Below are positions 1 to 35,283 of a stretch of DNA of 35,283 bases, one piece after another. Positions within the stretch are counted from its first letter, which is position 1. Each line of letters starts with the position of its first letter. The stretch spans positions 1 to 35,283 of IMG/VR virus record IMGVR_UViG_3300043172_000907. One strand, 5' to 3'. The translations under genes and the position numbers were made by a program. The notes beneath the pieces are model-generated. The model searched no databases and was not told the origin of the DNA. It saw only the letters and a program-made list of their open reading frames with translations. Source of the stretch: a virus.

Positions 1-1
1 C

Positions 2-1213
2 GAGGCAACTCTTGGTCTACTCAAGACTTCTGATTTTGCATATCCTAAGAGCAAGGCATTCCCGATGCATGATAGTGAGCACATTGATGCTGCACGAACC
101 GTGCTAGAGGGTTATGATGCTCCTGGGATAAAAGATGCTATCATCGAAGCACTTGATCGGAGACAGAATACCATGCAATGTTCCGAGAAAGATGGTGAAC
201 CTGAGGGTGACAAAGAAAATAAGGATGGAGAAGTGACAGAAGAGACTATCGATCTCGATAGGATCAATGAGCTAATCGATCTTTATACTGAATTGTTACC
301 GGGCGATGATGTTCTGTTGGAAGCAACAGATGACACTGAAGACCTGCTTGATGAAGAAGATGCCGCCAAGAAACGTCCACAGGACAAGCCCGGCGGATCT
401 AATGTTGGCAAATACAAGACAGGTCCTTTCTGTGGTCCTGCGGGTGGTGCCCCTAAGGGCAGCTATCCAGTGAACACAAAGAAACGTGCTATTGCTGCTA
501 TATCGTATGCGCGGCATGCACCTAATCCTGCTGGTGTCAAGGCTTGCGTCTGTAAGCATTGGTCTTCATTACCCGCTTGTGGTAGTAAGAAGAAAGATGC
601 TGAAGAGCTATTGACTGAGTTCAACAAGCTGAGAGACGAACTAATTGAACTGAAGGTTGAACTAGATTGTCCTACCTGTACTGAAACAGGTGCACAGGTA
701 GAAGCCAAAGACGCACAGATCGAAGTCCAACAGGATCAACTGGTGGTGCTCGAGGATGATTACCGCATCCTGAGCGAAGAAAACGTTCAGCTCACAACTG
801 AGTTGACTAATCGTCTTGCAGATCGTGCGATTGAACTTCGTATCCTAGGTGGTGAGTCTATTGAGGATGTAGACGCCGCTAAAGATGAGTTCATGACTAA
901 CGGTATCGCAGAGATGAGAGACTCCGTCAGTAAACTGGAAGATGCCTTTGATATTACTAAGGCAGCAGAAAGACTTAACGACGGTATGGCAAGTGAACCC
1001 GAAGGGACTGTGAAAGACCCAACCGTTCAAGTAGACGGTGGGGACGCCAAATCTCAGGGGCAAATACCTTCTAAGGACGAAGTGATGGTTGCTTTTAATA
1101 GAATCCATGCTCGTTCCGGAGCGGAGGCTGCCCGCAAATGGCTCGATGCCATGAAAATGAAATATGGCAATAACCTCGAGTTCGAAGACAATAACGAGGA
1201 GGATAACAAGTAA
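2..1213 (+). CDS. Scaffold/core-like phage head protein, 5' truncated
   Basis: The frame is open from the left edge, so this is the C-terminal part of a longer protein; the first internal ATG at 65 is probably not the true start. The opening segment (FAYPKSKAFPMHDSEHI) resembles a short phage cassette of the form FAFPK-x-RK-x-P-x-x-DA-x-HV, which I recall as DUF6582. A second, cysteine-rich copy-like segment lies at about 415-580 (GPFCGPAGG, then GSYP, ISYARHA, CVCKHW). From about 595 to 990 the protein is a long charged, heptad-like coiled coil with a CPTC pair near 670. The tail is acidic. It lies just upstream of the capsid genes, where portal, protease and scaffold usually sit, so a scaffold, prohead core or protease-scaffold role is likely but not shown. 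Its stop overlaps the next start (TAATG). Confidence 0.6.
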   Translation, partial: EATLGLLKTSDFAYPKSKAFPMHDSEHIDAARTVLEGYDAPGIKDAIIEALDRRQNTMQCSEKDGEPEGDKENKDGEVTEETIDLDRINELIDLYTELLPGDDVLLEATDDTEDLLDEEDAAKKRPQDKPGGSNVGKYKTGPFCGPAGGAPKGSYPVNTKKRAIAAISYARHAPNPAGVKACVCKHWSSLPACGSKKKDAEELLTEFNKLRDELIELKVELDCPTCTETGAQVEAKDAQIEVQQDQLVVLEDDYRILSEENVQLTTELTNRLADRAIELRILGGESIEDVDAAKDEFMTNGIAEMRDSVSKLEDAFDITKAAERLNDGMASEPEGTVKDPTVQVDGGDAKSQGQIPSKDEVMVAFNRIHARSGAEAARKWLDAMKMKYGNNLEFEDNNEEDNK

Positions 1214-2265
1214 TGTACCAACCTTACACCACAAACCACAAAGGGTGGGACCATGTGGGTAACCTGACTCCAAATATTGAGATTTCTGAAGGTATCCGTC
1301 CTGCGGAGGAACTGAAGCCAGCTGGTTACCTCAAGCTGGTCAGGTTCGATAAATATTCCGAGGACTACTATGTAGTCTCTGCTGGAAAGACAGTTGCTCT
1401 CGACAGTAATGGCGATGTGGTTCCCGCTGGTTTAGCCTTGCAAGCTGCGGCTTATAAGGCCGCTTGGGACGGCGCTGGTGGTATTCAGAGTGCTAATAGA
1501 GCTGCTGGTTTAGCAGCTGTTCTAGCTCTTACTGGATATACAGCTGGTGCTGCGCTTTACGATGCGGCTGATCTTGATCCAGTCGGTAGTGGCGTTGCAG
1601 TAAAAACTGCTACTGGTAATGATGTTCCAGTTACAAGTTTTGCTGGATTAGGCTTAGGCGCTGCTTTAGTCGTAGAGAACTTCTTCACTGCGCAGGGCGA
1701 CTCTGTAGTTAAACGCATTATCGATTTTGATGCCGCCGACATGGCTGCAGGCGATAATGATATTGCCGCTGATGCTATTACAATCAGTTCACCCATCGGA
1801 ATAGCTCCATATAATTTCTTCCGCTGGGCCGGTGGCGATGGTTTTAATCCATCAGAGTATACCCATCACAATTACAACAGACAGCATCAGGTAGCGGTCC
1901 TTTGCGATTACTACATTGAGCTGCCTGTCGTTGCAGACAAGAGCTTGATCAAGTTTCCTCAGATCAGCTGCGTGTTTGATTCCGGTGCTGCACTTACACC
2001 TGGAACTTTCTTAACTTTTGATGCTAGCTCCGATATGGTTGAGTGGGCTGGCTCAGAGGCTTTTGATGATGTTCTCGGTCAGGTGTGGAAGATCGATACA
2101 GGTTATCCGAAGGATTATCTGGACCGTGTGCGTACAGCCTATGAAGGTATGGGCGACCTAGACAAGATGCCTGGTACAGCTAACGCTGGCCTGCCGGATC
2201 AGATTTCCTATTCCGGTGGCGACGGTACGTTAGGTATGTGCCGTATTAACCTGATCAACAGATAG
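1213..2265 (+). CDS. Capsid-associated structural protein (putative decoration/minor head protein)
   Basis: This 350-residue protein starts at an ATG that overlaps the previous stop, with an AGGAGG-type site about ten bases upstream. It has no signal peptide or membrane segment. Residues about 73-155 are an Ala/Gly-rich low-complexity stretch. The flanks are beta-rich with many aromatic residues (FFRWAGGDGF, YTHHNYNRQHQ). Small phage proteins directly upstream of the major capsid gene are often decoration or head-stabilising proteins, and this one is long enough for several beta domains. The function is inferred from position only; I do not recognise a named family. Confidence 0.5.
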   Translation: MYQPYTTNHKGWDHVGNLTPNIEISEGIRPAEELKPAGYLKLVRFDKYSEDYYVVSAGKTVALDSNGDVVPAGLALQAAAYKAAWDGAGGIQSANRAAGLAAVLALTGYTAGAALYDAADLDPVGSGVAVKTATGNDVPVTSFAGLGLGAALVVENFFTAQGDSVVKRIIDFDAADMAAGDNDIAADAITISSPIGIAPYNFFRWAGGDGFNPSEYTHHNYNRQHQVAVLCDYYIELPVVADKSLIKFPQISCVFDSGAALTPGTFLTFDASSDMVEWAGSEAFDDVLGQVWKIDTGYPKDYLDRVRTAYEGMGDLDKMPGTANAGLPDQISYSGGDGTLGMCRINLINR

Positions 2266-2285
2266 ACTTAGGAGGATCCATTTAA

Positions 2286-3491
2286 ATGGAATTCAATGAC
2301 TATACCACCTACGAATTCGTCTGGCGGAACAATGGGCAAATGCTAGAAGGCAAAGACAGGGTGGAAATGAAAGACGCCATCAGTGTGCCCAACGCCGCGA
2401 TGTTCCTCCCTAAGGTGGTATCTAATATAGTGAAAGAGGCAGCCGAGCCGCTGTTAGTAGGAACTTCCCTGCTACAGAGGATCGAGTATCATGCTGGTCA
2501 AACGATTACGTTTCCAGCTGTCGGCGCCTTAGTCGCTGCAGATATCGCTGAAGGTCAGGAATATCCAGAGCGTCAGCTCCAGATGGGCGGTGCTACTGTG
2601 ACAGCAACTATCGGGAAATCCGGTGTTGCAGTTAAGGTTACAGATGAGATGATTAAGTACTCACAGTACGACGTCATCGGAATGCACTTGCGCGCTGCAG
2701 GTCGAGCGCTTGCTCGTCACAAAGAGCAAAAGATATTCAACTACATCAATAGTATGGGTGTAGTTTGCTTTGACAATATTACTCCCGCCAATTCTCTGTT
2801 TGGTGTGACACACGGTCGAGGCCTCGACGGCTCAGCTAATGGCTCCGTGGTCATGGACGACATCTTTGATGCGTTCGGACAGATTATTGCACAGGGCTGG
2901 ATGCCAGATACACTTCTGATGCATCCCTTGACATGGATCATGTGGATTAAGGATCCTGTCTTGCGCGCTTTCGCGTTAGCTGCTGGCGGTGGAACCTTCT
3001 TCGCTTCATGGAAGGGTAATCCCGTTGGTCGCGCCCCGTGGGACAACTCAGGACAGGGTGGTCTTGGTTATGCTCCAGGTCAGAGTATTGACCCGAGTAG
3101 TGATCCATTGACTGCTTATAGCCAGAATATTAATTCTGCGCCTGTGCTGCCGAGTTATTTTCCGATTCCTTTCCGGATCATCGTGTCTCCGTTTGTGCCT
3201 TATAACCCAGTTACTAAGGTTACAGACATCATGATCTTTGACTCAGCCAATCTTGGTGCCCTTATCGTTGATGAGGAAGCTATGACGGAAGAGTTTGATG
3301 ATCCTGCACGTGATATCCGAAAGATCAAGATTCGGGAAAGATATGCAATTGCGATCCTTAATGAAGGTCAAGCAATTGGTGTGCTCAAGAACGTCTACGT
3401 GAGACCGAACCAGGTTGTTCTGCCCGCCAGAACCACTCTGGATATCGCTGGTAGCGTAGCTGAAATCCCGCCAACAACTCCGATCAGCTAG
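2286..3491 (+). CDS. Major capsid protein, HK97-fold
   Basis: This 401-residue protein forms the icosahedral shell. The pattern is typical of HK97-fold capsid proteins: an N-terminal arm of about 60 residues, then an E-loop-like beta region (GQTITFPAVG, AEGQEYPERQL), a GGATVTATIGKSGVAVKVTD strand segment, and a long spine-like helix (IGMHLRAAGRALARHKEQKI) at about residues 140-160. The peripheral domain and C-terminal strands follow (IDDPARDIRKIKIRERYAIA-type end with AILNEG). A strong TTAGGAGGATCC ribosome site precedes the ATG. The length matches the family. A stable hairpin follows directly, which fits a very highly expressed gene. Confidence 0.85.
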   Translation: MEFNDYTTYEFVWRNNGQMLEGKDRVEMKDAISVPNAAMFLPKVVSNIVKEAAEPLLVGTSLLQRIEYHAGQTITFPAVGALVAADIAEGQEYPERQLQMGGATVTATIGKSGVAVKVTDEMIKYSQYDVIGMHLRAAGRALARHKEQKIFNYINSMGVVCFDNITPANSLFGVTHGRGLDGSANGSVVMDDIFDAFGQIIAQGWMPDTLLMHPLTWIMWIKDPVLRAFALAAGGGTFFASWKGNPVGRAPWDNSGQGGLGYAPGQSIDPSSDPLTAYSQNINSAPVLPSYFPIPFRIIVSPFVPYNPVTKVTDIMIFDSANLGALIVDEEAMTEEFDDPARDIRKIKIRERYAIAILNEGQAIGVLKNVYVRPNQVVLPARTTLDIAGSVAEIPPTTPIS

Positions 3492-3513
3492 AAGCTGACT
3501 TCCTAGTATAGAG

Positions 3514-3540
3514 CAGCCCTAGCTGTTAAGGCTAGGGCTG
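3514..3540 (+). terminator. Strong hairpin after the major capsid gene
   Basis: A perfect 10-bp inverted repeat (CAGCCCTAGC / GCTAGGGCTG) with a 7-base loop TGTTAAG lies 23 bases after the capsid stop. No run of T follows (next bases TATCTAG). It could be a weak or factor-aided terminator, or a 3' mRNA-stabilising hairpin that sets the capsid transcript apart from the genes below. Confidence 0.7.
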
Positions 3541-3561
3541 TATCTAGACGGGTTGTTGACT

Positions 3562-3897
3562 ATGAGTGAGCCTCTAAGTAAGGACACATTCGAGACTTGG
3601 AACCGCGAGCACCAGAAATACTTGGACTCGAAATTTGATAAACTTGCTGGATGCGTAACTGGTGTGAAGAATAGCGTCGATGAAGTGAAGATTGCCCGCG
3701 AGAAGGCATGGCACACCCATGCTCAAGAGTCTGTTACATCTAAGAAAGAACAACAAGTCAAGTTCAGGAAGGTGTATAAGTACATTCTTATAGGATGTGC
3801 TGTTGCAGCACTTCTAGGCGGTGTCCTTGCTCCAGTAATCGGAATCGATGTTATAGTTGGCGTTGCAAAAGCCTTCTTTATGTTTAGTTCCGTGTAG
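3562..3897 (+). CDS. Small membrane protein with a C-terminal hydrophobic region
   Basis: This protein has 111 residues when started at ATG 3562; a TTG at 3553 would add three residues and is less likely. The first ~70 residues are hydrophilic and helix-prone, with many Lys, Glu and Gln. Residues ~73-110 are strongly hydrophobic (YILIGCAVAALLGGVLAPVIGIDVIVG, split here by its own Gly/Pro residues) and could form one long or two short membrane spans. There is no signal peptide. It lies between the capsid gene and the poly-Thr protein. Holin or another envelope-acting protein is possible, but no lysin gene is adjacent, so I leave the function open. Confidence 0.6.
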   Translation: MSEPLSKDTFETWNREHQKYLDSKFDKLAGCVTGVKNSVDEVKIAREKAWHTHAQESVTSKKEQQVKFRKVYKYILIGCAVAALLGGVLAPVIGIDVIVGVAKAFFMFSSV

Positions 3898-3920
3898 GTA
3901 TATAACAGGGAGATCGTAAT

Positions 3921-4220
3921 ATGGCATTAGATTTTAGTAAGAAATATCTCCACGACCAGCTTGTGCTCATGGATGGTTTGAGCGACGAACCAGATTGGAG
4001 TAAAGCGAGGTTGCGAGCACGCTTGATTGCTCAGGGAGCAACAGCGAGTGATGATTGGTCAATGAGCCATATGATCCTTGTTCAACTCCCAGAAGCTCAG
4101 GCATTCTTTGCTATTACTACAACTACGACCACAACAACAACTACAGCTCCAGTTGTACCGACTACTTCAACCACAACTACTACGACTACAACAACGACTA
4201 CAACAACGACGACCCCATAG
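3921..4220 (+). CDS. Small head/neck-module protein with a poly-threonine tail
   Basis: This 99-residue protein has two parts. Residues 1-65 form a short, folded-looking helical domain (DFSKKYLHDQLVLMDGLSDE, then WSKARLRARLIAQG). Residues 66-98 are almost only threonine: ten Thr, the spacer APVVP, Thr-Thr-Ser, fifteen Thr and a final Pro. The Thr codons are a mix of ACA, ACT, ACG and ACC, so the amino acid rather than a DNA repeat seems conserved. Such a tail is extended, and in other systems it resembles a mucin-type O-glycosylated stalk. The upstream CAGGGAG is a fair ribosome site. No family is recognised; a virion surface role is inferred from the neighbourhood. Confidence 0.7.
   Translation: MALDFSKKYLHDQLVLMDGLSDEPDWSKARLRARLIAQGATASDDWSMSHMILVQLPEAQAFFAITTTTTTTTTTAPVVPTTSTTTTTTTTTTTTTTTP
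4116..4214 (+). repeat. ACN-codon tract coding poly-Thr (27 Thr in 33 codons)
   Basis: Ten Thr codons, a GCTCCAGTTGTACCG spacer (Ala-Pro-Val-Val-Pro), Thr-Thr-Ser, then fifteen Thr codons. The third base varies through all four nucleotides, so this is a degenerate trinucleotide array and not a perfect microsatellite. It is the longest of three such tracts within 1.6 kb. Confidence 0.95.
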
Positions 4221-4234
4221 AATTGAGGTGTTAG

Positions 4235-4510
4235 ATGTCCTTGGATCTAGATAATTCTCACTTGAACAAGTTTAAAGCACTTGAAGTGAAAGTTGGAGAG
4301 TTTAGATCTTTTGAAACTGCTGTAAAGAAGTTCAGAAAGATCGTGGAGAAAGAAGGTACAATCAAGCATGTGCTTGAGCGTCGTTCTTTTATGAAGCCTT
4401 CTGCAAAAAGGCATCGAAAGAAAAGATTGGCGAAACGTCGCAGAGAATTACAGCGAGAAGAAGAAGCGCAGGAAGATCTAAAGAGGCGCAGAAAATCTCG
4501 CAGATGGTAG
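4235..4510 (+). CDS. rpsU: Phage-encoded ribosomal protein bS21
   Basis: This 91-residue, very basic protein matches the bacterial small-subunit protein S21 over residues ~17-70. It has the opening V-x-x-x-E-x-F beta strand, the F-x-x-A-V-K-K-F-R-K helix, the EKEGTIKHVLERR turn and helix, the F-x-KPS-x-K-x-x-RK motif, and an Arg/Lys-rich C-terminal helix. In cells S21 sits near the 3' end of 16S rRNA by the anti-SD region and helps initiation. Cellular S21 is usually 57-71 residues, so the ~16-residue N-terminal lead and the acidic-then-basic tail (REEEAQEDLKRRRKSRRW) are extra. GAGGTG forms a strong ribosome site. S21 genes are known in some large phages; the position inside a head/neck module is notable. 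Confidence 0.88.
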   Translation: MSLDLDNSHLNKFKALEVKVGEFRSFETAVKKFRKIVEKEGTIKHVLERRSFMKPSAKRHRKKRLAKRRRELQREEEAQEDLKRRRKSRRW

Positions 4511-4523
4511 AAAGGAACATATT

Positions 4524-5030
4524 ATGTTCATTAAATTGACACCAAGAGCTGCTTTTTGGTCATTAGTTGATCCTATCTCCAGAAAACTGATTGTGCATCT
4601 TACCTTTCAGCAACCTGGTCCGGTCAAGGTGAACTTTGATAAGCTTAACAAGCATTGCAAACAGATTCTTAACGCAGGTCTCGAGTATGGAAACATCATG
4701 CAGACTAAAGATCCTGTTGCAAAAGAAAAGACACCAAAACCTGATCCTGTAGTTGAAGAGAAGAAAAAGAAGGGAGAAGAGGATCGTCGTGTTGAAGATC
4801 AAGTAATTAATGTTGAAAGCTTTCTGAAACAAGGCGTACGCGGTATACGAGATCAGCTTCGTGACAATACCTATGGAAGTGATGATTTAACTCGTGCTAT
4901 TGAGTTGGAAAAAGCTGGTAAAGGCCGTAAGACTGTTCTTTCATCTCTTGAGCAGAAGCTCAATAAGGTTGGAGGTGCAGGAATTGTTACAGCTGAAGAC
5001 GAAGAGCAGATTGAAATACAATTAGCGTAA
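4524..5030 (+). CDS. Hypothetical head/neck-module protein with a charged linker
   Basis: This 168-residue protein has three parts. Residues 1-60 look beta/alpha mixed (MFIKLTPRAAFWSLVDP, then SRKLIVHLTFQQPGPVKV). Residues ~65-90 are a Lys/Glu/Pro-rich linker. The C-terminal part is helical, with a pattern ELEKAGKGRKTVLSSLEQKL near residues 128-147 that is common in small phage structural proteins. It follows bS21 by 13 bases and shares the same transcription direction and spacing as the neck genes. I do not recognise a named family; it may be a minor head or neck protein. Confidence 0.5.
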   Translation: MFIKLTPRAAFWSLVDPISRKLIVHLTFQQPGPVKVNFDKLNKHCKQILNAGLEYGNIMQTKDPVAKEKTPKPDPVVEEKKKKGEEDRRVEDQVINVESFLKQGVRGIRDQLRDNTYGSDDLTRAIELEKAGKGRKTVLSSLEQKLNKVGGAGIVTAEDEEQIEIQLA

Positions 5031-5048
5031 CCAGCGAGGGTTTTTTAA

Positions 5049-5375
5049 ATGTCCACAAGAACAATCCTGCCTAAGGTTGTAAATAAATCTGATGATCTTG
5101 ACGGCAGTACGGTTACCTTTTCTCTACCCGATAGCTTTATTTCTGGCACATTAGAGGTGTGGATTAATGGTCTTCGTTTAACACCGAGTGTCGACTTTAC
5201 CGAAGCAGATCGGGAATTTACTCTGGTTGCTGAAGACGCACCTGAGTTCGGAGAACATATGGTTGCCAAGTATTATCCTGCCGAAGCTGCAAGAGATCTT
5301 GGACAAGATGGCTATCTAAGCGCACCTCGTCAGGTTGCTGATCAGTATGGCACCCCTCGGATTATATACGATTAA
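5049..5375 (+). CDS. Small beta-sandwich virion protein
   Basis: Residues ~12-85 of this 108-residue protein follow a pattern common in phage fibre and decoration modules: G-S-T-V-T-F-S-L, then L-E-V-W-I-N-G-L-R-L-T-P, V-D-F-T, F-T-L-V, and an ending V-A-K-Y-Y. The same layout of strands (value, name, value, time-like T-Y-x-Y end) recurs twice as insertions in the tail sheath protein below. The C-terminal ~25 residues (QDGYLSAPRQVADQYGTPRI) look like an extended arm. A GCGAGGG site precedes the start. A decoration or fibre-attachment role is likely, but the exact place in the virion is unknown. Confidence 0.55.
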   Translation: MSTRTILPKVVNKSDDLDGSTVTFSLPDSFISGTLEVWINGLRLTPSVDFTEADREFTLVAEDAPEFGEHMVAKYYPAEAARDLGQDGYLSAPRQVADQYGTPRIIYD

Positions 5376-5390
5376 TAAGGAGACTAATTT

Positions 5391-5588
5391 ATGCCAAGGC
5401 TAAGACCAAGACAAGTTAAGCTTGATGGTGCTACGCCTGTTAGTGTCTCCGACCTGAAGGATGGGGAAGTTAGACTGACAACTAGTGGAATGTATGCTAG
5501 AGTAGGCGACCAGGTGCTGTTCGAGAGTTGGGATGCCGTTTACCTGACCACTTCAACAACGACTACAACGACTACTACTGTTCCGTAG
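5391..5588 (+). CDS. Short fibre-like protein with a poly-Thr C-terminus
   Basis: This 65-residue protein starts after a strong AAGGAGAC site. Residues ~20-45 (DLKDGEVRLTTSGMYARVGD) resemble the short G-E-(I/V)-x-(L/V)-x-T-x-x-G repeat found near the start of many tail and head fibre proteins. It ends in TTS, eight Thr, Val-Pro and stop. It is too short to be a full fibre. It may be an adaptor or a trimeric base, or the broken first half of a gene whose second half begins at 5603 with an almost identical Thr tract in another frame. Confidence 0.55.
   Translation: MPRLRPRQVKLDGATPVSVSDLKDGEVRLTTSGMYARVGDQVLFESWDAVYLTTSTTTTTTTTVP
5547..5579 (+). repeat. Poly-Thr codon tract at the end of the fibre-like gene
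   Basis: The codons read Thr-Thr-Ser followed by eight Thr, all ACN with a varied third base, then GTT CCG and TAG. Confidence 0.9.
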
Positions 5589-5602
5589 TCTGAGGGTTCG
5601 AG

Positions 5603-6982
5603 ATGGCTTCTACAACGACTACTACCACAACGACCGCTCCACCTTTTGCTATTATTGGAGTAAGTCCTAATGACGGTGCAGTGGGTGTAGCTCAAGGGGT
5701 TCCGATAGAGGTTGACTTTAATAAGCCAATCGATACCGATACCTTTAATATAGTAGTAGCTTTGAGAACCTATCGAATCTATAATCATGAAACAGTTGCC
5801 TCCGGCGAGATCGTAGAAGGTGCAGTTACCTTTCCACTTGAGTATAACGATGAAAAGGCTGTATTTATATCGGCTTTACCATTCCTAGAAAATGCTGACT
5901 ATGATATTGTTCTGGATGATGGTATAACAACTGCAGGAGGTGAAGAATCAATAGATACACTCTACGGATGGTCTTTTCAGACCGGTATCGTAGATGAAGC
6001 TCCAGACGATCCATCGGATCCACAAATAGCACCACCCCTGAAAGACTTTCCAGAATCATTGGAAGGTATATCAGTGGTGTCTACATACCCTGCGCAGTAC
6101 ACTGCGCAGGTGCCGATAGATCTAGTCCCTAATGGTGGGGCTATTACTATATTCATGAATAAAGATATTCTCACGTACCAGTCTAATATCTCTTATTTTC
6201 CGATAAATGGAGATGATAGTCTTGTTACCCCAGTATATGATTTTGATCATGATGCTACAGTAGATACAGATGACAAGACTAAACTGGTACTAACTCCAAC
6301 AGCTAGTTTTCCAGAGAATGCATTAGTGGTAGTAACATTGGCTGATATCACAGCTACTGATGATACTATCATGCGAACGTACACATTAAACTTTGCCACT
6401 ACCATATCACCTGCTTATGCTACAGTGGCACAGGTTAAAGTACAGCTTGGTCCATTTGCAGATAATACAACAGACATTGCGATTGCTATGTTGATCCAAG
6501 AGTACTCAACAGAAGCAGATCTGATAGTACCAACTCTTGTTGGTAATGTTGCATTAGTAGCGTTGGCTAGAAAGAAATGGGTTATTTGTAGCGTTGTATA
6601 CGACCTGCTCTTTGCCAATATAATGGATAGCCAAGGTAAGAGTAAGAGACTTGCCGATATGGAAGTTTCTTATGAAGGTGTATCTCCAAGAGAGAAAGAA
6701 GCATTTTTCGACAAGATGAAAGATTGTGTGGAAAAATGGGAGGAGATATTACTATCTGGTGGACAAGGAGTCCGACCAGTGATGACGATTAAAGGCCTTT
6801 ACGATCCTGATCGACCAGATGTCGGAAGAGGCTGGACTAAAAGGCCCGATGCTGGACCTTCAGCCAATACGGTAGTTCAAAAGGTAGTAGGTCGGCGCGG
6901 TGTTAAGGCTTCAAGAGATCCACGACTCTACTATGCAAAAAATCGACAGGTAATTTACCGCACTAGCAGGGAATGGGATTAG
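5603..6982 (+). CDS. Ig-like (Big_5-type) domains fused to a head-tail connector-like domain
   Basis: Residues 1-13 of this 459-residue protein are MAS, eight Thr and AP. Residues ~14-128 and ~155-266 look like two bacterial Ig-like domains of the SbsA/Big_5 type: VSPNDGAVGVAQGVPIEVDF and KPIDTDTF in the first, and VSTYPAQYTAQVPIDL, then MNKDI and TPTASFPENALVVVTL, in the second. Residues ~271-390 are mostly helical (ATVAQVKVQLGPFADNTTDI, then KKWVICSVVYDLLFANIMDS), as in gp6-type head-tail adaptors. The C-terminus is basic. Position before the terminator and sheath genes supports a neck role. A connector carrying Ig domains at its N-terminus would display them at the portal vertex. The connector call is by pattern and place, the Ig call is firmer. 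Confidence 0.65.
   Translation: MASTTTTTTTTAPPFAIIGVSPNDGAVGVAQGVPIEVDFNKPIDTDTFNIVVALRTYRIYNHETVASGEIVEGAVTFPLEYNDEKAVFISALPFLENADYDIVLDDGITTAGGEESIDTLYGWSFQTGIVDEAPDDPSDPQIAPPLKDFPESLEGISVVSTYPAQYTAQVPIDLVPNGGAITIFMNKDILTYQSNISYFPINGDDSLVTPVYDFDHDATVDTDDKTKLVLTPTASFPENALVVVTLADITATDDTIMRTYTLNFATTISPAYATVAQVKVQLGPFADNTTDIAIAMLIQEYSTEADLIVPTLVGNVALVALARKKWVICSVVYDLLFANIMDSQGKSKRLADMEVSYEGVSPREKEAFFDKMKDCVEKWEEILLSGGQGVRPVMTIKGLYDPDRPDVGRGWTKRPDAGPSANTVVQKVVGRRGVKASRDPRLYYAKNRQVIYRTSREWD
5612..5635 (+). repeat. Poly-Thr codon tract at the start of the Ig/connector gene
   Basis: Eight Thr codons follow Met-Ala-Ser and lead into Ala-Pro-Pro. The peptide S-T8-A-P mirrors the S-T8-V-P that ends the gene before it. 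Confidence 0.9.
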
Positions 6983-6992
6983 AAGGTAAAGG

Positions 6993-7682
6993 ATGACAGC
7001 AATAACTCAAGAACTTGAATCCGTTAGACTAATGCTGCAAGAGATTCACAGAGCCCCTTCCAATAGGCTCCGCAGTCCCTTTCCTGCAGTTGACATTGAT
7101 GGATTCTATCTCTTAGTTGAAGAGGCTATGAGAGCATATCAGCTTGCCGAAGGTAGAGCCGAAGATAGGCTGATTATATTCTCAGAAGAATATCCTCCAC
7201 AAAACTATGAGCATGAGATGGTTACAGCAAGACTTATAGATCGTGGTCCTGCTGTAATGAGTAAGTCAGCTCCTCAAGGTTCGCCTCGAGAGCTAAAACC
7301 TACCGTAAGGGAGGTTTACGATGATCCTGTTTTACCTCGCTACCAGATATGGGAACTTGGATGGATGCGAGATAATATCATCGAGTTTTGCATATGGAGT
7401 CAAACAAACAAAGAAGCTAATAAAATTGCTCTCTGGTTTGAAGACTTCATGAATAACAATATGTGGTTTTTCAGATCTAGAGGAGTCAATCAACTGTATT
7501 TTAATGGTAGAGATAATGACTTCGTTATTCTAGAGAAAAGACTGGTTGGAAGGCCCTTAACGTATTTCGTGCGTACTGAGAAAATAACTCAGTTACGAGA
7601 AAAGGTCCTTGAAGAAATGGTAGTTAATATTCTTGTGACTACAGATCTCGAAGCCGAATTGAGTGATGTAACACATGGTTAA
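6993..7682 (+). CDS. Tail terminator/neck-like protein
   Basis: This 229-residue soluble protein comes between the connector and the sheath, the usual place for a tail completion (terminator) protein that caps the tube and joins it to the head. The C-terminal half has the mixed alpha/beta pattern of this group: WELGWMRDNIIEFCIWSQTN, then NKIALWFEDFMNNNMWFF, then RLVGRPLTYFVRTEKI. The first ~60 residues form a helix-rich lead. The start follows AGAAGGTAAAGG, a good ribosome site. No signature residue decides the family, so the name rests on pattern and order. Confidence 0.55.
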   Translation: MTAITQELESVRLMLQEIHRAPSNRLRSPFPAVDIDGFYLLVEEAMRAYQLAEGRAEDRLIIFSEEYPPQNYEHEMVTARLIDRGPAVMSKSAPQGSPRELKPTVREVYDDPVLPRYQIWELGWMRDNIIEFCIWSQTNKEANKIALWFEDFMNNNMWFFRSRGVNQLYFNGRDNDFVILEKRLVGRPLTYFVRTEKITQLREKVLEEMVVNILVTTDLEAELSDVTHG

Positions 7683-7728
7683 CTACATAACACCTCAGAA
7701 ACTTAGCAGGCAAAGGGAGATAATCTAA

Positions 7729-9939
7729 ATGGCAGATTTTCCAAATCTTCCGGGTACTTATGTTGACTTAACGGACGGCAATCTTCAGATCGTTGAAGTT
7801 AATGTTGCTCCTGTAGTCGCAGTACTTGGTACTGCTGCACAAGGCACTGCGGATGCACTGTATCCAGTTGTTCGACCGGCTGATGCCTCGAACGCTTTTG
7901 GTTCCAGTGGTACGTTGATCCGCGGCATGTATGAAGTCCGCTCTGGTGGAAGCCAGCAGGCGGTTCTTATGCGCATTGGTGCAAAATCCGCCAAGTTGCT
8001 GCATGTCGGTGATGATGCTGGTGCTCTCGGTATCACCATTGAGACATTTGAGAAAGACGATGAAGCCGGAGAAGACTTGTATATCTGGTGGTCCCAGGTC
8101 GAAGAGCGTCTCGTTGTGACAGATGAGGATGACTCAGTTGTTTACGAGCAGCTCAAGGCAGAGGTTCTAACTGATTTAGGTGCATGCTTTACCAGCGGTT
8201 CTGCTGAAGCAGCAGGTACTGATATTGGTACAGAAAGTGTCCCGATCAGAATGGATCTAGTGGCAGTTACCGGATCAAGATTTATAGGCGGTACCGATGG
8301 TGTAGATGGTACAGCTATGGATCTTTATGAAGCCCTCCACAAGGCGTATGCTAGTCTGGAAGCCTCTCAGCTTGATATAGTTGTGCCCATGGATGTTTAT
8401 CATGACACTCCTAATATCGCTGATGATTCCGCTATTGCCGTAGATTACGGCATGCCAGATGAAATCGCTCTGGGAGCAGAAACTACTCTTGATTTAGACC
8501 ATCAAAGAGTGAACCCTGAATCATTGTTAGTCATGAAAGATGACGCAGGAAATGGCATCTTTGCAGCATATGACTATATTTTTAATCGTGGTGCTGGTAC
8601 AAATGATGTTGATCAGCTTGAGTTCCTCGTTGCCCTATCAACAGATGATGTTGTTAAGGTTACTTATAACTATCTGACAACTGACGGCTTGCTTTACTTC
8701 CGCACTTGGGAAGAAAGTGGTGAAACCATGTTTCAGTGGTATCACGAGAAGTACTACTACGATGCTGATAATGACGTAACGATGGAAATGCATGAAGCGA
8801 ATTTTGCGTGGCAACTCGCAGAGTTCTGTTATAACTTAACAAAGAATGACAACGATGCTATTGGTGTGATTGGTGTGCGTCCTTTCCGGAGTACAGCTCT
8901 GAAGGATCTCGCTAATTGGGCTGGCTACTTACCTACATACGATGCGAATGGTGCTGTGACCGCTAATGGTGACGGCCTTGCTGGTAATAGGTGGATGGCT
9001 GGTAAACTGATGGATGTTTGGAGCTACGCAGAGGAAGATGATGATGAATTAACAGTTACAGCTACCGACACCTTTGACCTCGCCCATGGCGATGCTGGAG
9101 ACGTGGCTGTTGTGGCCGGTTCTGTGAAATGTACTGTAGATAGTGTAGTGGTTACAGAGTTCACTATTAGTCACGGAACAGGTACACTTAATGTTGATCA
9201 GATCATCTTCGAAGAAGCTCTTAGTGGTGGTGAAGATATTGTATGTACCTACCGGTACTCTACAGGTGTACTCACTTCCCAGAGAGGTCCTGGCTTCAAT
9301 GCAACAACAGATGATACGTATGCCGATGGTACTCCGTTGAGTCCAAACGTTGATATTGGTCGTTATATCTCAGTGATCATGGCTTGGCCGATTCTATTTA
9401 CTCCAGTTGACGCTACGGGCTTTGGTTACATTGCTACAGGAGCGCCTACCTACGGAGGCTTCGTGTCTCAGTTGGCACCCGCGTCTGCACCTACTAACAA
9501 GGTGATACCGGGTATTTCTTCTGCGTTCCGTTTAAGCAAGAGTAGAATGGACGATCTAGTCAGTGTGCATTACGTCGTGTTCACTCCACGTGAGCGCGGT
9601 ACAGTTTGTGTGGATGCTCCGACAGCAGCTGGTCTCAATTCTGATTACCAAAGACTGACTACTGTTCGTATCGTAGCTGAAACGATCAAGAGGCTGAGAG
9701 AGGTGCTGAATCCATTCTTGGGTGAAGGCATTACGACTCCACAACTGAACGCAATGCAGACTACCACAGACCGTGTGCTTACAGACCTGATTAAAGACGG
9801 CCTCCTTCAGCGAGCCGAAGCAAGTGTTTCAGCATCCGCTGTAGAAAAAGTACAGGGTAAGGCAAACCTCGATCTGCTCCTAGTTCCAGCATTTGAGCTG
9901 CGACAGATCTATATGACAGTAAGCCTGAGTGCTATCTAA
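7729..9939 (+). CDS. Contractile tail sheath protein
   Basis: This 736-residue protein polymerises around the tube and contracts on infection. The N-terminus (FPNLPGTYVDLTDGN, then VAPVVAVLGTAAQG) and the C-terminal domain at ~600-736 (RGTVCVDAPTAAG, TTVRIVAETIKRLREVLNPF, LGEGITTPQLNAM, FELRQIYMTVSLSA) are the conserved sheath parts. Two beta domains are inserted, at ~245-318 and ~436-512, each ending in a T-Y-x-Y motif (VTYNYLTTDG, CTYRYSTG). They probably lie on the outer surface and explain the length beyond a typical sheath of about 400-660 residues. AAGGGAGAT is the ribosome site. The gene places the phage among myoviruses. Confidence 0.9.
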   Translation: MADFPNLPGTYVDLTDGNLQIVEVNVAPVVAVLGTAAQGTADALYPVVRPADASNAFGSSGTLIRGMYEVRSGGSQQAVLMRIGAKSAKLLHVGDDAGALGITIETFEKDDEAGEDLYIWWSQVEERLVVTDEDDSVVYEQLKAEVLTDLGACFTSGSAEAAGTDIGTESVPIRMDLVAVTGSRFIGGTDGVDGTAMDLYEALHKAYASLEASQLDIVVPMDVYHDTPNIADDSAIAVDYGMPDEIALGAETTLDLDHQRVNPESLLVMKDDAGNGIFAAYDYIFNRGAGTNDVDQLEFLVALSTDDVVKVTYNYLTTDGLLYFRTWEESGETMFQWYHEKYYYDADNDVTMEMHEANFAWQLAEFCYNLTKNDNDAIGVIGVRPFRSTALKDLANWAGYLPTYDANGAVTANGDGLAGNRWMAGKLMDVWSYAEEDDDELTVTATDTFDLAHGDAGDVAVVAGSVKCTVDSVVVTEFTISHGTGTLNVDQIIFEEALSGGEDIVCTYRYSTGVLTSQRGPGFNATTDDTYADGTPLSPNVDIGRYISVIMAWPILFTPVDATGFGYIATGAPTYGGFVSQLAPASAPTNKVIPGISSAFRLSKSRMDDLVSVHYVVFTPRERGTVCVDAPTAAGLNSDYQRLTTVRIVAETIKRLREVLNPFLGEGITTPQLNAMQTTTDRVLTDLIKDGLLQRAEASVSASAVEKVQGKANLDLLLVPAFELRQIYMTVSLSAI

Positions 9940-9953
9940 GGAGGAACCGATAA

Positions 9954-10601
9954 ATGGCAGAGAGAACCATAAGCCAAACTTCCGGAACTTATCACTCATT
10001 TAGTGGTGTTGATATTAGAGCAGTCTTTGGTGAAAAGATCATTGGAGAGTTACAAGCTATCTCCTACATGATCACACGAGAGAAGGCTCCTATATATACG
10101 ATGGGTTCCCCTGATCCACGTGCCTTTAATAGAGGCAAGCGTGGTATCGCCGGTTCTCTGATTTTCATCGTATTCGATCGTGCTGCTTTGTTAGAGACTA
10201 TGGGTACTGAATCCCGGAAATACTTGGCTGATAAAGATGAGCCTAAGATTAACCGGAACCTTGAGTTCTTCTCAACATCCACATATCAGTCACTGAATGT
10301 GGAAGACCCGCAAAATCCTAATACTCCGACTGGATTGCAGGCCGAGAGCCAGAGGTTAAGTGATCAGCATGAAGCCAGACAGGCCATGTATGTTGATCAG
10401 ATTCCGCCCTTTGATGTGACTCTAACAGCCGCCAACGAGTACGGTCAGCTTGCGGTCATGAGAATCCTCGGTGTAGAGATCCTGAATGAGGGTTCTGGTG
10501 TTTCGATCGATGATATCGTGACAGAACAAAATATGACCTATGTCGCACGGGCAGTTATACCATGGCGCCCGGCAGGCAATATGCTAACTGGCGAACGATA
10601 A
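9954..10601 (+). CDS. Tail tube protein
   Basis: This 215-residue protein directly follows the sheath gene after GGAGG, as tube genes do. It would stack as hexamers to form the inner tube. It shows a tube-type pattern: FSGVDIRAVFGEKIIGELQA, ISYMITREKAPIYTMG, RGKRGIAGSLIFIVFDR, QIPPFDVTLTAANEYGQ and ILGVEILNEGSGVSIDDIVT. An intrinsic terminator follows the stop. Two further proteins below share parts of this pattern; this one, closest to the sheath and most compact, is the best candidate for the main tube subunit. Confidence 0.8.
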   Translation: MAERTISQTSGTYHSFSGVDIRAVFGEKIIGELQAISYMITREKAPIYTMGSPDPRAFNRGKRGIAGSLIFIVFDRAALLETMGTESRKYLADKDEPKINRNLEFFSTSTYQSLNVEDPQNPNTPTGLQAESQRLSDQHEARQAMYVDQIPPFDVTLTAANEYGQLAVMRILGVEILNEGSGVSIDDIVTEQNMTYVARAVIPWRPAGNMLTGER

Positions 10602-10631
10602 GAGAACCTCAAAATAAACCCGCCTATCAAG

Positions 10632-10669
10632 GGGAGGAGAGGCTTACTCCTCTCTTCCCTTTTCTTTTT
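10632..10669 (+). terminator. Intrinsic terminator after the tail tube gene
   Basis: An 11-bp stem GGGAGGAGAGG / CCTCTCTTCCC (one G-T wobble) with loop CTTACT is followed by TTTTCTTTTT. This is a textbook rho-independent terminator. It would lower transcription of the second tube-like gene relative to the sheath and main tube. Confidence 0.85.
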
Positions 10670-10695
10670 CCTATCCTACCTAGGGGTGCATACCT

Positions 10696-11463
10696 ATGGT
10701 CTCTGAAAATGTAAGCAATCATAGAGGTATAAGACAAATAGATCCAGTTGCTCGGCAAGAGGATTGGCTTATCCAACAGGGATATGTCAAGCCAGCTGAT
10801 CCGGATAAGGTATCGCCTGATGCAGACGAAGTGGTAAAGTATACCTCTTTCTCTGGGTGTGATATCAGAGCAATAGTAAGTTTCTTTGATACTAATGCAG
10901 AGCAAGGTAAGGAGTCTAGGACAGAGATACTAGGTGACGTACAAACTATTACTTATTCCACTCATAGGGAGAAATTTCCTGTTCGTACTTTAGGACGTAC
11001 TAGCGTAAAGGGTTATACTCGTGGTCCTCGTACAATTGGTGGGACTATGATATTCACTGTTTTCAATAAAGAAGTACTCAGTGCAATGCTTGTACAAAAC
11101 TATCAGCTTGATGCAGCAGATAAAGATAATTATGGTGTATGGGCAGCAGTACTGATTGATCAGATTCCGCCTTTTGACATTACTATCTCTTTTGTTAATG
11201 AGTATGGAGCTATATCAAAATTGGTTCTTTTCGGTGTTGAGCTTGTTAATGAAGGCCAGACGATGAGTATCGATGATCTTATTACAGAGAATGTGGTCAA
11301 CTTTGTAGCTAGACATATCGAACCGATGATTGATATGAGAGGAGATGGCCCATCAAATTGGGAAGATGTTATTCAAGGTGAGGCAGATTTTGCTCGGCTA
11401 GCACAAGATGTAAGGGTTAGACGTTTACTTGCAGCCATGGAAGCACCTGGAGATGAAGGTTAA
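10696..11463 (+). CDS. Tail tube-like paralogue
   Basis: This 255-residue protein repeats the tube pattern of the gene at 9954: FSGCDIRAIVSFFDTNA, DVQTITYSTHREKFPVRTLG, RGPRTIGGTMIFTVFNK, IDQIPPFDITISFVNEYGA and LFGVELVNEGQTMSIDDLIT. It adds a ~50-residue polar N-terminal lead and a C-terminal tail rich in charged residues. Its place after the terminator suggests lower expression. It may form a minor tube ring, for example at the baseplate end (tube initiator) or the tail tip. That assignment is inference; the paralogy is clear by eye. Confidence 0.75.
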   Translation: MVSENVSNHRGIRQIDPVARQEDWLIQQGYVKPADPDKVSPDADEVVKYTSFSGCDIRAIVSFFDTNAEQGKESRTEILGDVQTITYSTHREKFPVRTLGRTSVKGYTRGPRTIGGTMIFTVFNKEVLSAMLVQNYQLDAADKDNYGVWAAVLIDQIPPFDITISFVNEYGAISKLVLFGVELVNEGQTMSIDDLITENVVNFVARHIEPMIDMRGDGPSNWEDVIQGEADFARLAQDVRVRRLLAAMEAPGDEG

Positions 11464-12167
11464 TGGTCGGTATAATTGGAAAAGGACCTGCAGGGTCTGA
11501 AGGATCTTTTATTTGGCCAGTAGCACAAGAAGATATAGAAAATGTAGACTTCTATCAAGAGCTGTATGGCCGAAGAGTTTATAGGTATGACGCTGTAAGC
11601 GGTGCTCAAATCTCTGTATACTTTGGTACCAGTACTCTTATAGATGATGCTACAGCTATTCAGTTTGCTCTTACTCAATCAAAGAAACCTATTTTTGGTT
11701 ATCATTCTCAGTATTTTGATACCGTTGCACCGGGTGTAGTAATAGTGCATGGCAGATTATTTGTCAATTTTATACATCAAGGATATTTGCGTTTGCTTAT
11801 GAAGCATGCTGATGATCCAAATTTCTTGGATAGATTCGAGACTAATGCTACTAGAGCACAAAGGAATACTAAGTCTGGTTTTGCTGATTTTGATGGTGTA
11901 CCCAGTAGCCAAGAAGCATTAGTGAGATATATTAAAAAAGAAGCTCATAAGAGACAGCAGGATGAGATAGCTGAAGGTGGTTTTGTTAGGCCAGATCTAC
12001 TTAGGAGTGTAGATATTAGAATCAAATATTCTGCTGAGTCTGAATTTGATAAGATACCGTTTAAGACTTTAAGCAGCGTTCACTTTATAGGTGAAAGTCA
12101 AGAGATACAAATTTCAGGGCAACCAGTTCAAGAGATGTATGAGTTTATTGCTAAGAAAGTAACCTAA
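11463..12167 (+). CDS. Tube-related baseplate/tail protein
   Basis: The start of this 234-residue protein overlaps the previous stop (TAATG). The core pattern (ISVYFGTSTLIDDATAIQFA, then KPIFGYHSQYFDTVAPGVVI, then VHGRLFVNFIHQGYLRLLM) has the same order of strands and loops as tube-type proteins: a turn like the tube's REKAPIYTMG, followed by a G-x-L-x-x-x-F strand. The C-terminal part (VDIRIKYSAESEFDKIPFKT, then IHFIGESQE-like strands) also fits. Similarity to the two tube genes is weaker. A tail tube initiator, connector or baseplate ring is likely. Confidence 0.55.
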   Translation: MVGIIGKGPAGSEGSFIWPVAQEDIENVDFYQELYGRRVYRYDAVSGAQISVYFGTSTLIDDATAIQFALTQSKKPIFGYHSQYFDTVAPGVVIVHGRLFVNFIHQGYLRLLMKHADDPNFLDRFETNATRAQRNTKSGFADFDGVPSSQEALVRYIKKEAHKRQQDEIAEGGFVRPDLLRSVDIRIKYSAESEFDKIPFKTLSSVHFIGESQEIQISGQPVQEMYEFIAKKVT

Positions 12168-12430
12168 TGATTGATTGCATAGATGAATGTCCTTTCCTAA
12201 CCCATTGCCCTACTTGTGGATCGTCTCGTGATGACGACGAAGACACAGATCCTACTTTAGATGTAGAAGGGCATCCATTCTGTTATTTCTGTCTTTTCCC
12301 TATAAGATCTTTAGATAAAAGGGCCTTTATTGAGGCCGTAGATACTGTCCTTATTATTTGTAAGGATTGTTTGTGTGATGGTGTAGTAGCAGGAGAGCTA
12401 CCACCTAACTTTCTCGAGAAGTTAGTATAA
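12167..12430 (+). CDS. Small cysteine-rich, putative zinc-binding protein
   Basis: The start of this 87-residue protein overlaps the previous stop, and the ribosome site is weak, suggesting coupled translation. Cysteines occur as C-P-T-C-G near residue 15, C-Y-F-C near 39 and C-K-D-C near 65, with extra Cys nearby and a long acidic stretch (RDDDEDTDPTLD). Three CxxC pairs suggest one or two zinc ribbons. It lies between tube and chaperone genes, so a tail-assembly role is possible. I do not recognise the family. Confidence 0.6.
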   Translation: MIDCIDECPFLTHCPTCGSSRDDDEDTDPTLDVEGHPFCYFCLFPIRSLDKRAFIEAVDTVLIICKDCLCDGVVAGELPPNFLEKLV

Positions 12431-12443
12431 GAAAGGAGTTAAG

Positions 12444-12920
12444 ATGGAACGTAAACGTGAAGAAGAAACACAACCTATGGATGAGAATGTTTCTGTTGAA
12501 GAACCATACGTAGGTGAGGAAAAGGGGCCTGAAGAGGCGCCTGAGAAGAAGGATGACAAGCAGCGTGTTGATCCTATTATGCAGAATTGGGAGACTAGAT
12601 CAGCAGGTCCCGATGATGGTAAGGTCGAGCAGTGGAAAGAGCGGTATGGTGAGGTCTTCCTCATGAGCTTTGATCCGGAAGACCAGTATGTGTGGCGTCC
12701 CATTACGCGTCTGGAGTACAAGAACATAATCCAGCAAGCGAAAGATGATGCTCACTACATGGAAATGGTTGTACAGCGCTGTGTCCTGTGGCCAACAATA
12801 GGTGTTGAGAATCTTGCAGGCGGTAAAGCCGGCACTATTCCTACTTTGCATGCTGTTATCATGGAGGGCTCTAACTTTCTAGAGCCAGATCAAGCGGTGA
12901 TGTTAGTGCGCAAACTATAA
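12444..12920 (+). CDS. Tail assembly chaperone-like protein (first of a pair)
   Basis: The N-terminal ~55 residues of this 158-residue protein are acidic and probably disordered. The folded part starts near residue 60 and has the pattern seen in tail assembly chaperones of myoviruses: WKERYGEVFLMSFDPEDQYV, then WRPITRLEYKNIIQQA. The end (FLEPDQAVMLVRKL) is helical. Such chaperones bind the tape measure before tube assembly and lie just before its gene, as here. AAAGGAG is a strong ribosome site. The name comes from pattern and position. Confidence 0.6.
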   Translation: MERKREEETQPMDENVSVEEPYVGEEKGPEEAPEKKDDKQRVDPIMQNWETRSAGPDDGKVEQWKERYGEVFLMSFDPEDQYVWRPITRLEYKNIIQQAKDDAHYMEMVVQRCVLWPTIGVENLAGGKAGTIPTLHAVIMEGSNFLEPDQAVMLVRKL

Positions 12921-12929
12921 GAGGCTACG

Positions 12930-13529
12930 ATGAAACATGTCATTACTGCCTACAAGGAACATGGGGTTCTATACGTAACTCAATTTGAGTGGGGCGGCTT
13001 TATTTGGCGCCCCCTTGGTTACGATGAGGCAGAACTGTATAAAGGTCTCTTTAGAACAGTTCCTAGAGCGAAAGCTGATCTTGAAGAAGATATCTTTAAA
13101 GAGTGTGTTATAGATCACCCTTTACCTGAAGATGATTTCGATAATTGGCAAGCAGGTGTTGTAACTACTCTTGCCCAGCAGATTTTATATGTTTCAACAG
13201 TTAACAGCAGACAAGAGTTCCTCCAACGTTTAGTAGATACAAGAGTTGCAGTTTCAGAAGATCTATTTTTACAGATCTATGCGAGGATTATATCAGTATT
13301 TCCAGCATATACGTTTGAACAGCTTAGAAAGATGCCAGTTGATAATATGCTTGAGAAGCTTGCTCTCGTAGAGACAATAACAGGTGATCAGCTTCAATTT
13401 CCAGAAGAGCAAAAGCCTAATATCCCCAACTTTATAGATTTTGCTGGGGAGAATCAGAGGCTTGTGGATTCTGAATTAGCTAAACCTGAGGGAGACTGGA
13501 ATCTCGATCGTATGCGAGGAAACTCTTAA
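12930..13529 (+). CDS. Tail assembly chaperone-like protein (second of a pair)
   Basis: This 199-residue protein begins with YKEHGVLYVTQFEWGGFIWR, which parallels the VFLMSF...YVWRPITRLEY part of the gene before it: a short strand, an aromatic pair and then a helical domain (DEAELYKGLF). It is in the same frame as the upstream gene, with a single TAA and nine further bases between them, but it has its own AAGAGG site. In many phages the two chaperone forms come from a frameshift in one locus; here they appear as separate genes. It ends at the start of the first giant gene (TAATG). Confidence 0.55.
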   Translation: MKHVITAYKEHGVLYVTQFEWGGFIWRPLGYDEAELYKGLFRTVPRAKADLEEDIFKECVIDHPLPEDDFDNWQAGVVTTLAQQILYVSTVNSRQEFLQRLVDTRVAVSEDLFLQIYARIISVFPAYTFEQLRKMPVDNMLEKLALVETITGDQLQFPEEQKPNIPNFIDFAGENQRLVDSELAKPEGDWNLDRMRGNS

Positions 13530-16500
13530 TGCTGAGGTCCAACCAACCAGTTAATACACTTCACAATTATAGGCGAGAGGCAGACCCGTCTTACGCACGA
13601 GGCGTTGGTGCCCTCGCCTTTTCTGGTGCTGCAGCTGGTGGTATCTGGTGGGGAGCGCACAAGCCCATGCCCCGGGCATTTACAGAAACATTCTTTCGTG
13701 ATCCTAGAATGTTGGGCTGGGGTATTAGAGAGGCTGGTAGAACTGGTTTGGCGGAATCTCTCATCTATGCTAGGCAGATGGGTTTGGGTGAGTTTCCAGG
13801 CGGGATACCTAAGTGGCGTTATATAGACCTTGCAAAGAATGTCGCAAAGGCTGTTGAAGAAATCTCTCCTAGTCAGATCGGTCGTACTTTTGGAATCTAT
13901 GAGCACCTTTCAGCATTTGCATCTGCTAAAGGTATTACTAAGAGATTTACAGCTGAAGAAGCATTAGCTCATAGACGATATCTCTCTGCTCTTACTGGTA
14001 AACATATCTCTGAAGCCCATATGCTTGGAGGTATGACACTTGAAGGCGGTGCTCTGTGGCTTGAAAAAGGTGCCGGTGGTGAGCGACAAAAGATCTTAAA
14101 GCGCGCGCATCTTATGATGCGTAGGTATGTACCCAAGGGTGCAGCTGGACCAGAAACTTGGCACTTTGGTAAAATAGCTCCTGCCTATGAAGAGATGATT
14201 ACAGGTGGTCAGCGTTTAATGCCCTCTGCAAGAGCTGGTCTTGGTCCTGAGGACATAGACGAAGCTACCTCTTTTATGATAGGTGGAGGTAAGAGCAAGA
14301 CGCAAGCAATGTGGCGCTATCTACAGGCCACTACAAGAACGTGGACTCAACGATTCTTCAAGTTGATGGATGATCCGTTCTTGAGTATGCTAGAAGTAAT
14401 GGGTCACTATGATAAAGATATAGTGGCTCAAAAAAGAGCTGGCGTTGTTGGTGGTGCTTTAGGCGCAGCAAGTAAACTCTGGGAAAAGGCACACTTTAAG
14501 AATCGTTTTGGACTAGGTGGCGTCTATAAGGGTGGCACATTTAGAATGTTTGGACGCTGGTTGCGTCCAGAGATGATGAAGAGTGCTAAGGTTGGTAAGA
14601 GGTTCTTTAGACCTGGTGCTGCATTAACTCTTATAGGTCTTCCGTTTGCATATCATACTGTTGATCAGCTATTAAAACGATATGGTGGAGGTACTCTCGC
14701 TGAGAGTGGTATTCCGGGTCTTGCTGCAGAAACATCAGAATTTGTAATGAAGGCAAGGGCCCATACCTTTGGCAGGGTAGTTGGCCCTTATGCCAGATGG
14801 CAAGAACAAGTAGCTCCAGGCTCTACTGATCCATTTGGGGTCGTTGCATTGCCTCTTGCTGCTGGTTTAGCAGGTGCATTTGCCAGTTATGCTCATCGTG
14901 CGATTGCTTCTATAACACAGGAACCCACTAAGGTATTAGAAAGAGTCCGCACACCTAAGAGTCTTCCCGGCTTCTTAGGTAGAATGCTTAAGGGCAAAAA
15001 GTACGGTAGAACTGGACGATGGGGTATGATAGGCATGGCGATAGGCGCAGCTGCTGCCTTGCCAATGGTGCCTGGTGCTGTAGCTCGCTTGTTAGGTGGT
15101 CTTCAAACCCCAGAAGAATTAGAAGAGGTATACTCCGGCCGTCAAGAAGTACCGATTATGGCGAGTCGCTGGTGGACCTTTGGTCGCCAGAAGTTTGAAG
15201 GAAAGAAACCACAGTACTATGCTCCTCACTGGTCTGTAAGGGCAAGATCTAATTATATGGATGAGGCTCTTTTTGCTGGTGATGAGAGTTGGCTGTTTAA
15301 AGCAATCAAAAAGACACCCCTACTACAAGATCTGGTAGATCCATATTACTTTGAGAAGCTTCACTATTACGATAGACCGTATCCCATAACAGGTCCAAGT
15401 GATACTGGTTTAGGATTAGTTGATCCTATATATAAGGCTACCATAGGTAGGGTCCTTAAGCCAGTTCGCTATATGCATACCAGTCAGTGGCGGACTCCAG
15501 AAGGTGAGCCAGCTGCTTGGGAGCCGCGGCCAAGAGAAGCACCCGATCCTTCATTGGGTGGAGAAGCACCCTATGTACCAAGGGATCCCTACTCCTTCAC
15601 TCAATTAACACAAGAGACTCTTGAGACTTACTCTGATACAATAGGTATTGTAGGTTGGATAGGCCGGCTCATGGTCAGAGGTGCAGTTGGCCAAGAGACA
15701 CCATTTGATGTACGGCCTGAGCTAGAAGCTTCCAGGATAGCAAGTATCAAGCGTGCTTACTGGGATGCTGCTATAGGTGATCCGTTTGGTATTACTGAAG
15801 CTTATCGTCGTCTCAATCCTCGACGTGACCGGGGTCAGTATTATAATCCTATTGCTAACCTTATGCCAGACTGGTTGCCTGGTGAAGACTACTTTATCAA
15901 CTTCCAAACTGGAGATCCGTATGGCAAGGTGCCTCGTGGAGAGATGCGTCTGCCTGGTGCGGGTTATGTAGCTTTACATCCTGAGCTAGAAGGCGTAGCC
16001 CCTGAGGATTACTCACAATTCCATCGTTTCAATATCCTTGCTGATGTCGCTCCGTACTCTAAGCAGTATGGAGAACACAACAGGCGTATGACAACGCTTG
16101 CAAAGCATGGTGCGCTTTCACAGCAAGAACAAAATCAAGTCAAAATTATTAGAAAACAAGTTAGCTCAGTCAAGCAGAGAAAGCAGTTTGCTGAGTATAT
16201 GACTGAGCGGCAAATGGAAGAGCAAGATATCGCTGGTCCTATTGATAGAGCTATGATGGACTATTGGGATATAGTATCTCGGATAGAGACTCCAGTAGAA
16301 CAAATGATGTTTCCTCCAATAGCTCCTGTTGGTAAGTTTATCCATAGGCGAACTGCATTAGAAGACTATGAGAAATCACAAGTTTATGGTACTGATCTAT
16401 CGTTCTGGAATAGGGTATATGATAATTTCCTTAGGCCAGGTATGTGGCGGTTTGCCAATGTTATGGGCTACGAGGGAGTGCCTCCTCATATCCGGCGCCA

Positions 16501-17473
16501 ACGAGATCTAGAAGAGTACTTCGATAAACTAGAGTATATCAAAAGTAAGAGGCTAGCAAGAGCATCTCAGAAAATAGGTGACGCAAAGTCTTATGCGATG
16601 TATAAGCGTCAGGCTAAGGAAACCATGACGGGAATGAATCCGTATGGTAACCCGATGTATATCTTGCGTGCTATGCCAAAGCGAGAAAGAGATTATTGGG
16701 CCTCTTTCAGGGAAGAGCATGATCCAGAGAAACAAGCTAGGATCTTAGAGCTCGTTCCAAAACAGCTTCAAGAGGTTTATCGCTCAGCTTATCTCCAGCG
16801 AACAGCTAAAGATGTACGTAGAGCAGGTAAGAAGGGTCTTGAAGCAGCAAAAGACCAGGCCTATTCTGAGAAGCTTTTAGATTATGTCTCTGATGATATG
16901 TATCGCCAGGGTCAGCCACATTCTCCTAAGCTTGGCTTAGAGTATGCTTTAGCAGTAAAGAAGGGAAAGGCTGAACCACACCGGTATGCAGACTGGTATA
17001 GGCAGAAGGAAGTACAAGCTTTCTTCGAGAGTCACCAGCTACCAGATGAGGGTTGGATAGGATGGGATCCACGGGTAGATCTTGAAGATGTAAAGATGAA
17101 GTTTGTTCGACAAGAAGGCTATGATTTCCATGATTATGATCTGTGGGAAGATCGTCTTTATACCATGACAAGGAAACCATATCTTGATGAATCAACAGCT
17201 CCTCTTGATATGGATAGGGCAGAAAGTCCAGAGCTAGTGCAGTCAAGACTTAGAAGCCTTTTAGAGTCGCATGATGCTGATCTTGCTAATATAATTCCAA
17301 CACTTAATGGTGGTGGGATTACTATGTCTGTAAATGATAACCAAAAGGATAGATTTAGATATGCCATTCGTATGGCACAGAGAAATGATAATGGTTTCTA
17401 CGATGGAACACAAGATCGAAATACACGATTTGCAGGTGGAAGAAGTGGTCCTATAAGGTTTTGGGAAACATAA
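13529..17473 (+). CDS. Giant tail protein 1, tape-measure position
   Basis: This 1314-residue protein lies directly after the chaperone pair and before the hub, which is where a tape measure is expected. It does not look like a classic tape measure: there is little long coiled coil, and it is rich in Gly, Arg, Tyr, Trp and Pro. Hydrophobic Ala/Gly-rich segments occur near residues 26-45, 362-378, 436-455 and 499-525. The second half is very Tyr/Arg/Pro-rich, with several Y-x-x-P and RDP-type motifs. A segment AVEEISPSQIGRTFGIYE near residue 110 resembles IEEFKGIKPGQIGRSLA in the next gene. Both giants also end in a V-x-D/N-rich basic stretch. At about 0.15 nm per residue a tape this long would set a tail near 200 nm. 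Tape measure or tail-lumen protein are both possible. Confidence 0.5.
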   Translation: MLRSNQPVNTLHNYRREADPSYARGVGALAFSGAAAGGIWWGAHKPMPRAFTETFFRDPRMLGWGIREAGRTGLAESLIYARQMGLGEFPGGIPKWRYIDLAKNVAKAVEEISPSQIGRTFGIYEHLSAFASAKGITKRFTAEEALAHRRYLSALTGKHISEAHMLGGMTLEGGALWLEKGAGGERQKILKRAHLMMRRYVPKGAAGPETWHFGKIAPAYEEMITGGQRLMPSARAGLGPEDIDEATSFMIGGGKSKTQAMWRYLQATTRTWTQRFFKLMDDPFLSMLEVMGHYDKDIVAQKRAGVVGGALGAASKLWEKAHFKNRFGLGGVYKGGTFRMFGRWLRPEMMKSAKVGKRFFRPGAALTLIGLPFAYHTVDQLLKRYGGGTLAESGIPGLAAETSEFVMKARAHTFGRVVGPYARWQEQVAPGSTDPFGVVALPLAAGLAGAFASYAHRAIASITQEPTKVLERVRTPKSLPGFLGRMLKGKKYGRTGRWGMIGMAIGAAAALPMVPGAVARLLGGLQTPEELEEVYSGRQEVPIMASRWWTFGRQKFEGKKPQYYAPHWSVRARSNYMDEALFAGDESWLFKAIKKTPLLQDLVDPYYFEKLHYYDRPYPITGPSDTGLGLVDPIYKATIGRVLKPVRYMHTSQWRTPEGEPAAWEPRPREAPDPSLGGEAPYVPRDPYSFTQLTQETLETYSDTIGIVGWIGRLMVRGAVGQETPFDVRPELEASRIASIKRAYWDAAIGDPFGITEAYRRLNPRRDRGQYYNPIANLMPDWLPGEDYFINFQTGDPYGKVPRGEMRLPGAGYVALHPELEGVAPEDYSQFHRFNILADVAPYSKQYGEHNRRMTTLAKHGALSQQEQNQVKIIRKQVSSVKQRKQFAEYMTERQMEEQDIAGPIDRAMMDYWDIVSRIETPVEQMMFPPIAPVGKFIHRRTALEDYEKSQVYGTDLSFWNRVYDNFLRPGMWRFANVMGYEGVPPHIRRQRDLEEYFDKLEYIKSKRLARASQKIGDAKSYAMYKRQAKETMTGMNPYGNPMYILRAMPKRERDYWASFREEHDPEKQARILELVPKQLQEVYRSAYLQRTAKDVRRAGKKGLEAAKDQAYSEKLLDYVSDDMYRQGQPHSPKLGLEYALAVKKGKAEPHRYADWYRQKEVQAFFESHQLPDEGWIGWDPRVDLEDVKMKFVRQEGYDFHDYDLWEDRLYTMTRKPYLDESTAPLDMDRAESPELVQSRLRSLLESHDADLANIIPTLNGGGITMSVNDNQKDRFRYAIRMAQRNDNGFYDGTQDRNTRFAGGRSGPIRFWET

Positions 17474-17476
17474 GCT

Positions 17477-20400
17477 ATGCCAGAAGACTATGAAGGTGGA
17501 AGATCATCGTTGCCTTTTCTATTAGGTGCTGCTCCTTTAGTGGGTTATGCAGGCACAAAATGGAAATCTATGCGCTCTGCTTTTATACCACCAGCTATAG
17601 ATCCAATGAGTAAAGTGGTCGGTAGACAGTCTGGACAGTGGTTTGCTGGTATAGAAGGATGGGCTCCTAACATTGGTCAAATAGATCCTGCTTTAAGAGA
17701 TCCTATTCTACAAGCATTTAAGCGTAGGGTTGGTACTGGTACTCCTACAGGTGCTATTACATCTTTAGAGTCAGCAGCTCAGGCAGTTGAGGGTTTTCCA
17801 GCACTTAAGTCTATTTTGCGACAATCAATAGAAGAGTTCAAAGGAATAAAACCAGGACAGATAGGTAGGTCTCTTGCAGCTGGTGGGCTTGCACCCACTG
17901 CACAAAGAATGACTGGGGCATTGCCAGTAACAAATGTAGAGGCTGTATCTTCTGCATTATCTAGGAATGAGTTAATGATGAGCAAGATGCAGCGTGAGGC
18001 GCTGAGAGCTCACCTAGAAGATTTGGCTGCGCTTACTAAGGATATGATGGGTGCTGGACCTGGTCAGGGTACTTTGCCCACGTTCCAAATGAAAATGGTT
18101 GGTGATAAAGCTGTTAGTGAGATGATGCTTAATATACATCGCGCCGGTGGTCCAGTCAGTATGACTATACCTCTGCCTAATGAGTTCGGTGCGCTCACTA
18201 CGCCATTTGGAAAACGCTACTATGCACGTAGGGTACTGGGTAATCCTTTAGAGTATTTATCAGGTGCACCTGCTCAAGAGATGGATATTGCACAGTATTC
18301 TTTACAAAGATTACGCAATCTTGTAGTAGAGAAGCAAGGAGCTATAACACAAAGAGATGTTAGTACTCTACAGGCAGAGATTAGAAAGCAAATGATCTAT
18401 ACTGGCGATGAGCGTGGTGTGTTGGCCGCGGAATCTGCTGGACTCACATATGGTAAGCAAATGGTTGTGCCAGAAGCTGGTATTTCTGGTGCTCAGCGTA
18501 AGCAAATCTTGGCAAAGCTGGCAGGAGAAGGTAGGGCTGCAGGTCTGACTCCAGATGCCTTATCAAAGGGAATGGTATGGACTGAAGCAGGAATGGCACA
18601 GCTACCTTCTGGTGGTGTTACTCCCCAACACTTTACACAGGCTATGACAAAGGGTCGGACAATAGGAGAAGGAGGAGCACAGCTCTTCCAGGTATCTCCT
18701 TCAGGACTAGAGGCTGCAGCTGGACAGCTTGGGATGGGAGAGATTATGCCTCGTCAAGATGTCATTATGATGTCTAGCGAGATGCAGGCAGGCATGAGAA
18801 CTAGTATGGTTCGTCCTATACAGATCGATCCTAGTATGGCAGCTTCTAAGCGCTTTGAAAGGATCCAAACACTCCTTAGAGATAATGCTACTACTAAACA
18901 GATGCTCACAGGTGGTGCTACAGTAGAAGAGACGTTAAATGCATATCTGTCTCAGGCTGCAGGTACTCCTGCTCACCAGGAGATGTCACGACAGCTTCTA
19001 TTGAAAGAAGGTGAGTTTTTAGGATTTACTCAGAGTGGTCCTCAGTTTGCTAAAACCTATGGCACTGAGACTATGATAAGAGATTTCAAAACTGTTGGTG
19101 ACGTCACTGAGGTCACATTGCATAGTGCTTATGATCCACAGAAGGTATTCTCTACTGGTGGTATCAAGCACTCGTTAGAATATGCAGATCCTAAGGCTAT
19201 TCGTAAGCTTGGTGTCAGAGCAAAGGCACTTGAACTTTTACAGGCTCGAGGTATTGATGTAAAGACACTAGATGTTAGCACTGCTGCTGGAGCCTCAGCT
19301 CTCAAAAGAGCCGAATTGCAAGCTGAAAGATTATATGGTGAATCTCAAGGTATTGTTGTAGAAGGAGCCGGATGGCAACCATGGGAAAAGTATAAGGGTG
19401 CCGGTAAGAATGTAGGACGATTCAATCAGATGATAGAGGCAGAGTGGCAGAGAAAGTTTGGAGATCTACCAGCGGCTTACTATCAAACAGAGGACTTGAT
19501 GAAAAGACGTGGTATACTAGCAAGAGAACTAGTGAGCCGCGGTGAGAGGTGGAAACATCACTTTGCTCCTGAACTACTGGCATCACGGTTTGAGGATCTA
19601 CGTCCTGGCCCAGCTGCTGAGATGCTTGGTATAGGTAAGGCTGGTACATTTACTGATGATGCCTTTAGGCTATTCAATATGTATGGCTGGAAAGAAATAG
19701 CAGGAGATATAGGCGGCCGGGTTCAGCGAGATGCACCAGTACAAGCACTTTTAGAACAAGCTGTTACTGCTGCAAGAGGGGGTCAGCCAGGTGTCGCACT
19801 GGAAGAGCTAGCGAGAAGGCCAGGTGGAATAGAGGGCCTGCTAGGAGATGCTGCTGCCAGAGCCAAGTTTATCCAAGAAGAAGGTGGTATAGTTAATCTA
19901 CCACAAACATATCGTGTAGCCGGAAAAGATGTTAGTCAAATAGCGATACCCCACATGGGTACTGGACATACGGGTTATTTTACTACAGCAGAAGGTAAAG
20001 AGATTGTAAAAGATCTTGATGTTAATCTAAGGTCTGCCCTTATATCTGCTCAGGCAGATGTCGGTGCCGCAGGCGTACCTGTATCAGAGCTTGCTGCGGC
20101 CAGGCCTCTGGAGGCATACTTTGGTAATCTAGGACGTATAGCAACAAGAGCAAGAGATCAGGTAGGTGGTAGGGTAGCAGGATCAAGAACGTTCGCTATT
20201 GGTAGAGAGCTGATGCCGGATATTGCTGGCAAAGCCGGTGCGATCCCAACAGGTGCTATACATCGTGCTACATTTGAGAAGTGGGTTGGGGAAAGAATGA
20301 AGGCCGGACTGATGGATCGTGACATGGCCAGAGAATCTAGGAAACTGTTTTATGCAGGTAGGCTGCCAATGGCAGCTATTAAACATCCTGCTCGAGGTCC

Positions 20401-21664
20401 ATTGTCTGCTAATCTATTTATGGTTGGTCCTGCTCCTCGTGCCAGACTAGGATGGGAAGCAGAAAGGAACTTTCTATATCTGAGTGAAAGTCTTTTAAAG
20501 CCATTTGTTGCTGATTTGGATTTTGATCCAATGCCTTTAGATATGTTTACTAATCGCAACTCGCTTAAGGAAGCTACAAGAGCACTAGAGTCTGGTCAGA
20601 TTTCTGGCTTGATGGCGAAGCATAAATACATACGAGAAGAAGTACTTGGTGAAGATATTAAGGGCGCCCAAAAGGGTGGTGCCAAAGCATGGTTCCGAGA
20701 TAAATGGGATTCTGAATTTCTTAAGAAAAGAGCAGCCCGGGATGCTGCTTCAAAAACAGAGGTTGGTACATTTACTGCTAGATTGAGTTGGCCAATGGGT
20801 GCCGCGGCAGAGGAAGCTGGTCTTACGCTAGAGGAAAGGTTTCAGGCAAACTTCTGGGCCGAGCTTATGGAAGAGAAGACTACTCTTAAAGCTCGTCATG
20901 ACTTTAAAATGGAAGCAGGTGTGGCAGAAGAGCTTGCATTAGCCTTTCAACAAGGACGTCATGATATTTTAAAGCAAAGGACTAGAGATGTTCTGGGTTT
21001 AAAGGTTGGTCACAGAAGTTACTTTGATGACATGTTAGAGAAACTAACTAACTCCTGGAAATATATGTCGGTAGAAAAGCGAGAACAATATGAAGCTATG
21101 TTTGCTGGCAAAGGCAGGGCTGGAGCCAGGACCTTTATGGCGCTGGCTAGTAGTGATGCTATAATAGATGATCCATCTAAGAGGAAAACGATCTCTGGTG
21201 CAGGTGGTCATATCTCTAAGGTATTCGATAGATTAGGTAATACAATGCGTAGTCATAAGAGAGGCCTTATGATAGCGGCCGGCGCAGGTGCAGTGGCAGC
21301 AATGCTGTTTGCACAGCCTAGGGATCTTACTCCTGAGTCTGTGGAAAGTGGGAAGGTTGCTGGTGGTCCACAGGGCAATACAAGAAGACTGCCTATGCCT
21401 AGAATGGAAAAAACAGTTCACTATCAGCACGGTTCAGCACCTGGATATCGTGTTAATCTCAATATGTCCAAAGAGATAGATCATAAAGCTCTTTCACGAC
21501 ATCTATCACAGATGGCTGGTGGAAATCCGGTTAATGTAAATATCAACGATACACGCAGGCGTATTACAAGACATGAAGTACAGCGAGAGATGCGCTCAAG
21601 ACGACGTGATGATTTTGTTAATGGCAATTCAGCTAGTGGTTCACTGCGGGGTTGGCAAGTATAA
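17477..21664 (+). CDS. Giant tail protein 2, tape-measure position
   Basis: This 1395-residue protein starts three bases after the previous stop. It is Ala/Gly/Met-rich with many amphipathic helices (for example QREALRAHLEDLAALTKDMM near residue 175). A lone hydrophobic stretch near residues 1263-1285 (GLMIAAGAGAVAAMLFAQP) is typical of tape measures, which often carry one membrane-like segment used during DNA entry. The C-terminus is basic with VNVNINDTRRRI. It is the better tape-measure candidate of the two. The weak likeness to giant protein 1 near their N- and C-termini suggests old duplication or two proteins packed together in the tube. No peptidase or lysozyme motif is evident by eye. 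Confidence 0.5.
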   Translation: MPEDYEGGRSSLPFLLGAAPLVGYAGTKWKSMRSAFIPPAIDPMSKVVGRQSGQWFAGIEGWAPNIGQIDPALRDPILQAFKRRVGTGTPTGAITSLESAAQAVEGFPALKSILRQSIEEFKGIKPGQIGRSLAAGGLAPTAQRMTGALPVTNVEAVSSALSRNELMMSKMQREALRAHLEDLAALTKDMMGAGPGQGTLPTFQMKMVGDKAVSEMMLNIHRAGGPVSMTIPLPNEFGALTTPFGKRYYARRVLGNPLEYLSGAPAQEMDIAQYSLQRLRNLVVEKQGAITQRDVSTLQAEIRKQMIYTGDERGVLAAESAGLTYGKQMVVPEAGISGAQRKQILAKLAGEGRAAGLTPDALSKGMVWTEAGMAQLPSGGVTPQHFTQAMTKGRTIGEGGAQLFQVSPSGLEAAAGQLGMGEIMPRQDVIMMSSEMQAGMRTSMVRPIQIDPSMAASKRFERIQTLLRDNATTKQMLTGGATVEETLNAYLSQAAGTPAHQEMSRQLLLKEGEFLGFTQSGPQFAKTYGTETMIRDFKTVGDVTEVTLHSAYDPQKVFSTGGIKHSLEYADPKAIRKLGVRAKALELLQARGIDVKTLDVSTAAGASALKRAELQAERLYGESQGIVVEGAGWQPWEKYKGAGKNVGRFNQMIEAEWQRKFGDLPAAYYQTEDLMKRRGILARELVSRGERWKHHFAPELLASRFEDLRPGPAAEMLGIGKAGTFTDDAFRLFNMYGWKEIAGDIGGRVQRDAPVQALLEQAVTAARGGQPGVALEELARRPGGIEGLLGDAAARAKFIQEEGGIVNLPQTYRVAGKDVSQIAIPHMGTGHTGYFTTAEGKEIVKDLDVNLRSALISAQADVGAAGVPVSELAAARPLEAYFGNLGRIATRARDQVGGRVAGSRTFAIGRELMPDIAGKAGAIPTGAIHRATFEKWVGERMKAGLMDRDMARESRKLFYAGRLPMAAIKHPARGPLSANLFMVGPAPRARLGWEAERNFLYLSESLLKPFVADLDFDPMPLDMFTNRNSLKEATRALESGQISGLMAKHKYIREEVLGEDIKGAQKGGAKAWFRDKWDSEFLKKRAARDAASKTEVGTFTARLSWPMGAAAEEAGLTLEERFQANFWAELMEEKTTLKARHDFKMEAGVAEELALAFQQGRHDILKQRTRDVLGLKVGHRSYFDDMLEKLTNSWKYMSVEKREQYEAMFAGKGRAGARTFMALASSDAIIDDPSKRKTISGAGGHISKVFDRLGNTMRSHKRGLMIAAGAGAVAAMLFAQPRDLTPESVESGKVAGGPQGNTRRLPMPRMEKTVHYQHGSAPGYRVNLNMSKEIDHKALSRHLSQMAGGNPVNVNINDTRRRITRHEVQREMRSRRRDDFVNGNSASGSLRGWQV

Positions 21665-21675
21665 GGGAATAGATA

Positions 21676-24600
21676 ATGCCTACAACAATTGAGCTAAATA
21701 TAAGTGGTGGAATTGATATCAGAACTGACGACACTGCGCTTTATACAGAACTTCAGGTGCTATTGGCTTCTGGCGCAACGATTGGCGAGCTACGCTCCTT
21801 TGCTGTAGCCTGGGAGAAGAGAAATATAAGTCCTCCCAGTCCACGGCCTGCTTCAGGTCCAGGAGCTAAGAAGACTGATCCTAAGGTTAAAAAGAAGCAA
21901 GATGATACAGTCCAGAAGAGTGCTGTTGAATCTAAAAAGATCATTGAGACACCAGCCCCTACTCGTTTGCAGTTGAATCATCTTGTCTTCCAGATCCCAC
22001 CTGAGCAGATTAATATTCAGCATGAGATTAAGAATGTTTCTATAGGCGTATTGCGTACCTCTACCACACAGAAGGTGCGTACTGGTCACGGTATGATTCA
22101 AGTGACTATACCTTTGGTATTTACGAATCGTGCTGCTGTAAATTCAGAGCTAGTACCTCTGCTTCATATGCTTCGCAAGACACCATTTTGCTGGACAGAG
22201 AATGAATACTTACGCAAAACACTTATGCCTGGCGATAAGACTGATGCGATGATGCTTACTTGTGTTTCTGTTACTGTGCAGAGTGTACCTAATTTACCTA
22301 CTACGTTAAATGCGGTACTGCAATTCATGTGGTTTAATTATAAGCCATATATTAATGAACTCTGGTATCGTAAGCGTTTTCTTATGGACATGGCTGCAAT
22401 ACCTGATCTTACAGGTCCAGAGGGCTTTCAGCCAACTCCACAACGCGGACTTAATATTAATAAGTATAATTATGATCTGGCATATGCGGGAACCGTAGAG
22501 GGGACATACGCACCAAGAGGAACATTGGAAGAACATATAGCGGACACTTTAAAGGGACGTGATGAATCATTAGATTCAACGTATAATAAGAATGAGCAGG
22601 TTACGCTGTATGACCAGATGCAGGAGAAAGTAAGAAATCCACTTTACTCAAAGTCTTGGAATGAATTTATAAAAGGATATACCCAGAATCAACTTGCAAG
22701 TTATGAGTATGGTCCATCGATAGCTCCAGATAAATACTTCCGTATGATGTGGAAACAATTTAGAGGCTTTCCTTATGGGGTACCAGAGGGAGCAGGAGAA
22801 TGGATAGAGGAAGATCCCGGATATAAGGTTTTTAGTAGGCTCTTTCAGTTTAATGCTGATCCAGAATTTGTTCCTGTTCATGCAAGTGTACAGTTTGCCA
22901 GTAGGATTGCTAATCTACCCCTGTTGAGCCAGCAGATGCCTACACACCAGTATCTTGGACCTGCCGATCGAGAGCTGACATTAACATTTAATGTAACCGA
23001 GAGGGGTAAAGGCTTACTTGAGCTTTTCCAGGGCTACATCAAAGCATTTGAGGATCAGGCTGTTAACTATCGACATATTGCACAACACCAGCATATGGAA
23101 ATTCAAACTCCTTTTGCTAAAATGGCTGGCTTCTCAAAGGGCGAATTTGGGTATATGGTTGTTCCAGAACATATTGATATACAAACTACACCAGGTAATC
23201 CAGGGAATAGTGTGGTGCGTGTGACATTTTCTGAGTTTAATCCTAGTGTATGGAAGAAGCCTTTCAATGTTGCCGATAAGGAATATGCTATATTTACTGC
23301 ATTTATACAGGCTCTATTTAATAAGTTAAGTGGTGGTAGACCAAGGGATATTATCTATCCTTTCTCTAGTACGATACCAGAAGATTTACTTTCTTCTCAT
23401 TTAGGTGTGCTCGATCTTGCTGCTAGAGAGTTGACAGCGCTTGAGGCCGGTATTGAGATTAGGATGCTTTTATCGAAGAAAGAGGCAGAGAAGCGAGGGC
23501 AAGCAACTCTTTTTGAGTGTGCCCAAGAGATTCTTGAGTTAACTCAGCGACGTCCCACTATTTTTGCACTTGCAACAGATAAACAGATGTATGGACTGAA
23601 GTCCATAGCGGAGATAGATCCGTATTGGGGTGGAGATGTAAAGCTATTTGATAAGTTAAATCAATTCACTGAATCCATGAATCACCAAATAAGAGAGGTG
23701 TGTCGGAAGTGGTTACAGGGTGATCTATCTGAGGTGTTTCCTTTCCTTGCACTTGAGTTTAGTGAGGTTAATCATGATGTAGAAGCATGTTATCCGGATA
23801 TGCAACTGCCCGAGCATCCTGCAACAAAGCGTGTAGTTGATACAGAAGCAGACTTCTATTTAGTCAATAGCGTTTTAGCCCAGCAGGCTGATGACAAGAT
23901 ACAAGTATTTGTCAGAGGCGATATAACGACAGGCATGCAGAATCTTGTACGGCAAAATAAGCAGACAGCTGTTGATGAGGAAACTGGTAGGAAAGTAGAG
24001 ATTACAGAAGAAGAAGAGCACGTATATAGGCAGAGCGGTCCAACTAATATGGATCATCTTCCAGGTATAGATAAAAAGTGGGAGATTGGAGGTGATCTTC
24101 AATCAAAAGAAAATGAGGTTCTCGAGGGAAAGGATGGATTTGTTCATAATATAGTTGATGAAGATATCATAACTGCTGGTATGAATGAAATCAAACATCA
24201 TGCACAGCTTGGTTTGCGTAAGGCTTTCCCAACTTTTCGCCTATACTTTCTTAAAGAAGGCAAGGATCAGGTAGACTATACTAATTTCTATGAAGTTCAA
24301 AGTGGATTTGCAGTCAAAGAAATTCGTTTAGTTAGGTCTAGAAAAATACCTGCAGATATGTGCGTAATAGATATGGTTAATTTGGATGGTTTTCTAGAAA
24401 CAGATTATATTACCGATATCCGAAGTGAAGCTCTACATACCAAGCAAAGTCGTTATCAACCAGAGAGTAGAAAACTATTCTTTAAGTATGATGATCTTAT
24501 TAAGAGTCAATTAAGGATACATAACGGTATGTTTGAGAGTAATATCCGTTATGGTACAGTGAAGAAGATTATGGAAGGTGCTTTAAGAGATCCTCAGTCA

Positions 24601-26895
24601 GGTCAATATGGACCATTGGGCATTACCGTAAGACAAGGTGAGCTAGCAGACGGAAAGCGCTATAGTCCAGATCAACTTGCTGATCCTGTAACCAATATCC
24701 GTATTGGTACATTCTTGTTGTGTCAAGCTGCGTGGAAAAATAAAGAGCTCGTCCTTCAGCCACGTTTTACTGAGATAGTTGCTTCATCTTTTAGGTTTCC
24801 AGAAATATCTGCTCAAATTGGTCGTGCTGTTTTACAGGATATGGATGAGAATAGGGTTGTCACTGATGATTGGTATATACATGTGCGTAACGAGGAACTT
24901 GCTGAATTTGCTAGAGGCATTAGAGAGCAAGAGAGTGCAGAGTCTGCCGTACGCAGGAGAGTACAGGATGAAAAGATTATAAAAGCAGAGGAAGAGCTCA
25001 AGGATCTAAAAGCAAATGCTAAGGCTTTTGGTCGTATAACTACTGGTCACGAAAGAGTAGCACATAGAATTAAGAAGGAGAAGTATGAGCAACAAACACA
25101 GGAGAAGCAGGAAGAAGTTGATAAGCTAAAAAGAAATCGTGAAAATTGGGTGAGAGAGCCAGTGGGTCGTGGTATGATATTCAGAGAGGGTACAGATATT
25201 GTTCTTAAGCTGGGATACTCTAATAATCCAGAGAAGCTTGAAACAGTATTCGTTGGTCATGTGACAGAGTCACAGCCCGGTCCTGGTACGTTGCAGATTG
25301 TCGCACAGTCATTTGGCACTGAGCTTGTTCAAGAAATTAAAGGTGTCGAGGATAATGATGTTATTATGCGAGGAGCCTCAGACCCAACTAAGATTGCTAA
25401 CTGGATTATGTCGCACCCAGAGATGAAACATTTTGGTAGATGGGAAGATTCCTTAGAGATTTATGAAGAGCAGAAGAATATAAGAGGAGTCTGGTATAAG
25501 AGGTGGAACTGGAGTAATAATCCTAGTGATGATAATATCTATGTAACTGATCGTGATGTAGAATATATGACTCAGGCTGGGTATAACTTCATTCTTAATG
25601 GCAGGACACTATGGCAGGGAATGTTGGACCTTGCTCTCATGTTTCCGGGATATGTAACAGGGGTCAGACCATACCAAGATTTAGACAAAAAGGGTAGACG
25701 TCGCTGGCGCAATACACTGTTTCTTGGCTCACCTGCAATGACATATCTTTGGAGAGTCCCAGATAATTGGGATCAAGTTAGAGATCAGCTAGCGAAGTTA
25801 CGCCGGGTTGTGGACAATGCTAATGCAATGAATCCTGCACATCAGAACTGGCTATCAAACTTCTGGGCTAATGTTACCGGACAGAGTACTTTGAATAGAG
25901 AAGAAGAGTTAGCTATTCATAAGCTCAAATTGCTAGAAGAGGAAGCTGCAACAATGAGACGTGAGCCGTTTAGACGGTACCATATGCTGAGCAGCTATAC
26001 TGATATTATAGATAATGGGATGATATTAACTAAGCGTGATGTTTCTAATGGTATTCATCTACGTGGATATATAAGTCCTACCTCCCTTGTAAGACTAGGA
26101 ACAAGTCAACAGATAGAAAGGATCCAGCTAGACGGTATGGATGATAGTCACATCAATTGGAAATACGTAGAGAATAATAATGCAGATGATGAAAGACTTA
26201 AACGTATGGGAACTTCCTATCTGATGTATGCGTTAAGAGATATCTATGATGGGGAGATCACTATACTTGGTAATCCTCGTATACAGCCATTTGATGTATG
26301 TTTCTTAAATGATTTCTATAATGATATGTCTGGTCCATTCGAGGTGGAGCAGGTTGTCCATACATTTAGTGAAGAGACAGGATTCATCACTCAGCTTAAG
26401 CCAGATCTATATACTACTATTGGTGAAACTGCTCAGCGTACAGCTGTAGGTGCTATTGGGGTATATGCGTATAGAACAGTATTAGATGTTATGGGAGTTA
26501 GATGGCAGGATGGAGGAAATGACTTAATAGCTGGTTTTATGAGTGGTGATTTTGTTAGGGATTTTACAAAGCTAGGTCTGCTAGCTACGCTTGGTAGGTT
26601 CACACTTGCTTATCCTATGTTTGCTGCTCCAGTACTATTGGCAGGTTACTTTCTCGGTGGATATATTAGAGATCATGCTGTGATAAGGGTTGTACCTATG
26701 TATCACAATGGTATTCCATGGGTTACAGGTCTCGAGGGCTTTGAGGCTCCTGAGACAAGTGATATATTGTTGAATCAATTTCATTTAATGCGAAAGGGCT
26801 TTAGTGAAGGTCTTGATGCAACCGCTCAGTTGGCTGATGATTTAATAAGCTGGGAGAAACTTGCTGCTAACTCACAAGAGATTTTAGGGATATAA
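21676..26895 (+). CDS. Very large baseplate hub-like protein
   Basis: This 1739-residue protein follows the tape-measure region and precedes spike and wedge genes. A Pro/Lys-rich linker (~48-100) follows a small N-terminal domain. Next come two similar beta modules, LVFQIPPEQINIQHEIKN near 105 and FGYMVVPEHIDIQTTPGN near 490, both carrying an x-(V/I)-x-P-E-x-I-x-I-Q core. Residues ~1075-1158 form a highly charged coiled coil (EEELKDLKANAKAFG). Directly after it, at ~1162-1223, is a hub-type beta segment (GTDIVLKLGYSNN, VFVGHVTESQPGPGTLQIVA) like gp27/gpD proteins. Near 1632-1662 is an unusual hydrophobic stretch (LLATLGRFTLAYPMFAAPVL). It seems to fuse jobs split between several genes in smaller phages. 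The hub call rests on the 1162-1223 pattern and gene order. Confidence 0.6.
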   Translation: MPTTIELNISGGIDIRTDDTALYTELQVLLASGATIGELRSFAVAWEKRNISPPSPRPASGPGAKKTDPKVKKKQDDTVQKSAVESKKIIETPAPTRLQLNHLVFQIPPEQINIQHEIKNVSIGVLRTSTTQKVRTGHGMIQVTIPLVFTNRAAVNSELVPLLHMLRKTPFCWTENEYLRKTLMPGDKTDAMMLTCVSVTVQSVPNLPTTLNAVLQFMWFNYKPYINELWYRKRFLMDMAAIPDLTGPEGFQPTPQRGLNINKYNYDLAYAGTVEGTYAPRGTLEEHIADTLKGRDESLDSTYNKNEQVTLYDQMQEKVRNPLYSKSWNEFIKGYTQNQLASYEYGPSIAPDKYFRMMWKQFRGFPYGVPEGAGEWIEEDPGYKVFSRLFQFNADPEFVPVHASVQFASRIANLPLLSQQMPTHQYLGPADRELTLTFNVTERGKGLLELFQGYIKAFEDQAVNYRHIAQHQHMEIQTPFAKMAGFSKGEFGYMVVPEHIDIQTTPGNPGNSVVRVTFSEFNPSVWKKPFNVADKEYAIFTAFIQALFNKLSGGRPRDIIYPFSSTIPEDLLSSHLGVLDLAARELTALEAGIEIRMLLSKKEAEKRGQATLFECAQEILELTQRRPTIFALATDKQMYGLKSIAEIDPYWGGDVKLFDKLNQFTESMNHQIREVCRKWLQGDLSEVFPFLALEFSEVNHDVEACYPDMQLPEHPATKRVVDTEADFYLVNSVLAQQADDKIQVFVRGDITTGMQNLVRQNKQTAVDEETGRKVEITEEEEHVYRQSGPTNMDHLPGIDKKWEIGGDLQSKENEVLEGKDGFVHNIVDEDIITAGMNEIKHHAQLGLRKAFPTFRLYFLKEGKDQVDYTNFYEVQSGFAVKEIRLVRSRKIPADMCVIDMVNLDGFLETDYITDIRSEALHTKQSRYQPESRKLFFKYDDLIKSQLRIHNGMFESNIRYGTVKKIMEGALRDPQSGQYGPLGITVRQGELADGKRYSPDQLADPVTNIRIGTFLLCQAAWKNKELVLQPRFTEIVASSFRFPEISAQIGRAVLQDMDENRVVTDDWYIHVRNEELAEFARGIREQESAESAVRRRVQDEKIIKAEEELKDLKANAKAFGRITTGHERVAHRIKKEKYEQQTQEKQEEVDKLKRNRENWVREPVGRGMIFREGTDIVLKLGYSNNPEKLETVFVGHVTESQPGPGTLQIVAQSFGTELVQEIKGVEDNDVIMRGASDPTKIANWIMSHPEMKHFGRWEDSLEIYEEQKNIRGVWYKRWNWSNNPSDDNIYVTDRDVEYMTQAGYNFILNGRTLWQGMLDLALMFPGYVTGVRPYQDLDKKGRRRWRNTLFLGSPAMTYLWRVPDNWDQVRDQLAKLRRVVDNANAMNPAHQNWLSNFWANVTGQSTLNREEELAIHKLKLLEEEAATMRREPFRRYHMLSSYTDIIDNGMILTKRDVSNGIHLRGYISPTSLVRLGTSQQIERIQLDGMDDSHINWKYVENNNADDERLKRMGTSYLMYALRDIYDGEITILGNPRIQPFDVCFLNDFYNDMSGPFEVEQVVHTFSEETGFITQLKPDLYTTIGETAQRTAVGAIGVYAYRTVLDVMGVRWQDGGNDLIAGFMSGDFVRDFTKLGLLATLGRFTLAYPMFAAPVLLAGYFLGGYIRDHAVIRVVPMYHNGIPWVTGLEGFEAPETSDILLNQFHLMRKGFSEGLDATAQLADDLISWEKLAANSQEILGI

Positions 26896-26896
26896 G

Positions 26897-27328
26897 ATGG
26901 GACAAGAAGGAACACGGAAACTAACTATAGAGCAGCTGATGAAAGATCTTGAGGTGCCTGTTAAGGCAACTATAGGACGCCTAGATGCAATCAGGAATGA
27001 AAATGGTTATTATGAGGCAAAGGTTGCAGCTCTGATCTCTCCATCATGGTGGACAGAAGGTAAGCCTTATTTGCTTGGTAATACTATTTCTGAAGGTGAG
27101 GTATACGAAACAGGTGCCTGGATTAAATTCGGAGATTCTGCTGAAGTGATTGTAGCACAATGGCAACCAAGGATTGGAGATAGAGTAATTGTTTATACTT
27201 ATGGTGCCTATGGCTATAACAATGGAAGAATCTTTAGACTGCCTACGTCATATGATACCAATGCAAAAGTTGCTCAAGATATGATTATTAATGGTCCCAT
27301 GAGGACCCTGTCAGGAGGTACGACCTAA
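26897..27328 (+). CDS. OB-fold-like baseplate/spike base protein
   Basis: The start of this 143-residue protein lies one base after the hub stop. The pattern VKATIGRLDAIRNENGYYEAKV, W-F-T (here WWTEG), VIVAQWQPRIGDRVIVYTYG is that of an OB-fold tail protein: a strand with x-G-x-(L/V)-x-x-I, then a closing G-D-x-V-(L/I)-V strand. The gpV/gp5 N-terminal domain and small DUF2577-type baseplate proteins look like this. It sits in the P2 gene V position, before the wedge gene. No needle repeats are present, so it would need a partner for the spike tip, perhaps the next gene. Confidence 0.6.
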   Translation: MGQEGTRKLTIEQLMKDLEVPVKATIGRLDAIRNENGYYEAKVAALISPSWWTEGKPYLLGNTISEGEVYETGAWIKFGDSAEVIVAQWQPRIGDRVIVYTYGAYGYNNGRIFRLPTSYDTNAKVAQDMIINGPMRTLSGGTT

Positions 27329-27696
27329 TGCCTGGAGATGTTACTGTAAATAAACCACAGAGCACGATAAAGATCGATGCTAAAATACAGAAGTATCGGC
27401 CTGAATCTTCAGCCGGCATAATTCTCCGAGATGACAAGGTTACTATAGCCGGCAGTACTGATCATCATATAACCAGTGATAGTGTATTTGGAAATTTCAT
27501 CAGTGGCAAGACAGCGATCCATGCTAATCTAGGCCAGATCAGAGTAGCTGGTTTGTGGGTTTTGAATACAGTGCTCTCATCTACAATCCCTTCTACTATG
27601 ACAACACCCAATGCAACACTACAACTCGATATCCCGTTTCAGAATGTAGATATACTAGCTGATGTAGTCGGGATGATCAAGGATTTCTTAATATAA
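27328..27696 (+). CDS. Small baseplate protein, possible spike partner
   Basis: This 122-residue protein starts at an ATG that overlaps the previous stop after a full GGAGGT site. It is beta-rich, with repeated short strands (GIILRDDKVTIAGS, HHITSDSVFG, KTAIHANLGQIRVAG, ATLQLDIPFQNVDI), and ends in a short helix. Length and place, between an OB-fold protein and the gp25-like gene, suggest a spike tip or hub-closing protein. A His-His pair near residue 50 could bind metal, as some spike tips do. The family is not recognised. Confidence 0.45.
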   Translation: MPGDVTVNKPQSTIKIDAKIQKYRPESSAGIILRDDKVTIAGSTDHHITSDSVFGNFISGKTAIHANLGQIRVAGLWVLNTVLSSTIPSTMTTPNATLQLDIPFQNVDILADVVGMIKDFLI

Positions 27697-28133
27697 TGGC
27701 TGATTATCAAAAGATCGATCTTAGATTCTCCGCGGATGGAGATCTCGTATTGGATCCAGGAGGTGGGCTTGTAGACACTTCGTTATATCCACTTCTCTCT
27801 CTCAAGCAAGAGGTGATTACAAGAATCTTAACAAACGTTGGAGATTGGCCCCAGCATCCATGGCTGGGTACCAATGCACAGCAGTATGTTGGTGAACCCA
27901 ATGTAGAGGAAACTGTTGAGGCTCTTATAGAGTCTATTACAGAAGGTCTTACCAATGATGATTTTATAGACAAGGGAGATATTGAATTTGAGTGGGCCAA
28001 GTGGGATGCACATACTCTTGGTATCCTCTTAACTATACAGGTTGGCGCCTTAGATCCAGAAGGGGAAGGCAGGTTAGAGATACCATTCTCTTTTGATTTT
28101 ACTGATTTGGGAGTAATGATTTACGACATATAG
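27696..28133 (+). CDS. Baseplate wedge protein, gp25/gpW-like
   Basis: This 145-residue protein has the gp25/DUF2634-type pattern: a beta start (DLRFSADGDLVLDPGGGLVD), then a conserved helix (LKQEVITRILTNVGDWPQHP) and WLG, followed by helices and a closing strand pair. These proteins join the wedge to the sheath and start sheath assembly. The start overlaps the previous stop (TAATG). Length is close to family size (about 100-150). The next large gene is the J-like protein, as in P2 W-J and in T4-type wedges. Confidence 0.8.
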   Translation: MADYQKIDLRFSADGDLVLDPGGGLVDTSLYPLLSLKQEVITRILTNVGDWPQHPWLGTNAQQYVGEPNVEETVEALIESITEGLTNDDFIDKGDIEFEWAKWDAHTLGILLTIQVGALDPEGEGRLEIPFSFDFTDLGVMIYDI

Positions 28134-28141
28134 GGGTTCCG

Positions 28142-28222
28142 ATGAAAGAGTGGTGTAATAAGTGTTATAGAGATACACATGAACATTTACAGAATGACAT
28201 ACCATATACTTTTTGTACGTAG
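28142..28222 (+). CDS. 26-residue Cys/His microprotein (candidate)
   Basis: An ATG at 28142 opens a 26-codon frame in the only longer gap of the baseplate module. The peptide MKEWCNKCYRDTHEHLQNDI (first 20 residues) has C-x-x-C at 5-8, His at 13 and 15 and a Cys at 25, which could form a tiny zinc site. AGGGG lies about six bases before the ATG. It could equally be chance, and its 3' part overlaps a direct repeat. Two longer Cys-rich proteins are encoded elsewhere in the window. Confidence 0.35.
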   Translation: MKEWCNKCYRDTHEHLQNDIPYTFCT

Positions 28223-28238
28223 TCGTATACTTTTTGTA
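28205..28238 (+). repeat. Direct repeat of TATACTTTTTGTA before the J-like gene
   Basis: The 13-mer TATACTTTTTGTA occurs at 28205-28217 and again at 28226-28238, spaced by eight bases (21 bp start to start, two helical turns). The second copy runs into GTAGGAG, the ribosome site of the J-like gene. It may be a protein-binding or promoter-like pair (TATACT resembles a -10 box), or a small duplication. Confidence 0.75.
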
Positions 28239-28251
28239 GGAGATTAGACAG

Positions 28252-29478
28252 ATGGCTTTAATTAGAAGAGATTACAGTGATATCATAGATAGCGGGCTAC
28301 GACAGCTGACTCAAGAGACTAATATCACACAGCTCTCACCCGGTGCTAAAGCCAGGGCTATTCTTGAGATATTTAGTAGGCAGTTGGCAGAAACATATCA
28401 GATCTTTGATATCAATCTAGCTAATACCTATCTGTCTACGGCTCGAGGCGAGTTTCTTGACTATATGGGTGAGATTGTTGGCCTGGAGAGACTGCAGCCA
28501 ATAGCTGCTGGTACAGTATCAGGATCACAGAATGTGATCTTCTATACTTTTGCACCTACCTTTGGCAGTATCAATGATGATAGTGATATCTTTGTACCCA
28601 AAGGCACTAGGATATGGACATCTCCCACGACAGTTGGATCGGATGACAGTGTCTATTACTATATAGCAGAGGACACAATCCTAGATACAGCTGCTAATCA
28701 GCAGGCTGTATCAGTTACTGCTACACAGCAGGGTGTACTTGCCAACGTGGGTCAGGATACACTGGTCAATCACGATTTTACAAACTATACTGATCAGGGT
28801 AATGGTACATTACTAGTTCGTAACCGTGCGTCTATCACTAGTGGTCGTGGATTGGAGACTGATGAAGATTTTAGATTTAGGATTTCAAAGCAGGTTACTG
28901 CTTCTGAGATGGGCAATGAGACAGCTATCCGCTTAGGTGCACTCTCTGTTCCTGGTGTAGCTGATGTGTCTATGACTCCCCATGTGCGTGGTCTAGGTAC
29001 ATTTGGAGTGTATGTTAAGAGTCTAGATGCTAGGGTTACGGATGAGCTAATAGATGCCGTGCAGGATATAGTCGATCAGGTACAAAGCTTTGGGAATAGA
29101 GGCTTTGCGCTTCCACCGAAAGAGATAGGTATTGAAATGGTACTCTCCATTACCTATCGTGAGACACTCACTAGTAGAGATAGGGCCAGTATCAATAGGA
29201 CTATCGTTGGAGCGATGTATGACTATATCAATAACCTTGATATAGGAGAAGACTTCATCATTAATGAAGTCGTTCAAAGAGTGATGCAAGTCGACGACAG
29301 GATTAAAAATGTCGGCGTTGCCAACAAGCCGATCGACGATTTGAAGATGTGGAAGACATCTCGGACAGCGGATAATCGTGTACGATATACGCTAGAAACC
29401 GATTACACCACAGCATTTGATGAGAAGGTTCTTGTAGAGTATTCTCTCATAAATCCTATTACTATTATAAATAAATAA
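28252..29478 (+). CDS. Baseplate J-like protein (wedge, gpJ/gp6 family)
   Basis: This 408-residue protein has the baseplate J pattern: a helical start (LTQETNITQLSPGAKARAIL, then EIFSRQLAETYQ and LSTARGEFLDYMGEIVGL), a beta domain (FVPKGTRIWTS), RGLETDEDFRFRISKQV near residue 200, then G-A-(L/V)-x-V-x-G-V-x-D-V (LGALSVPGVADVSMTPHVRG) and a C-terminal alpha/beta part. These proteins form wedge dimers that drive sheath contraction. AGGAG precedes the ATG. In P2-like orders gpI and fibres would follow; here a sugar-modification cassette follows. Confidence 0.85.
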   Translation: MALIRRDYSDIIDSGLRQLTQETNITQLSPGAKARAILEIFSRQLAETYQIFDINLANTYLSTARGEFLDYMGEIVGLERLQPIAAGTVSGSQNVIFYTFAPTFGSINDDSDIFVPKGTRIWTSPTTVGSDDSVYYYIAEDTILDTAANQQAVSVTATQQGVLANVGQDTLVNHDFTNYTDQGNGTLLVRNRASITSGRGLETDEDFRFRISKQVTASEMGNETAIRLGALSVPGVADVSMTPHVRGLGTFGVYVKSLDARVTDELIDAVQDIVDQVQSFGNRGFALPPKEIGIEMVLSITYRETLTSRDRASINRTIVGAMYDYINNLDIGEDFIINEVVQRVMQVDDRIKNVGVANKPIDDLKMWKTSRTADNRVRYTLETDYTTAFDEKVLVEYSLINPITIINK

Positions 29479-29496
29479 CCATTTCAGGAAAAGGTG

Positions 29497-29505
29497 TGGT
29501 ACAAT
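29497..29505 (+). promoter_or_regulatory. Candidate extended -10 promoter for the glycan cassette
   Basis: TGG TACAAT is an extended -10 sequence (TGnTAnnnT type), about 31 bases before the ATG of the first glycosyltransferase. There is no good -35 box at 17 bp, as is usual for extended -10 promoters. This 58-base gap is one of the few large enough to hold a promoter. A T4-late-like TATAAATA also lies at 29466-29473, inside the end of the previous gene, but may be chance. Confidence 0.5.
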
Positions 29506-29536
29506 ATAAGTAAGCCCATTTAAGAAAGGAGTTTCG

Positions 29537-30829
29537 ATGATAAAACCTGTAGTGGGGGTGTTTACCTCTTTTACCTATTATGCAGCTGGGTATTCACTTA
29601 CCAACCTGATTCGTAGTCAGATTCGTCAGCTCACCAGAGGTGGCTATCCGCCACATCTTATGGTGTGTGATAGCTTTAAAGAGGCAGATAAGTACTTTAA
29701 AGAATGCACGATGCATAAGGTTATTCCTACCGGTGCACTCGATGTACCATATGCTAAGCCTGCTATTGAGGCGAAGCATGAGAAGTTAGTTGAGGGTACA
29801 GTAGAGGCACTTAAGAAAATGATTGACGATCATGATCTCAATATGATCTTTACTCATGATATCATCTTCCTGAATACTCATTACCCATATGCGCTAGCGG
29901 TAGAGATGGTAGCTAAGGAAAGACCGAATGTTAAGTGGATGCATTGGGTCCATAGCTGTCCTTCTGGTCTTAATGCTATCTGGAATATCAAAAAGTATGG
30001 ACCTGGTCACAAGATTGTATTTCCCAATCGTACTGATGCTATGAGAGTGGCAGAACAGTTTCGCGGGGATATCGATCATGTTTGGCCGATCCACCATGTA
30101 AAGGATATTAGAGAGTTTGCTGAGTTCAGTGGTCCTACTTGTCAGTTTATAGATAAGTATGATCTAATGAATGCTGATATCGTTCAGATCTATCCTGCTT
30201 CAGTTGATCGTCTAAGTGCTAAGGGAGTTGACTTTCTTATCAAGACCTTTGGTGCAATGAAGAAGGTGTTTCGGCAATCAGTTAGACTGGTTATTGTTAA
30301 TCAGTGGTGCAACGTAGATCATCATCGTAAAACGGTTGAGGGGTATCTCGAGAAGGGCAAAGCTGCAGGCTTGAGGCCCGACAAGGATCTTGTGTTTACC
30401 TCTCGATTTGATGCTCCTAAGTGGGAGCTCGGTCTACCGGCTAAGATGGTAGCTGAATTGATGATGCTAGGTAACCTGTTCATGTTCCCTACACATCACG
30501 AGAGCTTTGGACTGGTGCTGCCAGAGGCATCCCTTATGGGTGGCGCTTTGATAGTGGCTAATTGCTCACTGGATATGATGAGAGAGATTACAGGTAATAA
30601 TGCGCTCTTCTGGGACTATGGCAGCTGGCACCGTGATATGCAGTTTCAGAAGCCAGGTGATCAGCCTGATATGTACTGGCGCCAGGTAGCCAAGATAATC
30701 TTAGGTAAGATGCAGCAAGAGTCTGCTCTTAAGATGAGGACTCATGTGCGTAAGACATTTAACATGGATGCCATATGGCGTAATGAGCTTGAGCCGGCCA
30801 TGCTAGCTCTGCTGAATGAGATGAACTAA
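29537..30829 (+). CDS. GT-B fold glycosyltransferase
   Basis: This 430-residue protein likely transfers a sugar from a nucleotide donor. The N-terminal Rossmann half begins VVGVFTSFTYYAAGYSL. The C-terminal donor half contains VDFLIKTFGAMKK, VRLVIVNQW and, decisively, HHESFGLVLPEASLMGG with the E-x7-E pair (E322, E330) found in GT4-type retaining enzymes. It has no signal or membrane segment, so it acts in the cytoplasm. AAAGGAG is a strong ribosome site. It is the first gene of a tightly coupled cassette behind a candidate promoter. Donor and acceptor are unknown; host LPS, teichoic acid, phage DNA or virion proteins are all possible. Confidence 0.85.
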   Translation: MIKPVVGVFTSFTYYAAGYSLTNLIRSQIRQLTRGGYPPHLMVCDSFKEADKYFKECTMHKVIPTGALDVPYAKPAIEAKHEKLVEGTVEALKKMIDDHDLNMIFTHDIIFLNTHYPYALAVEMVAKERPNVKWMHWVHSCPSGLNAIWNIKKYGPGHKIVFPNRTDAMRVAEQFRGDIDHVWPIHHVKDIREFAEFSGPTCQFIDKYDLMNADIVQIYPASVDRLSAKGVDFLIKTFGAMKKVFRQSVRLVIVNQWCNVDHHRKTVEGYLEKGKAAGLRPDKDLVFTSRFDAPKWELGLPAKMVAELMMLGNLFMFPTHHESFGLVLPEASLMGGALIVANCSLDMMREITGNNALFWDYGSWHRDMQFQKPGDQPDMYWRQVAKIILGKMQQESALKMRTHVRKTFNMDAIWRNELEPAMLALLNEMN

Positions 30830-31029
30830 TGGGATTAAAAGGATATCACTCGATGCAATGGCAGCCAATCGATTATTATTGTCCAGGCTGTGGACATCAT
30901 CCAGTGCACTGCCATGTGGTTCTAAGTCTAGCGGAAGATGAGCCGCGGTTTATGTGTATGGAGTGCAATTTGCCATTTAACCTGACTACGTTCAAGTACG
31001 AAACGGTAAGGACTATTGATGAGTCGTGA
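30829..31029 (+). CDS. Small zinc-ribbon protein
   Basis: The start of this 66-residue protein overlaps the previous stop (TAATG). C-P-G-C-G near residues 14-18 and C-M-E-C near 43-46 form a classic two-knuckle zinc ribbon, with extra His residues (GHHPVHCH) between them. It may assist one of the transferases or bind nucleic acid. It overlaps the next gene by 11 bases, so the three are probably translated together. Confidence 0.7.
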   Translation: MGLKGYHSMQWQPIDYYCPGCGHHPVHCHVVLSLAEDEPRFMCMECNLPFNLTTFKYETVRTIDES

Positions 31030-31867
31030 GTATGATTTCTCCCATTGGGATAAGCTACCCAAGATCTCGGGCTGTTGTATGACATTTGGCAGACCTGAGA
31101 TGTTAGGCGAGGCAGTTGAATGCTTTCTACGCCAAGATTATCCGGGTGAGACAGAACTAATCATTCTTAATGATCATCCAGAGATTCTTTTAGAGTGGCC
31201 AGATGCTCCGGAGAATGTGAAACTTATTAATCTGCCCGAGAGACTTCCTACGATAGGCGACAAGAGAAATATGTCTACGGATCTCTCTACTGGCGATATT
31301 GTTATGCAGTGGGATGATGATGATATTCATCTGCCCAATCGGTTCTCGATCATAGCTGAGAAGATGACTATGCGCCACTACTATAAGCCTAATATGTTCT
31401 GGTATTGGGGCGGTGGCAAGGTGCACTACAGACCCAAGAAGAATGTGGCCCATGCTATGAGTGGTTATAGTAGAGAGTTCTATGAGACCATGGGAGGATA
31501 TCTTCCTAAACAGTCAGGACAGGATATTCATTTTGAGATAGCTGCTAAGAAGGTATGGCTTGTAGATGATGAGCTCTACATGGCAGGTAGCTTACCCGAG
31601 GGCGGCCGGAAGAGGGGTGAAAAAGCTAGGCAATGTTATCCTATCTCCGATGAAGATCTTTACTACCTGTATCGATTTGGAGGTACGGGAAGCTATCATC
31701 TCTGTGTATGGGGCCCGGGCAAGGGATACGACGAATCAATGAACTGGGTTAATAAGCGTATTGCCCCAGGAACATATATTATTAAGCCTCACTGGAAGCT
31801 TGACTATGTAGCTTTAGTGCAAGAGAATATCGAGCAGTTTAAGGCGGAGCAAAATGAAACAGTATGA
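31019..31867 (+). CDS. GT-A fold, family 2-type glycosyltransferase
   Basis: This protein has 282 residues from the ATG at 31019; a TTG three bases earlier is in frame but TAAGGA is spaced better for the ATG. The pattern is GT-A: ISGCCMTFGRPEMLGEAVEC, FLRQDYPGETELIILNDHPE, then DKRNMSTDLSTGDIVMQWDD with the acidic metal motif DDDD at 99-102, then IHLPNRF. The later part has a SGYSREFYETMGGYLP acceptor-side segment and GQDIHFE, as in family-2 enzymes where a second Asp/Glu is the base. It acts in the cytoplasm. The substrate is unknown. Confidence 0.8.
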   Translation: MSREYDFSHWDKLPKISGCCMTFGRPEMLGEAVECFLRQDYPGETELIILNDHPEILLEWPDAPENVKLINLPERLPTIGDKRNMSTDLSTGDIVMQWDDDDIHLPNRFSIIAEKMTMRHYYKPNMFWYWGGGKVHYRPKKNVAHAMSGYSREFYETMGGYLPKQSGQDIHFEIAAKKVWLVDDELYMAGSLPEGGRKRGEKARQCYPISDEDLYYLYRFGGTGSYHLCVWGPGKGYDESMNWVNKRIAPGTYIIKPHWKLDYVALVQENIEQFKAEQNETV

Positions 31868-31982
31868 GATTATTAAGACTTCTTTTGCATCTGCTAATAG
31901 TATCGAGGAAGCTAGAGAAATAGCTGAGCTGCAGACAGACTATCAAATTCTTGAGATAAACGAGATCAAAGATGGGGCTTAA
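31854..31982 (+). CDS. 42-residue overlapping small protein
   Basis: This frame overlaps the end of the glycosyltransferase by 14 bases and the start of the next gene by 11. GGCGGAG lies four bases before the ATG, so it is probably translated. The peptide (MKQYEIIKTSFASANSIEEA, then REIAELQTDY and QILEINEIKDGA) is a helix-prone, acidic sequence with no Cys. It is too short to classify. It could be a small regulator or simply a coupling frame. Confidence 0.55.
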   Translation: MKQYEIIKTSFASANSIEEAREIAELQTDYQILEINEIKDGA

Positions 31983-32601
31983 TATAGCAACATTACAGTT
32001 TATCGAACAGCATGTAGATGTGTCTAGCAAGCGGATATGTATATATGGTAATCTTTACCTGAAGAGAGGTACTGATGAAATTCAGATAAAGCTAGGTAGT
32101 AAACTTGCTTCTACTTACTTTATGCATTGTGGTGCTTCTGAGATTACTATGCTAGATATTAATAAGAAAGATGGGGCATTACCAATAGATCTAGATAAAC
32201 CAATAGATAATATAGACTTATTAGAATCTTTCGATGTATTGATTGACGGTGGAACTTCAGAGCATGTAAAGAATCAGTATAGTTGTTTTTGGAATGCTTT
32301 TAATCTTTGTAAGCCTGGTGCTCTAATGCTTCATATGATTCCTGCGAAAGGTCATTGGATCAATCATGGTCGTTGGGGCTATCCTCTCCATTTCTTTAAA
32401 GAACTAGCTCGTTATAGTGGCTATACTATCATAGAGATGTATCAAGATAATTATGTAAGTAAATTGGTAGAAAAGAAACATGATCTTGTTTTTACCTGCC
32501 TTAAGAAAGAGTTACATTCTGTGTTTGTAAGCCAGAAGATCTTTGAGGAAAAGCTACTACCTATATTGGAAGTAAGAAGCAGATATGCTAAGAAGAAATA
32601 A
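31972..32601 (+). CDS. Class I methyltransferase-like protein with atypical SAM loop
   Basis: This 209-residue protein has later motifs of a Rossmann methyltransferase: ITMLDINKKDGALPIDL (motif II-like acidic strand end), FDVLIDGGTSEHV (motif IV-like) and CKPGALMLHMIPAKGHW, then a glycan/peptide-type GRWGYPLHFF. The usual glycine-rich motif I is not visible; the first strand reads RICIYGNLYLKRG. It may be a degenerate or divergent enzyme. It sits between sugar transferases and a sulfotransferase, so methylation of a sugar is a fair guess. The start overlaps the small upstream gene. Confidence 0.55.
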   Translation: MGLNIATLQFIEQHVDVSSKRICIYGNLYLKRGTDEIQIKLGSKLASTYFMHCGASEITMLDINKKDGALPIDLDKPIDNIDLLESFDVLIDGGTSEHVKNQYSCFWNAFNLCKPGALMLHMIPAKGHWINHGRWGYPLHFFKELARYSGYTIIEMYQDNYVSKLVEKKHDLVFTCLKKELHSVFVSQKIFEEKLLPILEVRSRYAKKK

Positions 32602-32604
32602 TAA

Positions 32605-33240
32605 ATGTCTGAGTTAATTATAGGCTTAGGTACAGGACGATGTGGCACCATGTCTCTGAAGGCATTGTTTCAGTGTCAGTCTCGTACCAGTGCTACACAT
32701 GAGACTATGCTTCTACCATATAAAGTTAATGAGAGGAAGCTTGACCAATATATGCAGAAACTACACCGTCGTTTTAATGGCGCAGATACTGTTGTCGATA
32801 TCGCGCTATGGAATTTGCCTTATGTGACTTCTATCCTTGCAAAGTATCATGACACTAAGTTTATATGCCTTAAGCGAGATAAAGAGCTAGTTGTCAAGAG
32901 CTTCGTAAGGAAGACTCCTAAGCGAAACCATTGGACGCGTTTCGATAGCGAGCATTGGGACGAGACTCAGTGGCCGAAAGAGAAGAAGTGTCCATACAAA
33001 GGATGCTATCCTAGATTTGATGTCGGTAAGGAAGAAGCAATAGGCTTGTATTGGGATTATTACGATGCAGTCTCAGCAACTTATGAGATATCGTTTCCGG
33101 ATAACTTCCGGATATTTCCGGTAGAAGATCTAAATACCCGAGATGGTTGCGAAAGTATACTAAGCTTTGCAGGCTATGAAGAAATGGTTGTCAAGGTTGG
33201 CATACACAAGAACGCTATTCTTAATAGAAAGAAGAAGTAA
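32605..33240 (+). CDS. Sulfotransferase (PAPS-dependent type)
   Basis: This 211-residue protein starts with IIGLGTGRCGTMSLKALF, the 5'-phosphosulfate-binding loop of sulfotransferases (the G-T-G-R-C-G-T-x-S-L form). A 3'-phosphate-binding segment, KFICLKRDKELVVKSF, lies at ~85-100 with the Arg and Ser expected for this motif. Helices and a C-terminal GIHKNA segment follow. The length is on the short side for the family (about 200-300). It would move sulfate from PAPS, supplied by the host, to a sugar or other hydroxyl. Sulfotransferases are rare in phages. The target is unknown. Confidence 0.8.
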   Translation: MSELIIGLGTGRCGTMSLKALFQCQSRTSATHETMLLPYKVNERKLDQYMQKLHRRFNGADTVVDIALWNLPYVTSILAKYHDTKFICLKRDKELVVKSFVRKTPKRNHWTRFDSEHWDETQWPKEKKCPYKGCYPRFDVGKEEAIGLYWDYYDAVSATYEISFPDNFRIFPVEDLNTRDGCESILSFAGYEEMVVKVGIHKNAILNRKKK

Positions 33241-34001
33241 TGCTAATACATTCCTATCTTACAGATGGTTTTTTTGACTTTGGACAAGCACTGTTGCTTT
33301 CCTTTAAGCAACACCATGGGGAAGAGATCCCATTCTTTCTAACTACTAGAAATCTTAGCGAGAAACAGATTGATCATTTGCATTTTCTATACGGCAATCT
33401 AATTGTCTCAAACGAACAGATTGATATGCAGGCTCTAAGTGAAAGAGCCGGCAGGAGTGTCGAGGAATTAAAGAAACTCAAGTGGCAGGTAGAGAAGGTC
33501 TTCGTCAAGCCAAAGAGTGTAGTTTGGAAGCAGTATGTATCTGTAGAAGATCGCTATAGGGATTCACTACAAGATGCTTTTAGTATTGCAGGTGATTGCT
33601 TCCTTCATCTAGACGTAGACAGTTTTATTCATCAATCTCTTGATCCTTTGTTTAGGATTATAGAAGCCAATGATGTTTCATTGGTTTTCAGGCCCACTAA
33701 AGCAGTTCAGTTTAAGATATTTGGCTGTGCAATGGGGTTTAAGGTCAACGTACAAGCAGATAGATTTCTAGAAACTTGGAGGAGACATATAGATGCTATA
33801 CCCTTGGCTAATAAACCTCGAGGTTATGGACAAACATCTTGCTGGAAGGCACATCTAGAACTAAAAGACTCAGATATTCAATGGGGCAGGATACCAAAGA
33901 ACTTTATACAGACTGGATTTAGGTCTAATGTACTCATAGTCCAGGGTAATAATGGATATAGAAAACAGAAGGTTGCTGCCAATTTCTTGAGGAGAGTGTA
34001 A
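33240..34001 (+). CDS. DxD glycosyltransferase-like protein, first tandem copy
   Basis: The start of this 253-residue protein overlaps the sulfotransferase stop (TAATG). It opens with MLIHSYLTDGFFDFGQALLL and has a DVD motif at 125-127 (CFLHLDVDSFI), with VSLVFRPTK and GCAMGFKVN after it, as in GT-A proteins with a metal-binding DxD. The end holds RGYGQTSCWKAHLE, perhaps the acceptor side. It is a clear paralogue of the next gene. I recognise no named family; a glycosyltransferase fits the pattern and the neighbours. Confidence 0.6.
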   Translation: MLIHSYLTDGFFDFGQALLLSFKQHHGEEIPFFLTTRNLSEKQIDHLHFLYGNLIVSNEQIDMQALSERAGRSVEELKKLKWQVEKVFVKPKSVVWKQYVSVEDRYRDSLQDAFSIAGDCFLHLDVDSFIHQSLDPLFRIIEANDVSLVFRPTKAVQFKIFGCAMGFKVNVQADRFLETWRRHIDAIPLANKPRGYGQTSCWKAHLELKDSDIQWGRIPKNFIQTGFRSNVLIVQGNNGYRKQKVAANFLRRV

Positions 34002-34948
34002 TGCTAGTCCACTCGTTTGCTACTGATGGCTATTATGACTTTGCAATAGGTATGTTGGTCTCTTTTAAGGCTTGTCATGGGGAAGATATACCTTTTCTGT
34101 TGCACACTATGGACTATACAGATGATATGATAAAGAGGCTGAAAGGGATATACAAGAATTTGACAGTTAAAAATAGCGAAACAGATTGGCAGTGGTTAAT
34201 AGATGTAAGCGGTATGAAGAAAGAGGCTTTATTAAAGGGGAAAAAGAAGGTAGAGAAGGAGGGCACCCGTTATGGTGCGCCAGCATTTGCCCACTGGAAG
34301 CATTACATATCCATTTATGAACGCTATAAAAGATCGTTACTTGAAGCTTTTGATTTTGTTGGTGAGGGGAACTCTTTTCTTCATCTAGATATTGATCTAT
34401 ATATTAATAGAAAATTAGATTCAGTCTTTAACTTAATTAATCTAGCTGATGTATCCCTACTTCTGCGACCAGGTGCTACACCCGAGTGGAGGAAAACGTA
34501 TGGATGTATTTTAGGGTTTACAGTTAACAAGAAGTCTAGAAAGTTTCTTAAGACTTATCATAGCGTTATTGATACAGAGGTATTTAAGTATATTCCCAAA
34601 GGGTGGGGACAAACTGCTTTATGGCGTGCATATGTAATACATAAAAAGTCTAGTATTAAGATTGCCCAGATACCACGAGGTTGGATTGATAAGGGTTTTA
34701 GAAAGAATGCACTTATCTTTTCTGCCAATATAGGACGGCCTAAGAAAGAAACTGCTTTGAGATATAAGGTAATGGCTCAAACGGGTCAAAAAGTCAGTAC
34801 TGAACAAGCAGCAAAGAAAGAGAAACCAATTCGGGTGCCAACAAGAAGAAAGGGTCTAGTAAGAGAAAGAGTAGTGAAGAAAAGAAATATCGGAAAAACC
34901 ACCTCCTTACGACAGATGATAGGAAAGAAAGGAAAAGTAATGAGATGA
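34001..34948 (+). CDS. DxD glycosyltransferase-like protein, second tandem copy with basic tail
   Basis: This 315-residue protein matches the gene before it in order and motif: MLVHSFATDGYYDFAIGMLV, then SFLHLDIDLYINRKLD with DID at 130-132, VSLLLRPGA, GCILGFTVN, and KGWGQTALWRAYV. The last ~55 residues are a very basic extra tail (RVPTRRKGLVRERVVKKRNI). The first copy lacks this. The tail could bind nucleic acid or an acidic surface. A GAGGAGAG site precedes the ATG, which overlaps the previous stop. Duplication then divergence is the simplest origin. Confidence 0.65.
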   Translation: MLVHSFATDGYYDFAIGMLVSFKACHGEDIPFLLHTMDYTDDMIKRLKGIYKNLTVKNSETDWQWLIDVSGMKKEALLKGKKKVEKEGTRYGAPAFAHWKHYISIYERYKRSLLEAFDFVGEGNSFLHLDIDLYINRKLDSVFNLINLADVSLLLRPGATPEWRKTYGCILGFTVNKKSRKFLKTYHSVIDTEVFKYIPKGWGQTALWRAYVIHKKSSIKIAQIPRGWIDKGFRKNALIFSANIGRPKKETALRYKVMAQTGQKVSTEQAAKKEKPIRVPTRRKGLVRERVVKKRNIGKTTSLRQMIGKKGKVMR

Positions 34949-35283
34949 AGGATCAAGTAAGAACTTTGAAGAAAGTTCTTAAGGATAGACCACATGCTGT
35001 TGGCGCAGAGATTGGTATATTCCGAGGTATATTCGCACAACAGATACTTAGTCATCTTCCTGGGATAAAAAAGTACTACTGTGTAGATCCATGGGAGGTT
35101 TCTGATAAGGAACATATATTAACCTTACAGCGTAATTCAGTAGAGCGAACTGCTAATCACGAGGCACTTTTTAGACAGTTTAAAAATAATACCAGGAGAT
35201 GGAGCAATAAGATAGTTATTCTTCGCTACTTTAGCCAGGACGCTCTAATTCATGTTCCCGATGGAAGTCTTGACTGGGTATTT
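34945..35283 (+). CDS. Class I SAM methyltransferase, 3' truncated by window edge
   Basis: The ATG overlaps the previous TGA (ATGA). The visible 113 residues include the motif I-type AVGAEIGIFRGIFAQQIL, the acidic strand end YYCVDPWE, and DGSLDWVF at the edge, the usual lead into the motif IV strand. This is the Methyltransf_24-type layout often found in sugar-modification clusters. The rest of the gene is outside the window. Confidence 0.75.
   Translation, partial: MKDQVRTLKKVLKDRPHAVGAEIGIFRGIFAQQILSHLPGIKKYYCVDPWEVSDKEHILTLQRNSVERTANHEALFRQFKNNTRRWSNKIVILRYFSQDALIHVPDGSLDWVF

Follow-up and report, generated by a model that had tools for sequence, protein, structure and literature searches.

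A predicted bS21 ribosomal protein gene in a putative clade-specific insert beside the capsid gene of a myovirus

Results

The window, by which we mean the entire 35,283 bases of the IMG/VR virus record analysed here, carries on its plus strand a major capsid protein gene at 2286-3491 (PF25209, 4.7e-18; phrog_3922, 6.5e-21), followed by a hairpin, three small genes and, further downstream, a tail sheath gene at 7729-9939 (phrog_16991, 1.7e-67) which marks the phage as a myovirus. The first small gene (3562-3897) encodes a protein with a C-terminal hydrophobic segment, homologues of which (29-62% identity) occupy the same place in six related IMG/VR records (L002 and L004-L008), and the second (3921-4220), with homologues in the same six records, encodes a protein with a poly-threonine C-terminus. 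The third, at 4235-4510, is the candidate bS21 gene, encoding 91 residues from an ATG start preceded by the Shine-Dalgarno (SD) sequence GAGGTG at 4225-4230 (anti-SD duplex energy -6.9 kcal/mol). It starts 14 bases past the preceding stop and ends 13 bases ahead of the next start, gaps which suggest that bS21 lies on one transcript with its neighbours. The gene that follows (4524-5030, plus strand) is conserved, with homologues detected by tblastn in L002-L006, L008, L019 and L022 and by inspection in L018 and L020, and thus occurs also in relatives lacking bS21; it has no Pfam or clear PHROG match. The original prediction that bS21 is encoded inside a head/neck module is borne out, as the gene is co-oriented with the capsid gene upstream and with a PHROG virion structural protein (6993-7682) and the sheath downstream. 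It is the third gene after the capsid gene and within ten genes of structural genes, likewise in the six relatives. Poly-threonine runs recur at protein ends in this region, C-terminally in the products of 3921-4220 and 5391-5588 and N-terminally in that of 5603-6982, and are kept in relatives; a structural-module protein of record L009 (7430-8080) begins with a Ser/Thr run.

Myovirus markers in the window comprise the capsid, an Ig-like protein, the PHROG virion structural protein, the sheath, tail tube-like proteins and baseplate J. By capsid, the nearest described phages are Bacillus phage vB_BauM_KLEB27-3 (38% identity), Moorella phage MTATph1 (35%) and Acinetobacter phage vB_AbaM_ME3 (31%), all with genomes of 177-235 kb. 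As the window also shares with KLEB27-3 and ME3 the order terminase, portal, capsid, small structural genes, sheath and tube, the record probably covers only part of a large myovirus genome. After the sheath, three adjacent proteins (9954-12167) match phrog_9206 to differing degrees and are likely tail tube paralogues, and past the baseplate genes (29537-34948) lie two glycosyltransferase-like genes, a possible methyltransferase, a sulfotransferase-like gene and two similar genes of no assigned function. Neither Rfam families nor tRNAs were found in the window.

The product of 4235-4510 is matched by S21 profiles well above their curated cut-offs. PF01165 aligns residues 17-70 of 91 with model positions 1-54 of 55 (E 3.5e-11, 43.1 bits against a cut-off of 27 bits), the equivalog TIGR00030 scores 44.7 bits (E 9e-12, cut-off 28.95 bits), PHROG 21469 'ribosomal protein S21' is also matched and phmmer finds approximately 30 bS21 chains in the PDB (best E 5.7e-6). 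An AF2 model built from nine phage rows contains helices at 26-40, 42-50 and 55-90 in the S21 order, with a mean pLDDT of 76, a modest pTM of 0.39 and low confidence at residues 1-5. The top four Foldseek matches of this model are each the bS21 chain of a 30S or mitochondrial 28S entry, although the scores are weak (best E 0.17; VIA Z 3.3-3.9). Thus, by profile and by the order of its predicted helices, the protein is a genuine bS21 which retains the core order of motifs originally proposed for it. Neither of the two outcomes named as refuting that identification, a missing S21 profile match or missing S21 helices, arose. That proposal also held that the protein carries extra segments at both ends, of which only the N-terminal one stands. 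An extension of 16 residues (1-16), kept in phage relatives, precedes the S21 domain (17-70), compared with 2-3 residues in cellular bS21, whereas the basic C-terminal tail (71-91) had been overstated, as its 21 residues compare with about 16 in E. coli. Relative to cellular bS21, the core domain, helix order and KPS motif are shared, and the window protein differs by the extra N-terminal segment, a somewhat longer basic tail and membership of a separate phage clade.

In the six relatives, whose capsids are 81-95% identical to that of the window, bS21 is found at the same place, in the same order and on the same strand, with 62-77% identity to the window protein; the bS21 of a further record, L003, is identical to that of L002, and the L007 contig stops before the 4524-type gene. 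This recurrence refutes the reading of the gene as bacterial DNA or a misassembly, which we regard as scarcely conceivable: nothing was found in its support, and no close cellular bS21 was detected in the genome collection at the sensitivity of the scan. pN/pS for bS21 is about 0.14-0.27, with the S21 core changing least; these ratios are rough, synonymous sites being near saturation in pairs with the window, and more reliance is placed on comparisons of L002, L004 and L005 with one another, which are closer (0.14-0.21). Synteny in the six relatives combined with these ratios argues that the protein is in use, and the pattern of substitution indicates that it is under purifying selection.

Comparison with more distant relatives suggests how the gene came to lie where it does. 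The stretch between the capsid gene and the 4524 gene measures 1,032 bases in the window and holds the 3562-3897 gene, the poly-threonine protein gene and bS21. In L018, L019, L020 and L022, which lack bS21 and whose capsids are 62-66% identical to that of the window, a 4524-type homologue lies within about 75-100 bases of the capsid gene; in L018 and L020 it was judged by eye from its N-terminal pattern and position, being below the tblastn cut-off. No PF01165 match over the cut-off occurs in these four records or anywhere in the KLEB27-3 and ME3 genomes, and for the four records, several of which are short fragments, absence is firm only at the capsid junction. Since the capsid gene nearly adjoins the 4524-type gene in the relatives lacking bS21, bS21 belongs to a three-gene insert specific to the window's clade. 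The most economical account is that this clade gained it, with loss in the relatives lacking it as the alternative.

Sister bS21s are encoded in L009 (about 1308-1517) and L010 (1186-1401), apparently another phage type than the window, just ahead of terminase- and portal-like genes. Their sequences bear on a non-ribosomal role, in which bS21, as a basic protein binding RNA or DNA, would be packaged with the head or would aid its assembly. The head-module location and a Lys/Arg content of 31 of 91 residues are in keeping with such a role; however, the most conserved part of the protein is the S21 domain rather than the tail, and the L009 and L010 proteins lack the long tail and occur in a different phage type. 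We consider this role very improbable.

Position within the structural module does not by itself establish expression in step with the capsid. The hairpin directly after the capsid gene (3514-3540, plus strand) has a 10-bp stem and a loop of 7 and is terminator- or 3'-end-like. It is very stable (z -5.5 against mononucleotide shuffles), and a strong post-capsid hairpin is found in nearly all of the 17 regions folded, with or without bS21. Its sequence differs in most relatives, with compensatory change at two stem positions (G-C/A-T and A-T/G-C), and that of L018 resembles an intrinsic terminator in carrying a T run, whereas that of the window lacks one. No sigma-70-like promoter was found on the plus strand of the insert. 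Because a conserved hairpin separates the capsid gene from the insert, bS21 expression equal to that of the capsid cannot be assumed, and the insert could be transcribed at a lower level than the capsid gene or independently of it. Production of bS21 late in infection, as originally predicted, is suggested by gene position only.

The original prediction had also proposed placing the protein in a tree against host phyla. Phage bS21s form one clade (support 99/96 without the very divergent L056, 100/99 in a smaller tree) which has no supported cellular sister among the five sampled phyla and four single reference sequences, and no host is indicated. The references comprise E. coli and B. subtilis, F. 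johnsoniae, whose sequence agrees letter by letter with PDB 7jil, and 9i5v, which is partial. Omnitrophota lie nearest to the phage clade, weakly, with few columns and long branches. Assigning a host from this tree was rejected given the missing sister, the few phyla and the long branches, as was a link to Bdellovibrionota, which do not group with the phages and whose presence in the hit list reflects the search patterns. tblastn of the window bS21 against known phages gave weak partial matches only.

Strong SDs, defined as anti-SD pairing of -4.4 kcal/mol or better, precede 75-81% of window starts compared with 19% of internal ATGs, in agreement with the original statement that most genes here have them; the count includes two wrong starts (3568 for the ATG at 3562, and 65, which lies in the last part of a longer gene), and dropping both only raises the fraction. 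It had further been proposed that bS21 favours phage mRNAs with strong SDs, for which no support was obtained: SD strength is equal in relatives lacking bS21 and in the outgroups KLEB27-3 and ME3 (63-100% of starts), so that the SD argument does not discriminate. A link between SD strength and the presence of bS21 was rejected as evidence. This equality in SD use would suit a like-for-like supply of bS21 for ribosome repair or assembly, leaving mRNA choice unchanged, as would retention of the S21 core. We nevertheless think such a top-up unlikely, as the lineage is divergent and, with an N-terminal extension and a tail of its own, has changed further than a plain copy would have to.

On the ribosome, bS21 is a neighbour of the anti-SD strand. 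Masking of that strand in F. johnsoniae is aided by Tyr54 of bS21, and translation of strong-SD reporters improves in a Y54A mutant (PMC9976891). The corresponding residue is Arg68 in the window, Arg in L002, L005, L006 and L008, Lys in E. coli, Tyr in L009 and His in L010. As Arg occupies this position in the window's clade, much as Lys does in E. coli, masking of the anti-SD by Arg68 would not be expected. A tie between an aromatic residue and the absence of SDs was not supported, L009 combining Tyr with strong SDs. It has been considered that the N-terminal extension and the missing anti-SD-stacking aromatic produce a specialised 30S which initiates differently and favours late phage mRNAs, a proposal we regard as doubtful.

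Discussion

bS21 is widespread in viruses, 1310 cultivated and uncultivated viral genomes or contigs encoding it (Mizuno et al. 2019, PMC6375957). The original prediction regarded a bS21 among capsid and neck genes as unusual, a view contradicted by Chen et al. 2022 (PMC9723584), who reported bS21 inside the structural module, highly expressed together with structural genes in lake phages, found structural genes within ten genes of bS21 in 388 of 900 bS21 phages and suggested that bS21 is packaged in the virion. The idea of a late, ribosome-capturing, perhaps packaged bS21 encoded in the structural module is therefore that of Chen et al. 2022, after Mizuno et al. 2019. In their clades a-e, from lake Bacteroidetes phages, bS21 likewise lies a few genes from capsid, protease, portal and terminase, a late role is proposed and bS21 is missing from phages related to them more distantly. 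Their hosts are Bacteroidetes. The present case differs in that bS21 is on the same strand as the structural genes in the window and its relatives, rather than on the reverse strand; in Arg, rather than an aromatic, at F. johnsoniae position 54; in strong SDs; and in a neighbour which is present also in relatives lacking bS21, whereas bS21_CN of Chen et al. is absent without bS21.

Pelagibacter phage HTVC008M is likewise a myovirus with a phage bS21 retaining the S21 core. Its bS21 is 54% identical to that of its host (PMC6375957), whereas no close cellular relative was found for the window protein, which differs also by its 16-residue N-terminal extension. HTVC008M bS21 enters E. coli 70S ribosomes, but these are about 5% active in vitro, possibly reflecting host mismatch according to the authors (PMC6375957); incorporation thus need not help translation. 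That low activity might point to a host shut-off, in which the phage protein would replace host bS21 and chiefly depress initiation on host mRNAs rather than select those of the phage, as might a phage-specific and conserved N-terminal extension. Considering that the activity may be a matter of mismatch and that the gene lies in the structural module, when bulk phage protein synthesis is needed, this appears improbable.

The explanation we favour, and hold to be reasonably probable, is that the gene encodes a phage bS21 paralogue, an accessory gene in a head-module insert, which enters the host 30S during the structural phase and keeps or tunes phage initiation. The protein would be made in that phase, a timing read from gene position, would take the exchangeable bS21 site on the host 30S platform, beside the anti-SD strand, and may sustain or adjust the initiation of phage mRNAs when host bS21 is in short supply. 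Both the S21 domain and the published E. coli experiment with HTVC008M bS21 suggest incorporation; a gain for phage translation would be a further step, and preference for phage mRNAs is a proposal taken over from the literature. The S21 profiles, synteny, pN/pS, the insert and the location of the L009 and L010 bS21s also beside structural genes speak for this explanation, whereas the hairpin, which may uncouple bS21 from capsid transcription, and the independence of SD strength from bS21 speak against it. From the original prediction it retains bS21 identity, structural-module location and co-orientation but neither the SD-selective mechanism nor the unusual location.

No earlier report of bS21 in the window's phage lineage was found in the literature consulted, and, relative to the portion of published phage bS21s surveyed, the additions made here are the lineage, the insertion site with its empty counterpart, the same-strand placement and the conserved N-terminal extension. 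A phage lineage distantly related to KLEB27-3 and ME3 thus joins the known bS21 carriers. Strong SDs occurring with or without bS21 provide no evidence for an SD-directed role, a caution in reading such genes, and one capsid-gene junction with and without the insert offers a clean comparison for the effect of bS21 on late translation.
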